Assembly: GCF_900105355.1 (NCBI RefSeq)
Contig: NZ_FNSC01000001.1
Coordinates: forward strand, 4,278,001-4,342,000
Direction of reading: 5' to 3'
Origin: Pseudomonas anguilliseptica
Lineage (GTDB): Bacteria; Pseudomonadota; Gammaproteobacteria; Pseudomonadales; Pseudomonadaceae
Length of the DNA stretch: 64,000 bases
Below are positions 1 through 64,000 of the stretch, piece by piece; positions within the stretch are counted from its first letter, which is position 1; every line of letters starts with the position of its first letter. The notes beneath the pieces are model-generated. The model worked only from the letters and a program-made list of their open reading frames with translations. It ran no database searches and was not told where the DNA came from. The position numbers and the translations under genes are program-made.

Positions 1-2
1 TC

Positions 3-644
3 GCAGGCTTGCTTGTAATACTCAGCGGCTGCGCCACTGAACAATCGCGCACCCTGGAAGTTGCAAAAGTCACCACCGCCAGCAGCCACTACAGCGGCCC
101 ACGCAGCCCGATTGCCGTAGGCAAGTTCGATAACCGCTCCAGCTATATGCGCGGCATCTTCACTGACAATGTTGACCGCCTCGGTGGCCAGGCCAAAACT
201 ATTCTGATCACTCATTTGCAGCAATCGAACCGCTTCAATGTGCTCGACCGCGACAACCTAGCCGAACTGCAACAGGAATCGGGCTTTTCCAAACAGGTTC
301 AGCAGGTGCGTGGGGCAAACTTTGTCGTCACCGGTGATGTAACCGAGTTTGGCCGTAAAGAAGTAGGTGATCACCAGCTTTTTGGCATTCTCGGGCGCGG
401 CAAGCAGCAGATCGCCTATGCCAAGGTCAACCTGAATATCGTCGATGTACTGACATCCGAAGTCGTCTATTCCGCTCAGGGCGCGGGCGAATACAGCCTG
501 TCCAACCGGGAGATCGTTGGTTTCGGTGGCACAGCCAGCTATGACTCGACGCTCAACGGCAAAGTACTGGATCTGGCGATTCGTGAAGCCGTGAACAATC
601 TGGTCAGTGGCGTTGATAGCGGCGCTTGGCGACCAGCCAAGTGA
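3..644 (+). CDS. CsgG/HfaB-family outer-membrane lipoprotein, 5' end outside window
   Basis: The reading frame is already open at the left edge. The first visible residues (AGLLVILSGCA) are the end of a lipoprotein signal peptide with lipobox LSGC, so the true start lies upstream; the TTG at 9 is not a credible start. The mature part has the CsgG-type pattern: an early 'IAVGKFDNRSS' strand, 'RFNVLDRDNL', then 'GANFVVTGDVTEF' and a later 'AYAKVNLNIVDV' strand. CsgG itself forms a secretion channel for curli; homologues outside curli loci are of unknown function. It is followed by two more small lipoprotein genes, DUF4810 and DUF799, a recurring trio, so the three probably form one envelope complex. 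That last point is inference. Confidence 0.8.
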   Translation, partial: AGLLVILSGCATEQSRTLEVAKVTTASSHYSGPRSPIAVGKFDNRSSYMRGIFTDNVDRLGGQAKTILITHLQQSNRFNVLDRDNLAELQQESGFSKQVQQVRGANFVVTGDVTEFGRKEVGDHQLFGILGRGKQQIAYAKVNLNIVDVLTSEVVYSAQGAGEYSLSNREIVGFGGTASYDSTLNGKVLDLAIREAVNNLVSGVDSGAWRPAK

Positions 645-661
645 GCACGGAGAAATTGCCC

Positions 662-1018
662 ATGAACCTCACTCGTCGCGCACTTTCTCTAGCCGCCTTG
701 GTTGCCGCAATCACTCTGGGCGGCTGCGTGTCTCAGCCGCAGCCGCTCTATTACTGGGATGGTTATCAGCAGCAGGTTTACCAGCGTTTCGAGAGCACCA
801 GCAGCGCTGAAGAGCAGATTGCAGCCCTTGAAGAAAGCCTGCAAAAAGCCCGCGCTGCGGACCGTGCTCTGCCGCCTGGCTTCCACGCTCATCTCGGCAT
901 GCTCTATGCCGAAATCGGCAAAGCCGATCAAGTGCGCCAGCAATTCGAGACCGAGAAAACCCTGTTCCCCGAGTCCGCCCAGTACATGGACTTCCTCATG
1001 CGTAAATTTGCCAAGTGA
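662..1018 (+). CDS. DUF4810-type lipoprotein
   Basis: Encodes 118 residues. The start at 662 (MNLTRRALSL) is preferred over an in-frame ATG at 626, because the signal peptide then begins with a normal n-region and ends at the lipobox LGGC (Cys about residue 22), and a GGAG-like site lies about 10 nt upstream. The mature region begins with aromatic 'PLYYWDGY', typical of DUF4810, and continues as helices resembling a tetratricopeptide-like repeat ('HAHLGMLYAEIGKADQVR'). It lies 17 nt after the CsgG-like gene and is coupled to the DUF799 gene downstream. Function unknown; probably a periplasm-facing lipoprotein partner of the CsgG-like pore. Confidence 0.8.
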   Translation: MNLTRRALSLAALVAAITLGGCVSQPQPLYYWDGYQQQVYQRFESTSSAEEQIAALEESLQKARAADRALPPGFHAHLGMLYAEIGKADQVRQQFETEKTLFPESAQYMDFLMRKFAK

Positions 1019-1023
1019 TCAGC

Positions 1024-1686
1024 ATGCCTTTTCTAAACCCACTTCAAGCGCTCGCCGCACTGGTTTGTGCCGCGCTATTGGCTGGTTGTGTCACGCAACA
1101 GCCCTACGATTACAGTGCATTCAAAGAAAGCAGCCCAGCCTCTATCCTGGTTCTGCCGCCAGTTAACAAGTCACCAGATGTCAAAGCGTCCTACAGCGTT
1201 TACTCGCATATCACGCTGCCTTTGAGTGAGGCTGGCTACTATGTGTTGCCTGTCGCTGTGGTCGATGAAACCTTCAAGCAGAATGGCCTGATGAATGCGG
1301 ATGAAATCCGCGAGGTTTCGCCGAAGAAACTTCACGAGATTTTTGCCGCGGATACAGTGCTGTATATCGACGTCACCGAATACGGCAGCAGCTACATGAT
1401 CATCAGCAGCGAGGTTGCGGTCGCGGCTACAGCAACGCTGGTCGATCTACGCAGCGGCAAGGAACTGTGGAAAGGCGTCGCACGGGCCAGCACAGCCGAG
1501 CAGCAACAAAACAGCGGCGGCGGATTGGCGGGTATTTTGATCACCGCACTGGTCAACCAGGTGGTGAACACCTTGAGTGATCGTGGTCATGAAATCGCCG
1601 GCATCGCCAGTAACCGTCTGCTTTCGAGCAATCCGGTGAATGGCATTCTGCCTGGACCAAGAGCGCGGCCAACTACACCTCGCTAA
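1024..1686 (+). CDS. DUF799 (GNA1162-like) lipoprotein
   Basis: Encodes 220 residues from ATG 1024. An alternative GTG at 1015 overlaps the upstream stop codon (GTGA), so translation is probably coupled either way. The signal peptide ends in LLAGC. The mature protein has the family pattern 'ASILVLPPVNKSPDVKASYS', 'GYYVLPVAVVDETF' and 'ADTVLYIDVTEYGS', seen in the neisserial lipoprotein GNA1162 and related to TolB N-terminal-like folds. It closes the three-gene lipoprotein operon and is followed by a hairpin. Assigned from family knowledge; the biochemical role is not known. Confidence 0.82.
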   Translation: MPFLNPLQALAALVCAALLAGCVTQQPYDYSAFKESSPASILVLPPVNKSPDVKASYSVYSHITLPLSEAGYYVLPVAVVDETFKQNGLMNADEIREVSPKKLHEIFAADTVLYIDVTEYGSSYMIISSEVAVAATATLVDLRSGKELWKGVARASTAEQQQNSGGGLAGILITALVNQVVNTLSDRGHEIAGIASNRLLSSNPVNGILPGPRARPTTPR

Positions 1687-1694
1687 AGCATCTA

Positions 1695-1734
1695 GATGCC
1701 AAGCCCCTACGCTGCAGTGGCGGGACTTGGCATC
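1695..1734. terminator. Hairpin between convergent lipoprotein operon and phhR
   Basis: Perfect 9-bp inverted repeat GATGCCAAG (1695-1703) / CTTGGCATC (1726-1734), extended by CCC/GGG inside. It sits between two converging genes and could stop transcription from both sides. It lacks a good T-run, so intrinsic termination is only probable. Confidence 0.45.
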
Positions 1735-1757
1735 GTCAAGCGCAGCGCCTGGCTGCG

Positions 1758-3311
1758 CTACTCCTTGCCCAGCCCATGCTGACGCAGCTTGTTGGCAATA
1801 GTGGTGTGCGACACGCCAAGGCGCTTGCCCAGCTGACGGCTGCTCGGGTGGTCGTGGAACAGCCGCTCCAGCACGGCTTTTTCGAAACGACCGAGAATTT
1901 CATCCAGCCCGCCTTCCACGGAAAACTCGCCCAGCGGCTGCGGCGCGCCGTAGTCCGGCAGGCGGATATGTTCGCCCTTGACCAACCCGCCATCGCACAG
2001 GGAAACGGCCTGAAACAGCACGTTTTCCAACTGACGCACGTTACCCGGCCAGTGGTAGTGGCCGAGCTTGTCCAGCACCTGCGGCGCGAGTTTGGGCAGC
2101 GGGCAACCAATCTGCCGGCTGGCCTGATCGAGAAAATGCTCCACCAGCGGCGGCAGGCCATCCAGGCATTCGCGCAGCGGCGGGATATGCAGGCTGAGTA
2201 CGTTGAGGCGGTGGTACAGATCCTGACGGAACTCGCCCTTGGCACACAGCTCGGACAGATCCACCTGAGTGGCGCAGATCACCCGCACATCCAGGTACAC
2301 CTCCTCGTCACTGCCCACGCGGCGGAAGCAGCCATCCTGCAGAAAACGCAGCAGCTTGGCTTGCAAACGCGGGCTCATCTCGCCGACACCATCGAGAAAC
2401 AGCGTGCCGCCGGCCGTCAGTTCCAGCAGGCCGAGTTTGCCTTCCGGGCGCGCGCCTTCGAAGGCACCAGGGCCGTAGCCAAACAGCTCGGTTTCGGCCA
2501 TGGACTCCGGCAAACCGGCGCAGTTCAGCGCCATAAACGGCGACTGCCCGCGCGGACTGGCCAGGTGACAGGCGCGCGCCAGCAACTCCTTGCCGGTGCC
2601 GGTTTCGCCCTCGATCAGCAGAGGCGCATCCAGCGGCGCCATACGCCGCGCTTCGCGCACCACAGCGGCCATTACTTTGGAGCTCTGAAAGATCGAATCG
2701 AAGCCGCGCAGCTCCTGCTTGCGCACGTTGTAGATGCGCTCACCCACACGATCCGCGCGGTGCAAGGTCAACACCGCACCGGCCATGGCATCACTCTCCT
2801 CATGCTCGGTTTGCAGCGGCGCGATATCGGCGAGAAACACATCGCCTTTCACTTTCACCCGCAAGCCATTGATCCGCGACTTGTTGGCGCGCACCAGCTC
2901 GGGCAGGTCGAAATCCTCGGCATAACGCGACAGCGGAATCCCCGGTACTTCATCCACCCGTACGCCAAGCAACTGTGCCGCGCTGCGGTTGGCAGCAACG
3001 ATGGAGCCGCCCATATCGATCGACAGCACTGGGAAGTCCAGCGCGCCGAGCAGAGCATTCAACTCCAGATGACGGCGCTCGCTGGGCATCAGACCGACAC
3101 GCTTGACGCCGAACACCCCGGAAATCGCCTCGAACTTGGGCCGCAGCGATTGGAACTGCAGGTTGATCAGGTTCGGGCAGTGCAGGTAGATGGCGTTGCC
3201 CTGCTCGCCACCGACCTCGCCACGAGCAACGTTGATGCCGTATTCGACCAGCAGGTTTAGGATGTCGCGCAGGATGCCAATTCGGTTCTGGCAGTGGACT
3301 TTGATACGCAT
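1758..3311 (-). CDS. phhR: PhhR, TyrR-family regulator of aromatic amino acid catabolism
   Basis: Encodes 517 residues. An N-terminal ACT domain (about 1-70) is followed by a PAS region (about 80-190), an AAA+ domain (about 206-440) with Walker A GETGTGKE at 235-242, and a C-terminal helix-turn-helix (about 489-510, 'RQLGKRLGVSHTTIANKL'). Two details differ from standard sigma-54 activators: the L1 loop reads GAFEGA rather than GAFTGA (282-287), and Walker B reads LFLDGVGEM, with Gly where Glu is usual. PhhR senses phenylalanine/tyrosine and activates the divergent phhABC genes in Pseudomonas (established). The intergenic region carries a matching dyad at 3442-3459. TyrR relatives show similar loop deviations, so this is probably the normal Pseudomonas form. 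Confidence 0.95.
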   Translation of the reverse strand: MRIKVHCQNRIGILRDILNLLVEYGINVARGEVGGEQGNAIYLHCPNLINLQFQSLRPKFEAISGVFGVKRVGLMPSERRHLELNALLGALDFPVLSIDMGGSIVAANRSAAQLLGVRVDEVPGIPLSRYAEDFDLPELVRANKSRINGLRVKVKGDVFLADIAPLQTEHEESDAMAGAVLTLHRADRVGERIYNVRKQELRGFDSIFQSSKVMAAVVREARRMAPLDAPLLIEGETGTGKELLARACHLASPRGQSPFMALNCAGLPESMAETELFGYGPGAFEGARPEGKLGLLELTAGGTLFLDGVGEMSPRLQAKLLRFLQDGCFRRVGSDEEVYLDVRVICATQVDLSELCAKGEFRQDLYHRLNVLSLHIPPLRECLDGLPPLVEHFLDQASRQIGCPLPKLAPQVLDKLGHYHWPGNVRQLENVLFQAVSLCDGGLVKGEHIRLPDYGAPQPLGEFSVEGGLDEILGRFEKAVLERLFHDHPSSRQLGKRLGVSHTTIANKLRQHGLGKE

Positions 3312-3441
3312 GGCAGGGCTCTGATCAGGCTTCTTATTAGGCCGCTGCGTGAAAAAATCGACACTGGCGGCGGATTATTCGTCAAGAATATGTGACAGAT
3401 TAGCGCAGCAGCAAGACGATAGTTCGCCGCGCCGCCGACCA

Positions 3442-3459
3442 CGTAACCATTTCTTTACG
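3442..3459. promoter_or_regulatory. Candidate PhhR (TyrR-type) box
   Basis: CGTAAC-N6-TTTACG is a near-perfect dyad that fits the TyrR/PhhR consensus TGTAAA-N6-TTTACA at GTAA and TTTAC. It lies 111 bp before phhA and 131 bp before phhR, in the divergent region. The match is seen directly; binding is inferred. Confidence 0.6.
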
Positions 3460-3498
3460 AAATAACGACCCTTTCCTCCCGCATCAGATCCAGGCCTG

Positions 3499-3512
3499 GG
3501 CTGCATAACCGC
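3499..3512 (+). promoter_or_regulatory. Weak -24/-12-like element upstream of phhA
   Basis: GG-N10-GC spacing (GG 3499-3500, GC 3511-3512) lies 57 nt before the phhA start and about 60 nt after the centre of the PhhR box. The phh operon of P. aeruginosa is reported as RpoN-dependent, which makes the position suggestive. The flanking bases match the sigma-54 consensus poorly, so this is tentative. Confidence 0.3.
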
Positions 3513-3569
3513 ACGGGCTGGCGTATTCCTGAATCAAATAAAACAACAAAGCCCCAGCAGGAGGCAGCG

Positions 3570-4355
3570 ATGAAGAGCACGCAATACCTGGCTCGCGAAC
3601 CGGATGACAGTGGCTTTATCCATTACCCGGAGGCCGAGCATCAGGTGTGGAATACCCTGATCATTCGCCAGCTCAAGGTGATCGAGGGTCGCGCCTGCCA
3701 GGAATACCTGGATGGCATCGAGCAACTCGGTCTACCCCATGAGCGTATTCCGCAGCTCGGTGAGATCAACCAGGTGCTGCAAGCTACCACTGGCTGGCGC
3801 GTGGCGCGGGTGCCGGCGCTGATTCCCTTCCAGACCTTCTTCGAACTGCTGGCCAGCAAGCAATTCCCGGTCGCGACCTTTATCCGCACGCCTGAGGAGC
3901 TGGACTACCTGCAGGAGCCGGACATCTTCCACGAGATCTTTGGCCACTGTCCGCTGCTGACCAACCCCTGGTTCGCCGAATTCACCCACACCTACGGCAA
4001 ACTCGGCTTAGCGGCGAGCAAGGAAGAGCGCGTGTACCTGGCGCGCCTGTACTGGCTGACCATCGAGTTCGGCCTGCTCGACACCAGCCAGGGTCAGCGG
4101 ATTTACGGCGGCGGCATTCTCTCTTCGCCGAAAGAAACCCTCTACTGCCTGTCCGATACGCCGCAGCACCTGGCTTTTGATCCGATCGAGGCCATGCGCA
4201 CGCCCTATCGCATCGATATCCTGCAGCCACTGTATTTCGTCCTGCCCGAACTCAAGCGCCTGTTCGAACTGGCCCACGAAGACATCATGGCCATGGTGCA
4301 GCAAGCCATGCGTCTGGGTTTACATGCGCCGAAGTTTCCGCCGAAAGCGGCGTAA
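3570..4355 (+). CDS. phhA: Phenylalanine 4-hydroxylase
   Basis: Encodes 261 residues, the usual size of the bacterial monomeric enzyme. It converts L-Phe to L-Tyr using O2 and tetrahydropterin with mononuclear Fe(II). The iron ligands are visible as the HEIFGH motif (His121, His126) and Glu166 in 'WLTIEFG'. A strong AGGAGG ribosome site lies 8 nt before the ATG. It is first in phhABC: PhhB recycles the pterin and PhhC transaminates tyrosine, so the operon channels phenylalanine into tyrosine catabolism. Divergent from phhR. Confidence 0.97.
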
Positions 4356-4356
4356 C

Positions 4357-4420
4357 GTGGACATGCCGCAGGGCGCACTCATCACGCCCGCACACGGTGG
4401 ACAAGCTGCGCATGTCCACC
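4357..4420. repeat. GTGGACA-type hairpin repeat between phhA and phhB
   Basis: GGTGGACA (4396-4403) pairs perfectly with TGTCCACC (4413-4420) around a 9-nt loop. A second upstream arm, GTGGACATG (4357-4365), can pair instead with CATGTCCAC (4411-4419), so two mutually exclusive hairpins are possible. The trailing 'CCTAC' resembles dispersed Pseudomonas palindromic units. The arrangement could tune phhA/phhB stoichiometry. Confidence 0.5.
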
Positions 4421-4449
4421 CTACAAGATCTTATATTCAGGAGAACCCC

Positions 4450-4803
4450 ATGAGCCTTGCCCAAGCCCAATGCGAAGCCTGCCGCGCCGATGCACCAAAA
4501 GTCAGCGATGAAGAGCTGGCCGAACTGATCCGCGAAATCCCGGACTGGAATATCGAAGTGCGTGGCGACCATATGGAGCTGGAGCGGGTGTACCTGTTCC
4601 GCACCTTCCGCCATGCCCTGGCCTTTACCAACGCGGTCGGCGCAATTGCCGAGGAAGTCGGCCACCACCCGGCGCTGCTTACCGAATGGGGCAAGGTCAC
4701 CGTGACCTGGTGGAGCCATGAGATGCGCGGCCTGCACCGTAACGACTTCATCATGGCCGCACGTACCGATGTGCTGGCTGCAGGTGCCGAGGGCCGCAAG
4801 TGA
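4450..4803 (+). CDS. phhB: Pterin-4a-carbinolamine dehydratase
   Basis: Encodes 117 residues from ATG 4450, preceded by AGGAG at 4439-4443. It dehydrates the 4a-hydroxytetrahydropterin released by PhhA and so regenerates the cofactor. The family signature '[18 protein letters not shown]' is present, with the paired catalytic histidines and the following Trp, then a 'GLHRND' tail. A longer in-frame opening to the left overlaps phhA and is not coding. The stop codon overlaps the phhC start by 4 nt. Confidence 0.95.
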
Positions 4804-5996
4804 GCCATTTCCAGAGCATCAACCGCGTGCCGGGCGACCCGATTCTCGGCCTGATGGACGCCTACCGCGCTGACCGCAACCCAGCCAAGCTCGACCTCGG
4901 CGTGGGTGTGTACAAGGACGCCCAAGGCCTGACCCCAATTCCGCGCGCGGTAAAGCTCGCCGAACAGCGGCTGGTGGAAAGCGAAACCACCAAGAGTTAT
5001 ATCGGCGGCCATGGCGACCCACTGTTTGCCAGCCTGCTCAGCCAGCTTGTGCTGGGTGTGGACAGCCCGCTGCTGGCCGAACGAGCTGGTACCACCCAGA
5101 CACCTGGCGGCACCGGTGCGCTGCGCCTGTGCGCGGACTTCATCGCCCAGTGCCTGCCGGGCCGTGGCATTTGGCTGAGTGACCCGACCTGGCCGATCCA
5201 CGAAAGCATCTTTGCTGCCGCTGGCCTGCGCGTTGGTCATTACCCCTATGTCGGCGCGGACAACCAGCTGAATGTCGAGGCGATGATTGCCGCCCTCGCC
5301 CACGTGCCCAAGGGCGACGTGGTGCTGCTGCACGCCTGCTGCCACAACCCGACCGGTTTCGACCTCACCCCGCGAGACTGGAAGCGCGTGCTGGAAGTGG
5401 TCAAAGCTCGCGAGCTGCTGCCGCTGATCGATTTTGCCTACCAGGGTTTTGGTGATGGCCTGGAGCAGGACGCCTTTGCCGTGCGCCTGTTTGCCGCCGA
5501 GCTGCCCGAACTGCTGATCACCAGTTCCTGCTCGAAGAATTTCGGTCTGTACCGCGAGCGCACTGGCGCACTGATCGTCTGCGCAGAGACTGCGACAAAG
5601 CTGCAGGACGTACGCAGCCAGCTGGCGTTTATCGCGCGAAACCTCTGGTCCACCCCGCCAGCCCATGGCGCGGCAGTGGTTGCCAACATCCTGGCTGACA
5701 GTGAACTGCACAGTCTTTGGGTCAGCGAACTGGACGCCATGCGCCAGCGCGTCGCCAGCCTGCGCGCCGGCCTGATTGAAGCCCTGCAACCGTATGGCCT
5801 GAGTGAGCGCTTTGTGCATATCGCAGTGCAACGAGGGATGTTTTCCTATACCGGCCTCTCGCCGGTTCAGGTGCAGCGCCTGCGCGATGAGTTCAGTGTG
5901 TATATGGTCGGCTCAGGCCGGGCGAATATGGCCGGGTTGGACGCCGAGCGCCTGGATCAGCTGGCCAGCGCCATTTCGCGCGTTTGCAGCGACTGA
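4800..5996 (+). CDS. phhC: Aromatic amino acid aminotransferase
   Basis: Encodes 398 residues, from a GTG start that overlaps the phhB stop. It is a class I PLP-dependent aminotransferase of the AspC/TyrB type. Visible signatures are the N-terminal '[10 protein letters not shown]', the HNPTG loop (182-186), the cofactor aspartate in DFAYQG (Asp211) and the Schiff-base lysine in [13 protein letters not shown] (Lys246). In this operon it transaminates tyrosine/phenylalanine with 2-oxoglutarate, the step after PhhA. The Asn-Phe-Gly after the lysine is normal for this family. Confidence 0.95.
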
Positions 5997-5999
5997 CGC

Positions 6000-6039
6000 C
6001 TACCTGAGCCCTGCAGCGGTAGCTCCAGGGCTCAGGTAG
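6000..6039 (+). terminator. Perfect 14-bp hairpin after phhC
   Basis: CTACCTGAGCCCTG (6000-6013) pairs perfectly with CAGGGCTCAGGTAG (6026-6039) across a 12-nt loop, starting 3 nt after the phhC stop. No T-tract follows, so it may protect the mRNA 3' end or act with Rho rather than as a classical terminator. Confidence 0.5.
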
Positions 6040-6096
6040 CAGCATGTGCCGACAAGCTTGCTATAGTCGCCGCACGCCCATCGCGCCGAGACGACC

Positions 6097-7432
6097 GTGC
6101 CCCGCTTGTTGAATTTTGCCTTTCGCCTGTACCAGCGCATCTTGCACAGCCTGGCCCTCTACCCGACGCTGATCGCATCGGGCTTCTTCGTTCTGTGCCT
6201 GCTGAGCATGAGCATCGAGTACCAACCCTGGATGATGTCGCTCAAAGCTGAGATTGATGTCGGCCTGGTGCGCAATGCCGACAATGCCCGCTTGGTTCTC
6301 GGCACCCTGGTCGGCGGCATCCTGTCGCTGATGGTGTTCAGTTTCTCCATGGTCATGGTGGTGCTCAACAATGCCGCCGCCGCGCTGTCACCACGCGTGG
6401 TGCCAGGCCTGATCAGCGACAAGAGCCATCAGAAGCCCCTGGGCTTCTACCTCGGCACCATCCTCTTCTCGCTGCTGCTGATCACCACAATTGAACAGAA
6501 CCACTCGACCCAGGTGCCCAGCCTCGGCGTGCTGATGGCATTGGCGATGGGCATCGCCTGCCTCGGCCTGTTTGTGCATTTCATCCACTCGATTTCCCGC
6601 TCGATTCAGGTGGAGTACATCCTCAACAATCTGTACCACACCACCCTGGCCAAACTCGCCGCGCGCGAAGCCAAGCTGGCCGCCATCGACAATCTGCCCA
6701 ACTGGCCAGATGAGCAAAACTGGCAGGAGGTCTGCGCGCAACGCAGCGGTTATTTCAAAGAGCTCAACGTCAACACGATCAACAGCATCCTGTGCGATGC
6801 ACGATCTGCGCATGACCGTGCTGATCCACCGCGGCGTCTTCGTGATGAGTGGCCGGCCGCTGTTCAAGCTCGACCGTGAGGTCGATTCAACAGTCAGCGA
6901 TGCGCTGCTCGACTGCTTCGATTTCTTTCTCGAAGAATACGCCCATACCCACTACCTGTTTGGCTGCACACAGATGTCGGAAATCGCCGTCAAGGCGCTC
7001 AGTCCCGGCATCAACGACCCCGGCACAGCGATTACCGCCATCGACCTGCTCAGCGTGTTGCTCAGCAAGCGCCTGGCGTTGCCGGACCTGGATGTCACCC
7101 TGGCAGACGATAACCTGCCTCGCCTGCTGCATTACGAACTCTCGCTGGATGAGCTGCTGCAACAGGTGTTCGGGCCCATTCGCCACTACGGTTGCAGTGA
7201 TGTCAGTGTGCTGCTCGGTTTGCTGCAGGCCTTCAAGAACCTGCTCTACCAGCCACTGCGTGCAGCGCAGAAAACCGATCTGCTGCGGCATGTGCGCAGC
7301 GTGCAGGAAACTGCCGATCAGCATCTGAGCAACAGCCGTGATCGCCAAGCCATCAATCAACTACTGGAACGGATCAACCAGACCGGTTCAACTCAGGAGC
7401 CTGTCGCACTGCTTGCCATACCGAGCGCTTGA
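6097..7432 (+). pseudogene. DUF2254 membrane protein gene with a frameshift
   Basis: The first part (GTG 6097 to about 6796) has three to four membrane segments ('LIASGFFVLCLLSMSI', 'GGILSLMVFSFSMVMVVL', 'LGTILFSLLLITTI', 'GVLMALAMGIACLGLFVHF') and runs to 'NTINSILCD'. The continuation 'HDLRMTVLIHRGVFVM' through 'MSEIAVKALSPGINDPGTAI' is in the next frame, ending at 7432. Together they make about 445 residues, the normal DUF2254 length. Reading on in the first frame gives about 28 unrelated residues to a stop at 6879. The indel lies within a few bases of 6795-6800. Function of the family is unknown. It could be a real pseudogene or a single-base error. Confidence 0.8.
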
Positions 7433-7639
7433 AACAGCAACAAGCAACCTTCACACGGCTCGCGATAGCCTGGCAAAACGGCGAAGAATCAGGCGTTGGC
7501 CACGAACAGTATTGGTGCAACACGGCTTTTCAGCGCCCTTTGTGCCCACACAAGCGCTACCTGAAAAAATCAAAAGACCGTTTATCTATAAAATTAATCT
7601 TTTAAAAACAATAGCTTAATTCGTTACCCGACTAAGCAC

Positions 7640-7655
7640 TGGCACCCTTCATGCT
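7640..7655 (+). promoter_or_regulatory. Sigma-54 (-24/-12) promoter
   Basis: TGGCAC-CCTTC-ATGCT matches TGGCAC-N5-TTGCW with exact GG-N10-GC spacing (GG 7641-7642, GC 7653-7654). The predicted start is near 7666, about 26 nt before the MFS ATG. An AT-rich tract at about 7575-7618 just upstream would suit a bending protein such as IHF. No activator site was identified. Confidence 0.6.
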
Positions 7656-7691
7656 TGCACTCAGCGACATAGTTCCCTAGGGTAGATCGCC

Positions 7692-8969
7692 ATGTGGTTC
7701 CTGATTGCCCCTATCAGCTCGCTGCTCGGTGGGGTTGCGTTACTCCTCCTCGGCAATGGTCTGCTCAACACTCTACTGACCCTGCGTGGCGTCGCCGAAG
7801 GCTACTCCACCTCGATGCTCGGCCTGATCATGTCCGGGTACTTTGTCGGTTTTCTCCTTGGCACCTGGCTGGCGATTCCGCTGGTCCGCCGCGTTGGGCA
7901 TATTCGTGCGTTTGCCTTTTGCGCCGCCATCACCGCCCTGCTGCATGTACTGATCGTCGACCCTTGGGTCTGGTTGGGCCTGCGCGTGCTCTACGGCCTG
8001 GCGTTGGTTAGCCTGTATATGGTGATCGAGAGCTGGCTTAACGCCCAGGTACCCAACGACAAGCGCGGCCAGGTGTTTGCCGTGTATATGGCGGTCAACC
8101 TCGGTGCGCTGGCCGCCGCGCAGCAACTGCTCAACCTGTCCTCGCCAAGTGACTTCGTATTGTTCGTACTGGCCGCCATGCTGATCAGCGCGGCGTTGAT
8201 GCCCATCACCCTGACTCGCCAACTTCAGCCCAGTGTGCCGGATACCCTGCACACCAACCTGCGGCAGATTGTCGGTATCGCCCCCTTGGCGCTGGCCGCC
8301 GCGGGCTTATCCGGCCTGGCCCTCGGCGCGTTCTGGGGTATGGCGCCGGTATACGCCAGCCTGAAAGGCTTCGATGCCACCGGCGTGGGTTTGCTGATGA
8401 GCAGCACGATTCTCGGCGGCGCATTGCTGCAATGGCCGATTGGTATCTATTCGGATAAACACGACCGCCGCCTGGTGCTGTTCTGGGTCGTCGCGTTGGC
8501 CGTCGTGGTTGCCGTGCTGATGAGCCTGTTGCCGGCCGGTCGCCTGCTGCTTGGGTTGATATTTATCTGGGGCGGTTTGGCCTTTGCCATCTACCCGATT
8601 GCCGTGGCGCAGCTGATTGACCAACTGCACAGCGATGAAGTCCTCGCCGGTTCCAGCAGCCTGCTGATGGTCAATGGCATCGGCTCGGTGTGCGGCCCGC
8701 TGCTCGCCGGTCTGCTGATGCAACACCTTGGCGCCCAGGCGCTGCCTTTGTATTTCGCCGCCACCCTCGGCCTGCTCGCGGCCTACACGCTGTATCGCCT
8801 GCGCCATGTCAGTGACCTGGTCAGCGCACCCGCCGGGCACTTTATGCCCATGCTGCGCACAAGCCACACGGTGCTTGAGCTGATGCCCGATGCACCGCCC
8901 ACAGACGACCCAGACTCCCCTGACTCACATGAGGACCCGCCCAACCCGGCGCCGCAGACGCCTGGGTAA
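7692..8969 (+). CDS. MFS transporter
   Basis: Encodes 425 residues with about 12 hydrophobic segments in two halves, and a long polar proline/aspartate-rich C-terminal tail (about 390-425). The first-loop region 'GYFVGFLLGTWLAIPLVRRVGH' carries the MFS loop 2-3 pattern, echoed in the second half by 'GIYSDKHDRRLVLFW'. It resembles the YcaD-like group of putative transporters; substrate unknown. It lies behind a sigma-54-like promoter and 96 bp before ggpPS in the same direction, so the two may share transcripts; a link to osmolyte handling is speculation. Confidence 0.85.
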   Translation: MWFLIAPISSLLGGVALLLLGNGLLNTLLTLRGVAEGYSTSMLGLIMSGYFVGFLLGTWLAIPLVRRVGHIRAFAFCAAITALLHVLIVDPWVWLGLRVLYGLALVSLYMVIESWLNAQVPNDKRGQVFAVYMAVNLGALAAAQQLLNLSSPSDFVLFVLAAMLISAALMPITLTRQLQPSVPDTLHTNLRQIVGIAPLALAAAGLSGLALGAFWGMAPVYASLKGFDATGVGLLMSSTILGGALLQWPIGIYSDKHDRRLVLFWVVALAVVVAVLMSLLPAGRLLLGLIFIWGGLAFAIYPIAVAQLIDQLHSDEVLAGSSSLLMVNGIGSVCGPLLAGLLMQHLGAQALPLYFAATLGLLAAYTLYRLRHVSDLVSAPAGHFMPMLRTSHTVLELMPDAPPTDDPDSPDSHEDPPNPAPQTPG

Positions 8970-9065
8970 ACCAAGAGGCGAACGCCCCATGGCGCAATCG
9001 CCCATAGCTCGTCGGCCTTTGTCGGCGCGTCACTGCACCCACTTAACTGGACAGGAAGACAGCGC

Positions 9066-11333
9066 ATGTTACTTGCCACCGATCTCGATGGAACCTTTCT
9101 CGGCGGCGATCCCAAGGATCGCCTGAGCCTCTATCAGACCATCGCCGCCCACCCGGAAATCCGCCTGGCCTACGTCACTGGCCGCAGCCTGGAATCAGTG
9201 CTGCCACTACTGGCAGACCCGACCCTGCCGCAACCGGATTTCATCATCTCCGACGTCGGTGCCAGCCTGGTACATGGCGACACCTTGCAGCCGATCCAGC
9301 CCCTGCAAAGCGCGGTGGACGCCCTCTGGCCCGGCGACAGCCAGGTTGCCAGCGCCCTCGAACGCTTTGCTCTGGAGCGCCAGGACGTACCGCAGGTGCG
9401 CCGCTGCTCGTACTTCTGCAGCCCGGAACAGGCGGCCAACCCGGAGCTCCTGGAAGTCGCAGAGAGTCTGGGCTGCGATCTGCTCTATTCGGCCGAGCGC
9501 TACTTGGACTTTCTACCCAAGGGCGTCAACAAGGGCAGCAGCCTGCAGGCGTTGATCGACTGGCTGGAACTGGACAACGACCAGGTGCTGACCGCTGGCG
9601 ACACGCTCAACGACCTGTCCATGCTCAGCGGCCAGTTCAAGGGCGTATGCGTGGGCGAGTCCGAAGACGGCCTGCTGCAGGCCACCCGCCAATATTCGCG
9701 GGTATTGCATGCCGAACGCGCCGGGTGCGGTGGGATTCTTGAAGCCTTTGTGCATTTTGGCTTTCTCGGCAAACAGGGCATCGCCGCCGAAGGCAAGCAA
9801 GTCGCCGACCCGGGCAAGGCCGATCTGGTGATGGTCTACCACCGCCTGCCCTATGAAGAATTCCGTGGCGCAGATGGCAAGCTGCAACGTCGCCGCCCGA
9901 CTTCACCCAACGGCATTATCCCCACCCTATTGAGTTTCTTCGGCGACGGTCGCGCCGGCTCCTGGGTCGCCTGGGCCGAGCATGACGCAAACAGCGGCGA
10001 AACCTTCGACAGCCACACCACGGTGGATGCCGAACGCTACCCAAAGCTGACCGCCGCACGCGTGGCGCTGAGCAAGGAAGAGGTCGACATCTTCTACAAG
10101 CGCTTCTCCAAGGAAGCCTTCTGGCCGACCCTGCACACCTTCTGGGAGCGCGCGCAGTTCCGTGAGGACGACTGGCAGGTGTTCCTCAAGGTCAACCGTG
10201 CCTTTGCCGAACGCACCGCCCTGGAAGCGGCTGAAGGTGCCACGGTCTGGCTGCATGACTACAACCTGTGGATGGTGCCCGGCTACCTGCGCGAACTGCG
10301 CCCGGACCTGCGCATCGCCTTCTTTCACCACACCTACTTCCCCTCGGCGGATGTGTTCAACGTATTGCCCTGGCGCCGGCAGATCATCGGCAGCCTGCTG
10401 CAGTGCGACTACATCGGCTTTCATATCCCGCGCCAGGTGGAAAACTTCGTCGATGCCGCGCGCGGCGTGATGCCGCTGCAAACAGTCAGCAGGCAGAACT
10501 GCGCGCCACGCTTTATCACCTATGGCTGCGCCGTAGGCCTTGAGCGCATGACCACCGCCGTGGATACCGGCAACCGCGTGGTCAAACTCGGCGCCCACCC
10601 GGTGGGCCTGGATATCGAGCGGGTACGCAGCGCCCTGACCGCACCGAAGATCAGGGAGATGATGGAACGTCTGCGCAGCGAACTTGCCGGGGTCAAACTG
10701 ATTCTCTCGGTGGAACGCCTCGACTACACCAAGGGCATTCTGGAAAAGCTCAACGCCTATGAGCGCCTGCTGGAAGAAAACCCCGAGCTGCTAGGCAAGG
10801 TCACCCTGGTCACCGTCTGCGTGCCGGCGGCCAAGGAAATGACCATCTATGACGAACTGCAAGGGCAGATCGAGCAGGCCGTGGGCCGCATAAACGGCCG
10901 CTTTGCGCGCATCGGCTGGACGCCGCTGCAGTTTTTCTTCCGCAGTCTGCCGTTCGAGGAAGTCAGCGCCTGGTACGCCATGGCCGACGTGATGTGGATT
11001 ACCCCACTGCGCGACGGCCTCAACCTGGTGGCCAAGGAGTTTGTCGCGGCTCAAGGCCTGCTGGATGGCAGTGGCGTGCTGGTGCTTTCGGAGTTTGCCG
11101 GCGCTGCCGCCGAGCTCAAAGGCGCGCTACTGACCAACCCGCATGACCCGGTGGATATGACGCAAACCTGCTATGTGGCGCTGAATATGCCCAAAGCGGA
11201 GGCCCAGGCACGCCTGCGTGAGCTGTTCGATATTGTCAACTACAACGACATCCGCCGCTGGGGTGATGAATTTCTCACCGCCGTCAGCGACCCGCAGGAT
11301 CAACTGGACCGCGCCCTCGGGCTGGTCGGCTAG
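9066..11333 (+). CDS. ggpPS: Bifunctional glucosylglycerol-phosphate phosphatase/synthase (GgpPS)
   Basis: Encodes 755 residues with two catalytic parts. The N-terminal part (1 to about 240) is a HAD phosphatase: motif I DLDGTFLGG near residue 5, 'LAYVTGRS' motif II, and 'LTAGDTLNDLSML' for the late acidic motif. The C-terminal part (about 255-750) is a GT20 glycosyltransferase with 'VWLHDYNLWMVPGYLREL', 'FFHHTYFPS', 'LSVERLDYTKGILEKL' and 'ITPLRDGLNLVAKEF'. Phosphatase-first order is the arrangement of GgpPS described from Stenotrophomonas and some Pseudomonas, unlike the TPS-TPP order of trehalose fusions. It would make glucosylglycerol from ADP-glucose and glycerol-3-phosphate under salt stress. 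A trehalose-phosphate enzyme is the main alternative. Confidence 0.8.
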   Translation: MLLATDLDGTFLGGDPKDRLSLYQTIAAHPEIRLAYVTGRSLESVLPLLADPTLPQPDFIISDVGASLVHGDTLQPIQPLQSAVDALWPGDSQVASALERFALERQDVPQVRRCSYFCSPEQAANPELLEVAESLGCDLLYSAERYLDFLPKGVNKGSSLQALIDWLELDNDQVLTAGDTLNDLSMLSGQFKGVCVGESEDGLLQATRQYSRVLHAERAGCGGILEAFVHFGFLGKQGIAAEGKQVADPGKADLVMVYHRLPYEEFRGADGKLQRRRPTSPNGIIPTLLSFFGDGRAGSWVAWAEHDANSGETFDSHTTVDAERYPKLTAARVALSKEEVDIFYKRFSKEAFWPTLHTFWERAQFREDDWQVFLKVNRAFAERTALEAAEGATVWLHDYNLWMVPGYLRELRPDLRIAFFHHTYFPSADVFNVLPWRRQIIGSLLQCDYIGFHIPRQVENFVDAARGVMPLQTVSRQNCAPRFITYGCAVGLERMTTAVDTGNRVVKLGAHPVGLDIERVRSALTAPKIREMMERLRSELAGVKLILSVERLDYTKGILEKLNAYERLLEENPELLGKVTLVTVCVPAAKEMTIYDELQGQIEQAVGRINGRFARIGWTPLQFFFRSLPFEEVSAWYAMADVMWITPLRDGLNLVAKEFVAAQGLLDGSGVLVLSEFAGAAAELKGALLTNPHDPVDMTQTCYVALNMPKAEAQARLRELFDIVNYNDIRRWGDEFLTAVSDPQDQLDRALGLVG

Positions 11334-11340
11334 GCGGCAA

Positions 11341-11369
11341 CGGCGCAGCTGCATAGGCCAGCTGCGCCG
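11341..11369 (+). terminator. 11-bp hairpin after ggpPS
   Basis: CGGCGCAGCTG (11341-11351) pairs perfectly with CAGCTGCGCCG (11359-11369), 8 nt after the ggpPS stop and before a converging gene. No T-run, so termination is plausible but not certain. Confidence 0.45.
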
Positions 11370-11385
11370 AGCCAAGCCTGCACAT

Positions 11386-11805
11386 CTAACCCATCTGCGC
11401 GTCAATATCGCAGTTGATCATCCAGCTCACGCCGAAACGGTCGGTAAACATGGCAAAGCGCGTGGCCCAGAAAGTCTGCTGCAACTCCATCTGCACCGAA
11501 CCGCCCGCCGACAGCGCTTTGTACAGGCGCTCGGCCTCCGGCACGTTGTCCACCTGCAGGGATATCGAGCAGCCCTTGATGCCCTCATACGGCATACCCG
11601 GGAAGGTGTCGGACGCCATCAGCAGCTGGTCGCCCATGGTCAGGCAAACATGCATTACGCGGTCGTGAAACTGCTCCGGTACATTGCCAGCTTCCGGGCT
11701 TTCGCCAAAACGCATCAGCTCCAGACTGCCACCCAGGCACTCGGCGTAGTAATTAAAGGCCGCTTCGCACTGACCATCGAATATCAAATAGGCATGGATC
11801 TTCAT
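11386..11805 (-). CDS. VOC (PhnB/glyoxalase-like) family protein
   Basis: Encodes 139 residues. The start at 11805 (MKIHAYLIFDGQC) is set by an AAGGAG site at 11813-11818; the frame stays open further upstream without coding character. Features of the PhnB-like VOC group are 'CEAAFNYYAECLGG', 'HVCLTMGDQLLMASD' and the ending 'DRFGVSWMINCD'. VOC proteins bind a metal or small ligand in a paired beta-alpha-beta-beta-beta fold; the substrate cannot be told from sequence. The YCII-domain gene lies immediately upstream on the same strand (31-bp gap), a common pairing. Confidence 0.85.
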   Translation of the reverse strand: MKIHAYLIFDGQCEAAFNYYAECLGGSLELMRFGESPEAGNVPEQFHDRVMHVCLTMGDQLLMASDTFPGMPYEGIKGCSISLQVDNVPEAERLYKALSAGGSVQMELQQTFWATRFAMFTDRFGVSWMINCDIDAQMG

Positions 11806-11836
11806 TTGCACTCTCCTTAGTACGGTTTTCTGGGGT

Positions 11837-12256
11837 TTACGATTCAAGCCGCGTGCGCAGAAGTTCTTCCTGCTCGCGCAACTCGGGGGTGAATTCATCG
11901 CCAAAATCCTCGGCTTCGAAAATCTGCCGGATCTCGATTTCGCTGTCGCCGGGCATCGGATTGGGGCAACGCTTGACCCACTCGATACACTCCGCCAGAG
12001 ACGCCACCTGGAAAATCCAGAAGCCGGCGATCAGCTCCTTGGTTTCTATAAAAGGCCCATCCGTAACGCTGCGCTGGCTGCCGGAGAACTTCACCCGTGC
12101 GCCTTTGCTGCTGGGCTGCAGACCTTCGCCTGCGAGCATCACGCCCGCTTCAATCAGTTCTTCGTTGTAACGCCCCATCGCCGTCAGCAGCTCCTCGCTG
12201 GGCATAAAGCCGGCTTCGGAATCTGCAGTAGCCTTGACTATCACCATAAAACGCAT
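11837..12256 (-). CDS. YCII-related (DGPF domain) protein
   Basis: Encodes 139 residues from ATG 12256, preceded by GAGGA. It carries the DGPF signature 'DGPFIETKELIAGFWI' and the N-terminal strand 'MRFMVIVKATADSEAG'. These small ferredoxin-like proteins are often found beside VOC proteins or extracytoplasmic sigma factors; their activity is unknown. The acidic C-terminus ('EAEDFGDEFTPEL') is a little longer than usual. Probably cotranscribed with the VOC gene downstream. Confidence 0.85.
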   Translation of the reverse strand: MRFMVIVKATADSEAGFMPSEELLTAMGRYNEELIEAGVMLAGEGLQPSSKGARVKFSGSQRSVTDGPFIETKELIAGFWIFQVASLAECIEWVKRCPNPMPGDSEIEIRQIFEAEDFGDEFTPELREQEELLRTRLES

Positions 12257-12562
12257 GCCGCTGTCCTCGCGTAATTGATTGATCAGCCTGCCGCCAGGTG
12301 GTTGTCCGGGTATGTAATGGCAGACCGCAAACCCAAAGCTGGGTTCTATAAAGTAGTCGAACGACGAAATGACAAATCGACAGGCGAGGAGAAAATATTT
12401 AGCGCTACGCTTCGAGTAACACAAAGCAGATTGGCAATACTCGATGGCAAGCACCGCTATTCAGCCGTTTATGGAAACGGGCCGTTAACGGCGCCACTGC
12501 CCACAAACAGTGCGGCAAGCAACAACATCACACTAGTCACCGGTCGCTGACTCACAAGAGGC
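12257..12562. other. Intergenic stretch without a supported gene
   Basis: About 306 bases between the YCII gene and arfB. It is more AT-rich than its neighbours. A 91-codon plus-strand opening begins at 12275, but it has no ribosome site, no recognisable domain and unusual codon use, so it is not called. Confidence 0.5.
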
Positions 12563-12976
12563 CTAGAAGTCGACCCTGCCGCGCCCTGCCTTGATCGTGC
12601 CGCGGATACTCTTGCCTTCCAGGCGGCGCTTTTTCGAACCTAGGGTTGGCTTGGTCGGGCGGCGGGCTTTCTCGGTTTTAGCGGCGCTGCGAATCAGCTC
12701 GGCCAAACGCTCCAGCGCGTCGGCACGGTTCTGCTCCTGGGTGCGGTACTGCTGGGCTTTGATAATTACTACGCCTTCAGCGGTGATACGGCTGTCGCGC
12801 AATGCCAGCAGCCGCTCCTTATAAAACGGCGGCAAGCTGGACGCCTGGATATCGAAGCGCAGATGTATCGCGCTGGAGACTTTATTGACGTTCTGCCCGC
12901 CCGCGCCCTGAGCACGGATAGCGGTTAGTTCGACTTCATCGTCAGGCAGATGAACGCTGTTGGATATAGCCAGCAT
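12563..12976 (-). CDS. arfB: Alternative ribosome-rescue factor ArfB
   Basis: Encodes 137 residues. The catalytic GGQ motif is at residues 26-28 within 'IRAQGAGGQNVNKVSSA', and the basic C-terminal tail (from about 100, 'RRPTKPTLGSKKRRLEGK') is the part that inserts into the empty mRNA channel in known ArfB/YaeJ. It hydrolyses peptidyl-tRNA on stalled ribosomes. The length excludes a full release factor, which needs extra domains. It sits next to the prophage fragment and may mark the original chromosomal junction. Confidence 0.93.
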   Translation of the reverse strand: MLAISNSVHLPDDEVELTAIRAQGAGGQNVNKVSSAIHLRFDIQASSLPPFYKERLLALRDSRITAEGVVIIKAQQYRTQEQNRADALERLAELIRSAAKTEKARRPTKPTLGSKKRRLEGKSIRGTIKAGRGRVDF

Positions 12977-13112
12977 GGATGGGCTTCAGTGCGGCAAAGG
13001 GGGGTTCAGGATAACGCTAACGTAGGACCGTTGCCTGATCGCATTACCAGTCGTCCTAAGAATTTTTAACAGAGCTAGCCGTTGCGCCGTGAAGCCGCGC
13101 GCGAAAAATTGA

Positions 13113-13144
13113 GGGGCTGAGGTGAGATAAATCACTTCGGCCCC
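13113..13144. terminator. Bidirectional terminator at the end of the tail operon
   Basis: A 13-bp stem (GGGGCTGAGGTGA / TCACTTCGGCCCC, two wobble pairs) with a 6-nt loop is followed by TTTT on the plus strand and by a T-run on the minus strand, 25 nt downstream of the dam stop. It fits termination of the minus-strand prophage operon. Confidence 0.7.
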
Positions 13145-13168
13145 TTTTGCATAGTGTGCAAAGAAATA

Positions 13169-13963
13169 TCAGAAAAGCCCAGCCGGTTCGGCCAGGATGT
13201 CCCAGCTGAAGATCAGCACCTCCTTCGCATCACTCCCCTTGCCACCACCCACCGTGTACTTGATGTCGGTTGTCTCGATGTGGAAGTCGGCGAAGCATTC
13301 GCGGATGGCTGGGTGGTCGTTGAGGCTGATGATCGCCTTGCCCTTGATCACCTTCAGCAGCCTGGCCATCTCCAGGTACTGCTCGAACTCGAACGGCACG
13401 CCATAGCCTTCGGTCTCCCAGTACGGCGGATCGCAGTAGAACAGCGTGTGCTCGCGGTCGTACTTCTTCATTACCTCCTGCCAGCTCAGGTGCTCGATGT
13501 AGGTGTTGCTGAGGCGCAGGTGGGCTGCTGACAGCGCCTCCTCGATCCGCAGCAGGTTAAGCCCAGGTGGCTGGGTGGTGGCCGTGCCGTAGCTCTGGCC
13601 ATCGACGCGGCCACCGAAGGCAGACTGCTGCAGGTAATAAAAGCGGGCAGCGCGCTGGATGTCGGTGAGGGTTTCGACTCGGGTCATCTGCAGCCACTTG
13701 AACACCTGGCGGCTGCTGAGCGCCCACTTGAACTGCCTGACGAACTCTTCCAGGTGGTTCTGCACCACCCGGTAGAGGTTGATCAGGTCGCCGTTTACAT
13801 CGTTGAGCACTTCGACCTCGGCCGGTACCGGCCGGAGGAAGAACAGCGCTGCGCCGCCCGCGAACGGTTCGACGTAGCAGCTGTGCTGAGGGAACAAGGG
13901 GAATATCCGGTCTGCAAGGCGGCGCTTGCCACCTATCCAGGGGATGATCGGTTGTGCGGACAT
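13169..13963 (-). CDS. Phage-type DNA adenine methyltransferase (D12 class)
   Basis: Encodes 264 residues. The start at 13963 has an ideal AGGAGG site 5 nt upstream; the frame continues upstream only as overlap with com. Motifs are the AdoMet-binding 'PWIGGKRRLADRI' and 'CYVEPFAGGAALFF', and the catalytic 'FYCDPPYW' (DPPY). It probably makes N6-methyladenine; the target site cannot be read from sequence. Being last in a tail operon and translationally linked to com, it looks like the anti-restriction or modification module of Mu/P2-like prophages rather than the chromosomal dam. Confidence 0.88.
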   Translation of the reverse strand: MSAQPIIPWIGGKRRLADRIFPLFPQHSCYVEPFAGGAALFFLRPVPAEVEVLNDVNGDLINLYRVVQNHLEEFVRQFKWALSSRQVFKWLQMTRVETLTDIQRAARFYYLQQSAFGGRVDGQSYGTATTQPPGLNLLRIEEALSAAHLRLSNTYIEHLSWQEVMKKYDREHTLFYCDPPYWETEGYGVPFEFEQYLEMARLLKVIKGKAIISLNDHPAIRECFADFHIETTDIKYTVGGGKGSDAKEVLIFSWDILAEPAGLF

Positions 13964-14127
13964 GGTGCCTCCTGATGGCTGGTTGCGCTCGATGGCGATA
14001 ACAGGAGGCTCTCGGCCTTCAGGTGATTGAGTGTCCGGCAACGCGGGCACTTGATCTGTATCTCGGTGAAGCCACTGGCAGTTGCCAGCTTGCGGCCACA
14101 CTGGCCACATCGAATATCTTTCATCAT
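13933..14127 (-). CDS. com: Com-like zinc-finger translational regulator
   Basis: Encodes 64 residues, too short for many gene finders. It has two CxxC knuckles ('CGQCGRKLATASGF' and 'CPRCRTLNHL') about 20 residues apart, as in phage Mu Com, an mRNA-binding protein that opens the mom ribosome site. Its 3' end overlaps the dam start by 31 nt, reproducing the overlapping com-mom arrangement, so it probably controls translation of the downstream methyltransferase. The start is one of two adjacent ATGs (14127/14124), with AAAAGG upstream. Confidence 0.82.
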   Translation of the reverse strand: MMKDIRCGQCGRKLATASGFTEIQIKCPRCRTLNHLKAESLLLSPSSATSHQEAPCPHNRSSPG

Positions 14128-14163
14128 CTGCAAACCTTTTGCGCTTCTGGTAGGCTCCCCGCC

Positions 14164-14252
14164 GCTCACGCGTGAGCAGGGGGCCTTGGCTGGCTTGCAG
14201 GCCTGATCTGCAGGTTGGCGGTCAGCTTGGGTGTTCCCGCACCCAGGCTGAC
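14164..14252. repeat. Two strong inverted repeats upstream of com
   Basis: A perfect 14-bp palindrome GCTCACGCGTGAGC lies at 14164-14177. A long stem, GTCAGCTTGGGTG (14221-14233) with CACCCAGGCTGAC (14240-14252), has one wobble and a 6-nt loop. Both fall in the 134-bp gap between the YiiX-like gene and com. They may end the tail transcript or control com; the sequence alone does not decide. Confidence 0.6.
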
Positions 14253-14261
14253 AGCCCTCTC

Positions 14262-14720
14262 TTATCCTTCTATTGGGCAGAGCCCTCGCTCGGGTGACAG
14301 CATCCAAATGTGCTGAGGGGTGATGCGGCGCAGCGCCTCCGGGCGGAACCACGGCTGGCCGGCCTGATCGGCCGCCCAGGCCACCAACTCCGAACAGAAC
14401 CACGCATCGTCTTCCTGCCAGTCACGGCGCAGGCCGAGGGCGGCGATGGCTGTCCAGTCGTAGGGCTTGCCGAGCTGGCTGCGTGCGGCGTCGATGATGG
14501 CCTGCGGGTTACGGGCTGGCAGGTCGACCAGGCTGTATGCCGAGGCACGCTCAATGGCGTAGGCCTTGGACACCTGGCGCACACCCTCCAGCGCAACGGC
14601 CTCGATCACATGGTGCCCGGCAACCAGGGCAACATGGCTCCAGCGCGACCAGGTGGCGGCGCGGATCAGCCCGCTGAACGGGTAGTGAGTGGTACTGAAC
14701 AGCAGCTGGATGCTTCCCAT
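14262..14720 (-). CDS. YiiX/NlpC-P60-like papain-fold protein of the prophage
   Basis: Encodes 152 residues. The permuted NlpC/P60 pattern is visible: an early histidine in 'WSRWSHVALVAG' (about residue 29), a mid 'GKPYDWTAI' and a later cysteine in 'AWFCSELVAWA'. Such proteins are thiol hydrolases or acyltransferases; in phage tail operons they may cleave peptidoglycan peptides or act on lipids. There is no signal peptide. It is 2 bp downstream of the fibre-assembly gene, so it belongs to the same transcript. Confidence 0.72.
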   Translation of the reverse strand: MGSIQLLFSTTHYPFSGLIRAATWSRWSHVALVAGHHVIEAVALEGVRQVSKAYAIERASAYSLVDLPARNPQAIIDAARSQLGKPYDWTAIAALGLRRDWQEDDAWFCSELVAWAADQAGQPWFRPEALRRITPQHIWMLSPERGLCPIEG

Positions 14721-14722
14721 GG

Positions 14723-15466
14723 CTAAACCCCTGCGTTGTTGCCGATGCCGGCGACGGCGGCTTGGATGCTGGCGATGGTTTCATCCGCGATGTCCTGCGC
14801 CTGCTCGACGTTGCCAGCGGTCATGGCATTGCGGATCAGTTCCTTGGCATTCAGGCGCACGGTACGCAGTAGCACCAGGGCAGCGTTGTACTGGGCGGCC
14901 TCACCCAGGATGTTGTCAGCCGCCTGCTGGGCGGTGCGCCCGTTAATGGCCCAGGCCGCGACCATGGGCGGCACGTCACCCTGGTAGTTGGCAGCAGCGA
15001 ATTCTTTGGCCTGCTCGGCTGCTTTGTCATATTCCACGGCACGCAGAGGATCGCCTGCGACCTTAGCGCGGGCCACATCGGCTGCTGCGTCTACTGATTG
15101 GCAGAGCGCCACTGAAAGAGCCTGACGATTGCTCGCCTGCAAGGCCGCATCGAAGGCCCATGCGCTACCTGTCCAGCGGTGATCGGCTGAGGGGCGTGGC
15201 GCAGCGGTCAGGCCTTCCGGCAGGTCACCCAGCGCGCTGTACTGCTCGGCCGCACCTGTGCTGGTGCGATAAACCGTGCCACGCAGGTCGGCCAGTTGCT
15301 GCGGTTGATCACCAACCAGTGCCCAGGCTTTACCAGTGGCTGGCTTGGCCAGTTTGGCAGCCAGCTGAATGGCGTTGCTCGGCAACTGGATGCCAAGGCC
15401 AGGGATAACGGGAAGCTCGACCGGTCCATTGAGGACGCCCGCGTTGTCTGCGATATAGATGTGCAT
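14723..15466 (-). CDS. Tail fibre assembly-like protein
   Basis: Encodes 247 residues. The N-terminal 'MHIYIADNAGVLNGPVELP' and 'YRTSTGAAEQYSALGDLPEG' with 'DHRWTGSAWAFD' are typical of phage tail-fibre assembly (chaperone) proteins, which help fold or trimerise the fibre encoded just upstream. The C-terminal half is alanine-rich and helical. It follows the fibre gene by 10 bp, the standard position. Host-range cassettes of this kind are often exchanged. Confidence 0.75.
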   Translation of the reverse strand: MHIYIADNAGVLNGPVELPVIPGLGIQLPSNAIQLAAKLAKPATGKAWALVGDQPQQLADLRGTVYRTSTGAAEQYSALGDLPEGLTAAPRPSADHRWTGSAWAFDAALQASNRQALSVALCQSVDAAADVARAKVAGDPLRAVEYDKAAEQAKEFAAANYQGDVPPMVAAWAINGRTAQQAADNILGEAAQYNAALVLLRTVRLNAKELIRNAMTAGNVEQAQDIADETIASIQAAVAGIGNNAGV

Positions 15467-15476
15467 GGTGGGTTCC

Positions 15477-17246
15477 TCAGATCAGTTTGATGCGGCCTGG
15501 GTAGGCAATGTTGCGTGGACGTGTGACGCCGTGGGCAAACCCCGTGGTTGCCGCTGTGCCAGATATCCAGACAACTGCATGCCCCGGATACTTGCTCAGA
15601 CCATTCGGCTCGTAGTCCAGGCCAGTTCGCGCCGCCACAAGCGGCCCATCACCACCAGGAACTGCCTGGCTGGTGAAGTTGGCGACATAAGGCGATTCAA
15701 TCCCCGTAGCGTCGACCGGCAGAACCGACCCTAACTGGCTAGAACCTGCGATGCGGTTGGGATCAACACCACGACCGACATCAACAATTCGAAGAAACTC
15801 ACCACGCCCCTCGGGGCCACGGAAAGTCGTAGCTCCATCACCGCTAGTCCAGCCACCCTCCATGCCCACACGGGCCGCTTCTGTGGTGAGCATTCCGGAC
15901 TGCTGGCCGTGATCCCACAGCCATGGCCAGTCCGCACGATTGAACAGACTGCTCGCGAATACCCCCCAGCCGCCTGGGGAGACCATGGTGGTGGTTTCAA
16001 ACACCGGACGGCCGAGTGCATCGCTGTCATGCCGGCCGACTGGCCACCAATTGCCTGCCCCATCGCTGCGCAGGTGCCACCAGTCGCCCGCGCCCATCAG
16101 GTAGAGGAAGGCGTAACCCGCCGCGTTTAGGTGGGTATGGAACTTGATCTTGTTTGCGCCGCTGGCCTGCACCTTGAGGCGGTTGCCGCTGTTGTCTACG
16201 CGGCGCAGCAGGATATCCATGACGCCCAGGCCGGCATCGGCCAATGGCAAGGTGATGGTGCGATTACCTGCAGCCGCGTCGATCAGCACCAACCCACGGT
16301 TGGCAGCGGTCAGTGTGGTGTCCGCAGCGATGCTGGACACGGCAGCGCGAGTGGCACCGACCACCTGGCCACGCGCATTGACCGTGACTTGGTCATAGGT
16401 ACCGCCTGCCACGCCCGTGCGGCCTGCGGCCATCTCGAACTGCAGGGCCGTAACGCCCAAGGTGATAGGGCCATCGGTGACCAGTTGCCAGAGGCTGTCG
16501 GCATGCACAGTGCCTTGCTCGACCGGAATCAGCAGCCCCGGCGTCACCTCAAGATTTGCATCCGCATCGGTCGCCCGCGCCCATGCGCCTGCTGCCGCGA
16601 TATAGATGCCGTTGTCTTTAGCGTCGGGCTGATGCCTGGGCAGGATGCGTGCGCCGGCAGGCAGTGCAGTGGGCCAATCACCACCGGCTTGCACGCCCAG
16701 GCCGCTGAGCGCGATTGCAGCGGTAGTGGTGTACAGCACGCTGTTCTTGGCATCGCGCTTGGCCAGCTCGGCCTGTACGTGCTCCAGAACGAACGCACGG
16801 GAAGCCATCACAATCGAGTTGTCGATCAGCAGGGTGACGCTGGTGGCGTTGCTGGTCTGGAAGATGGCGCGCACATAGAACTGCTTGCCAGAGCCTTGGG
16901 CCAACACGGGCTTGACGCTCTCTGGGTACCTGCCGATGGCATAGAGAATGTTGGTGTCGGTGTAGATGCCGACCTCGCGGATCGTCCAGCCGCCCACATC
17001 ATCGGCAATCATGGCTTCGGCCAGCAGCCAGCTGGGGTTGGCTTCATCCTGGATCAGCGAGTTAATCGGCTGGCGGTGCGTCTCACGGCGCAGCGCCGTA
17101 GCCTCTGGGCCAGGTCGATAAGTCGCCCCGTTGCCATCACCTACCGCAAAGTGGGTCAGTTTGATCGGCACCTGGTTGGCTTTACACGCCGCCTCGTAAG
17201 CCAGACCGGCGTTGGTGAGGACGCAGTAGTATTCCTGTTCCATCAT
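15477..17246 (-). CDS. Phage tail fibre protein
   Basis: Encodes 589 residues. The N-terminal about 150 residues ('YYCVLTNAGLAYEAACKA', 'LTHFAVGDGNG') match the conserved baseplate-attachment domain of P2 gpH-like fibres. The middle is repetitive and threonine/alanine-rich. The C-terminal part ('MEGGWTSGDGATTFRGPEGR', 'RPRNIAYPGRIKLI') resembles a collar-like receptor-binding tip. It overlaps the tail protein I gene by 4 nt, so the two are translated in coupling. It would recognise the surface receptor, probably lipopolysaccharide, if the particle were made. Confidence 0.85.
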   Translation of the reverse strand: MMEQEYYCVLTNAGLAYEAACKANQVPIKLTHFAVGDGNGATYRPGPEATALRRETHRQPINSLIQDEANPSWLLAEAMIADDVGGWTIREVGIYTDTNILYAIGRYPESVKPVLAQGSGKQFYVRAIFQTSNATSVTLLIDNSIVMASRAFVLEHVQAELAKRDAKNSVLYTTTAAIALSGLGVQAGGDWPTALPAGARILPRHQPDAKDNGIYIAAAGAWARATDADANLEVTPGLLIPVEQGTVHADSLWQLVTDGPITLGVTALQFEMAAGRTGVAGGTYDQVTVNARGQVVGATRAAVSSIAADTTLTAANRGLVLIDAAAGNRTITLPLADAGLGVMDILLRRVDNSGNRLKVQASGANKIKFHTHLNAAGYAFLYLMGAGDWWHLRSDGAGNWWPVGRHDSDALGRPVFETTTMVSPGGWGVFASSLFNRADWPWLWDHGQQSGMLTTEAARVGMEGGWTSGDGATTFRGPEGRGEFLRIVDVGRGVDPNRIAGSSQLGSVLPVDATGIESPYVANFTSQAVPGGDGPLVAARTGLDYEPNGLSKYPGHAVVWISGTAATTGFAHGVTRPRNIAYPGRIKLI

Positions 17247-17887
17247 GCCTCCAATGGATAAATGGTGGTGATCTCAATGGTCGCCAGGCCGGCACCGATA
17301 AACACGGGGCTGGCCTGCTCGACGCCATCGAGCTGTAGTGGGTAGATGGTGGTGAACTCCCCGCCTATGAGGGCGGCAGCAATCACCGGTACCTGGGAGC
17401 GGTTGGTCAGCGCGACGGTGAGTGCGTCCAGCCTGGAGCGCTTGTTCTTGTACTCACGGATCAGGTCGACCAGGGCGTCGTAGGTGGCCTCATCAATGCC
17501 TCGGTCGGTCAGCTCGATGTCGACGCGGAAGCGATACGGCGAGCCGCCGTACTCGTACCACTCCGACACCCTGCCGATGAGGTTGAGCGTGACCAGCACC
17601 TGTTCGATGGCCCAGGGCGTGCCCTTGTAGCGGTGCAGCTCGATGGCACGCTTGATCAGCTCGCGCTGCTCTTGGTCGTCACGGGCATAGCGCCAGCCCT
17701 CCAGGCCCATGACGTGGAACTGGTCAGCCAGGTGCGGGAGTACTTGTGGCGGCACCACGTCGACCAGGTAAACCAACATGGGCGAAAGATCGAGGTTGTC
17801 GAACTCCTCCTGGAGCAGCTCGCACAGGACGGCGAAGCGCTCATCACCGGCCAATGCCGGTGGCAGTTGGTCAGCCACGGGCGACAC
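17243..17887 (-). CDS. Phage tail protein I (P2 gpI-like)
   Basis: Encodes 214 residues. The recognisable segment is 'RYKGTPWAIEQVLVTLNLIG', characteristic of P2 tail protein I, preceded by 'LYHLADQF'-type helices around residue 55. It sits at the edge of the baseplate between gpJ and the fibre. Its start overlaps the end of the gpJ gene (17 nt) and its stop overlaps the fibre gene start, as in intact P2-like operons. Confidence 0.88.
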   Translation of the reverse strand: MSPVADQLPPALAGDERFAVLCELLQEEFDNLDLSPMLVYLVDVVPPQVLPHLADQFHVMGLEGWRYARDDQEQRELIKRAIELHRYKGTPWAIEQVLVTLNLIGRVSEWYEYGGSPYRFRVDIELTDRGIDEATYDALVDLIREYKNKRSRLDALTVALTNRSQVPVIAAALIGGEFTTIYPLQLDGVEQASPVFIGAGLATIEITTIYPLEA

Positions 17888-18995
17888 CGATCACGTTCAG
17901 CTCGATGGCGGTGCAGTTGGCCCATTCGTGGCTGGCCACGTCGCGGAAGGCAGGCTCGGTCAGCTGCAGGCGGTACACCCCGGCAACCTGCACCTCGCGG
18001 ATGATCTGCTCGGGCACGATGTCTCGGCCCAGGCCGGCGCGGCGCTCTGCTGCATAGGCGGTTGCAGCCTTCAAGGCCAGGGCGTGCACGCTGTCTGCAT
18101 CGGTATTCTGGTACAGGGTCAGGTTGCCCCGGATGGCATAACCCACCTCGGGCGAGAGCTTGGTCAGCACCTTGTCCGTCAGGGGGCGTTTCTTGCGAGC
18201 GCTGACATTGGCTTGCACCAGCGACAACAGCTCGGGGCTGGGCAGGCCCGTCTTGGTCAGCGGGTAGATCCACACCTCGCCATCCGGCACGGTTGGGTCA
18301 TCCTCGCCACCGCGCACGGCCACTTCGATGATTGACTGGCTCGCCGCGCGGGCGTGGTAGATGTACGCGCCTTCCGGCCCGGCCGTGCTGAATGACTCTG
18401 GTGCGAGGATGATGCGCTCAATGTAGGGCTCATCCTCTTCATCGTCGATGCCGTCTGCCGGCACGGACTCATTGCTGGTGGTCATGCCGACTGCAGGCGG
18501 TTGCCCCAGCACTGCAATCTGGCCGATGGCCCAGCCGTTGCCGCTGGTACCAGGCGTTTCGCAGACCACTGTAGTGCGCACCTCGGTCGCGCCGGCTGCC
18601 AGGGTCACGGCCTCCTCGGTGACAAAGGCAATGCGCCCATCCTGACTGGTGACCCGCGTGCCGGCACTGATCAGCACCGCCTGCAACGCAGGGGCTGGCA
18701 GTCGGAATACCTGGGCGCAGCGCGCCGGCTGGGCGAGCAAGCGCGGCGTGTCCACCAGTTCGCCCAGGTAGTCGAGGATCGGCCCACCGGAGAAACGCAC
18801 CAACAGGCGCTCACCGGCTTGCTGGATGGCCATCAGGGCGAGCGTCTTGGCGTAGGCCACCTGGTCGATGAACAGCCGCTCGACCTGAGCCGGGTACAGC
18901 GTCTTGCCGGTTTTCTGCTCATAGCGGGCAACCAGGGCCGCTTCGATAGCGGCCGGGTCGATCTTGACGAACTCAGGCGGCGGCAGCGCGCGCAT
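17871..18995 (-). CDS. Baseplate assembly protein J
   Basis: Encodes 374 residues from ATG 18995 (MRALPPPEFVKIDP). The family pattern is visible in 'LFIDQVAYAKTLALMAIQQA', 'FSGGPILDYLGELVDTPRL' and 'GTRVTSQDGRIAFVTEEAV', the last being typical of the J/gp47 wedge protein. It bridges baseplate wedges in contractile tails. The 5' end overlaps gpW by 23 nt. The frame stays open upstream of 18995 only as a shadow of gpW. Confidence 0.88.
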   Translation of the reverse strand: MRALPPPEFVKIDPAAIEAALVARYEQKTGKTLYPAQVERLFIDQVAYAKTLALMAIQQAGERLLVRFSGGPILDYLGELVDTPRLLAQPARCAQVFRLPAPALQAVLISAGTRVTSQDGRIAFVTEEAVTLAAGATEVRTTVVCETPGTSGNGWAIGQIAVLGQPPAVGMTTSNESVPADGIDDEEDEPYIERIILAPESFSTAGPEGAYIYHARAASQSIIEVAVRGGEDDPTVPDGEVWIYPLTKTGLPSPELLSLVQANVSARKKRPLTDKVLTKLSPEVGYAIRGNLTLYQNTDADSVHALALKAATAYAAERRAGLGRDIVPEQIIREVQVAGVYRLQLTEPAFRDVASHEWANCTAIELNVIGVARG

Positions 18996-19356
18996 AGGGC
19001 ACCTCGGTTTGCTGGAGAACCCCATCAGCCACCTTCCACTGCACACGCAGGGTGATGCGCTCGTCCTCGATCTCGACCAGTACCTGAACCACCGTGACAC
19101 GCGGCTCCCAACGGCGAATAGCGTCCACTGCCTCACGCACCAGGTGCGGCACAACGCGGTTGGTGGGCCAGTCGATATAGAGGTTGATGTCGCTGCCGAA
19201 CTCGGGGCGGTGCGGGTCGCTGCCACGCGGCGTGGTCAGGATGATGCGGATGGCCTGGTCGATATCGCGCAGGCCCTCGACCACTTCACCGGGCGTGCCG
19301 AGAGCCGGCTGCCAGTGGGCGGAGGTGATGCTGGTATAGGGGATGGTTGTGGTCAT
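18973..19356 (-). CDS. Baseplate protein W (GP25-like)
   Basis: Encodes 127 residues. It shows the gp25/lysozyme-like baseplate pattern 'DIDQAIRIILTTPRGSDPHR' and 'FGSDINLYIDWPTN', followed by 'REAVDAIRRWEPRV'. It is the first gene of the surviving operon. There is no clear ribosome site upstream, consistent with a gene that was once translated in coupling with a gpV-like spike gene that is now missing. Confidence 0.87.
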   Translation of the reverse strand: MTTTIPYTSITSAHWQPALGTPGEVVEGLRDIDQAIRIILTTPRGSDPHRPEFGSDINLYIDWPTNRVVPHLVREAVDAIRRWEPRVTVVQVLVEIEDERITLRVQWKVADGVLQQTEVPYARAAAA

Positions 19357-19451
19357 GCGCCCATAGTGAGGACGCCAGATCGAGTGGGATTTTAATCGGG
19401 TTTAAAGATAGGCTTGGACTCTACTGCATTGGGGAAAATAGGGGATTAGCT

Positions 19452-20048
19452 TTGATCAGCCCACAACTCGACCTAGAAACTTTTAACTGTCCGAACTGCG
19501 GAGCGCTATCTCACGCGAAATGGATGAATTTGCTCATGGTTCAATACAACCAGACTCAGCATGTGCCCCAGCCTGTCAGGGTCGCGGTAACAACATGTTG
19601 TCCAGCTCGGATGAGTCTTTGGCTAGTAGAAGAAGATGATTATCGTCAGCCAAATGGGCGGATGATTTATCCAACTTGCGCAACAGCTCCGCTTCCGCAT
19701 CCAGATATGCCCGAAGACATAGCTCGCGACTTTGAGGAAGCAAGACAGGTCTTAAATCACTCGCCCCGAGCTGCTGCTGCCTTGTTGCGGCTGTGCGTAC
19801 AAAAAATATGTAACCACCTGGTTGGCAAGCCAGGCGGTATTGATGAACAGATCGGTCAACTAGTTGCCAATGGACTACCACGGCGCGTTCAGCAGGCTCT
19901 GGACTCAGTTAGAGTGATTGGCAATGAGTCAGTGCATCCTGGAAGCATGGATCTCAACGACACCCCTGAAGTTGGGCAGGTGCTGTTCAGGTTGGTAAAC
20001 CTGATAATTCAAGACTGTATTACCGCCCCTAAGGATCCTCTGAAGTAG
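19452..20048 (+). CDS. DUF4145 protein, 3' end altered by an IS
   Basis: Encodes 198 residues if started at TTG 19452, which has AGGGGA 6 nt upstream; the upstream in-frame codons are not protein-like. A zinc-knuckle pair is visible in 'CPNCG' and 'TTCCPA', followed by the DUF4145 core 'ARQVLNHSPRAAAALLRLCV' and 'VRVIGNESVHPG'. DUF4145 often occurs in restriction or defence proteins; alone its role is unknown. Codon use is more AT-rich than the neighbours. The last five or six codons and the TAG lie inside the inverted repeat of the adjacent IS, so the native C-terminus has been replaced. Confidence 0.75.
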   Translation: MISPQLDLETFNCPNCGALSHAKWMNLLMVQYNQTQHVPQPVRVAVTTCCPARMSLWLVEEDDYRQPNGRMIYPTCATAPLPHPDMPEDIARDFEEARQVLNHSPRAAAALLRLCVQKICNHLVGKPGGIDEQIGQLVANGLPRRVQQALDSVRVIGNESVHPGSMDLNDTPEVGQVLFRLVNLIIQDCITAPKDPLK

Positions 20049-21224
20049 CCATGCGTTTCAGGCCGACTTCAGCCTCCGCTGATTTTGAAAGCGGAAAATC
20101 GATCAAAAACGATCATATCATCCGCTTATTTTTGTGTTTTTAGCCGCCGCGAGCACCTCGCGGCGGCTATTGCCCATATTACGGGCGCACCTCTCCTGCA
20201 GTTGCCAGTAAATGTCTGCGTGCCATCCACAGGTTCGACAGCGCAAACAGCGTGACCAACTGCGCCGTGTTCTTGGCCAGGCCGCGGAAGCGCGTCTTCA
20301 CATAGCCGAACTGCCGCTTGATCACCCGAAACGGGTGCTCGACCTTGGCGCGCACCTGGGCTTTGGCCTTCTCGATCTTGCGCTTGGCTTTGTATAGCGC
20401 GCTGCGCTTATCGAGTTTCTTGTAGGTGCTGCGGCGTGCCGCCACCTGCCAGATAACCTTCCGACCCTCATGCTCCGGACGCTTTTCCACACCGGTGTAA
20501 CCTGCGTCGGTACAAACCACGTTCTCGTCGCCATGCAGCAGCTTATCCACCTGGGTGACGTCCGCCACGTTGGCCGCCGTGCCCACCACGCTGTGCACCA
20601 GTCCAGACTTGTCATCCACACCGATGTGGGCCTTCATGCCGAAGTAGTACTGGTTGCCCTTCTTGGTCTGGTGCATCTCCGGGTCGCGTTTACCGTCTTT
20701 GTTTTTGGTCGAGCTGGGCGCATTGATCAACGTCGCATCGACGATGGTGCCCTGGCGCAGGGACAGGCCGCGATCCCCCAGGTAGCCGTTGATCACAGCC
20801 AAGATGCCAGCCGCCAGTTCGTTTTTTTCCAGTACGCGACGGAAGTTGAGGATGGTGGTTTCGTCAGGGATACGCTCCAGGCTCAACCCGGCGAACTGCC
20901 GCAGAATGGTCGTTTCGTACAGCGCCTCTTCCATCGCAGGATCGCTGTAACCGAGCCAGTTTTGCATCAGATGAACACGCAGCATCGCCATCAACGGGTA
21001 CGCCGGGCGACCGCCTTCACCCTTGGGGTAATGTGGATCGATCAGGGCAATCAAGCCCTTCCACGGCACCACCCGATCCATCTCGATCAGGAACAACTCT
21101 TTGCGGGTCTGCTTGCGCTTGCCGGCGTACTCGGCATCGGCGAAGGTCATCTGCTTCATCGGAAAACTCGGTGGGTGGCGTCCGGGCATTTTGCCAAAAT
21201 CAGGAAGACTTATTCAGAGTTTCC
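20033..21224 (-). mobile_element. IS5-family insertion sequence, copy 1
   Basis: It is 1192 bp by comparison with the second copy at 23858-25049, in the opposite orientation. The ends are GGATCCTCTGAAGTAG (left) and GGAAACTCTGAATAAG (right, read inward), sharing TCTGAA. The flanks read CTAA on the left and CTAG on the right, so there is no exact target duplication, unlike copy 2. This suggests an adjacent rearrangement after insertion. The element carries one transposase gene. Confidence 0.85.
20179..21189 (-). CDS. IS5-family transposase, copy 1
   Basis: Encodes 336 residues, full length, with no disruption. The DDE elements are visible: 'IVDATLINAPSS' for the first Asp, 'VCTDAGYTG' for the second, and the C-terminal 'YKAKRKIEKAKAQVRAKVEH' region for the glutamate-bearing part. 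The N-terminal 'FADAEYAGKRKQTRKELFL' is typical of IS5-group enzymes. It differs from the copy at 23893 at roughly 20 positions, so the two are related isoforms rather than recent duplicates. Confidence 0.93.
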   Translation of the reverse strand: MPGRHPPSFPMKQMTFADAEYAGKRKQTRKELFLIEMDRVVPWKGLIALIDPHYPKGEGGRPAYPLMAMLRVHLMQNWLGYSDPAMEEALYETTILRQFAGLSLERIPDETTILNFRRVLEKNELAAGILAVINGYLGDRGLSLRQGTIVDATLINAPSSTKNKDGKRDPEMHQTKKGNQYYFGMKAHIGVDDKSGLVHSVVGTAANVADVTQVDKLLHGDENVVCTDAGYTGVEKRPEHEGRKVIWQVAARRSTYKKLDKRSALYKAKRKIEKAKAQVRAKVEHPFRVIKRQFGYVKTRFRGLAKNTAQLVTLFALSNLWMARRHLLATAGEVRP

Positions 21225-22415
21225 CTAGGCGCCTACTCGGACACCACACCGGAAGACGGCGGCGTAGCCATCGTCAGCCGCTGGCCCATCGAACAACGCG
21301 TGCAATATGTCTACAGCCAGGGTTGCGGGGCGGATTACCTGTCCAACAAGGGCTTCGTCTACGTCAAACTCAATCGCAATGGCCAGGCCGTGCATATCAT
21401 CGGCACCCATGCACAGGCGGCAGATACCGGCTGCCCGGATGACAAAGGCACAGCGGTACGTGCCAGCCAGTTTGATGAGCTGCAGAACTTCATCAGCGCG
21501 CGAGGCATTAGCCTCGATCAGCTGGTGTTTATTGGCGGCGACTTCAACGTCATCAAGGACAGTAGCGAGTACCACGACATGCTCGCGCGTCTGCAGGTCA
21601 ACGCCCCTGACAGCTATGCCGGCAGCGACACTACCTTTGATACCCAGCGCAACGGCATCGCCAACTACCAATACTCCAACCATGCCCCGGAATACCTGGA
21701 TTACATCTTCGTCTCGCGCAACCACCGGCAACTGCCGTTCTGGCATAACCAGGCCTTGGATACCCCAGCACCGCGCTGGACGGTCAACCTGGCGGGTGCG
21801 ACCTGGCAATTTCAGGACTACTCCGATCACTCACCTGTAGCCGGCTTTACCCGCGCCGACAGCGCGACGCCAACCCGCGCCAGCAAACCGCAACAGAACC
21901 TCTATGGCGAGGTGGTCTTGCAAAGCACCACCACCGGCAAAACCCTGCGCGCCGGCAGCAGCAAGGCCAACGACTGGCTGAAGATCAGCGGTAACGGGCT
22001 GGAGCCGGAAAGCCTGTTCAGCCTGCGCAACTGGTACCACCCGAAGAGTTTCTGCATTCGCAGTGGCGACTACATTGAAGTCGAATCACGTCGCCACCCC
22101 GGCTATTGGCTCAACTGGTGGCTGGGCGGTGGCGGCGGTAACTACGCCTATTACATGAAGGCAGGCGACTCATCCAACCAGCTACGTATCGAACTGCCCA
22201 ACAACAGCGGCTGCCTCAAGGATGGTGACAACATCCGCCTGCGCGACCGTGACACCGTGCGCGGCAGTGACTACTACCTGCAGAACTGGGCTTCCGGCAG
22301 CTGGAAAGAGCACCTATACCTGTGGAGCAGCTCACCCGCCAACGCCGAACAGTTCCGCGTGCACCTCAAACGCCCTGCGCACTACCCAGACTGGAGCAGC
22401 AAACTGCACTACTGA
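21225..22415 (+). pseudogene. Sphingomyelinase C-like phosphodiesterase, N-terminus lost to the IS
   Basis: The coding sequence emerges directly from the IS right end; about 395 residues remain. EEP-superfamily motifs survive: 'IIGTHAQAADTGCPDDKG', 'LVFIGGDFNVIKDSSEY', 'EYLDYIFVS' and the catalytic 'YSDHSPVAGF', which together resemble bacterial neutral sphingomyelinases. The N-terminal part with the signal peptide and the first metal ligands is missing, so a working secreted enzyme is unlikely. A C-terminal beta-rich domain (about residues 215-395, 'GEVVLQSTTTGKTLRAGSSK') is intact. The open frame extends backward through the IS but is not native there. Confidence 0.78.
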
Positions 22416-22422
22416 TCAACAC

Positions 22423-22449
22423 AAGGCGGCTGCAATGGCCGCCTTTTTC
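22423..22449 (+). terminator. Intrinsic terminator after sphingomyelinase remnant
   Basis: AAGGCGGC (22423-22430) and GCCGCCTT (22438-22445) form a stem with a 7-nt loop, followed by a T-run (TTTTT 22444-22448). Starts 8 nt after the stop codon. Confidence 0.75.
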
Positions 22450-22773
22450 ATGCACCCAGGCACAACCGGCTTAGTGGCCAATCACCCAACCGTCGCTTTT
22501 GCCAATCCACACTGTGCCGAGCACGGCATTCGGCTATGGTCCCAGCGGCTGCACAGTCTGCCACCCTCACACAAAGGGTTTAATAAACCGCTGAGCGCTT
22601 GCCGAATCACGGCTGTCACCTTGAGTGGCTTGCTCGCAGAGCGCAAGAAAGCCGCTGCTGAATTCTGTGTTTTCCTTCACAAGGCGCCTAGGTGCATAGT
22701 TCTGCCCTGCTGCCCACTCACCCGTGAGGAACGCAGTGCATAAACAGACTAGAAACGAAGTAGAGGCTGCAAG
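22450..22773. other. Upstream region of azlCD, no gene
   Basis: About 324 bases without a supported gene. A 13-nt palindrome GGTTTA-A-TAAACC lies at 22577-22589 and could be an operator for azlCD. No promoter hexamers were convincing. Confidence 0.4.
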
Positions 22774-23484
22774 ATGTCGGACAACACCAGGCAGTTGCAT
22801 GAATTCAGCCGCCAGGATGTGTGGGCGGGTTTCAAGCAACTCGTCCCTCTTTCCATTTTCGTTATCGCCTTCGGTGCAGCTTTTGGCCTGGCGGCAGTAC
22901 AGACTGGATTAAATAACCCCTCGACCGTGCTGATGAGCACCCTGGTTTTCGCCGGTGCCTCACAGTTCGCCGCGCTGGAGTTGTGGGGCGTGCACATCGC
23001 CCTCATTCCGCTGGCCCTCACCGTATTTGCCATCAATGCGCGTCACCTGCTGATGGGCGCATCGCTGTATCCCTGGCTGCGTCATTTATCCCCGGCAAAA
23101 CGCTATGGCGTGATGCTGGTTGCCTCCGATGCCAACTGGGCCCTGGCCATACAGGCCTTCAATCGCGGTAAACCGGGCTTCGGTCTGCTGCTCGGTGGAG
23201 GCCTTGCGCTGTGGTCATTCTGGATCTTCGGCACCTGGCTGGGCATCTATTTCGGCGGTGCCATTCATGATCCCAAAAGCTTCGGCCTGGACATGGTGAT
23301 GGGGTGCTTCCTGCTGGCGATGGCCGTGGGCGGCGAAAAGAACCTGCGCCTGTTGCTTATCTGGACAATCGCCGCCGGTTCCTCGCTGCTGGCCTACTGG
23401 TATCTACCGGACAATAGCCATGTGGTTGTCGGTGCACTGGCAGGCGGCGTCCTGGGTGCTCTGTGGATGGAGAAGAAGAAATGA
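22774..23484 (+). CDS. azlC: AzlC-family branched-chain amino acid exporter subunit
   Basis: Encodes 236 residues with about six membrane segments. The family hallmark 'GAAFGLAAVQTGLNNPSTVL' with 'VFAGASQFAALELW', and 'NARHLLMGASLYPWL', is present. AzlC pairs with the small membrane protein AzlD to export branched-chain amino acids. The stop overlaps the azlD start (ATGA). The pair lies between two inverted IS copies. Confidence 0.92.
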   Translation: MSDNTRQLHEFSRQDVWAGFKQLVPLSIFVIAFGAAFGLAAVQTGLNNPSTVLMSTLVFAGASQFAALELWGVHIALIPLALTVFAINARHLLMGASLYPWLRHLSPAKRYGVMLVASDANWALAIQAFNRGKPGFGLLLGGGLALWSFWIFGTWLGIYFGGAIHDPKSFGLDMVMGCFLLAMAVGGEKNLRLLLIWTIAAGSSLLAYWYLPDNSHVVVGALAGGVLGALWMEKKK

Positions 23485-23789
23485 GTATTGCAACAACGGG
23501 GTTTGGCACGCTGATCATCGTCCTGATCATGGCGGCCGTAACACTGGCGACCCGCTGGGGTGGCGTGTTCGTGATGTCGTATGTGCCAATCAGCTACAGG
23601 GTTCAGCAGTTCATCAGCGCGATGTCCGGTTCGGTGCTGGTGGCCATTCTGACCCCCATGGCAATTGATGGCGATATGAGCGCACGACTGGCCTTGCTGA
23701 CTACCGCAATTGTCATGCTGCTGGTAAAGAAACCTCTGCCTGCAATCGCAGCCGGCATACTGGTTGCGGCTATCAGCAGGCAATTCTGA
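23481..23789 (+). CDS. azlD: AzlD-family transporter subunit
   Basis: Encodes 102 residues from ATG 23481, which overlaps the azlC stop by 4 nt. Three to four hydrophobic segments and the family pattern 'TLATRWGGVFVMSYVPIS' with 'LLVKKPLPAIAAGILVAA' identify AzlD, the obligate small partner of AzlC. Only about 70 bp separate its stop from the second IS, which did not interrupt it. Confidence 0.92.
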   Translation: MSIATTGFGTLIIVLIMAAVTLATRWGGVFVMSYVPISYRVQQFISAMSGSVLVAILTPMAIDGDMSARLALLTTAIVMLLVKKPLPAIAAGILVAAISRQF

Positions 23790-23857
23790 AGATCGAAGCC
23801 TGCTTGCCGCAGAACTCGGCCGATTACGGCTGCGTCCTAGGCCGATAACCCCCTTAG

Positions 23858-25049
23858 GGAAACTCTGAATAAGACTTCCTGATTTTGGCAAAATGCCCGG
23901 ACGCCACCCGCCGAGTTTTCCGATGAAGCAAATGACCTTCGCCGATGCCGAGTACGCCGGCAAACGCAAGCAGACCCGCAAAGAGTTGTTCCTGATCGAG
24001 ATGGATCGGGTGGTGCCGTGGAAGGGTTTGATCGCACTGATCGAACCGTATTACCCCAAGGGTGAAGGCGGTCGGCCGGCCTATCCGCTGATGGCGATGC
24101 TACGTGTGCACCTGATGCAGAACTGGTTCGGCTACAGCGACCCGGCGATGGAAGAAGCGCTGTACGAGACCACTATCCTGCGGCAGTTCGCCGGGCTGAG
24201 TCTGGAACGTATCCCCGACGAAACCACCATCCTCAACTTCCGTCGTCTGCTGGAGAAACATGAGTTGGCTGCCGGCATCCTGGCCGTCATCAATGGCTAT
24301 CTTGGCGACCGTGGCCTGTCGTTGCGCCAAGGCACCATCGTCGATGCCACGCTGATCAATGCGCCGAGTTCGACCAAGAACAAGGACGGCAAACGCGACC
24401 CAGAGATGCACCAGGCCAAGAAGGGCAACCAATACTACTTCGGCATGAAGGCGCACATTGGCGTGGATGACGAGTCGGGGCTGGTACACAGCGTGGTAGG
24501 CACGGCGGCCAACGTGGCGGATGTCACTCAGGTCGACAAGTTGCTGCACGGCGAGGAAAACGTGGTGTGCGCCGATACGGGTTATACCGGCGTCGAAAAG
24601 CGCCCCGAACATGATGGGCGCGAGGTGATCTGGCAGGTTGCTGCCCGCCGCAGCACCTATAAGAAGCTGGGTAAGAGCAGCCCGCTGTACAAAGCCAAAC
24701 GCAAGATCGAGAAGGCCAAGGCCCAGGTGCGCGCCAAGGTTGAGCACCCGTTCCGGGTGATCAAGCGTCAGTTCAGTTATGTAAAGACACGCTTCCGTGG
24801 CTTGGCCAAGAACACGGCGCAACTGATGACGCTGTTCGCGCTGTCGAACCTGTGGATGGCACGCCGACATTTACTGACCAATGCAGGAGAGGTGCGCCTG
24901 TAATGCGGGAAATGGCTGCCGCGAGCTACTCGCGGCGGCTAAAAACACAGAAATGAATGGGTAATCTGATCGTTTTTGATCGATTTGCCGCTTTCAAAAT
25001 CGGCGGGGGCTGAAGTCAGCCAGAAATACATGGCTACTTCAGACCATCC
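23858..25049 (+). mobile_element. IS5-family insertion sequence, copy 2
   Basis: It is 1192 bp, with ends GGAAACTCTGAATAAG (left) and GGATGGTCTGAAGTAG (right, read inward). A direct repeat CTTAG flanks it on both sides (23853-23857 and 25050-25054), which includes the YTAR-type target expected for IS5 elements. It is therefore a clean insertion. Orientation is opposite to copy 1. Confidence 0.9.
23893..24903 (+). CDS. IS5-family transposase, copy 2
   Basis: Encodes 336 intact residues, with the same DDE layout as copy 1: 'IVDATLINAPSS', 'VCADTGYTG' and 'YKAKRKIEKAKAQVRAKVEH'. Substitutions relative to copy 1 are spread over the protein (for example NWFGYS versus NWLGYS, LGKSSPLYK versus LDKRSALYK). 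Both enzymes look active and could mobilise each other's ends, because the terminal repeats are shared. Confidence 0.93.
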   Translation: MPGRHPPSFPMKQMTFADAEYAGKRKQTRKELFLIEMDRVVPWKGLIALIEPYYPKGEGGRPAYPLMAMLRVHLMQNWFGYSDPAMEEALYETTILRQFAGLSLERIPDETTILNFRRLLEKHELAAGILAVINGYLGDRGLSLRQGTIVDATLINAPSSTKNKDGKRDPEMHQAKKGNQYYFGMKAHIGVDDESGLVHSVVGTAANVADVTQVDKLLHGEENVVCADTGYTGVEKRPEHDGREVIWQVAARRSTYKKLGKSSPLYKAKRKIEKAKAQVRAKVEHPFRVIKRQFSYVKTRFRGLAKNTAQLMTLFALSNLWMARRHLLTNAGEVRL

Positions 25050-25249
25050 CTTAGCGAACTGCCGACAAGCCGATTGGGCTTTCCGCATTGACAGGGCGTT
25101 CGCCAGGGCAGCCCATGACATGTCCTGCAGCACGGCCAAACAGCTCGAATAGACATTCCGCCCGTCCCATCTGCTGCCTTTTGTGGCCGTAAACCGCTAC
25201 AATCGCGCCCCTTTCGCGCACGTGCGCCCGTTTATCTGGACCAAGATTC

Positions 25250-26836
<1,587 letters not shown>

Positions 26837-26858
26837 ACCGGCAGTAACCTGCGTCCAA

Positions 26859-26890
26859 GAAAAAGCCCGCTCAGTTGAGCGGGCTTTTTG
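26859..26890. terminator. Intrinsic terminator between ybiT and azoR
   Basis: AAAAAGCCCGCTCA / TGAGCGGGCTTTTT forms a symmetrical stem of about 14 bp with A- and T-runs on both sides, so it serves both converging genes. Confidence 0.9.
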
Positions 26891-26905
26891 CTTTATGCGG
26901 TGCCA

Positions 26906-27514
26906 TCAGGCAGTGGCGAACAACTCCGCAACTTTCGCCTGCGCCGCCGCGAAAGCGTTGGCACGTGGCTCGTCACCGTAGGCCAGGCCTTCGGCGCGGA
27001 CGATTTCGATATCGGTAATGCCAAGGAAACGCAGCACCAGCAGCAGGTAGTCTTCGTGGGCCTGACCACTTGGCTGGCCGGCGTGAATGCCGCCAGCGGT
27101 GGAAACGATCACCACCTTCTTGCCGCCCGCCAGGCCCTTGGGGCCGTTTTCATCGTAGGCGAAGGTCTTGCCGGCTACCGCCACACGATCAATCCAGGCC
27201 TTGAGCTGAGTTGGTACGGTGAAGTTGTACATCGGCGCGCCAATCACGATGGCATCGGCCGCAAGAAACTCATTGAGGGTGTTTTCAGCCAGCTCGACCT
27301 CATGCTTCTGCGCTGCATCACGCAGCTCGGCTGGAGTACCGCCTGCCACCAGGCTGGCTGCCGACAGATGGCTCAGCGCATCGCTGGCCAGGTCGCGATA
27401 GCTCACCTGCGCTTCAGGTTCAGCCACGAGCCAGGCGTCAACTACGGCACGGCTGAGTTGGCGGGAAGCGGACGAGTCGCCGAGGATGCTGGAATCGAGG
27501 TGCAGTAATTTCAT
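26906..27514 (-). CDS. azoR: FMN-dependent NADH-azoreductase
   Basis: Encodes 202 residues, the usual AzoR length. The start at 27514 ([15 protein letters not shown]) has a GGAG site upstream. The flavodoxin-like signatures are '[17 protein letters not shown]' for phosphate binding, '[19 protein letters not shown]' for FMN, and '[11 protein letters not shown]'. The enzyme reduces quinones and azo compounds by two electrons. It is divergent from a LysR gene 124 bp away, which probably regulates it. Confidence 0.93.
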
Positions 27515-27638
27515 GACAATCTCCAAATTGAGATCGCCCCACGGCGATCAAGATGCTGGAGATACTATCAATGAAAGCAATAGCCGATTAGTTGGCAAAA
27601 ATGCGATAGTTCAGTCCCACTGATAGGACGATAAAGCC

Positions 27639-28538
27639 ATGCACGACCTCAATGACCTGTTCTACTTTGCCAAGGTTGTGGAAGCCGGCGGCTTCGCTGC
27701 AGCCGGGCGCACCCTTGGCATCCCCAAATCACGCCTGTCGCGGCGGATTGCCGAACTGGAAAACCGTCTGGGCGCGCGCCTGCTGCAACGCACCACGCGC
27801 AAGCTGGCGCTGACCGATATCGGTGAGCGCTACCTGCGCCATTGCCAGGCCATGCTGCAGGAGGCCGAACAAGCCGAGGAAACCGTGGCCAGTCTGACCA
27901 GCGAACCGCGCGGCCGCCTGCGGGTCAGCGCACCAGGCGGTATCGCCCTGCTCTCGGAGCTGGTGGTGAGTTTTCTCGCGGCCTACCCCAAGGTGCAACT
28001 AGAGTTGATTCAAACCAATCGGCGCATCGACCTGCTCAACGAGGGCGTTGACGTCGCCTTGCGTGTGCGCAGCGCCGAGGATGAAGCCCCGACGCTGATC
28101 ACTCGCCGCCTGCGTCCGGCACAGGCTTTTATGGTGGCCGCACCTGCCTTGCTGATGGAGGTCAAGATCAGCACGCCTGATGACCTATCCGCACTGCCGG
28201 CCCTGGGAGCCCTGGAAGCGGACCGCAAAATTCACCTGCGTTTGCAGCATGACAGCGGACGCGTACAGGAAGTTGTGCTGGAAGCTCGCCTGGCCATTGA
28301 GGACTTCAACGTGCGCAAACACGCCGCCATAAGTGGCCTGGGGTTTACCATGCTGCCCGCGCCCCTGTGCCTGGATGAACTGGCTGATGGCCGACTGATC
28401 CGCCTACTGCCTGACTGGACGCTGCCCGCCGCTAATCTGCAAGCGGTGTACACCCACAGACGCGGCATGCTGCCAGCCGTGCGGGCGTGGATCGAACATA
28501 TCAGCGAAGCCTTCAGCCGCTGGGATCAGCCGATCTAG
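27639..28538 (+). CDS. LysR-family transcriptional regulator
   Basis: Encodes 299 residues. The N-terminal winged helix-turn-helix (1-60) includes 'GGFAAAGRTLGIPKSRLSRR', followed by the linker helix and an effector domain (about 90-295). It is divergent from azoR, the usual arrangement in which LysR controls the neighbouring quinone/azo reductase. The 124-bp spacer holds ACTATC and GATAGT half-sites about 40 bp apart, which might be part of its operator. The inducer is unknown. Confidence 0.92.
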   Translation: MHDLNDLFYFAKVVEAGGFAAAGRTLGIPKSRLSRRIAELENRLGARLLQRTTRKLALTDIGERYLRHCQAMLQEAEQAEETVASLTSEPRGRLRVSAPGGIALLSELVVSFLAAYPKVQLELIQTNRRIDLLNEGVDVALRVRSAEDEAPTLITRRLRPAQAFMVAAPALLMEVKISTPDDLSALPALGALEADRKIHLRLQHDSGRVQEVVLEARLAIEDFNVRKHAAISGLGFTMLPAPLCLDELADGRLIRLLPDWTLPAANLQAVYTHRRGMLPAVRAWIEHISEAFSRWDQPI

Positions 28539-28540
28539 GT

Positions 28541-29470
28541 TTAACGGGGAAAATGCCGAGCGAGAAACGCCAGCAGCAGCTGATTGACCCACTCGGCCTG
28601 CTCGTTCTGAATCCAGTGGCCGCACTCACTCAGCACATGCTGCTCCAACTGGGGCACACGTTTGGGCATCTGCTTGAGAGTGTAAGCCTCCAAGGTGCCG
28701 ACCGGATCCTGATCACCGAGTAGAAACAGCGCTGGCTGCTCGATCTGCCGATCCGCCAGGACCTCAGTGCGCAGCCAGTTGCGCTCGAAATTGCGGTACC
28801 AGTTCAGTGCCCCGTAAAAACCGCGACCCTCGAAGGTTTTCAGGTAGTGCTCGAATGCCGCGTTGTCACACCAGACAGGCAGCGTGCCGGGGTCAAACAT
28901 GCCATCAAACAGCCCTGCCCCGGCCGGCTTTTCCTGCAGAAAGTGATCCTTGGGCACGGCCGCCGAGGTGTTGTACATCATCATGCGCAGGGTGCGAGGA
29001 ATATCGGCATCCATTTCCGCCTCGGCTACGCCTGGCTGCTGAAAATGCAGGATGTAGTGAAAGCGCTCAGCGTACAGTTGACGCATGATCTCGATGGCCG
29101 GCTGCCTGGGGCGTCCGCCAAACGGCACTGCCATAGCGACCCAGGCAATCGGTGCGCCCCAGTCGTGGCCGACCACACAGACCTGCTGCTGCCCCAGCCG
29201 ATCCATGGCCGCCTGAATATCACCGCAGATCGTCAGCACATCGTAGGCAGCCGGATCACGCGGTGCACTGCTCTGGCCATAACCGCGCATTTCCGGGATC
29301 AGCACGCGATAACCGGCAGCCGTCAGCGGCGCAATCTGCTGGCGCCAGGAATGCCAGCACTCGGGAAAGCCGTGCAGCAACCAGACCGGCCGCCCAGTCG
29401 CGGGGCCGGCACTGTATAGACTCAGATCAATGCCGTTGACCTGAAGGATGTGCTGCTCGATCTGATGCAT
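28541..29470 (-). CDS. Alpha/beta hydrolase, epoxide hydrolase-like
   Basis: Encodes 309 residues from ATG 29470; an ATG four codons upstream is also possible. The oxyanion motif is HGFPE near residue 32 and the nucleophile elbow is VVGHDWGAPIAW, with Asp as nucleophile, as in epoxide hydrolases and haloalkane dehalogenases. The catalytic histidine is in 'SECGHWIQNEQ'. A cap domain (about 130-230) holds aromatic residues. Substrate unknown. It converges on the LysR gene with a 2-bp gap. Confidence 0.88.
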   Translation of the reverse strand: MHQIEQHILQVNGIDLSLYSAGPATGRPVWLLHGFPECWHSWRQQIAPLTAAGYRVLIPEMRGYGQSSAPRDPAAYDVLTICGDIQAAMDRLGQQQVCVVGHDWGAPIAWVAMAVPFGGRPRQPAIEIMRQLYAERFHYILHFQQPGVAEAEMDADIPRTLRMMMYNTSAAVPKDHFLQEKPAGAGLFDGMFDPGTLPVWCDNAAFEHYLKTFEGRGFYGALNWYRNFERNWLRTEVLADRQIEQPALFLLGDQDPVGTLEAYTLKQMPKRVPQLEQHVLSECGHWIQNEQAEWVNQLLLAFLARHFPR

Positions 29471-29556
29471 ATGCGCCCCCATTACCCGAGGCCACTATGA
29501 CAAAGGTGCACCCGAGGGTGCCCCCTTAATCCATCTGCCGAATACAGCCTAAGCAA

Positions 29557-30387
29557 TCAAAGCTGCGCCGTGCTCCAGTCAATCCACTGCAGCTGCCAGG
29601 TCGCCAGAATCAGCAAGCCGAAACCAATGCGGTACCAGGCAAACGCCGCATAGCTGTGCTTGCCAATAAAGCTGAGCAGCGCCCGCACCGCGATCATCGC
29701 GAAGATAAAGGAGGTGACAAAGCCAATGGCAAATACCGGCAGATCACTGGCCTGGAACAGATCGCGGTACTTGTAACCGGAGTACACCGCGGCACCGACC
29801 ATGGTCGGCATGGCGAGAAAGAAGGAAAACTCGGTCGCCGCTTTGCGCGACAAACCGAACAGCAGGCCACCGATAATCGTCGCACCGGAGCGTGAAGTAC
29901 CCGGAATCATCGCCAGGCACTGGGTGCAACCGATCTTCAGTGCATCCTTCCAGGTCATGTCATCCACGCTCTCGGCGTGTACCAGATGCGTGCGCCGCTC
30001 AGCCCAGAGCATGATCACCCCGCCCACCACCAGCGCCAGGGCTACAGTGATCGGGTTGAACAGGTAATGGTGAATCAGGTCGGCAAACAGTACACCCAGC
30101 GCCACGGCCGGCAGAAAGGCAATTAGCAGATTAGCCGTGAAGCGTTGCGCTTGCGGCTCTTTAGGCAGCCCGACAACGATGGCGAGAACCTTGCGTCGGT
30201 ACTCCCATACCACTGCGAGAATCGCCCCCAGCTGGATGATGATATTGAAAGCCATCGCCCGCTCGCCGCCAAAATCAATCAGGTCGGCAACTATGATCTG
30301 GTGGCCGGTGCTGGATATCGGCAGAAACTCGGTCACGCCTTCCACAACGCCCAGAATCAGTGCCTGTACGGCAACCCAAAGATCCAT
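29557..30387 (-). CDS. uppP: Undecaprenyl-diphosphate phosphatase
   Basis: Encodes 276 residues with about eight membrane segments. The two active-site motifs are visible: '[17 protein letters not shown]' near the N-terminus and '[12 protein letters not shown]' in the middle. The enzyme recycles the undecaprenyl carrier lipid for peptidoglycan synthesis and confers bacitracin resistance when overproduced. It is a single gene; the alpha/beta hydrolase downstream is on the same strand 86 bp away. Confidence 0.96.
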
Positions 30388-30726
30388 CCCCGCTCCTAAA
30401 TACGTGCGTTATCAGGCACGAACAACAAATATGCTGATGAACTTGTGAGGGCGTCCGACCGAACCATTCATAAAAGGTTCCTGCCGACAGAAAAAATAAT
30501 CAAATCACGTACTTAACCCGCAATGGCGCAAATCCTAGCAGAGAACCTGCGTATTTAATGCACGCGACGCTGCCCGCAAATGCACTCCACGCCTGAAACG
30601 CCTCATGCAATAGCTCGCCTACACTCTGCTTATCTGCCAATTAGCCTAAGGTCTAACGCAACCAGGTAATACTCCTGGCCTATAAGAGGCGACCCAGCGC
30701 CTAAAACAACAAGGGAGAACAACTCC
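30388..30726. other. Divergent promoter region of uppP and chemoreceptor, no gene
   Basis: About 339 bases between divergent genes. No protein, RNA or strong palindrome recognised. It presumably carries both promoters. An AGGGAG ribosome site for the chemoreceptor lies at its right end. Confidence 0.45.
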
Positions 30727-32361
30727 ATGAATAGCCTGCGCAGCCTGCCCATTAACCGTCGCCTATGGCTGATCCTGGTGGTCGCCATCCTTATGCTGAT
30801 TATTCAGGGCGCATTGTTGCTCAAGCAGATCCACAGCGACCTGTACGCCGCCAAAGCCGAAAAAACTCAGCACGTGGTACAGAGCGCAGCCGGTGTTCTG
30901 CAGCACTATCACGCCCTGGAAGCTGCCGGCAGCATAGCTCGCGAAGATGCACAGAAGCAGGCGATGGAAACCATCCGCGGCCTGCGCTACGCCGGCCAGG
31001 AATACTTCTGGATCAATGACCAAACCCCGGTGATGGTCATGCACCCGACCAACCCCAAACTTGAAGGCCAGGACCTCTCGGGTTTCAAGGATCCCGATGG
31101 CAAGGCACTGTTCAATGAAATGGTCGCCATCAGCAAACGCCAGGGCGCCGGCCATGTCGATTACCGCTGGCCAAAACCGGGCGCCAGCGATCCCGTGCCC
31201 AAGGTGTCTTATGTGCAACTGTTCCAGCCCTGGGGCTGGATCATCGGTTCAGGCGTCTATGTCGACGATGTGCAGGCCGAGTTCCAGGCCCAGGCGCTAA
31301 AAGCCATGCTGATCGGCCTGGTGATTGCCGCGCTGGTCGCCCTGCTGATTGTGCTGATCGTACGCAGCATCACCCAGCCCCTGCAGCACGCCGTCAGCGC
31401 CATGGCCAATATCGCCAGCGGCGACGGTGACCTGACACGCAACCTCGACACCCATGGCAACGATGAGCTGTCTGCCCTGTCCCGTCACTTCAATGCCTTT
31501 ACCGACAAGCTACGTCTGGTGATCAAGCAATCCCTAGACTCCGCCGGCCAACTGGATACCGCCGCACGCAACCTCGGCGAGGTTTCCGGCCAGGCGCAGC
31601 AGCACAGCGAACAGCAATCACAACAGATGGAACTGGTAGCCACCGCCATAAATGAGGTGACCTATGGCGTGCAGGATGTGGCAAAAAACGCCGAGCACGC
31701 TTCCTCCGAAGTGCACGCCGCAGAAGAGCAAGCCCTGCAAGGCCAGCAGAGCATTGAAGCAAGCCTGCGGCAGATCAACGAATTGTCCGGTACCATCGAC
31801 CAGGCCGTAACGGTGATTCAAGCCCTGGCCCAGGAAAGCACGCAGATTGGCAGCGTCTTGGAGGTGATCCGCTCGATTGCCGAACAGACCAACCTGCTGG
31901 CGCTCAATGCCGCCATCGAAGCTGCGCGAGCCGGCGAACAAGGCCGTGGGTTTGCAGTGGTTGCCGATGAGGTACGCCTGCTGGCGCAGCGCACGCAAAA
32001 ATCCACGGCGGAAATCCAGGTGATGATCGAGCGCTTACAAGGCAACTCGGAAGCCGCGGTCAAGGTGATCAACGACAGCAGCAAAGCCTCGCAGCTGACC
32101 ATCGAGCAAGCCAGTCAAGCCGGCGCCAGCCTGACGTCGATCGCCAGCGGCCTGCGTAATCTCACCGGTCTGAACGCTTCCATCGCCAGCGCGACACTGC
32201 AACAATCGCACGTGGTCGAAGACATCAATCAGAACGTCACCCAGGCAGCCAGCCTGACCCATAACAATGCCCTGGCGGCGCAACAATCCAGTGATGCCGG
32301 GCAACACCTAGGTCAGTTGGCCGAGCAGCTCAACCGGCTGCTTGGACAGTTCAGGGTATGA
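30727..32361 (+). CDS. Methyl-accepting chemotaxis protein with single Cache domain
   Basis: Encodes 544 residues. A transmembrane helix (about 13-32) is followed by a periplasmic sCache-like domain (about 33-190, with '[15 protein letters not shown]' and '[13 protein letters not shown]'), a second helix (about 193-213), a HAMP domain (about 214-268) and a methyl-accepting coiled coil whose hairpin tip is '[20 protein letters not shown]'. It resembles Pseudomonas receptors for C4 dicarboxylates/malate (CtpM group); the ligand is not proven. The next gene starts 7 bp later. Confidence 0.92.
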
Positions 32362-32368
32362 GAACGCA

Positions 32369-32986
32369 ATGAGCGATATGGAGCACCAGGAAGTCGACCT
32401 GAGCAAACCGCAGAATCAGGACCTGATCTGGGATCTGGACAGCATCGCCCGGCGCGAGCTGGCGGAACGCTTTATCAAGCTGTTCGAGAACCGCCTGTGC
32501 GTGTACTCGGAGTCGACGCGCCAGCTATACACCAACTACGACCTGCACTTCCCAAGCGATATGGGCCGCAAGATGGTGGTGCTGCCCAACCCCTACGCCT
32601 TCCATGACACCCTGCATGGCATCGAAGCGCATGCTGTGCGTAAAACCGGGCTATGCGTGCTGCCCGGCGTAGTTCTGCGCAAGCCTGGCTTGCTGCTGAC
32701 TACGATGATCAAGGAAGGCGGCCCGGCACCGAAAACCATGCCGTTCAAACCGGCGTTGGCGCAAATCATCAGCAACCAGAAGAAGGCCGGCGATATCTTC
32801 CTGCCGATCATGATGAAGGGCGACCTGCGCGAGTTTGATCAGCAGATGCCCTACATTCACCTGCATCGCCTGCAGGTCAGCCGCCTGACCCGGCTATCGA
32901 CCTTCGAGCGTGACGATATTCAGCAGTCCATTACACGCAAGTTGCTTATGCTCTATCGCCAAGCCGACAGCCTTAGCTGCCACTGA
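32369..32986 (+). CDS. Conserved protein of unknown function downstream of chemoreceptor
   Basis: Encodes 205 residues, starting at ATG 32369. I do not recognise a family with confidence. It is predicted cytoplasmic, with no signal or membrane segment. It is mostly alpha/beta, with a hydrophobic centre ('KTGLCVLPGVVLRKPGLLLT') and a helical, basic C-terminus ('TRLSTFERDDIQQSITRKLL'). Its 7-bp spacing from the chemoreceptor implies co-expression, so a signalling role is a reasonable guess. I looked for PilZ RxxxR and DxSxxG motifs and did not find them. It ends at a strong terminator. Confidence 0.7.
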   Translation: MSDMEHQEVDLSKPQNQDLIWDLDSIARRELAERFIKLFENRLCVYSESTRQLYTNYDLHFPSDMGRKMVVLPNPYAFHDTLHGIEAHAVRKTGLCVLPGVVLRKPGLLLTTMIKEGGPAPKTMPFKPALAQIISNQKKAGDIFLPIMMKGDLREFDQQMPYIHLHRLQVSRLTRLSTFERDDIQQSITRKLLMLYRQADSLSCH

Positions 32987-33012
32987 CTACCAACCCTGCT
33001 CTGCGGACAATA

Positions 33013-33047
33013 AAAAAGCGGGATCAGTTAACTGATCCCGCTTTGTG
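33013..33047 (+). terminator. Intrinsic terminator after the chemoreceptor operon
   Basis: AAAGCGGGATCAGTTAACTGATCCCGCTTT is a long perfect inverted repeat of about 15 bp per arm, with a preceding A-run on one side and TTTG on the other. It can serve the small minus-strand gene at 33067 as well. Confidence 0.85.
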
Positions 33048-33066
33048 CTTTAGCCGCTGCTAGGTC

Positions 33067-33180
33067 TTATTGCTGACTGACCCAGAACACCGCGGTGACA
33101 ACGAAAATCACAATCAAGGCGAATATGGCCTTGGCATCGACCACGCTGTCAGCATTATCCGGTTCACTGTGTTCGCTCAT
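33067..33180 (-). CDS. Small single-span membrane protein (37 aa)
   Basis: A short reading frame with an excellent AAAGGAGGT ribosome site 6 nt before ATG 33180. The acidic N-terminus (MSEHSEPDNADSVVDAK) is followed by one membrane helix ('AIFALIVIFVVTAVFWV') and SQQ. It ends 20 bp before a terminator. The ribosome site, the clean helix and the terminator together support a real gene. Function unknown; tiny inner-membrane proteins like this often modulate a transporter or enzyme. Confidence 0.75.
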   Translation of the reverse strand: MSEHSEPDNADSVVDAKAIFALIVIFVVTAVFWVSQQ

Positions 33181-33395
33181 GGACTACCTCCTTTAGTTGT
33201 GCTTATGGGTGAATCGTCTTGTGCAGTTAAGACCAGCATGGCCGCTTACTCAAGCCGTGGGGCTATGTTCAACGGCCGCCTTATCCCTTTAAGTTCTTTC
33301 CATATACTCAAACATCACTTTTGCGCATAACCCTGAGCTGGTATCTTCCTCCGGCTCCGCAGGGAGTGCGCGGCCGTGCGCGCTGATTAGCTGTG
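33181..33395. other. Upstream part of the cysI leader, no gene
   Basis: About 215 bases between the small membrane protein gene and the repeat element at 33396. The AT-rich stretch around 33295-33320 may hold the cysI promoter, but I could not pick hexamers with confidence. Confidence 0.35.
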
Positions 33396-33536
33396 AGAGC
33401 CGGTTTACGATATAGCGAGCTAGAGCCATGCCAGGCAAAAACAGGCGAGGAAGCGCAGTGTACGAGCTGTACATGAGCATTCCGAACCTGTTTTAACGCC
33501 GCAGGGCCGACGCGCAGCAGATCGGAAACGGGTTCT
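33396..33536 (+). repeat. Structured intergenic element, copy A (before cysI)
   Basis: It is 141 bp. The termini AGAGCCGGTTTACGATATAG and GCAGATCGGAAACGGGTTCT are imperfect inverted repeats. Inside, AAAACAGG pairs with CCTGTTTT, GGAAGC with GCATTCC (one bulge), and the central TGTAC-GAGC-TGTACA forms a hairpin, so the whole can fold into one long rod. The core (GCGAGCTAGAGCCATG, GAGCATTCCGA, GGGCCGACGCGCAGCAGA) is shared with copy B at 41551. It ends 24 nt before the cysI ATG. Confidence 0.75.
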
Positions 33537-33560
33537 AAAAGCCTGATAACAGGACACCCC

Positions 33561-35219
33561 ATGTACGTATACGACCAGTACGACCAAAAAATCGTCGAAG
33601 ACCGCGTCAAGCAGTACCGCGATCAAACCCGCCGTTACCTCGCCGGTGAACTGAGCGGTGAAGAGTTCCGCCCGCTGCGCCTGCAGAATGGCCTGTACAT
33701 CCAGCGCTTTGCGCCCATGCTGCGCGTTGCCGTGCCGTACGGTCTGATGTCGTCCGCCCAGGTGCGCATGATGGCCAAGATTGCCCGTGACTATGACAAG
33801 GGTTACGCGCATATCAGCACCCGTCAGAACGTGCAGTTCAACTGGCCGGATCTGGAAGATGTGCCTGACATTCTCGCCGAGCTGGCCACCGTGCAGATGC
33901 ACGCCATCCAGACCAGCGGCAACTGCATCCGTAACACCACCACCGACCAGTTCGCCGGCGTGGCCAAGGATGAAATCATCGACCCACGCCCGTGGTGCGA
34001 GATCATCCGTCAGTGGTCGACCTTCCACCCCGAGTTCACCCACCTGCCGCGCAAGTTCAAGATTGCCGTCAACGGTGCCGTGAGCGACCGTGCAGCGATC
34101 GAGGTGCATGACATCGGCCTGGAAGCGGTACAGAATGACGCCGGCGAGCTGGGCTTCCGCGTCTCCGTCGGTGGCGGTCTCGGTCGTACGCCGATCGTTG
34201 GTAGCTTTATCAACGAGTTCCTGCCGTGGCAGCACCTGATCAGTTACCTCGACGCCATCCTGCGTGTGTACAACCGCTATGGCCGTCGTGATAACAAGTA
34301 CAAGGCGCGCATCAAGATTCTGGTCAAGGCGTTGACGCCTGAAGTCTTCGCCGAGCGCGTCAATGCTGAGTGGGCTCACCTGAAAGATGGCCCGACTACC
34401 CTGACCGACGCCGAAGTCGCCCGCGTTGCAGCGCACTTTATCGACCCAAGCTACAAAGCCCTCGACGATCAGGATGCCGCACTGGCGGCCCTGGATGCCG
34501 AACACCCAGGCTTTGCCCGCTGGCGTCAGCGCAACACCTTCGCCCACAAGACGCCGGGCTATGTCGCCGTTACTCTGTCGCTCAAGCCGACCGGCGTGGC
34601 GCCAGGCGATGTCACCGACAAGCAGCTCGACGTGATCGCCGACCTGGCCGACCGCTACAGCTTTGGCGAAGTGCGCAACAGCCACAACCAGAACATCATC
34701 CTCGCGGATGTCGAGCAGGCGCAGCTGTTCACCCTATGGGGCGAGCTGCGTGAAAACGGTTTTGCTACGCCGAACGTCGGCCTGCTGACCGATATCATCT
34801 GCTGCCCGGGCGGCGACTTCTGCTCGCTGGCCAACGCCAAGTCGATCCCGATTGCCGAAGCCATTCAGCGTCGTTTCGACGACCTGGATTATCTGTTCGA
34901 CATCGGCAATATCGACCTGAACATCTCCGGTTGCATGAACGCCTGCGGTCACCACCACGTTGGCCATATCGGCATCCTCGGGGTGGACAAGAAAGGTCAG
35001 GAGTTCTATCAGGTGTCCCTCGGCGGCAGCGCCGGTCGTGACGCCAGCCTGGCGCAGATCCTCGGCCCCTCCTTCGCCGAAGCGGACATGGCCGATGTGA
35101 TCGACAAGATTATCAAGGTCTATGTCGAGCGCCGCACCGAAGAAGAGAGTTTCCTCGACACCTTCCGCCGTATCGGCGTCGACCCGTTCAAGGAGCGCGT
35201 ATATGCAGCGAATCATTAA
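33561..35219 (+). CDS. cysI: Sulfite/nitrite reductase hemoprotein subunit
   Basis: Encodes 552 residues. The siroheme/4Fe-4S cysteines are present as 'CCPGGDFC' (C-x5-C) and 'SGCMNACGHHH' (C-x3-C). Two ferredoxin-like half repeats and the substrate-binding 'NVQFNWPDLEDV' region are visible. It reduces sulfite to sulfide in cysteine synthesis with electrons from ferredoxin or a flavoprotein. The following DUF934 gene overlaps its 3' end, the standard Pseudomonas arrangement. The structured element at 33396-33536 lies in its 5' leader. Confidence 0.94.
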   Translation: MYVYDQYDQKIVEDRVKQYRDQTRRYLAGELSGEEFRPLRLQNGLYIQRFAPMLRVAVPYGLMSSAQVRMMAKIARDYDKGYAHISTRQNVQFNWPDLEDVPDILAELATVQMHAIQTSGNCIRNTTTDQFAGVAKDEIIDPRPWCEIIRQWSTFHPEFTHLPRKFKIAVNGAVSDRAAIEVHDIGLEAVQNDAGELGFRVSVGGGLGRTPIVGSFINEFLPWQHLISYLDAILRVYNRYGRRDNKYKARIKILVKALTPEVFAERVNAEWAHLKDGPTTLTDAEVARVAAHFIDPSYKALDDQDAALAALDAEHPGFARWRQRNTFAHKTPGYVAVTLSLKPTGVAPGDVTDKQLDVIADLADRYSFGEVRNSHNQNIILADVEQAQLFTLWGELRENGFATPNVGLLTDIICCPGGDFCSLANAKSIPIAEAIQRRFDDLDYLFDIGNIDLNISGCMNACGHHHVGHIGILGVDKKGQEFYQVSLGGSAGRDASLAQILGPSFAEADMADVIDKIIKVYVERRTEEESFLDTFRRIGVDPFKERVYAANH

Positions 35220-35700
35220 GAACGGCCAGTTGGTAGACGAAAGCTGGCACCTGCTGCCCAAAGACGCCACGCTGGATGGTATTTCCAACTGCGACGACCT
35301 GATTGTGCCGCTGACACTTTGGGTCGAGCACAGCACCGCACTCAAGGCCCGCGATGGCGGCCTGGGTGTGTGGCTGGATGCCGGTGAGGAAATCGAAGAA
35401 ATCGCCGATCAGCTGGATAACTTCCAGGTTATCGCGCTGAACTTCCCGGCGTTCACCGATGGCCGCCACTGCTCCACCGCCTACCTGCTGCGCAACCGCT
35501 ACAGCTACAAAGGTGAAGTGCGCGCCATCGGCGATGTACTGCGCGATCAGTTGTTCTCCTACCTGCGCGTGGGCTTCGATGCCTTCGCCCTGCGCGAGGA
35601 CAAAGACCCGCTGGATGCCTTGAAAGCCTTCGAGGAGTTCAGCGAGGTCTATCAGGCCTCCACGGATCAGCCCTTGCCGCTGTTCCGCCGCCGCGCCTGA
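35203..35700 (+). CDS. DUF934 protein, CysI partner
   Basis: Encodes 165 residues from ATG 35203, overlapping cysI by 17 nt. It opens with 'MQRIIKNGQLVDESW' and contains 'GVWLDAGEEIEEIADQLD', 'NFPAFTDGRHCSTAYLLR' and 'RAIGDVLRDQLFSYLRVGFD', all typical of DUF934. The family always accompanies this type of CysI and is thought to assist sulfite reduction, possibly in electron supply or assembly; this is inferred from context. Confidence 0.9.
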   Translation: MQRIIKNGQLVDESWHLLPKDATLDGISNCDDLIVPLTLWVEHSTALKARDGGLGVWLDAGEEIEEIADQLDNFQVIALNFPAFTDGRHCSTAYLLRNRYSYKGEVRAIGDVLRDQLFSYLRVGFDAFALREDKDPLDALKAFEEFSEVYQASTDQPLPLFRRRA

Positions 35701-35713
35701 TTGGCTCAGCACT

Positions 35714-35741
35714 GAAAAGCCCCGCACTGCGGGGCTTTTTA
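35714..35741. terminator. Intrinsic terminator between DUF934 and TetR gene
   Basis: AAAAGCCCCGCA / TGCGGGGCTTTTT stem, directly adjacent arms, with a T-run on the plus strand and an A-run that serves the minus strand. It sits between converging genes. Confidence 0.88.
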
Positions 35742-35743
35742 TT

Positions 35744-36322
35744 TCAGGCTTTCACGCTGTCCCAGGCCAGCTGCGCCAATAACTCGCGGCAATCCGCCAG
35801 CTGCGTTTGCGTACGCCCCGCCAACCAGTTACGCGCGAGGTCGTGGGTTGGCCCGATAATCACCGAAGCAAAACAGTCCACCGGCATGGCCTTAAACAGC
35901 CCCTCTTCACGGTAGCGCGATAGCGCGGCAAAGATGCGCTGAAAGTGCTCGCGGTTTGCCTCCCGCAGCTGCTCGCCCATTTCTCCCGCCTCAACCCGGC
36001 TGCGGCTGTGCAGAACAAAACGCGCCCAATCAGGATTCGCCACCACCCAGTCGATACAGCTGGTGACCAGCAACTTGACGCAAGCCTCGGCGCTGTCAGC
36101 CGTGGCAAAGCCTTCTTCCAGCATCGCCGCATACTCTGCCGTACCTGCCAGATAGAGCGCGGCGATGATCCGCTCCTTGTTGCCGAAATGGTGATACAGA
36201 CTGCCGATACTGGCCTCGGAACGGTCACGAATCATCTCGATGGTGGTGCCATCAACACCGACCTCGGTAAAGCAGGCCAACGCGGCCTGGAGGATTTCAT
36301 CTTTGCGGGAACGACGAGCCAT
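35744..36322 (-). CDS. TetR-family repressor
   Basis: Encodes 192 residues. The N-terminal helix-turn-helix (about 5-50, 'VDGTTIEMIRDRSEASIGSL' then 'YHHFGNKERII') is canonical. The C-terminal ligand domain is of unknown specificity. It is divergent from the hotdog thioesterase gene, and a strong overlapping palindrome lies in the 113-bp spacer, so autoregulation and control of the thioesterase are likely. Confidence 0.92.
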   Translation of the reverse strand: MARRSRKDEILQAALACFTEVGVDGTTIEMIRDRSEASIGSLYHHFGNKERIIAALYLAGTAEYAAMLEEGFATADSAEACVKLLVTSCIDWVVANPDWARFVLHSRSRVEAGEMGEQLREANREHFQRIFAALSRYREEGLFKAMPVDCFASVIIGPTHDLARNWLAGRTQTQLADCRELLAQLAWDSVKA

Positions 36323-36353
36323 GCTTTCCTCGTACAGCCATCAACAAGAAAAT

Positions 36354-36373
36354 AATTCTAGAATTTAATTCTA
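36354..36373. promoter_or_regulatory. Candidate TetR operator (overlapping palindromes)
   Basis: A perfect 12-bp palindrome AATTCTAGAATT (36354-36365) overlaps a perfect 15-nt palindrome TAGAATT-T-AATTCTA (36359-36373). It is 32 bp upstream of the tetR start and 63 bp upstream of the thioesterase gene, in an otherwise GC-rich region. The symmetry and position fit a TetR site. Confidence 0.65.
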
Positions 36374-36435
36374 ATATTTGTACACTGCCCTGGCGCGCAC
36401 TCAATCCATCACGCCAATCCGCCCAGGAGAAGTCC

Positions 36436-36873
36436 ATGAGCCAGATGTTACAGATGTTCCAGCAAGCAGGCCCGGTGCAGTTCAGCGCCATGATTGGCCA
36501 GGTCGCGCCCTACTTCGCCAGCATCGCCCCACAATTCGTTGAGCTGCGCCCAGGCTACGCTGAAGTCACCTTTCCCAAACGCCGAGAAGTGCTCAACCAT
36601 CTTGGCACCGTACACGCCATTGCCCTGTGCAATGCCGCTGAACTGGCTGCTGGCACTATGACTGACGCGTCGATCCCGAAGGGTTGCCGCTGGATTCCGC
36701 GCGGAATGACTGTGGAATACCTGGCAAAGGCTGATGGTGATATTCGCGCCGTGGCCGATGGCAGCGCCATCGACTGGAACCAGCTGGGTGACGTCACTGT
36801 GCCTGTGCAAGCCTTTGTCGGCGACAAAGCTGTGTTCCGTGCAGACATCACCATGTACATCAGTCAAGCCTGA
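36436..36873 (+). CDS. Hotdog-fold (DUF4442-like) thioesterase
   Basis: Encodes 145 residues. The hotdog pattern is seen in 'VELRPGYAEVTFPKRREVLN', 'HLGTVHAIALCNAAELAAG' (the conserved helix with a catalytic acidic residue) and 'GMTVEYLAKADGDIRAVADG'. Probably acts on an acyl-CoA; the substrate is unknown. Divergent from a TetR gene with a clear operator, so it may respond to fatty-acid-like ligands. It is followed by a terminator. Confidence 0.85.
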   Translation: MSQMLQMFQQAGPVQFSAMIGQVAPYFASIAPQFVELRPGYAEVTFPKRREVLNHLGTVHAIALCNAAELAAGTMTDASIPKGCRWIPRGMTVEYLAKADGDIRAVADGSAIDWNQLGDVTVPVQAFVGDKAVFRADITMYISQA

Positions 36874-36887
36874 GCCCCAGAAACACA

Positions 36888-36913
36888 AAGGCCCGGAAGT
36901 ACCGGGCCTTATC
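36888..36913. terminator. Intrinsic terminator between thioesterase and acuI-like gene
   Basis: AAGGCCCGG (36888-36896) / CCGGGCCTT (36902-36910) with a 5-nt loop, between converging genes. The T-run is short on both sides. Confidence 0.75.
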
Positions 36914-36927
36914 AGACACGCTAGCCA

Positions 36928-37917
36928 TCAAGCCAGATTGACCAACACGCGCCCGACCTGCTTGCCAGCCAGGATCTGCGCAATGGTTGCCGGCAATTGC
37001 TCAAGCGTTACCTCGCTGACCAGTGCATCGAGCTTGACCTTCCATTGCAACGACAGCTTGTCCCACATCGACGCCTTGACCACCAGCGGTAACTCCACCG
37101 AATCGACCCCCAGCAGGTTCACTCCGCGCAGAATAAACGGCAGCACACTGCCCTTGAAACCGACCCCGGCTGTCAGGCCGCAGCAGGCAACACTGGAACC
37201 GTAGCGCATCGATTTGACCACGTTGAACAGGATATCCCCGCCCACGCAATCCACCGCGCCAGCCCACTGTTCCTTGAGCATCGGCTTATCGATGCCTTCC
37301 TGTAACTCAGAACGCAGCACAATTTGCTGCGCACCTAGCGCCTTGAGGTAATCCGCCTGCTCGGCCTTGCCGGTCGATGCCGCCACGCGGTAGCCCAGGG
37401 CAGTCAACAAAGCCACCGCGACACTGCCAACACCACCTGTGGCACCCGTCACCAGTACGGTGCCGGCATCCGGCGTCAGCCCGCTTTGTTCCAGCTTGTC
37501 GACACACAGTGCTGCGGTCAGCCCGGCGGTACCAAGCACCATGGCCTCGCGCAGCGACAAGCCCTTGGGCCGTTTCAGTGCCCAGCTGGCAGGAATACGA
37601 ATGTATTGAGCAAAACCGCCCGAGGTGTTCATGCCCAGATCGTAACCGGTGACGATTACCTCATCACCGATGCTGAATTCGGCCACGCTGGAGGCCTCCA
37701 CCACGCCTGCAGCATCAATGCCAGGTGTGTGTGGAAAGTTTCTGGTCACGCCGCGGTTACCGCTGGCCGACAACGCATCCTTGTAGTTGAGCGAGGAGTA
37801 TTTGACTCGAATCAGCAACTCGCCAGCGGGCAAGTCACCGATATCGCGCTGCACAATCACCTGTTCGAAATCGCCCGCTGCGCTTTCACGGGCTTGCAAT
37901 GCACTGAACTTGCTCAT
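36928..37917 (-). CDS. acuI: MDR-family oxidoreductase, AcuI/YhdH type
   Basis: Encodes 329 residues. It shows the YhdH/AcuI signatures 'SSLNYKDALSASGNRGV', 'FPHTPGIDAAGVV', the nucleotide-binding 'VLVTGATGGVGSVAVALL' and 'AVDCVGGDILFNV'. AcuI reduces acryloyl-CoA to propionyl-CoA with NADPH. The structural zinc cysteines of classical alcohol dehydrogenases are absent, as expected. Downstream of sohB on the same strand. Confidence 0.87.
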   Translation of the reverse strand: MSKFSALQARESAAGDFEQVIVQRDIGDLPAGELLIRVKYSSLNYKDALSASGNRGVTRNFPHTPGIDAAGVVEASSVAEFSIGDEVIVTGYDLGMNTSGGFAQYIRIPASWALKRPKGLSLREAMVLGTAGLTAALCVDKLEQSGLTPDAGTVLVTGATGGVGSVAVALLTALGYRVAASTGKAEQADYLKALGAQQIVLRSELQEGIDKPMLKEQWAGAVDCVGGDILFNVVKSMRYGSSVACCGLTAGVGFKGSVLPFILRGVNLLGVDSVELPLVVKASMWDKLSLQWKVKLDALVSEVTLEQLPATIAQILAGKQVGRVLVNLA

Positions 37918-37942
37918 GTTCTTCCTCTGTGTGACGGATCGA

Positions 37943-38962
37943 TTACCAGAAACGCTGCTGATTCAAACGACTCAGCCAGCTCAGAACAAAACGATCCAGC
38001 GCTACGCTGCCCGCCAGTCCAACGCGCTCCTGCAGGGTTTTCTTCTCGGCATAGTGCAAATGAAACAGCTCGGCGCTCTTGGCGCGCTCTGCCAGGTATT
38101 CGTCACTGGTCTTCAACTCATCAACCAGTTGTTTCTCCAGCGCCGCCAGGCCAAGCCAGACTTCACCCGTGGCAATCTGGTCGATATCCAGCTACGGTCG
38201 GTAGCGGGCAACAAAGCCTTTGAACAACTCGTGGGTGGTTTCCAGGTCTTCTTGGAACTTCTCCCGGCCCTTCTCAGTGTTCTCGCCGAACACGGTCAGG
38301 GTGCGCTTGTACTCACCAGCGGTAAGTACTTCAAAATCGATGTCATGCTTCTTCAGCAGGCGGTACACATTAGGCAGCTGAGCAACCACGCCAATCGAGC
38401 CAAGAATGGCGAACGGCGCGGAAATGATCTTCTCGCCAATGCAGGCCATCATATAGCCGCCGCTGGCCGCTACCTTGTCGATACAGACGGTCAGCGGTAC
38501 ACCCGCCTGCCGAATGCGCGCCAGCTGCGAAGAGGCCAAGCCATAGCTGTGCACCATGCCGCCGCCACTTTCCAAACGCAGCACCACTTCATCCTGCGGC
38601 GTTGCCATAGTCAGTAAAGCAGTGATTTCGTGGCGCAGGCTGTCGGTGGCCGACGCTTTGATATCGCCATCGAAATCCAGCACGTAGACGCGCGGCTTGT
38701 GGATGCCAGCCTTTTTCTCCTGCTTAGCGGCCTTGGCTTCGGCCTTGCTCGCGGCTTTCAGTTGCTCCTTATCGAGCACCGCGTGCTCCATTCGCTGATG
38801 CAACTGCTTGAAAAAGTCATTGAGCCTATTTACCTGCAGCTGGCCAGTGCTCTGCCGGCCCTTGCTGCGCAGTGCGGCAATCGATACCAACACCACCAGA
38901 ATGGCCACAACCAGGGTCACTGTCTTGGCCAGAAAGCCGATGTACTCTGCAAAAAACTCCAC
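37943..38962 (-). pseudogene. sohB: SohB-type S49 peptidase gene with internal amber codon
   Basis: The full frame from GTG 38962 (AAGGGGG site upstream) to the TAA at 37943 would encode 339 residues, close to E. coli SohB (349). It has an N-terminal membrane helix ('TVTLVVAILVVLVSIAAL'), a lysine-rich linker, the catalytic serine in 'DKVAASGGYMMAC' and 'SAPFAILGSIGVVAQL'. A TAG at 38192-38194 follows residue 256 ('FVARYRP'); beyond it the same frame continues with family sequence ('LDIDQIATGEVWLGLAAL'). A CAG-to-TAG change is the simplest explanation. The C-terminal quarter, which helps shape the active site, would be lost unless the amber is suppressed. Confidence 0.82.
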
Positions 38963-39172
38963 GAATTCCCCCTTGCTCCAATGGCAGCGCGCGCTCATCG
39001 GCCGCGCTGAATAGTGCCCAAGCATACCGAGGCCATGGATTGGCGGCCAGCAAACAGACCACCGCTATTCAGCGCACTCATGCAATTCAAACAAGCGTAT
39101 GTTTTTACGTTGACAGCTCCTGAGCTTCCTCATACCCTCGCGAAACTTTCAACGTACCGGAATCGAGCGGAC

Positions 39173-39883
39173 GTGGGCAGCATCTACCTGATTCGACATG
39201 GCCAAGCCTCCTTCGGTGCAGACGATTACGATGTGCTATCGCCCATCGGAATTCGCCAGGCCGAAGTGCTGGGCGCGCACCTCGCACAACTCGGCACGCG
39301 GATTGATCGCAGTGTCAGTGGTGATCTGCGCCGCCAGCAACACACCGCTAACAGCGCCTTACAGCAACTGCACGATGCCGGCATTGCCATACCGCAACTG
39401 GACATTGACTCTGCCTTTAATGAGTTCGACGCAGACGCAGTGATCCGCAGCCTGCTGCCGGGCATGCTTGGCGAAGAACCTGAAGCCATGCATACCCTGC
39501 GTAACGGCGCGAGCAACCGTGCCGAATTTCAGCGCTTGTTCGCCAAGCTGATTGGCCGCTGGATTTCTGGCGAACATGACATGCCGGAACTGCAAAGCTG
39601 GCAAGGCTTCGTCGAGCAGGTCCAGGGCGGCCTCACCCGCCTGCTTGAGCAGGCTGACAGCAAACAGAACATTGCCGTATTCACCTCGGGCGGCACTATT
39701 ACCGCGCTGCTGCACCTGATTACCGGTATCGCGCCTGCGCAGGCTTTCGAGCTGAACTGGCAGATTGTTAACACCTCACTAAGCTGCCTGAAGTTTCGCG
39801 GCAGCCAAGTGAGCCTGGCTTCCTTCAACAGCCATGTGCATTTGCAGCTGTTGAAGGCGCCGGAGCTCATCACTTATCGATGA
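39173..39883 (+). CDS. Histidine phosphatase family protein
   Basis: Encodes 236 residues from GTG 39173. Upstream in-frame codons are low-quality, and the family begins here with 'SIYLIRHGQASFG'. The RHG motif carries the phospho-accepting histidine, and a second catalytic part is 'NIAVFTSGGTITALLHL' with Gly where His is more usual. It resembles phosphoglycerate mutase-like or SixA-like phosphatases; substrate unknown. Divergent from sohB and followed by an SCP2 gene on the same strand. Confidence 0.8.
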   Translation: MGSIYLIRHGQASFGADDYDVLSPIGIRQAEVLGAHLAQLGTRIDRSVSGDLRRQQHTANSALQQLHDAGIAIPQLDIDSAFNEFDADAVIRSLLPGMLGEEPEAMHTLRNGASNRAEFQRLFAKLIGRWISGEHDMPELQSWQGFVEQVQGGLTRLLEQADSKQNIAVFTSGGTITALLHLITGIAPAQAFELNWQIVNTSLSCLKFRGSQVSLASFNSHVHLQLLKAPELITYR

Positions 39884-39943
39884 GCTCCGGCCCACTGCAC
39901 CCATCACGGGCGCTAGAAAAAACCTGAGAAAAAGGAAGAAACC

Positions 39944-40255
39944 ATGAGCGTTGCAGACATCGTCAATACCATGCAGTCCAAATTCAACGCCGGTGCCGCT
40001 GCAGGCCTGGACCTGGTGTTCCAATTCAACATCGAAGACGGCGAGAACTACGCTCTGATCGTCAAAGACGGCACCTGCGCCGTTGAGAAAGGCGACAATG
40101 CCAACGCCAACGTGACCCTGATCATGGACACCGAAACCCTGAAAGGCATCACCAGCGGCGAAACCGACGGTATGCAAGCCTTCATGTCCGGCAAACTGCG
40201 CGCCGAAGGCGACATGATGCTGGCCATGAAACTGGGCGAGCTGTTCCCGGTTTAA
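39944..40255 (+). CDS. SCP2 sterol-binding domain protein
   Basis: Encodes 103 residues. 'GENYALIVKDGTCAVEKGDN', 'VTLIMDTETLKGITSGETDG' and 'FMSGKLRAEGDMMLAMKLGE' form a near-complete SCP2 domain. Such small proteins bind lipids or acyl chains in a hydrophobic tunnel. Here it lies among acyl-CoA-related genes (hotdog protein, phosphotransferase, SDR), so a role in a fatty-acyl pathway is likely but unproven. A strong intrinsic terminator follows. Confidence 0.9.
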   Translation: MSVADIVNTMQSKFNAGAAAGLDLVFQFNIEDGENYALIVKDGTCAVEKGDNANANVTLIMDTETLKGITSGETDGMQAFMSGKLRAEGDMMLAMKLGELFPV

Positions 40256-40281
40256 GCGGCAAGGCAACTACGCTACAGAAC

Positions 40282-40310
40282 AAACCGGAGTCCTCGACTC
40301 CGGTTTTTTT
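40282..40310 (+). terminator. Intrinsic terminator after SCP2 gene
   Basis: AACCGGAGTC-CTC-GACTCCGGTT stem of 10 bp with a tight loop, followed by a T-run of seven or more. Confidence 0.93.
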
Positions 40311-40463
40311 ATGACTAAAAACCGAGCTTTAATGGCCAATCAGGCAGCTTGATTGGGCAGCAACACGCCCACCTATAACGGCGTGTAATCCTTGTGAGCC
40401 ACAGGTTGCAGCATTAGATTAGCTAATTATCTTAGGCACCCATCATAAGCAGAAGGGATAAAC

Positions 40464-41531
40464 ATGGCGCTTACTGACCAGTCCACCCGTATCCGCGAAG
40501 GCGAAGAACTCGACGCCGCGGTCATCGACCAGTACCTCAAGGCGCATATCCCCGGTCTGACGGACGAGCCACGCATCAGCCAATTTCCGGGCGGCGCCTC
40601 GAACCTGACCTACCTGCTGGAATACCCGGACAAAGAATTCGTCCTGCGCCGCCCGCCCTTTGGCCACAAGGCCAAATCCGCCCACGACATGGGCCGCGAG
40701 TACCGCATCCTCAATCAACTCAACGCCGGCTTCCCCTACTGCCCGAAAGCCTACGTGCACTGCACCGAGGAATCGGTAATCGGTGCCGAGTTCTACGTGA
40801 TGGAGCGGGTCAACGGCATCATCCTGCGTTCGGACATGCCGGTTGAACTGAACTTCAACGCCGAGCAAACCCGCGAGCTGTGCAAGAGCTTTATCGACAA
40901 GATGGTCGAGCTGCACAACGTCGACTATCAGGCCTGCGGCCTGGGCGACCTGGGCAAGCCCGAAGGGTATGTGCAACGGCAGATCGGCGGCTGGAGTGAT
41001 CGCTACGATAAGGCCCTGACCCCCGACGCCCCGTTGTGGGAACCGGTCAAAGCCTGGCTGCGCGACAAGATGCCAGCAGACCACCACAAGCCCGGCATCG
41101 TACACAACGATTACCGCTTCGATAACGTGATTCTCAACCCACAGAACCCAAGCCAGATCATCGGCGTGCTGGACTGGGAGCTGACCACCATCGGCGACCC
41201 GCTGATGGACCTGGGCAACACCCTCGCCTATTGGATCGAAGCCGGCGACTCGGCACCGATCCAGATGATGCGCCGACAGCCGAGCAATGCACCAGGCATG
41301 CTCACCCGTCAGCAGTTTGCCGATTACTACGCCGAACGCTCGGGCATCGAAATCAAGAGCATCGATTTCTACTACACCTACGGCCTGTTTCGCCTGGCCG
41401 GCATCGTGCAGCAGATTTACTACCGCTACTTCCATGGCCAGACCCAGGACAAGCGCTTCGCGCAGTTCATTCACATGAACAAACTGCTGGAGCAGATGAG
41501 CCTGCAGGTCATCAATAAATCGCAGCTGTAA
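40464..41531 (+). CDS. Aminoglycoside-phosphotransferase-like kinase (ACAD10/11 N-domain type)
   Basis: Encodes 355 residues. Kinase elements are 'QFPGGASNLTYLLEYP', the ATP-binding 'FVLRRPPFGHKAKSAHDM', the catalytic loop 'GIVHNDYRFDNVILNP' (Asp as base) and the metal motif 'VLDWELTTIGDPLMDLG'. This group resembles the kinase domain of ACAD10/11, which phosphorylates 4-hydroxyacyl-CoAs. With the SDR downstream it may form a hydroxy-acid degradation branch; an antibiotic-modifying role is unlikely. Confidence 0.88.
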   Translation: MALTDQSTRIREGEELDAAVIDQYLKAHIPGLTDEPRISQFPGGASNLTYLLEYPDKEFVLRRPPFGHKAKSAHDMGREYRILNQLNAGFPYCPKAYVHCTEESVIGAEFYVMERVNGIILRSDMPVELNFNAEQTRELCKSFIDKMVELHNVDYQACGLGDLGKPEGYVQRQIGGWSDRYDKALTPDAPLWEPVKAWLRDKMPADHHKPGIVHNDYRFDNVILNPQNPSQIIGVLDWELTTIGDPLMDLGNTLAYWIEAGDSAPIQMMRRQPSNAPGMLTRQQFADYYAERSGIEIKSIDFYYTYGLFRLAGIVQQIYYRYFHGQTQDKRFAQFIHMNKLLEQMSLQVINKSQL

Positions 41532-41550
41532 ACGGCCGAACAGGCCTCAT

Positions 41551-41717
41551 AGAACCCATTCAAAGGCTTGCGAGCTAGAGCCATGCAAGGCGCTACGTAG
41601 TAACAGCCTCCGGCTGGTCAAAACGGCGAGGAAGCGGAGTTTACTTTTGTAAATGAGCATTCCGAGCCTGTTTTTAACGCAGCAGGGCCGACGCGCAGCA
41701 GACTTTGGATACGTTCT
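41551..41717 (+). repeat. Structured intergenic element, copy B (before SDR)
   Basis: It is 167 bp. The termini AGAACCCATTCAAAGGCTTG and GCAGACTTTGGATACGTTCT pair imperfectly with each other; their sequence differs from copy A, yet pairing is kept. AAAACGG pairs with CCTGTTTT (one bulge), and the central TTTAC-TTTT-GTAAA hairpin replaces TGTAC/GTACA of copy A, a compensatory change. An extra about 25 bp (GCTACGTAGTAACAGCCTCC and following) is inserted in the left arm. It ends 20 nt before the SDR ATG. Confidence 0.75.
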
Positions 41718-41737
41718 CAATAAGAAAGGAAAATCCC

Positions 41738-42505
41738 ATGTCCAAAACCCATCTGTTCGACCTCGACGGCAAGATCGCTTTCGTCTCCGGCGCCAGCCGT
41801 GGCATCGGCGAGGCCATTGCCAAACTGCTGGCCCAACAAGGCGCTCATGTCATCGTCTCCAGTCGCAAGATTGATGACTGCCAGAAAGTCGCTGATGCCA
41901 TCATCGCCGACGGCGGCAAGGCCACTGCGATTGCCTGTCACATTGGCGAAATGGAGCAGATCAGCAATGTCTTCGCGCAGATCAAAGAGCAATTCGGCCG
42001 CCTCGATGTGCTGGTCAACAACGCCGCCACCAACCCGCAGTTCTGCAACGTGCTGGACACCGATCTGGGCGCATTCCAGAAGACCGTGGATGTGAACATC
42101 CGTGGCTACTACTTCATGTCCATCGAAGGCGGCAAGCTGATGAAGGCCAACGGTGGTGGCAGCATTATCAATGTGGCCTCGATCAACGGCGTCTCGCCGG
42201 GCGAATTCCAGGGCATCTACTCGGTGACCAAGGCCGCCGTAATCAGCATGACCAAGGTCTTCGCCAAGGAGTGCGCGCAGTTCGGCATCCGCTGCAACGC
42301 CCTGCTGCCAGGCCTGACCGACACCAAGCTTGCCTCGGCCCTGACCAAGAACGACGCCATTCTCAAAGTCGCCCTGCAGCGCATCCCGCTCAAGCGCGTG
42401 GCCGATCCGAGTGAAATGGCCGGCACCGTACTATACCTGGCCAGCGACGCCTCCAGCTACACCACGGGCGTGGCGCTGAATGTGGACGGTGGCTTCCTCT
42501 CCTGA
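41738..42505 (+). CDS. Short-chain dehydrogenase/reductase
   Basis: Encodes 255 residues from ATG 41738, with AAGGAAAA upstream. The cofactor motif SGASRGIGEAIAK is near residue 18, NNAA near 92 and the catalytic YSVTK near 160. The closing 'VALNVDGGFLS' is typical. The basic residue after the glycine motif ('SSRKIDDCQK') suggests NADP(H) preference. It follows the phosphotransferase gene on the same strand after a structured repeat, and is ended by a terminator. Confidence 0.92.
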   Translation: MSKTHLFDLDGKIAFVSGASRGIGEAIAKLLAQQGAHVIVSSRKIDDCQKVADAIIADGGKATAIACHIGEMEQISNVFAQIKEQFGRLDVLVNNAATNPQFCNVLDTDLGAFQKTVDVNIRGYYFMSIEGGKLMKANGGGSIINVASINGVSPGEFQGIYSVTKAAVISMTKVFAKECAQFGIRCNALLPGLTDTKLASALTKNDAILKVALQRIPLKRVADPSEMAGTVLYLASDASSYTTGVALNVDGGFLS

Positions 42506-42522
42506 GATAGGCCATCCAATAA

Positions 42523-42548
42523 AAAAGGGACCCTCGGGTCCCTTTTTA
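42523..42548 (+). terminator. Intrinsic terminator after SDR gene
   Basis: AAAAGGGACCC-TC-GGGTCCCTTTT with flanking A- and T-runs. It also serves the converging gene at 42560. Confidence 0.9.
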
Positions 42549-42559
42549 CTTCCTGGAAT

Positions 42560-43213
42560 TTACTGCCAGTCTTTGAGCGCCTGCTTGGCCGCCGGATTCA
42601 TCGGCTCGGCGAGCAAGCCTGCAGGTGTCAGGTTGATGCTGTACACCGCCTCATCTGCCAACGGCAGGTAAGTTACCCGGTGCGCCTGGGGGTCGAAGAT
42701 AAACAGATCATGCTGGCCCAATCGCAGCCAGCGCCACAGATCGATGCCATACGGGCTGTGCGCCAGCTCGACACGGGTATGCTGGGCCAGGCTCTGCTGT
42801 TCGATGGAAAGAAAACGCCCCGAGAGTTTTTCCAGGCGATAACCTGGCTGCAAACCAATCAATTCGGCCAGGCCTTTCCACTGCAGGAAGCGCGCATCCA
42901 GCTGCCAGAGGTCGCCCTCCATGGTCAGCGTGCGTTCACGACCGCCCTCCAGCACGCTGACGCGATACAACGGGCCGTCAGCCTTGAAGCTCAATGTGGC
43001 CAGCGGCTTACCTTCAGGAATTGCTGCGTAGCTGCGCAAATCGTTGGCCAGCAGACCAATCAGCGCCGCCAGGGCGAGGAATGCCAGGCCGCAGGTACCA
43101 CGCAACCAACCGAGAAACCAGTGCCGATTGAACAGGATGCGCGCCGCAACAAACACCGCCAGTAACCCCAGCAATGCCGTTGCCCATGCCAGTCCGCCAT
43201 ATTGCATCGCCAT
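42560..43213 (-). CDS. Conserved membrane protein of unknown function
   Basis: Encodes 217 residues. Two N-terminal membrane helices ('ATALLGLLAVFVAARIL' and 'GLAFLALAALIGLLA') precede a soluble domain (about 60-217) rich in beta strands, with 'YRVSVLEGGRERTLTMEGD', 'LWRWLRLGQHDLFIFDP' and 'EAVYSINLTPAGLLAE'. Pseudomonas homologues are often labelled as efflux-related, but nothing in the sequence shows transport. Divergent from the TSUP transporter gene 96 bp away. Confidence 0.75.
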   Translation of the reverse strand: MAMQYGGLAWATALLGLLAVFVAARILFNRHWFLGWLRGTCGLAFLALAALIGLLANDLRSYAAIPEGKPLATLSFKADGPLYRVSVLEGGRERTLTMEGDLWQLDARFLQWKGLAELIGLQPGYRLEKLSGRFLSIEQQSLAQHTRVELAHSPYGIDLWRWLRLGQHDLFIFDPQAHRVTYLPLADEAVYSINLTPAGLLAEPMNPAAKQALKDWQ

Positions 43214-43309
43214 GCATTCCTTATGCTTGAAATTGCCGGCATTATGCGCAGCTACCTAGCTGTAGAACAGCAAGAGAACACCACAATTAGACACAGGACG
43301 TGTTTTTCA

Positions 43310-44095
43310 ATGGCTTTCCCGTTTGAACTCAGTGTTGACCTGACCACCCTGGCGATTCTCGCCCTGGTCGCGTTTATTGCCGGCTTTATCGATGCAATTG
43401 CCGGCGGCGGCGGTTTGCTGACCATCCCCGCGCTACTCACTGCCGGCTTGCCGCCGCACCTGGCCCTGGGCACCAATAAACTCAGCTCAACCTTTGGCTC
43501 AGCCGCCGCCAGTTACACTTTCTACCGGCGTAAACTGTTTGACCCCGACCAATGGCGCAATGCATTGATCGGCACGGCCGTCGGCGCGCTGCTAGGCGCT
43601 GCCATGGCGCAGTGGCTGCCCTCGGAGTGGTTGAATCAGCTGTTACCTGCCGTGGTGTTTGGCTGCGGCCTGTACCTGCTGTTCGGCAAGACCCCGGATG
43701 CACCGCTGCTCGCCGAGGCACCGATTGCCAGAGGCCGACAGTGGCCGCAAAGCCTCAGCCTGGGTTTCTATGATGGGGTCGCGGGGCCCGGCACTGGCGC
43801 CTTCTGGACGGTCAGCAGTCTGCTGCTCTACCCGCTCGACCTGGTCAAGGCAAGCGGCGTGGCCCGCAGCATGAACTTCGTCAGCAATATCTGCGCCCTG
43901 ACTGTATTTATAATCAGCGGGCAAGTGGCCTGGCTGCTAGGTGTCTGCATGGGGATGGCGCTGATGGTCGGCGCATTTCTCGGGGCACGCACAGCGATCA
44001 AGGGCGGTTCGAAGTTTATCCGCCCGGTATTTATTCTGGTGGTACTGGCGTTGACCGCACGCCTAGCCTGGCAGCACTGGTTCGGCCTGGCCTAG
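43310..44095 (+). CDS. TSUP (TauE/SafE) family permease
   Basis: Encodes 261 residues from ATG 43310, with about eight membrane segments. The family repeat is visible as '[20 protein letters not shown]' in the first half and '[16 protein letters not shown]' in the second, with '[15 protein letters not shown]'. TSUP proteins export sulfite, sulfoacetate or related anions; the substrate here is unknown. Its 3' end overlaps the convergent nudC gene by 33 bp. Confidence 0.9.
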
Positions 44096-44890
44096 ACGAC
44101 GCGCCACATAGACGTCAATCAGATAACGGGCAATCGAACGCGAAGCCGGTAGTGGCGGCAGGTTATGCACACTGAACCACTGCGCATCCTCGATTTCATC
44201 GACCTGCATGACGATATCGCCACCGGCGTATTCGGCATGGAAGCCCAGCATCAGCGAATGCGGAAACGGCCAACCCTGGCTACCCAGGTACTGCAGGTTG
44301 CTGATCTCGACCCCAACCTCTTCACGAACTTCACGGGCCACGCAGTGCTCGACCGACTCCCCCGCTTCCACGAAGCCTGCCAGGGTGCTGTAGACCCCGG
44401 AAACAAAGCGCGGCGAGCGCGCCAGCAGAATCTCATCGCCGCGAGTAACCAGCACGATCATGCTTGGTGAAAGCCGCGGATAATGCTGCAGCTCACAGCG
44501 CACGCAGTGCATCGCGCGTTCGCCCGGCACATGTTGCATCGCTCCACCACAGCTGCCACAGAAACGATGCTGGCTGGCCCAGGTGCCAATCTGGGTGGCA
44601 TAGCTGAGTAACTTGAAGGTATCGGCATCGCCCTGCAGCATAAATTGGCGCAGACTCTGCCAGGCGCAGCCCGGCATGTCGAAAGGCTGGCCAAGCTCCA
44701 ACAGATAGACCGCATCACCATCAAAATGGCCAAGGCCATGTTCGGCGATAATCGGCAAATCCTGTTTTTTCAGCCATTCGCGGGGAAACAGCACACCGTT
44801 GCTGTCCGCGAGAAAGTGCTGCTTGCAGTGCACGACCACCCAGCCACCGGATTGCTGATTATCGAGCAGACTGGGTTGCCAGCGTTGCAT
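44063..44890 (-). CDS. nudC: NADH pyrophosphatase / NAD-RNA decapping enzyme
   Basis: Encodes 275 residues; the start at 44890 has GGAGG 7 nt upstream. The zinc ribbon is visible as 'CGSCGG' and 'CVRC', followed by the Nudix box '[20 protein letters not shown]' and the NudC-specific element '[13 protein letters not shown]' (the usual form is QPWPFP, so one Pro is Gly here). It hydrolyses NADH to NMNH and AMP and removes NAD caps from RNA. The fimL stop lies 2 bp upstream of its start on the same strand. Confidence 0.95.
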
Positions 44891-44892
44891 GC

Positions 44893-46572
44893 TCAAGCCT
44901 CCAGCGGCATGCCCAGGGCCCGCACGCTTTCTGCGGCGAGATCAAGCACGCTCGGCTGCGTTTCCGGCCGCATCACCGCACCGGCCTCGAGGTAGTACTC
45001 CAGGCTACTCAGCGCGTCGGCGAGGGTTTCCAGCATCTGCTCGGACGGCATCTGCGATGCGTCGAACATATGCTGCTGGATGTAATCGGCGCAGGCACCC
45101 ACCAGCAGCGCAGCACGCTCCTGACCGAGGAACCACAACCCACCACGCACGGCTTGCAGACTGAATGGTACGTTGGAAAGTCGCATGCGCTCGCCACCCG
45201 ACTCCAGGTACGCGGTAATTGCACGCTTGGCCAGAGCCAGACCGGCCTGAGCCTCATCGACCACGACGATGCGTGCTTCATTAAGCTGATGCAGGGCAAA
45301 GGACTCGGCCTCGTCACCCGGCTGCGCCTGCGCAGGCCGCGTTTCACGGCGCTCGCCGCGCTCCAGACTGGCAACCATGCCTTCAACGTACAGCACGGCA
45401 TCGGCCAGCTTATGCAGCTCCTGAGGTGCTGGCGCGTGTTCCTCGCTCCAACTGGCAACGGTTTGCAGTTGAGCATTAAGAGAGTTGCCCGCCGAACTCA
45501 GGCCAACCATGCCGAGGGTCTTGCTCAGTTTGCCGAGCAAGGTATGCAGGCTATTGAGGCTGTCGCCTTGCAGGGTGCCGCGCTCAATCAGGTCAAGCAT
45601 ATCCTTGACGCTGTTGAGCTCTTCGCGAATCGCCGAACTCAGCGAACGCATGACCGCCTGACCCGGGCCTGACAGACGCTGGTATTCCTCTTCCAGCAAA
45701 TGATCGGTAAAGGGCAGCGGCGTCAGGCCGAAGACTTCACTGAGGGCTGCCGCTTGCGGCCCACGGGTATCCGCCAGGGCCACCAGATAGAGCAATTCCT
45801 TAAGCAGTCCCCGCGGCGCCTCGTACTGCCCATTGGCGAGCATCTGCTTGAGTTCGCGGTCAATCCGCGAGAACAGCTGCTTACGCGACTTGCGCGCCAG
45901 CAGCTGACCATCGACCTGCGCCTCAACGGCGGCAGCACCGACCCAACACAGGCGACCGCGTGGCTCGTTGGCAAACAGGCTATCGAGTCGCGTCAGTGCG
46001 CGCCCCATCAGCTTGAGGCTGGCCTGCGGGTTCTGCTCGCGGATAAAACCCAGCAGTCCTACCTGATACATATGCCGCAGACGGCGCCCTTCACTTTCAC
46101 GTGCGGCACCATCAACCGATGGCGGAGCGGTACGTGGGCGAGCGTGGTCAAGGCGCGCACTGAAAAAGAAACTTTCCGGCAAGGCAGGCTGACCACCGGC
46201 CTGACGCAGATCATTGATTGCCGGCAGCAGCAGTTCCGGCATTTCCTGGCGATGAGCTTCAACGTTTTCCAGATAACGGCGCAGCACGTGCAATGCGTTA
46301 CTCAACGCGGAAAGCTGCACATCGCGCTCTTCACCGGCGCCGGCAGGAATATCGGTGGCCTGATCCAGCACTTCCTGGGCCAGCAACTCGGCGCCGGCCA
46401 GCTCGATCAGGTTCAGCGTGCCGCGTACCTGATGCAGGTTTTCCACGGCCTGTTGCAGCAGGCTGCCATTGTGGCGGTCGGCGATAAAGTGTTCGAGGCT
46501 CGACTCAGCCTCCTCCATGGTGGTGAACAGTTCATCGCGCACCAGATTAAGCGACGTGGCTCCAGAAACCAT
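44893..46572 (-). CDS. fimL: FimL, ChpA-like regulator of twitching motility and cAMP
   Basis: Encodes 559 residues, matching FimL of P. aeruginosa in length and position (between nudC and a crotonase gene). It is almost wholly helical with Hpt-like modules: an N-terminal segment '[20 protein letters not shown]' and '[20 protein letters not shown]', and a mid segment '[20 protein letters not shown]'. The histidine that carries phosphate in true Hpt domains is replaced, as expected for FimL. FimL links type IV pili with the adenylate cyclase CyaB; that is established in P. aeruginosa and inferred here. Confidence 0.92.
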
Positions 46573-46622
46573 GAGTTATTGCGCCTCCCGCGTCGGTGAT
46601 AAGAACAGATGGAAGGGCAACA

Positions 46623-47444
46623 TCAGTCAGCGAACTCCGGTTTCTGCTTGCTCATATGAGCCGTCATGGCCACCCGTAGATCTGCCGATTGCAGCATGGC
46701 GGCGTTCCAGGTGGCGATATATTCCAGGCCGTCATCGACCCGGTGATCACGCATGTAGCGAATCATTTCCTTGGTACCACGAATTGCCACCGGCGACTTA
46801 CTGGCGATCTCGCGGGCGATGCCCATCACGCCATCAAGCAAGGCATCAACATCGGCATAGGTACGATTGACTAGACCAATGCTGCATGCCTCTTCACCAC
46901 CAATGGTGCGACCGGTAAAGGCCAGCTCACGCATCATGCCATCACCAATAATGCGCGGCAGACGCTGCAGGGTGCCAACGTCAGCGGCCATGCCGATATC
47001 AATTTCCTTGATCGAGAACTGCGCATCGGTCGTCGAGTAACGCATGTCGCAGGCCGAGATCAGATCGATCGCACCACCCAGGCAATAGCCTTGAATGGCT
47101 GCAAGCACTGGCTTGCGGCAATTGTCCACGGCATTGAACGAGGCTTGCAGTTCGAGAATCTTGCGCCGCAGTTTTTCGGCATTACGGCCAACATCCGGAC
47201 CCAGCTGGCTACCCACCGAGGCCAGCATCATCAGGTCGATGCCTGAGGAGAAATGTTTTCCTGCACCGGAGATCACCACTGCGCGCACCTCATCGGTGTC
47301 ATCGACCCAGCGGAAAATCTCGATGATTTCGCGCCAGAAGTCCGCGTTCATCGCGTTGACTTTTTCCGGGCGATTGATCACCACATGGGCGACCTTATCT
47401 GCCAACGCGACATTAAAGGCTTTGTAGTCGGACACGGCAGTCAT
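46623..47444 (-). CDS. Enoyl-CoA hydratase/isomerase, dienoyl-CoA isomerase-like
   Basis: Encodes 273 residues with a crotonase fold. The oxyanion element is 'VVISGAGKHFSSGIDL', and the second is 'AIQGYCLGGAIDLISACDMR'. The active-site run 'KEIDIGMAADVGTLQRLPRI' is the hallmark of delta3,5-delta2,4-dienoyl-CoA isomerase (ECH1), where Asp takes the place of the second hydratase glutamate. It probably helps degrade unsaturated fatty acids. It is upstream of fimL on the same strand. Confidence 0.88.
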   Translation of the reverse strand: MTAVSDYKAFNVALADKVAHVVINRPEKVNAMNADFWREIIEIFRWVDDTDEVRAVVISGAGKHFSSGIDLMMLASVGSQLGPDVGRNAEKLRRKILELQASFNAVDNCRKPVLAAIQGYCLGGAIDLISACDMRYSTTDAQFSIKEIDIGMAADVGTLQRLPRIIGDGMMRELAFTGRTIGGEEACSIGLVNRTYADVDALLDGVMGIAREIASKSPVAIRGTKEMIRYMRDHRVDDGLEYIATWNAAMLQSADLRVAMTAHMSKQKPEFAD

Positions 47445-47672
47445 CCTCAGCTAGGGCGCAAGCGCACAATGAAAATCTTCTTATGCTAAAAATCGAGCAA
47501 CTATAACAACCAACCGACAAATGTCGATGCTAGCCACTGTGACGCAGAACACGTCATCAAAGTTAAGCTCATTTTTTACTTATCGGCGATAAGCGCTTGA
47601 TCTACTGAGGAAGACTGGCGGCAGCCAACGAATAACGCCGACGCCGCCAAGCAAAGCTGCAATCCAGAGCTG

Positions 47673-49931
47673 TCAGACCTTGATGCAATCCACGGTGTAG
47701 ACGCCTTCCTCACGTTGCAGGCCATGCACATCGGCATCGAAACCAGGGAAGCTGCGATCAAAGGTGCGGGCAAATGCCAGGTAATCGATGATCGAGCGGG
47801 TCTGCGCGGTGAAACGCTCACCCGGCATGATCAGTGGAATACCTGGAGGATAGGGCACCAGCATCACCGCAGCAATTCGGCCTTCCAACTGCTCAATCGG
47901 TACCGCCTCGACTTCACCACGCACCAACTGGTTGTAGGCATCAGCCGGCTTGATCGCCACTTCCGGCAGCACCGTGTACATGCGTTTAAGCGCCTTGGCC
48001 GTAGCATTTTCACGGTAACAGGCATGCAGAGCATCGCACAGGTCGCGCAAGCCCATGCCCTGATAAAAAGTCTTACCGGCCTGGGCAATCGATGGCAACA
48101 CATCACTTAATGGCAGGTTGGCGTCATAGCTGCGTTTGAACTCCAGAAGTTCGGTCAGCAGCGTGCTCCACTTGCCCTTGGTAATGCCCATGGAGAACAG
48201 CACCAGGAAGGAATACAGCCCGGTCTTTTCCACCACCAGGCCGCGCTCCCAAAGAAACTTGCTGACAACCGCAGCCGGAATACCGCGCGCGTCCAGCTTA
48301 CCGTCGGCAGTCAACCCCGGCGTCACCAAGGTCACCTTGATCGGGTCGAGCAGCACGTAATCCTCGGCTACATCGCCAAAGCCGTGCCAGTCGGCTTGCG
48401 GTTGCAGCAGCCAGTTCTGGGTGACTACATCATCGGCGCCTTCGGCCTTGGCCGGCTGCCAGATGCTGAACCACCAGTCATCGCTACTGAGGTTCTGCCG
48501 CAGATTGGCCAGGGCACGGCGGAAGCTCAGCGCCTCATCGAAGGTTTCCTGAATCAGTGAGCGCCCGGCCGGACCTTCCATCATCGCCGAGGCCACATCC
48601 AGCGAAGCGATGATGCCGTACTGCGGTGAAGTCGAGATGTGCATCATGAAAGCTTCATTGAAGCGATCCCGATCCAGCTGACGCTTACCACCGTCCTGAA
48701 CGTGGATCATTGAGGCCTGGCTGAACGCGGCCAGCAGCTTGTGGGTGGAGTGAGTGGTAAACACCAGCGGTGTATCTTCAGTGCGCGCGGTGCCCATGCC
48801 GTAACGCCCGCTGTAAAACTCATGAAATGCCGCATAGGCGTACCAGGCCTCGTCGAAATGCAGCACCTCGACGCTGTTGCCCAGGGTCTGCTTGATCAGT
48901 TCGGCGTTGCAACAGAGCCCGTCATAGGTCGAATTGGTCACCACCACCAGCCTGACCATCGCCCCGCTGCTGCTCGGCACGCGACCGCGGGCCAGCGGGC
49001 TGGCATCGATCTTGGCCTGAATCGATTCACGGCTGAATTCGCTCAGCGGAATCGGCCCGATAACCCCTAGCTCGTTGCGTTCCGGACACAAGTAGAGCGG
49101 GATCGCGCCAGTCATGATGATCGAATGCAGGATCGACTTGTGGCAGTTGCGATCCACCAGCACCAGGTCATCGCGGCCAACCATGGAATGCCAGACAATC
49201 TTGTTCGCCGTTGAGGTGCCGTTGATCACAAAATAGGTGTGATCCGCGCCGAAATTGCGCGCCGCGCGTGCCTCAGCCTCGGCCAAGGGGCCGGTGTGAT
49301 CGAGCAGCGAGCCCAGTTCGGGCACCGATACCGAAAGATCCGAACGTAAGGTGTTCTCGCCAAAGATCTGGTGAAACGCCTGCCCCACTGGGCTTTTGCG
49401 ATAGGCCACACCGCCGCCATGGCCGGGCGTGTGCCAGGAATAGTTGGATTGTGCAGTGTGCTGCACCAGGGCCTTGAAGAACGGCGGCAGCAGGCAATCC
49501 AGGTAATTGCGCGCAGCGCGGGCCACCTGACGGGCCAGAAAGGGCACGGTGTCTTCGAACAGATAGAGAATGCCGCGCAACTGGTTGAGATCGACCATGG
49601 CTTCGGCCGGCGCGTTCTCGATGGTCACCTGCTCACCCAGGGCGAAAATCGGCAACTGTGGCGCACGACGGCGAGCGATGCGGATCAGCTCGACCATGTC
49701 CTGCAGCAGGTTTTTGTTTTCACCCGCACCTTCGGCGGCGACCAGAATGCAGGCCAAGCCGTGGTGCGTGGAGGCCACAATGCGCCCCTCGGCGGAGCTG
49801 GCGGTGGAAAGAATGCTGAAGCCGTCCTGCTCCAGTTCTTGGGCGATGGCGCGTACCCGGTCACCGGCCACGGTATCGGCCTTGATGTCACGGTGCACGA
49901 TCAGGACGGGGAACTTTAGGTCTTTATACAT
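47673..49931 (-). CDS. ldcA: Lysine decarboxylase LdcA
   Basis: Encodes 752 residues, of the class III Orn/Lys/Arg decarboxylase type with an N-terminal response-regulator-like wing domain (about 1-130), a PLP domain and a C-terminal domain. PLP features are 'WHTPGHGGGVAYRKSPVGQA' near residue 185, 'LHFDEAWYAYAAFHEFY' and the Schiff-base lysine in FTTHSTHKLLAAFSQ. It converts lysine to cadaverine and CO2. In P. aeruginosa the orthologue supports lysine catabolism and is arginine-responsive. The gene is monocistronic here. Confidence 0.93.
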   Translation of the reverse strand: MYKDLKFPVLIVHRDIKADTVAGDRVRAIAQELEQDGFSILSTASSAEGRIVASTHHGLACILVAAEGAGENKNLLQDMVELIRIARRRAPQLPIFALGEQVTIENAPAEAMVDLNQLRGILYLFEDTVPFLARQVARAARNYLDCLLPPFFKALVQHTAQSNYSWHTPGHGGGVAYRKSPVGQAFHQIFGENTLRSDLSVSVPELGSLLDHTGPLAEAEARAARNFGADHTYFVINGTSTANKIVWHSMVGRDDLVLVDRNCHKSILHSIIMTGAIPLYLCPERNELGVIGPIPLSEFSRESIQAKIDASPLARGRVPSSSGAMVRLVVVTNSTYDGLCCNAELIKQTLGNSVEVLHFDEAWYAYAAFHEFYSGRYGMGTARTEDTPLVFTTHSTHKLLAAFSQASMIHVQDGGKRQLDRDRFNEAFMMHISTSPQYGIIASLDVASAMMEGPAGRSLIQETFDEALSFRRALANLRQNLSSDDWWFSIWQPAKAEGADDVVTQNWLLQPQADWHGFGDVAEDYVLLDPIKVTLVTPGLTADGKLDARGIPAAVVSKFLWERGLVVEKTGLYSFLVLFSMGITKGKWSTLLTELLEFKRSYDANLPLSDVLPSIAQAGKTFYQGMGLRDLCDALHACYRENATAKALKRMYTVLPEVAIKPADAYNQLVRGEVEAVPIEQLEGRIAAVMLVPYPPGIPLIMPGERFTAQTRSIIDYLAFARTFDRSFPGFDADVHGLQREEGVYTVDCIKV

Positions 49932-50026
49932 TGTGGCGTCCCTGAGAGTGACAGACTGAGCCTGCCTATCGTCTCAGGGTAGAGGCTGGCTCCGCCAGGC
50001 GGAACCCCCTCTGCGTGACGCTGTAC

Positions 50027-50055
50027 GAAAAGGTCGCGAGTGGATAACTCGCGAC
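50027..50055 (-). terminator. Hairpin terminator after dnaQ
   Basis: A perfect 8-bp stem GTCGCGAG (50033-50040) / CTCGCGAC (50048-50055), followed on the minus strand by CTTTT. It lies 5 bp after the dnaQ stop. Confidence 0.7.
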
Positions 50056-50059
50056 GCTA

Positions 50060-50803
50060 TCAAACCTCAGCTTTGGGCTGTTCCATCTGCACCCAGAGCG
50101 GCGGCGCGCCGGCGGATTTCTCGATAATCGCCAGACGCGCGGCATGCTCGGCAAGCTCAGCAGCACTGGTCTGGATCACCCGTGTACGCGCTCGCTCGGC
50201 AGGTAGGCGGCGGATCGCACTGGGCTGCTGACGGCCATTACCGTCGCCTTCCGAGCCATCGCCAGCCAGGGACAGATTGGTCTGCCCGCCGGTCATGGTC
50301 AGGTAGACGTCGGCAAGAATCTCGGCGTCGAGCAAGGCGCCGTGCAGATCACGGCCAGAGTTGTCGACGCCATAGCGTTTGCACAGGGCATCGAGGTTAT
50401 TGCGCTGCCCTGGGTGGCGCTCGCGGGCCATCATCAGGGTATCGAGGATTGAGCAGTGCTCGCTGATATCGGCGCGGTCGTCCTGCTTGATCAGGGCGAA
50501 CTCGTTGTTGATAAAGCCAACGTCGAACGCCGCGTTGTGGATGATCAGCTGCGCGCCCTTGATGAATTCGAAGAACTCATCGGCGACTTCCTTGAAGCGC
50601 GGCTTGTCTTTGACAAAGTCGTTGGTGATGCCGTGCACCGCAATCGCGCCTTCGTCAATCTCGCGATCAGGCTGCAGATAAACGTGAAAATGCCGCCCGG
50701 TCAGGCGCCGGCCGATCAGTTCGACACAACCGATTTCGATAATCCGGTGGCCATCAGCCACCGGCATACCCGTGGTTTCTGTATCGAGCACCACACTACG
50801 CAT
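50060..50803 (-). CDS. dnaQ: DNA polymerase III epsilon subunit (3'-5' exonuclease)
   Basis: Encodes 247 residues. The three exonuclease motifs are visible: '[20 protein letters not shown]' (Exo I), '[19 protein letters not shown]' (Exo II) and '[19 protein letters not shown]' (Exo III). The C-terminal part (about 180-247) binds the alpha subunit. It proofreads replication. The start overlaps the rnhA stop region by 8 bp, so the two are translated from one transcript, as in other gammaproteobacteria. Confidence 0.97.
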
Positions 50804-51248
50804 GCTTCAACCCTCTTACTTCATCCACACCGCGATTGGCCAATTGGTCGGCACGCTCATTACCCGGATGGCCGGTATGACCACGCACCCATTGCCACGT
50901 CACCTGGTGGCGATTGACCTGTTCGTCCAGCGCCTGCCATAGATCGGCGTTCTTCACTGGTTCTTTGGCGGCGGTTTTCCAGCCGCGCTTCTTCCAATTC
51001 GGCATCCACTCCTGGATACCCTTCATCACATACTGCGAGTCGGTAATCAGGCGCACCGAACAGGGCCGAGTCAGCGCAATCAAGGCACAAATCGCCGCCA
51101 TCAGCTCCATGCGGTTATTGGTGGTGTTGGGCTCACCGCCCCACAGCTCCTTCTCCACACCTTTGCAAACCAACAACGCGCCCCAGCCACCAATGCCAGG
51201 ATTGCCCTTGCAGGCGCCGTCGGTATAGATCTCGACCTGTTCACTCAT
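50796..51248 (-). CDS. rnhA: Ribonuclease HI
   Basis: Encodes 150 residues from ATG 51248. The DEDD residues are in '[16 protein letters not shown]', '[12 protein letters not shown]', '[11 protein letters not shown]' and '[12 protein letters not shown]'. It cuts the RNA strand of RNA-DNA hybrids. It lies between a methyltransferase gene upstream and dnaQ downstream, all on the minus strand. Confidence 0.97.
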
Positions 51249-51284
51249 GTATCTGCAATCCTCGCTCAATTATTCCGGCCGATG

Positions 51285-52046
51285 CTATTTCTGAGGTGTT
51301 TCGCGGCGACTGACTTTGGCCACCGGCATCGGCAGCAGCTTGCCCACCGGTTGCCGATTGGGCTGGCGCAATGGCCGCAGCCCCACGACCAGCTTGCGGG
51401 CCACCAGCACGTAAAAACCGCCGCCGGGAGGCTGCCAGGCCACGCCCAGTCGCTCCAGCCCAGCCAGCCGCGCCTGCCAGGCCGGCGCAGAAAGCGGCGG
51501 ACGATAGCACCCGAAGCGGCGTTTCTCCAGCGCGAAGCCCAGCAGGTGCAGCCAGTCACTGACCCGATTGGGCGCAATGCAACGGGCCTGACGCAGTGCG
51601 TCGCGGGTAAATAGGCGGCGCACGCCCCAGCTACTCATCGGGTTGATCCCGACGATCAGCAGATGCCCTCCCGGCCGCACGCTGCGCGCCGCCTCACGGA
51701 GCAAACCGTGGGGCGACAGACTGAAATCCAAGCCGTGCTGCAACACCACCACATCGGCGGCATGTTCGGTGAGCGGCCAGGATTGCTCCTCACAAACGAT
51801 CTCCACGCCCTTGAACGGCGCGCCCAGGCGCACGCTGCGCTGAATCTGCTGAGCGTCCGGCGGCGTGTCGGCGGCTGGGCCGTAATGCACCAGGTAGCCA
51901 CCAAAGAAGCGCGCCAGCTCTTCTTCGAGCAATTGCCGCTCCTGCTCCAACAGCAACCGCCCGAGCGGGCCGCTCAGCCAGTTGCGCGCTGCGGCGATCA
52001 GGTCGAGCCATTCACTGTCTGCGTGGGCAAAAGCGTGATCGGACAT
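51285..52046 (-). CDS. Class I SAM-dependent methyltransferase
   Basis: Encodes 253 residues from ATG 52046. The methyltransferase-11-like portion shows 'DVVVLQHGLDFSLSPHGLLR' and 'VRPGGHLLIVGINPMSSW'. The glycine-rich AdoMet loop, normally E/DxGxGxG near the N-terminus, is not obvious, so cofactor binding may be degenerate. It is always found beside rnhA/gloB in Pseudomonas; its substrate is unknown. Divergent from gloB by 74 bp. Confidence 0.82.
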   Translation of the reverse strand: MSDHAFAHADSEWLDLIAAARNWLSGPLGRLLLEQERQLLEEELARFFGGYLVHYGPAADTPPDAQQIQRSVRLGAPFKGVEIVCEEQSWPLTEHAADVVVLQHGLDFSLSPHGLLREAARSVRPGGHLLIVGINPMSSWGVRRLFTRDALRQARCIAPNRVSDWLHLLGFALEKRRFGCYRPPLSAPAWQARLAGLERLGVAWQPPGGGFYVLVARKLVVGLRPLRQPNRQPVGKLLPMPVAKVSRRETPQK

Positions 52047-52120
52047 AAGAAATACCTGCGTAGCCAGCACCGCCATTGCACCCTAAGATGCACCTTTGTG
52101 CCCTGCTTAGCGACCAACTG

Positions 52121-52894
52121 ATGATAAAAATCGACGCCTTGCCTGCATTCTCCGACAACTATATATGGCTGCTGCAAGACCTGAAGCAGCGTCGCTGCGC
52201 GGTTGTTGACCCCGGTGACGCCGCGCCGGTCGAGGCCTGGCTGTCGGCCAACCCCGGCTGGCAGTTGAGCGACATTCTGATCACCCACCATCATTTCGAT
52301 CACGTCGGTGGTATTGAACGACTGAAGACGGCAACCGGTGCTCGGGTATTGGGTCCGGCCAATGAAAAGATCCCAGGGCGCGACCTGGCGTTGCGCGACG
52401 GCGACCAGGCTGAAGTGCTGGGCCAGCGATTCGACATATATGAAGTACCGGGTCACACGCTCGGGCATATCGCCTATATCCAGCCCGAGCAGCACTGGCT
52501 ATTCTGCGGCGACACGTTGTTTGCTGGTGGCTGTGGTCGCCTGTTCGAAGGCAGCCCCGAACAGATGCACCACTCGCTCAGCCGCCTGGCTGCCCTCCCC
52601 GAACAGACTCAGGTGTTCTGTACCCATGAATACACCCTGAGCAACTTGCGCTTTGCCGCGGCTGTTGAGTCCGATAATCCGCAAATCCAGCAACGTCTAG
52701 CACAGGTCAGCCAATGGCGCGAAGCCGGACAAATCAGCCTGCCGTCATCAATTGGCCTGGAGCGTGCCACCAATCCTTTTTTACGCAGCGCACAACCGTC
52801 GGTCGGCGCCCGTATTAGCGAGCGTGAAGGGGCTGCAAGCCGCTCACCAGTGCAGGTTTTCGCTGCCTTACGTGCCTGGAAGGACCATTTCTAA
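52121..52894 (+). CDS. gloB: Hydroxyacylglutathione hydrolase (glyoxalase II)
   Basis: Encodes 257 residues from ATG 52121. The metal motif [10 protein letters not shown] (residues 55-64) supplies most ligands; further ones are in '[12 protein letters not shown]' and '[13 protein letters not shown]'. The C-terminal domain that binds glutathione has '[13 protein letters not shown]' and '[11 protein letters not shown]'. It hydrolyses S-lactoylglutathione to lactate in methylglyoxal detoxification. Confidence 0.96.
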
Positions 52895-52927
52895 ACCTCG
52901 ACAACCACACAAAAGACTGGTTAAAAC

Positions 52928-52956
52928 TTGACCAACGCCATGCTACTTCCTAGAAT
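52928..52956 (+). promoter_or_regulatory. Sigma-70 promoter for mltD
   Basis: TTGACC (52928-52933) and TAGAAT (52951-52956) with an ideal 17-bp spacer, giving a start near 52963, about 30 nt before the mltD ATG. Confidence 0.65.
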
Positions 52957-52992
52957 CGCCCGACCTTTTCGCCGGGAAGTACATCGCCGCCA

Positions 52993-54570
52993 ATGCCTTT
53001 ATCACCACGCAAGACCTTGAATTTAAAGGCATTGACACAAAGCGCTCAGACGCTTGTGGTGATCATGTGCATAACCCTGGCCGGTTGCCAGACCAGCAAC
53101 CGATACCGCCCAGACAGTGACCGCGATACCGATCACGCGGTCGGTCTCGAGCAAGAACCGGAATGGCTCAGCAGCGGCGTGGCACCAGCACCCGAAGAAC
53201 CCAAGGACATCTGGGAACGGGTGCGCAACGGCTACCAGCTGCAGGACACCATCACCCTCAACCCGCGTATCGAGCAACAACGTCTGTGGTTCGTCAGCAA
53301 CCCTACGTTTATCGAAAAAGCCGGCGAGCGCAGCAGCCCTTATATCCACTTCATCGTTGAGCGCCTGGAGCAGCGCAACATGCCGATGGAGCTGGCACTG
53401 CTGCCAATGATCGAAAGCTCGTACAACCCGCTGGCTTACTCCCATGCCAATGCAGTTGGGCTGTGGCAGTTCATCCCCTCTACCGGCCGCAACTTCAACC
53501 TGCGCCAAACCAACTGGTATGACGGCCGCCGCGATGTGATGGCCTCAACCGATGCGGCGATCAGCTACCTGACTCGTCTCAAGGAAATGTTCAACGGCGA
53601 CTGGCTGTTGGCCCTGGCGGCATACAACGCGGGCGAAGGCCGCGTCAGCCGAGCGATTGAGCGCAACCAGAAGCTCGGCCTGCCGACCGACTACTGGAAC
53701 CTCTCGCTGCCGGTTGAAACCCAGAATTACGTGCCCAAGCTGCTGGCCCTCTCGCAAGTGGTGATGACGCCGCAAGCCTATGGCGTCAGCCTCGCTCCGA
53801 TTGCCAACGAACCGTATTTCGAGAAGATTGTGTTCACCCAGCGCATGGATCTCGCGCGCGTCGCCGCCATGGCCGACCTGGATGAAGACGAGCTGTACCT
53901 GCTCAACCCCGCATTCAAGAAAGGCATAACCCTCGACGGCCCAAAGCACCTGCTGGTACCAACCGACAAGGCCGAGCTGCTGACCGCCAACCTGTCATTA
54001 ATGAAACCTCAGGAATTGGTGGACTGGCAGCAGTACCGGGTGCGCTCAGGCGACAGCCTGCACAGCATCGCCAACCGTCATCAGCTGACCGTGAACACCC
54101 TGAAGGACATCAACAAGCTGACAAGCAATAACCTGCGTATTGGCCAGGTGTTGAGCATTCCCGCACAGCCCGGTGTAGCGGCACGCGAACCGGTATTCCA
54201 GCGCAGCGTTGCACACAGCGCACCGAGCCTGAGCTATCGGGTAAAAAGCGGCGACAACCTCTGGCTGATAGCCAAGAACCACAAGGTTGCGGTCAAGGAT
54301 GTGCAGCGCTGGAACAAGCTGTCCGGCAACAGCTTGCGGGTCGGTCAGGTGCTCACCTTGCAAGCCGGCAGCCCCAGCAGCGGTGCGAGCGGCAGCAGCG
54401 GCAGTGCGCCACGGCAGAGCGCGACCTATTACAAGGTGCGCCAGGGTGACTCGCTGTACTTGATCGCCAAGCGCGTCAAGGTGCCGATGAAGAGCCTGCA
54501 GAACTGGAACCCCAAAGCCGGCAAGGCGCTCAAGCCAGGGCAGACCCTGACTTTGTACAGCGTCAACTGA
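52993..54570 (+). CDS. mltD: Membrane-bound lytic transglycosylase D
   Basis: Encodes 525 residues. A lipoprotein signal ends in LAGC (Cys32). The SLT domain carries the catalytic glutamate in 'LPMIESSYNPLAYS' (Glu141), with 'NAVGLWQFIPSTGRNF' and 'ALAAYNAGEGRVSRAI'. Three LysM repeats follow, beginning near residues 346, 416 and 479 ('YRVRSGDSLHSIAN', 'YRVKSGDNLWLIAK', 'YKVRQGDSLYLIAK'); E. coli MltD has two. It cleaves peptidoglycan to 1,6-anhydro-muropeptides at the outer membrane. Confidence 0.95.
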   Translation: MPLSPRKTLNLKALTQSAQTLVVIMCITLAGCQTSNRYRPDSDRDTDHAVGLEQEPEWLSSGVAPAPEEPKDIWERVRNGYQLQDTITLNPRIEQQRLWFVSNPTFIEKAGERSSPYIHFIVERLEQRNMPMELALLPMIESSYNPLAYSHANAVGLWQFIPSTGRNFNLRQTNWYDGRRDVMASTDAAISYLTRLKEMFNGDWLLALAAYNAGEGRVSRAIERNQKLGLPTDYWNLSLPVETQNYVPKLLALSQVVMTPQAYGVSLAPIANEPYFEKIVFTQRMDLARVAAMADLDEDELYLLNPAFKKGITLDGPKHLLVPTDKAELLTANLSLMKPQELVDWQQYRVRSGDSLHSIANRHQLTVNTLKDINKLTSNNLRIGQVLSIPAQPGVAAREPVFQRSVAHSAPSLSYRVKSGDNLWLIAKNHKVAVKDVQRWNKLSGNSLRVGQVLTLQAGSPSSGASGSSGSAPRQSATYYKVRQGDSLYLIAKRVKVPMKSLQNWNPKAGKALKPGQTLTLYSVN

Positions 54571-56055
54571 TCAGGCCTTCTTGCTCATCGCTTCCAGACA
54601 GCGCCCGGTCAACTGGGTAAAACGCTGAAAGGCAACAAACTGTTCATGTTTCAACGCCCGCCCCGATACCCGACTGTCGGCATACAGAAGGCCGATCTCC
54701 CGAGTACCGGCCAATAGTGGCGCGATAAAGAGCATGCCCTGCCCCAGGCGGTGACGAATGGGCTGAGTGACCAGTTCATTAAGGTTGTAACTGGCCGGCA
54801 CGCCCATCCAGAGCGCTTCTTTATTACGCAGTGCATAACTGAAAATATGCGGTTGCTCTTTCTGCGACACGGGCAGAACGAAGTCATGGTTCCAGCCCTC
54901 AGTGCCTTCGCCAATCACCCGTTTGGCGCGGAAACAGCTCTGCCCGTCCGCCAGCACCACCAACATGATGCGCTCCAACCCCGCGCCCTGATGCAGGCCC
55001 TTGAACAAGGTGTCGAGCACCAGGCCGAGATCGCCACGACGCGAAACCATCAGACCGAGGTCCTGCAAGGCCTGCTGCAAAACCAGCAGATTGGGCTGCA
55101 ACAGACGCGCCTTGCGCTGTTCCTGCTGTAAACGAATCTGTTCCGGGTCGGTATTGGGGATCAGCTTGCACAGCTGGCTGGCGCCGAAGGTCGCTGCCAT
55201 CTTCACGGTTTCCTCGGCGCTGGCCAGCACTTGCTGCATGGCTTCCTGCGGGGTCACCCCGATAAAACTGGCCAACTGCCCTATCAGCGCCTCCATTACT
55301 GGAGTATCCCAGCCATCCAGCGCCGCCTGACTGATCTTTGCCCCCAGGGCCACAGCCTTGACGGCCGGATCATTCTGGCTGGTTGACTGATGCGCGAGGC
55401 TGACGGTGTCGCCCAGGCTCCAGCTTTTCACCAGCGCCAAACTCAGCTGGCGGAAACTGGTGCCCAGCAGCTGCATCACCACCTCATCTTCATCGACACC
55501 CGGCTGAGCCAGAGCACTGGCCAGATCATCCGCCGCATCCCCGGCACAACCCCAGAACGCGAGCTCACCGACGTTATGCAGCAAGGCGGCGATAAACACT
55601 TCCTCATCATTTTTCGTCAGCACATAGCCGGCGATATTGCGCGCCTGCACGGCGGCATGAAACGAGCGTGCCAATAGTTCGGCAAGCTGATCGCGTGAGC
55701 TGCGCGCCAGCAGGCCATCGATCAGACTGACCGACAGACCGATCTGCCGCACATTATCGAAACCGATCAGCACGATGGCTCGAGAAATGGTGCGGATAGG
55801 CTCTTGGGACGGGTTGTAATACACACTATTGCCGATACGCAGCACCTTGGTGGTCAAGGCCGCGTCGCGTAGCAGAACGTCTGCCAGTTGCTGCACAGAC
55901 GATTTGTCACCCAGGGTCAAACGATGCAGATCCTGCACCACTGCGGCCAGAGCGGGTAATTCGGCTTGGTTGAAGCGATCAATCCATGACTGCAAACCAT
56001 GGCAAGCTGTTACCAAAGTGACACCCTCATATTCTAGTGATTTCAGTGTAGTCAA
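54571..56055 (-). CDS. HDOD-domain signalling protein
   Basis: Encodes 494 residues, apparently from a TTG start at 56055, which is uncertain. The HDOD domain (about 35-240) has 'LLRDAALTTKVLRIGNSVYY' and 'IVLIGFDNVRQIGLSVSLID'. The C-terminal half (about 320-490) looks GAF-like ('DTLFKGLHQGAGLERIMLVV', 'RHRLGQGMLFIAPLLAGTRE'). HDOD proteins are non-catalytic relatives of HD phosphohydrolases used in signalling. It converges on mltD with no gap between the two stop codons. Confidence 0.85.
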   Translation of the reverse strand: MTTLKSLEYEGVTLVTACHGLQSWIDRFNQAELPALAAVVQDLHRLTLGDKSSVQQLADVLLRDAALTTKVLRIGNSVYYNPSQEPIRTISRAIVLIGFDNVRQIGLSVSLIDGLLARSSRDQLAELLARSFHAAVQARNIAGYVLTKNDEEVFIAALLHNVGELAFWGCAGDAADDLASALAQPGVDEDEVVMQLLGTSFRQLSLALVKSWSLGDTVSLAHQSTSQNDPAVKAVALGAKISQAALDGWDTPVMEALIGQLASFIGVTPQEAMQQVLASAEETVKMAATFGASQLCKLIPNTDPEQIRLQQEQRKARLLQPNLLVLQQALQDLGLMVSRRGDLGLVLDTLFKGLHQGAGLERIMLVVLADGQSCFRAKRVIGEGTEGWNHDFVLPVSQKEQPHIFSYALRNKEALWMGVPASYNLNELVTQPIRHRLGQGMLFIAPLLAGTREIGLLYADSRVSGRALKHEQFVAFQRFTQLTGRCLEAMSKKA

Positions 56056-56112
56056 AGTGCCGCTATCGGCTGCTGTCGAGCCTACCCTTTTTCCAGCCCA
56101 TACAAGCTGTTA

Positions 56113-57993
56113 ATGTGCCTGACCAGCAGCCCACAAGACGCCACTGATCGGATATTTCACTTGATACGTCCCCTCCTCTCGTTACTTCTCTGCATGGCCA
56201 TCAGTTCATCTGCCTGGGCCACTCTGTATAAAAGCCACGGTTACGCCCAGTTTGGCGAGTTGAAGTATCCCGCGAGCTTCACCCATTTTGCCTGGGTCAA
56301 CCCGGAAGCCCCCAAAGGTGGCACGCTGCGGATGATGGCCAACGGCACGTTCGACACGCTCAACCCCTACACCCTCAAGGGCAGCAGCCCGATCAGCACC
56401 GCCAATTTCTTGCAATACGGAGTCAACGAGCTGAATGCGCCGTTGATGGTCGGCACCGGCGCCTATGACCCTTCCGGTGACGAGCCCGCCTCCAGCTACG
56501 GCCTGATCGCCGCGTCGGTTGAGTACAGCGATGATCGCAGCTGGGTGGTGTTCAACCTGCGTCCCGAGGCGCGCTTTCACGACGGTAAGCCGATCACCGC
56601 CTATGACGTGGCCTTCTCCTACCGCCTGCTGCTCAAGGACGGTCACCCGCAGTACCGCACCAACCTGCAGGAAGTAAAACGGGTCGATATCCTCAATCGC
56701 CACAGCATCCGTTTTGTTCTCAAGCGTGCCGGCAACTCTCTGCTGATCCTGCGCCTGGGTGAATTACCGGTACTGCCGCAGCACTACTGGAAAGGACGCG
56801 ACTTCAAGGCCACCACCTATGAGCCACCACTGGGCAGCGGGCCCTACCGCATTACCCAGGTCAGCCCTGGGCGCAGCCTGCGCTTTGAGCGGGTCAAGGA
56901 CTGGTGGGGCGCGAAACTGCCGGTCAACCGCGGCAAATACAATTTCGATCGGGTCGACGTGGAGTTCTACCGCGACAGCCATGTGGCGTTCAAGGCGTTC
57001 AAGGCCGGCGAGTTCGACATTTATATCGAACAGCAGGCGAAGAACTGGGCCAACGGCTATCGCTTCCCGGCATTGAGCAGTGGCGAAGTGATCCGCGCCG
57101 AGATCCCGCACCAGATCCCGACCCAGACCCAGGCGCTGTTTATGAACACCCGCCGCGAGGTGTTTGCTGACCGCCAGGTACGCGAAGCCCTGGGCCTTAT
57201 GTTCGACTTCGAGTGGGCCAACCGCGCACTGTTCAACAGCTCCTACACTCGCGCTAAAAGCTACTACCCCAACAGCGAGTTTTCAGCGCGAGGCAAACCG
57301 GAAGGTGCCGAATGGCTGTTGCTTTCGCCCTACCGCAAGCAGTTGCAAGCACGCCTGTTCAGTGAGCCGTTCAGCATGCCGCAGACCGACGGCCGCGGCA
57401 TCCCGCGGGAAACCTTGCGCCGCGCCCTCGGTCTATTGGCCGAAGCCGGCTGGAAGCCCTCCGGCCAACGCCTGCTCAACAGTGAGGGGCAGCCGCTGCG
57501 CTTTGAAATATTGCTGGTCAACCCGAACCTTGAACGCATTCTCCAACCCTTTACCGAGAACCTTGCCAGCATTGGCATCCAGGCCAACCTGCGCACCGTC
57601 GACCGCGCCCAATACAAGCAGCGCCTCGACCAGTACGACTTCGACATGATTCTGCTCACCCTGCCGCAAACCCTCAGCCCCGGCCTGGAACAGTCGCTGT
57701 ATTTCCATTCCTCCCAGGCCAAGATCAAAGGTGGCAGGAACTACGCCGGGGTCACCCACCCGGCGGTCGACGCACTGATTGAAAAGCTGCTGTCGGCACA
57801 GAGCCGCGACGAGCAAGTCGCCGCCACCCGCGCCCTTGACCGAGTACTGTTGTGGCAGCACTACAGCATTCCGAACTGGTATATCGATTACCACCGCCTG
57901 GCTTACCGCAACCGATTTGCCTTCGTCACCACGCCGCCCTACACCCTGGGCCTGCGTACCTGGTGGCTGAAATCCATGGAGAACGCTGAATGA
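56113..57993 (+). CDS. nppA1: Peptide-type solute-binding protein NppA1
   Basis: Encodes 626 residues of the SBP family 5. A signal peptide ending ISSSAWA precedes the mature protein 'TLYKSHGYAQFGELKYPASF'. Typical elements are '[20 protein letters not shown]', '[20 protein letters not shown]' and 'PPLGSGPYRI'. It is the first of two tandem binding proteins feeding the NppBCD permease. In P. aeruginosa the system imports peptidyl-nucleoside antibiotics and small peptides. The start lacks a clear ribosome site; downstream alternatives would shorten the signal peptide. Confidence 0.88.
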   Translation: MCLTSSPQDATDRIFHLIRPLLSLLLCMAISSSAWATLYKSHGYAQFGELKYPASFTHFAWVNPEAPKGGTLRMMANGTFDTLNPYTLKGSSPISTANFLQYGVNELNAPLMVGTGAYDPSGDEPASSYGLIAASVEYSDDRSWVVFNLRPEARFHDGKPITAYDVAFSYRLLLKDGHPQYRTNLQEVKRVDILNRHSIRFVLKRAGNSLLILRLGELPVLPQHYWKGRDFKATTYEPPLGSGPYRITQVSPGRSLRFERVKDWWGAKLPVNRGKYNFDRVDVEFYRDSHVAFKAFKAGEFDIYIEQQAKNWANGYRFPALSSGEVIRAEIPHQIPTQTQALFMNTRREVFADRQVREALGLMFDFEWANRALFNSSYTRAKSYYPNSEFSARGKPEGAEWLLLSPYRKQLQARLFSEPFSMPQTDGRGIPRETLRRALGLLAEAGWKPSGQRLLNSEGQPLRFEILLVNPNLERILQPFTENLASIGIQANLRTVDRAQYKQRLDQYDFDMILLTLPQTLSPGLEQSLYFHSSQAKIKGGRNYAGVTHPAVDALIEKLLSAQSRDEQVAATRALDRVLLWQHYSIPNWYIDYHRLAYRNRFAFVTTPPYTLGLRTWWLKSMENAE

Positions 57994-59843
57994 CCCATGC
58001 ATTGCGCGCCCTGTTTATCCACGCCAGCAGCATTGCCCTGCTTGGCGTTGCCAGCCTGGCCCTGGCCAGCCCCAAGCACGCACAAACCCTGTATGACGAA
58101 CAGCCCAAGTACCCGCCTGACTTCAAGCACTTCGACTACGTCAACCCGGATGCGCCCAAAGGCGGCACCCTGCGTCAGGCCGGTTTTGGCGGCTTCGATA
58201 GCCTCAACCCCTTTATCAACAAGGGCGTGCCGGCCGACGACATCGGCATGATCTACGACACTTTGACTCGCCACGGCCTGGATGAACCCTTTACCGAATA
58301 CGGTCTGCTCGCGGAAAAGATTGAGAAAGCCCCGGACAACGCCTGGGTACGCTTCTACCTGCGCCCCGAGGCACGCTTCCACGACGGTCAGCCGGTGACC
58401 GCCGAAGACGTCAAATTCAGCTTCGACACCCTGATGAGCAAAGGCGCTCCGATGTACCGTGGCTACTACGCCGATGTCGAAAAGGTCGAGGTCGAAAGCC
58501 CCCGACGCGTGCGTTTTGTCTTCAAGCATGCCGGTAACCGTGAGCTGCCATTAATCGTCGGCCAGCTACCAGTGCTGCCAAAACACTGGTGGGCCGAGCG
58601 TGACTTCAGCAAAGGCAACCTCGACGTGCCACTGGGCAGCGGGCCGTACAAGGTGGCAGACGTGCAGGCAGGCCGCTCGATCCGCTATGAGCGAGTCAAG
58701 GAGTGGTGGGGGAAAGACCTGCCGGTCAATCGCGGCTTCTACAACTTCGACACCCTGCAAATCGACTACTACCGCGACAATACAGTCGCCCTGGAAGCGC
58801 TCAAGGCTGGGCAATTCGACTACTGGCTAGAAATCAGCGCAAAGAACTGGGCCACCGCCTACAACACCCCCGCAGTTGCCAACGGCCAGCTGATCAAGGA
58901 AGAGATCGCCAACCACAACCCCACGGGTATGCAGGGCTTTATCTTCAACACCCGCCGCCCGCTGTTTGCCGATCGCCGCGTGCGTGAAGCATTAGGCTTG
59001 CTGTTTGATTTTGAATGGGCCAATCGGCAGTTGTTCAACGGCGCCTACACGCGCACGCGCAGCTACTTCGACAACTCCGAGCTGGCCTCCGTCGGCCTAC
59101 CTTCCGCGGATGAGTTGAAGCTGCTGGAGCCACTGCGTGCACAGATTCCGCCTCAGGTATTTACCGACGAATATCAGCCTTCGGTCACCGATGGCAGCGG
59201 CATCATTCGTGAGCAGCAGCGCCGCGCTTACCAACTGCTGCAGGAGGCCGGCTGGCGTGTGGATGGCGACAGGATGCTCGACAGCACGGGCAAGCCGGTG
59301 AGCATCGAATTCCTGCTGGCGCAAACCGAATTCGAGCGCATTCTGCTGCCGTTCAAACGCAATCTGGCCGACCTGGGTATTGAACTGGTAATCCGCCGCG
59401 TCGACGTATCTCAGTACATCAACCGTCTACGTTCACGCGACTTCGACCTGATCGTCGGAGGCTTTGGTCAATCCAACTCCCCTGGCAACGAGCAGCGCGA
59501 ATACTGGCACTCCAGCAGCGCCGACAATCCCGGCAGTCGCAACTTTATCGGCCTGAAAGACCCGGCCGTGGACAGCCTAGTCGAGGGCCTGATCAATGCC
59601 GACTCGCGCCAGAGCCTGATCACCCATACGCGCGCCCTCGACCGCATACTGCTGTGGGGCCATTACGTGGTGCCCAACTGGCATATCAAGACCTGGCGCG
59701 TGGCCTACTGGAACCGCTTCGAGCACCCCAAAGTCAGTCCGCAATACGACATAGGCCTACACACCTGGTGGGCTCGGGCGAAATCTCCTGAAGCGGCGGC
59801 CGACGGAGCTGCCACACAGAACACTGCCGACGTGGAGCAATAA
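57990..59843 (+). CDS. nppA2: Peptide-type solute-binding protein NppA2
   Basis: Encodes 617 residues; its ATG overlaps the nppA1 stop (ATGA). The signal peptide ends near '[10 protein letters not shown]'. It is paralogous to NppA1 throughout ('[20 protein letters not shown]', '[20 protein letters not shown]', '[10 protein letters not shown]', '[20 protein letters not shown]'), so the pair arose by duplication. The two may recognise different ligands for one permease. Confidence 0.9.
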
Positions 59844-59844
59844 C

Positions 59845-60918
59845 ATGCTGGCGTATATCGTTCGTCGGCTGCTGCTGATCATTCCCACGTTGTTCGGCAT
59901 TCTGCTGATCAACTTCATCATCATCCAGGCCGCCCCCGGTGGCCCGGTCGAGCAGATGATCGCCAAACTGGAAGGTTTTGACGGTGCCACCAGCCGGATT
60001 GCCGGCGGCGGCGCCGAAGTCTCGGTGGCGGGTTCCAACTACCGTGGCGCCCAGGGGCTGGACCCGGAGCTGGTGGCGGAAATCGAACGCATGTACGGCT
60101 TCGATAAATCCGCACCGGAACGCTTCTGGCTAATGCTCAGGAGCTACGCGCAGCTGGACTTCGGCTCGAGCTTCTTTCGCGATGCCGAGGTTATCGACCT
60201 GATCATCGAGAAGATGCCGGTGTCGATCTCCCTGGGGCTGTGGAGCACGCTGATCATGTATCTGGTGTCGATCCCGCTGGGCATCGCCAAGGCCACCCGC
60301 CATGGCAGTGCTTTCGACGTGTGGACCAGCTCGGCGATCATCGTCGGTTATGCCATCCCCGCCTTCCTCTTCGCCATTCTGCTGATCGTGCTGTTTGCCG
60401 GCGGCAGCTACTGGGACTGGTTCCCGCTGCGCGGGCTGACTTCGAACAATTTCGACGAGCTGAGCTTTACCGGCAAGCTGCTCGACTACTTCTGGCACCT
60501 GGCGCTGCCCGTCACCGCCCTGGTGATCGGCAACTTCGCCACCCTGACACTGCTGACCAAGAACAGCTTTCTCGATGAGATCAACAAACAATACGTGGTC
60601 ACTGCCCGCGCCAAGGGCTTGAGCAACAACCGCGTGCTCTATGGCCATGTGTTCCGTAACGCCATGCTGATCATCATCGCCGGCTTTCCGGCGGCCTTTA
60701 TCGGCATTTTCTTTACCGGCTCCTTGCTGATCGAGGTGATCTTCTCCCTCGACGGCCTTGGCCTGATGAGTTTCGAGGCCGCCATCAACCGCGATTACCC
60801 GGTGGTGTTCGGCACCCTGTTTATCTTCACGTTGCTGGGCCTGGTGGTGAAATTGATCGGCGACATTACCTACACCCTGGTCGATCCGCGTATCGACTTT
60901 GAAAGCCGGGAGGGTTGA
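59845..60918 (+). CDS. nppB: ABC permease NppB (YejB-like)
   Basis: Encodes 357 residues with the long first periplasmic loop typical of YejB/DppB-type permeases ('[20 protein letters not shown]') and about six membrane helices. The coupling EAA-like region is '[20 protein letters not shown]'. It begins 1 bp after the nppA2 stop. Forms the channel with NppC. Confidence 0.92.
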
Positions 60919-60919
60919 G

Positions 60920-61939
60920 ATGAAACTGTCGCCAATCAATCAACGCCGCTTCCAGCTGTTCAAGGCGCACAAACGCGGCTGGTGGTCGCTGTGGGTGTTC
61001 CTCGCACTGTTTTTCGTCACCCTCGGCGCCGAACTGATCGCCAACGACAAACCGCTGGTGGTGGGCTACGACAACGAGCTGTATTTCCCGGTATTCAAGC
61101 GCTACCCGGAAACCACCTTCGGTGGTGAGTTTCCGCTGCAGGCCAACTATAAAAGCCCGTATATCCAGGAGCTGATCAAGGAAAAGGACGGTTGGATGAT
61201 CTGGCCGCCAATCCGCTACAGCTACTCCAGCATCAACTACGACCTGCAGGTGCCGGCCCCTGCGCCGCCCTCGGCGGAAAACCTGCTGGGAACAGATGAC
61301 CAAGGCCGCGATGTATTGGCGCGAGTGATCTACGGTTTTCGCATTTCCGTGCTGTTTGCCCTGATTCTGACCCTGGCCAGCTCGGTGATCGGCGTGTTTG
61401 CCGGCGCCCTGCAGGGCTTCTATGGTGGTTGGGTCGACCTGGCTGGGCAACGCTTTCTGGAGATCTGGTCGGGCCTGCCGGTGCTGTACCTGTTGATCAT
61501 CCTCGCCAGCTTCGTGCAACCGAACTTCTGGTGGCTGCTGGGCATCATGCTGCTGTTTTCCTGGATGAGCCTGGTGGATGTGGTGCGTGCCGAGTTCCTG
61601 CGCGGGCGCAACCTGGAATACGTGCGCGCAGCCCGTGCGCTGGGCATGCAGAACGGCTCGATCATGTTCCGCCATATCCTGCCCAACGCGATGATTTCTA
61701 CCATGACCTTTATGCCGTTTATCCTCACCGGCGCGATCGGCACCCTCACCGCGCTGGATTTCCTCGGTTTCGGCCTGCCGCCTGGCGCGCCGTCACTCGG
61801 CGAACTGGTGGCCCAGGGCAAATCCAACCTGCAGGCGCCCTGGCTCGGTATCAGCGCCTTTGCCGTACTCGCCCTGATGCTCAGCTTGCTGGTGTTTATC
61901 GGCGAAGCGGCACGCGATGCCTTCGATCCGAGGAAATAA
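60920..61939 (+). CDS. nppC: ABC permease NppC (YejE-like)
   Basis: Encodes 339 residues from ATG 60920, with GGGAGG upstream and 1 bp after nppB. An N-terminal extension with one helix ('LWVFLALFFVTLGAELIAND') and a long loop are typical of YejE. The characteristic 'LLGTDDQGRDVLARVIYGFR' and the EAA-like 'YVRAARALGMQNGSIMFRHI' are present. The next gene begins 1 bp later. Confidence 0.93.
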   Translation: MKLSPINQRRFQLFKAHKRGWWSLWVFLALFFVTLGAELIANDKPLVVGYDNELYFPVFKRYPETTFGGEFPLQANYKSPYIQELIKEKDGWMIWPPIRYSYSSINYDLQVPAPAPPSAENLLGTDDQGRDVLARVIYGFRISVLFALILTLASSVIGVFAGALQGFYGGWVDLAGQRFLEIWSGLPVLYLLIILASFVQPNFWWLLGIMLLFSWMSLVDVVRAEFLRGRNLEYVRAARALGMQNGSIMFRHILPNAMISTMTFMPFILTGAIGTLTALDFLGFGLPPGAPSLGELVAQGKSNLQAPWLGISAFAVLALMLSLLVFIGEAARDAFDPRK

Positions 61940-61940
61940 C

Positions 61941-63547
61941 ATGACCGACTCCAACAGCCTCATCGAAGTCCGCGACCTGGCGGTCGAATTCGTCACCGGC
62001 AGCCTGAAACAGCGTGTACTGGAAGGCGTCAGCTTCGATATCAAGCGCGGTGAGACCCTGGCTCTGGTGGGCGAAAGCGGCTCGGGCAAATCGGTCACCG
62101 CGCATTCCATCCTGCGTCTGCTGCCCTACCCGCTGGCCCAACACCCCAGCGGCAGCATTCACTACGCAGGGCAAGACCTGCTCAAGCTGAGCGAGAACAA
62201 ACTGCGCGGCATTCGCGGCAACCGCATCGCCATGGTCTTTCAGGAGCCCATGACCTCGCTGAATCCGCTGCACAGCATTGAAAAGCAGATCAACGAGGTA
62301 CTGGCCCTGCATAAAGGCCTGCGCGGCAAGGCGGCTACCGCACGCACTCTGGAACTACTTGAGCTGGTCGGCATTCCCGAGCCGCATAAGCGCCTCAAGG
62401 CCTACCCACACGAGCTGTCGGGCGGGCAACGCCAGCGCGTGGTGATTGCCATGGCCCTGGCCAACGAGCCTGAACTGCTGATCGCCGACGAGCCCACCAC
62501 CGCCCTGGACGTCACCGTACAGCTGAAAATCCTTGAGCTGCTCAAGGACCTGCAGGCGCGCCTGGGCATGGCGATTCTGCTGATTAGCCACGATCTCAAC
62601 CTGGTGCGGCGCATTGCCCATCGCGTCTGCGTGATGCAACGCGGGCATATCGTCGAACAGGCGGCCTGCGAAACACTGTTTAAAGACCCGCAGCACCCTT
62701 ACACCCGCGAACTGCTGGGCGCCGAACCCACGGGGGGGCGGTCGATCAGCCGCCTGGTAACACCATGCTGGAAATCGACAACCTGCGCGTCTGGTTCCCG
62801 ATCAAGAAGGGCTTGCTGCGCCGCACCGTCGACCATGTCAAAGCCGTGGACGGCATCAACTTCAGCCTGCCGCAGGGACATACTCTGGGCATCGTTGGCG
62901 AAAGTGGTTCGGGAAAGTCCACCCTGGGTCTGGCAATCCTGCGCCTGCTTGGCAGCCAGGGAGGTATCCGTTTCCAGGGCCAAGCCATCGACCAGCTCTC
63001 GCAACACGACGTGCGCCCGCTGCGCCGGCAGATGCAGGTGGTGTTTCAGGACCCCTTCGGCAGCCTCAGCCCGCGTATGTGCGTTGGCCAGATTGTCGGC
63101 GAGGGCTTGCAGATCCACCGCATGGGCAGCGAAGCCGAGCAGGAACAGGCGATTATCGACGCCTTGGTGGAGGTTGGGCTGGACCCGGAAACCCGTCACC
63201 GCTATCCCCACGAGTTTTCCGGTGGCCAGCGCCAACGCATCGCCATCGCCCGCGCTCTGGTGCTGAAACCTGCGTTGATCCTTCTGGATGAGCCGACCTC
63301 GGCCCTCGACCGCACCGTACAGCGCCAGGTAGTCGAGCTGCTACGTTCGCTGCAGGCCAAATACAACCTGACCTACCTGTTTATCAGCCACGACCTGGCG
63401 GTAGTCAGGGCCTTGAGCCATCAGGTGATGGTGGTCAAACAGGGCAAAGTGGTCGAACAAGGTCCGGCAGCACGTGTCTTTGCCGCGCCACAGGACATCT
63501 ATACACAGCAGTTGCTGGAAGCAGCCTTTATGGCCCCAGCTGATTAA
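61941..63547 (+). pseudogene. nppD: ABC transporter ATPase NppD (YejF-like), frameshifted between its two cassettes
   Basis: The normal protein is one chain of about 535 residues with two ABC cassettes. Cassette 1 (from ATG 61941) has Walker A GESGSGKS, signature 'LSGGQRQR' and '[12 protein letters not shown]'. After 'LLGAEPTGG' a run of seven G (62732-62738) puts the second cassette one frame off; it continues as 'MLEIDNLRVWFPIKKGLLRR' from 62765, with its own GESGSGKST, 'FSGGQRQR' and 'ILLDEPTSALD', to 63547. Eight (or five) Gs would restore one frame. Cassette 2 starts at an ATG, so two separate polypeptides are conceivable; a sequencing indel or a slippage-prone switch are other options. 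Confidence 0.85.
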
Positions 63548-63560
63548 CCGGCTATTGAAA

Positions 63561-63582
63561 AGCGTTGGCGAGGTAGCCAACG
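63561..63582 (+). terminator. Hairpin after nppD
   Basis: A perfect 8-bp stem GCGTTGGC (63561-63568) / GCCAACGC (63575-63582), 13 bp after the stop. No T-run, so weak or Rho-assisted termination. Confidence 0.45.
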
Positions 63583-63663
63583 CAAGGCAAATACAGTGAT
63601 GGCCACGCAGGTAGTTCTTCAACTGCCTGCCAATCCTTGTAGACAGGAAGAGGAACAACACAA

Positions 63664-64000
63664 ATGGGTTTTCTAAGCGGCAAGCGCGTACTGATCGTTG
63701 GCGTCGCCAGCAAACTGTCCATCGCCTCTGGCATCGCGGCAGCCATGCACCGTGAAGGCGCCGAACTGGCTTTCACCTACCAGAACGAAAAACTCAAGGG
63801 TCGCGTCGAAGGTTTTGCCGCTGATTGGGGCTCGAACGCTGATCTGTGCTTCCCTTGCGATGTGGCCAACGATGAGGAAATCGCCTCGGTATTCGAAGCC
63901 CTGAGCAAGAAGTGGGATGGCCTGGATTGCATCGTTCACTCTGTTGGTTTCGCCCCTGGTGATCAACTGGATGGCGACTTCACCGACGTCACCACCCGTG
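63664..64000 (+). CDS. fabI: Enoyl-[acyl-carrier-protein] reductase FabI, 3' end outside window
   Basis: Starts at ATG 63664, with a purine-rich ribosome site (AGGAAGAGGAA) upstream. It runs off the right edge after 112 codons. The N-terminus '[20 protein letters not shown]' carries the glycine-rich NADH motif of FabI, then '[20 protein letters not shown]', '[18 protein letters not shown]' and '[10 protein letters not shown]'. It reduces enoyl-ACP in fatty acid elongation and is the triclosan target. It follows the npp operon, as in other Pseudomonas. Confidence 0.95.

Follow-up and report, generated by a model that had tools for sequence, protein, structure and literature searches.

Within a stretch of 64,000 nucleotides of Pseudomonas anguilliseptica DNA (the window), two short intergenic segments raise the question of whether pairing that is preserved between diverging copies marks a mobile hairpin, a structured nucleic acid, or both. 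The original prediction held that 33396..33536 and 41551-41717 have blocks in common and that their paired ends are specific to each copy; inspection of the sequence confirms this, together with the change of the central hairpin from TGTAC/GTACA to TTTAC/GTAAA between the copies. The reading developed here, which we consider on balance probable, is that copies A and B belong to a gene-less mobile hairpin of about 140 bp, folded end to end from a single strand and likely moved in trans.

Two copies in the window and the family around them

The features of the two copies are collected in Table 1. Copy A lies 25 nt and copy B 21 nt upstream of the start codon of the following gene, both in sense orientation and neither at a stop codon; copy B is flanked by ATA on the left and TCA on the right. 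Apart from the extra 28 nt of copy B, five other copies of the same genome (L010, L011, L016, L021 and L024) have a further segment after GAGCATT, about 57 nt long and containing small hairpins. The window also contains two IS5-family transposases above the NCBIfam cut-off, at 20179-21159 (-) and 23923-24903 (+).

That only two copies might exist, which would have spoken against the original prediction, is refuted. R1, a covariance model made from 16 own-genome copies, gives 117 matches in the host genome at E <= 1 and 106 at E <= 2e-5; four of the latter are readings of the same places on the other strand, so that 102 distinct locations remain. In a BLAST search with copy B, where 40 of 111 candidates were scored, at least 68 pieces of the host genome matched. 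The element measures about 140-235 bp and contains no gene. Among 43 own copies the core identity between nearest neighbours reaches 97.3% at best with a median of 93.6%, so no very recent burst is evident. A second subtype in this genome (L078-L093, L108-L117) combines the same kernel with ends like CAGGCCGTTGAAAAACG. Two copies at C1:224665 and C1:7455 (L007 and L008) are identical, as are their flanks in the stretch shown, and belong to a duplicated region.

Table 1. Position of the two hairpin copies, their parts and the adjoining genes in the window.
Feature	Position	Strand	Basis
Copy A of the candidate mobile hairpin, 139 bp	33397..33535	+ (as in family model)	Model R1 match 33392-33541 (genome C1:4311392-4311541); limits set by the arms, the TNA flanks and the empty sites
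Putative left target copy of copy A, TGA	33394..33396		Sequence; relatives read GCTGTA-type spacers
Putative right target copy of copy A, TAA	33536..33538		Sequence and empty sites in relatives
Kernel hairpin of copy A, near-invariant internal-loop bases	33449..33485	+	Conservation across order and class
Copy B of the candidate mobile hairpin, 165 bp	41552..41716	+	Model R1 match 41547-41722 (genome C1:4319547-4319722)
Extra 28-nt segment of copy B	41592..41619	+	Sequence comparison; absent from 110-nt-core copies, same segment in several other copies
Kernel hairpin of copy B	41630..41665	+	Sequence and class-wide conservation
Gene downstream of copy A, nitrite/sulfite reductase-like	33561..35219	+	ORF; NCBIfam matches below curated cut-offs
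Gene downstream of copy B, SDR family oxidoreductase	41738..42505	+	PRK07035 above its cut-off

The family extends well beyond the host. R1 matches were obtained in 42 of 57 genomes and, with at most 11 candidates scored per genome, in 93 of 276 genomes of the class, representing 77 of 216 genera; both genome counts include the host's own. An exact-kernel scan of named genomes gave at least 119 stretches, and among the 80 kernel matches listed most are from Pseudomonas, the rest including Stutzerimonas, Halomonas, Marinobacter, Thiotrichaceae, Methylococcaceae, Nitrosomonadales and Chromobacterium, as well as one Desulfobacterales MAG and 13 Bacteroidota MAG contigs, with the reservation that single MAG contigs may be wrongly binned. 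Exact kernel matches occur in named Beta-, Desulfo- and Bacteroidota records, and the Bacteroidota copies carry the same kernel between distinct end repeats of their own. Matches are present in 14 plasmid records; phage records gave no family match, nor did E. coli genomes searched with a copy from the class. Rfam yielded 0 matches at gathering score in the window and 0 at E <= 1 in three loci with copies, and text searches with core strings, and with MITE and stop-codon terms, retrieved no describing paper from the open-licence literature. This strongly covarying fold, with matches in a third of the class genomes sampled and in records from Bacteroidota, is without an Rfam match in these searches.

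An end-to-end fold constrained on one strand

Structure beyond chance, as originally proposed, is borne out by fold z-scores, by permutation of the arms and by a MAFFT alignment of 16 copies. As RNA, copy A is predicted to fold end to end at -59.3 kcal/mol (z -5.18, with 0 of 200 shuffles as good), and as DNA the end-to-end fold has a z of -4.28; for copy B as RNA the z is -2.53, with 2 of 200 shuffles as good. Across 60 own copies (from 67 anchor hits, after removal of false or ill-placed ones and re-anchoring of four loci) the 15-nt arms form 606 of 900 within-copy Watson-Crick pairs, against 450.8 +/- 13.1 (maximum 508) when the right arms are permuted 20,000 times. Positions 15-21, outside the arms, have no pairing excess, and the excess stops at the edge of the element. 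In the MAFFT alignment (A1), which was made without structure, 89.3% of cells pair compared with 84.8% after shuffling (0 of 500 as high) and 31-44% when the 3' partners are slid; one of five measures, the number of further pair types in A1, gave no excess (33 vs 32.8).

Covariation involves the whole element. In 102 rows from the own and other genomes aligned to R1, with 88 or fewer columns free to vary, the column pairs that covary most strongly map almost without exception to one end-to-end hairpin; columns 36-114, for example, read CG 47, AT 22, GC 18 and TA 8 times. With the structure fixed beforehand, 27 of the top 30 covarying pairs among 37 copies from other genomes lie on it. Alignments A2-A4 were fitted to R1 and so are biased towards its 38 pairs, and the structure-free A1 agrees with them; the 13 rows of A2 with the lowest scores, in which palindromic copies had been read on the reverse strand, were left out, as were likewise 2 rows of A4. 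Between the variable helices lie loop bases that hardly change (C.AGGC, GA, CG.AG, TGAGCA, GA and AAC), and tandem G-A pairs could form in two of these loops. This whole-element covariation within the genus and beyond supports the structured nucleic acid reading in the original prediction, which holds together with the MITE-like one.

The two strands can be distinguished by their wobble pairs. Read on the + strand, the core helices contain G-T in 97 cells and A-C in 22, the arms 122 and 77, and the core helices of other genomes 39 and 8, where the cells count sequences and not events. Because strand-symmetric mutation would give similar numbers, the preponderance of G-T over A-C points to constraint on a single strand, and by this measure the fold belongs to the + strand, whether as RNA or as single-stranded DNA. 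On contig C1 of the own genome, 64 of 95 places have the element on the top strand and 31 on the bottom (P 0.0009).

Target sites, empty sites and stop codons

The hairpin ends are GAACCTGTTTACGATC or CAGGCYGTTGAAAA. Perfect 3-nt repeats (TNA duplications) at the expected register flank 13 of 60 copies, where 4.2 are expected and the permutation maximum is 11; the other 47 are without a perfect 3-nt duplication. The orthologous position upstream of the same gene lacks copy A in all 12 of 12 genus genomes, of which seven have a short continuous spacer (L096-L099, L102, L104, L105), two a somewhat longer one (L095, L100) and three other sequence (L094, L101, L103). In L094 and L103 other, partly palindromic-looking inserts are found where copy A would be. 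The empty sites suggest that the left target copy of copy A was originally TAA and has undergone one change since. None of the insertion sites of 67 own copies is common to the 41 copies fetched from four relatives, and one site is common to two relatives (L256 in G001 and L276 in G012). In having short length without a transposase gene, terminal inverted repeats, target-site duplications (mostly imperfect) and empty sites, the element corresponds to a MITE, and the MITE-like reading advanced at the outset is accordingly supported by sequence comparison: by the empty sites, by TNA duplications above chance and by the lack of sites common to the own genome and the four relatives. Among the points that weigh against this reading are the many copies without a perfect duplication, the position of both window copies away from stop codons, and arms more variable than expected for the terminal repeats of one transposase. 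In one relative (L259 in G001) two hairpin copies in the same orientation lie about 570 bp apart, and the adjoining stretches are identical over about 130 bp.

Searches by end pattern, by two Pfam families and among neighbouring genes found no mobilising enzyme. One end pattern matched in 15 of 149 genus genomes, at 30 loci; both ends are close together at 19 of these, and of the other 11, 4 have the kernel and 7 lack it, in a search that was not exhaustive. PF13340 and PF01609 gave 40 loci in 13 genomes, none with hairpin ends flanking the transposase; one of them (L232) has a hairpin copy near by. The largest protein cluster beside copies covers 6 of 119 loci, and no neighbouring gene is clearly common to them. 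The 119 matches to PF01609 in the own genome belong mostly to one insertion sequence with ends like GGAAACTCTGAAG and YTAR target copies. This resident IS5-type element was set aside as the mobiliser, since its ends differ from those of the hairpin; likewise, a MITEPsy1-like or other IS5-derived MITE of the resident element would require ends like GGAWRGTCTGAA, which the hairpin does not have. Five loci in relatives (L179, L184, L186, L191 and L193) have the end GAACCTGTTYACGATCTTTA without the kernel, some with REP-like sequence inside, and are perhaps another short repeat with the same ends.

Many copies adjoin the stop codon of a gene. Coincidence was scored when an open frame of at least 80 codons ran towards the element and its stop lay within -3 to +2 nt of the end, with gene context for 67 of the 102 own-genome places. 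The right end falls at a stop codon in 36 of the 67, the left in 10 and either in 39; among 41 copies of the four relatives the numbers are 21, 6 and 24. For 40 resident IS5-type copies with YTAR duplications, taken as a control, they are 5, 2 and 7. The excess over this control (Fisher P 4e-5 in the own genome, 2e-4 in the relatives) and the preference for the right end over the left (P 2.6e-6 and 0.0015) are seen in both sets. A codon-usage gene model gives 33 right and 5 left of 67 for the hairpin, and 1 and 0 among the 40 control copies. As background, a stop codon lies within 2 nt of 3 of the 41 CTNAG sites and 10 of the 101 YTAR sites in non-coding sequence of the window.

For 8 of 12 test genes the loci of relatives were read, and in 27 of 30 the stop codon is at the same aligned position, in genes that are uninserted or otherwise occupied; the three exceptions all concern one gene (L093) that runs two codons further. 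In one relative, the counterpart of the gene with L112 bears a hairpin of another subtype (L296) on its stop codon. At the right end the stop is exact in 36 copies and found only at 6-60 nt in 9, a drop that favours targeting there; the corresponding numbers for the left end are 10 and 20. Insertion into coding sequence also occurs, for in 15 of 67 own copies a frame crosses the right end and terminates within the element. Beyond the genus the coincidence weakens (6 right and 2 left of 27; 5 right and 3 left of 20). In a mixed set of named genomes (119 loci fetched; those places used that had 450 or more flanking bases on both sides and a recognisable end repeat, 27 non-Bacteroidota and 6 Bacteroidota being left out for want of such a repeat), a wider window of -6 to +2 gives 16 right and 14 left of 51 non-Bacteroidota places, with the orientation bias absent, and 0 right and 0 left of 6 Bacteroidota places. 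The stop-codon coincidence is therefore well supported in this genus, and an orientation bias shows only in the host genome and the four relatives. Meeting stop codons precisely would let an element enter genomes without breaking genes and rewrite their 3' ends.

Mechanism, alternatives and relation to known repeats

A transposase encoded by another element is likely to move the hairpin in trans. To judge from the duplications, the outer arms would be the terminal inverted repeats on which an IS5-type DDE transposase with TNA or YTAR targets acts, and the covariation and wobble suggest that the kernel, with its conserved internal loops, may be recognised as a folded single strand, either single-stranded DNA or RNA, at some step of mobility. 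Copies at stop codons may have been targeted there, or may persist there because the gene stays intact. Since the compared copies are hardly ever common to several species, what maintains the fold is probably selection in the course of spreading, not a role for the host at individual sites. A bolder version, which we offer tentatively and think rather doubtful, is a nucleic acid mobile across phyla, whose conserved internal loops let it be recognised as a folded single strand and which integrates at stop codons in a set orientation, guided by the termination of translation or by the message's 3' end. In this family the idea that a mobile element may use its folded strand as substrate can be put to the test.

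The fold could instead be that of a regulatory RNA whose copies spread and are kept paired since transcripts that include them influence adjacent genes through stability, termination or translation, a role that has been suggested for ERIC. The conserved internal loops and the strand-specific wobble are indeed RNA-like, copies A and B stand in sense 5' of genes, and orientation-dependent mRNA stability has a precedent in ERIC (PMC2229807). The selected strand, however, is antisense to the genes ending at the right side (the right-hand gene is on the minus strand in 49 of 67 copies, the commonest arrangement in the own genome), the compared copies are hardly common to several species, and a simple scan of A and B revealed no terminator-like site, so that we consider a regulatory role unlikely; such high-copy hairpins can be mistaken for host regulatory RNAs. 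Covariation might also be a by-product, if template switching in replication corrects quasi-palindromes and both arms change without selection for the fold. Double changes between nearest copies are unexpectedly common (43 vs 89 single), and template-switch correction could also produce them; yet correction would erase the mismatched internal loops, which are the most conserved bases, and it does not predict more G-T than A-C on one strand, which together make this explanation quite improbable.

A folded, strand-specific palindrome in high copy number is reminiscent of REP/REPIN sequences, which a RAYT (Y1) transposase mobilises in the form of single-stranded DNA. Duplicated targets are not expected for RAYT-moved palindromes, but they are present in the hairpin family, and orientation does not differ between the chromosome halves (37/21 and 27/10, P 0.38); we give this origin very little weight. 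Like the hairpin, the GTAG and CGTC families of REP/REPIN are high-copy extragenic palindromes in Pseudomonas, but they are tetranucleotide-tagged and 20-40 bp long, whereas the hairpin has about 140 bp, target duplications and several internal loops, as far as the portions of the source considered here describe them (PMC3733652).

To our knowledge, the sequence of ERIC has nothing recognisably in common with the mobile hairpin favoured here. ERIC (also IRU or RU-1), as described in the sections consulted, is a 127-bp enterobacterial repeat with 7-bp terminal repeats and TA at its ends that affects mRNA stability in an orientation-dependent manner (PMC2229807). It resembles the hairpin as a short non-coding palindrome with terminal repeats, target duplication, a long stem-loop transcript and an effect of orientation, and differs in being enterobacterial and in that those sections mention no stop-codon coincidence (PMC2229807). 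MITEPsy1 of Pseudomonas syringae, likewise a short MITE of a Pseudomonas, is 100 nt long with 18-nt terminal repeats and 4-nt target copies, CTAG or YTAA, is related to the IS5-family ISPsy2 and has been shown to move; its ends, GGAAGGTCTGAAAAAGCC, resemble the resident IS5-type element, unlike those of the hairpin, and the excerpts drawn on report no multi-helix fold (PMC3189936). QMITE1 and QMITE2 of Coxiella are likewise MITEs from Gammaproteobacteria, and for their RNA a long palindromic fold is predicted; in the part of the account used here, QMITE1 is without orthologues in other genomes and covariation analysis of the QMITEs does not feature (PMC5896051).

The original prediction recognised no named family, which holds for Rfam and for text searches with core strings, with one candidate to be added. 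R178 of P. fluorescens SBW25, Pf0-1 and Pf-5 is an intergenic repeat of 101 bp with internal 11-bp inverted repeats, present in 18, 28 and 9 copies, respectively, and the passages available describe neither terminal arms, fold nor position relative to stop codons (PMC2718517). Compared by description alone, R178 could be the same family as the hairpin (PMC2718517).
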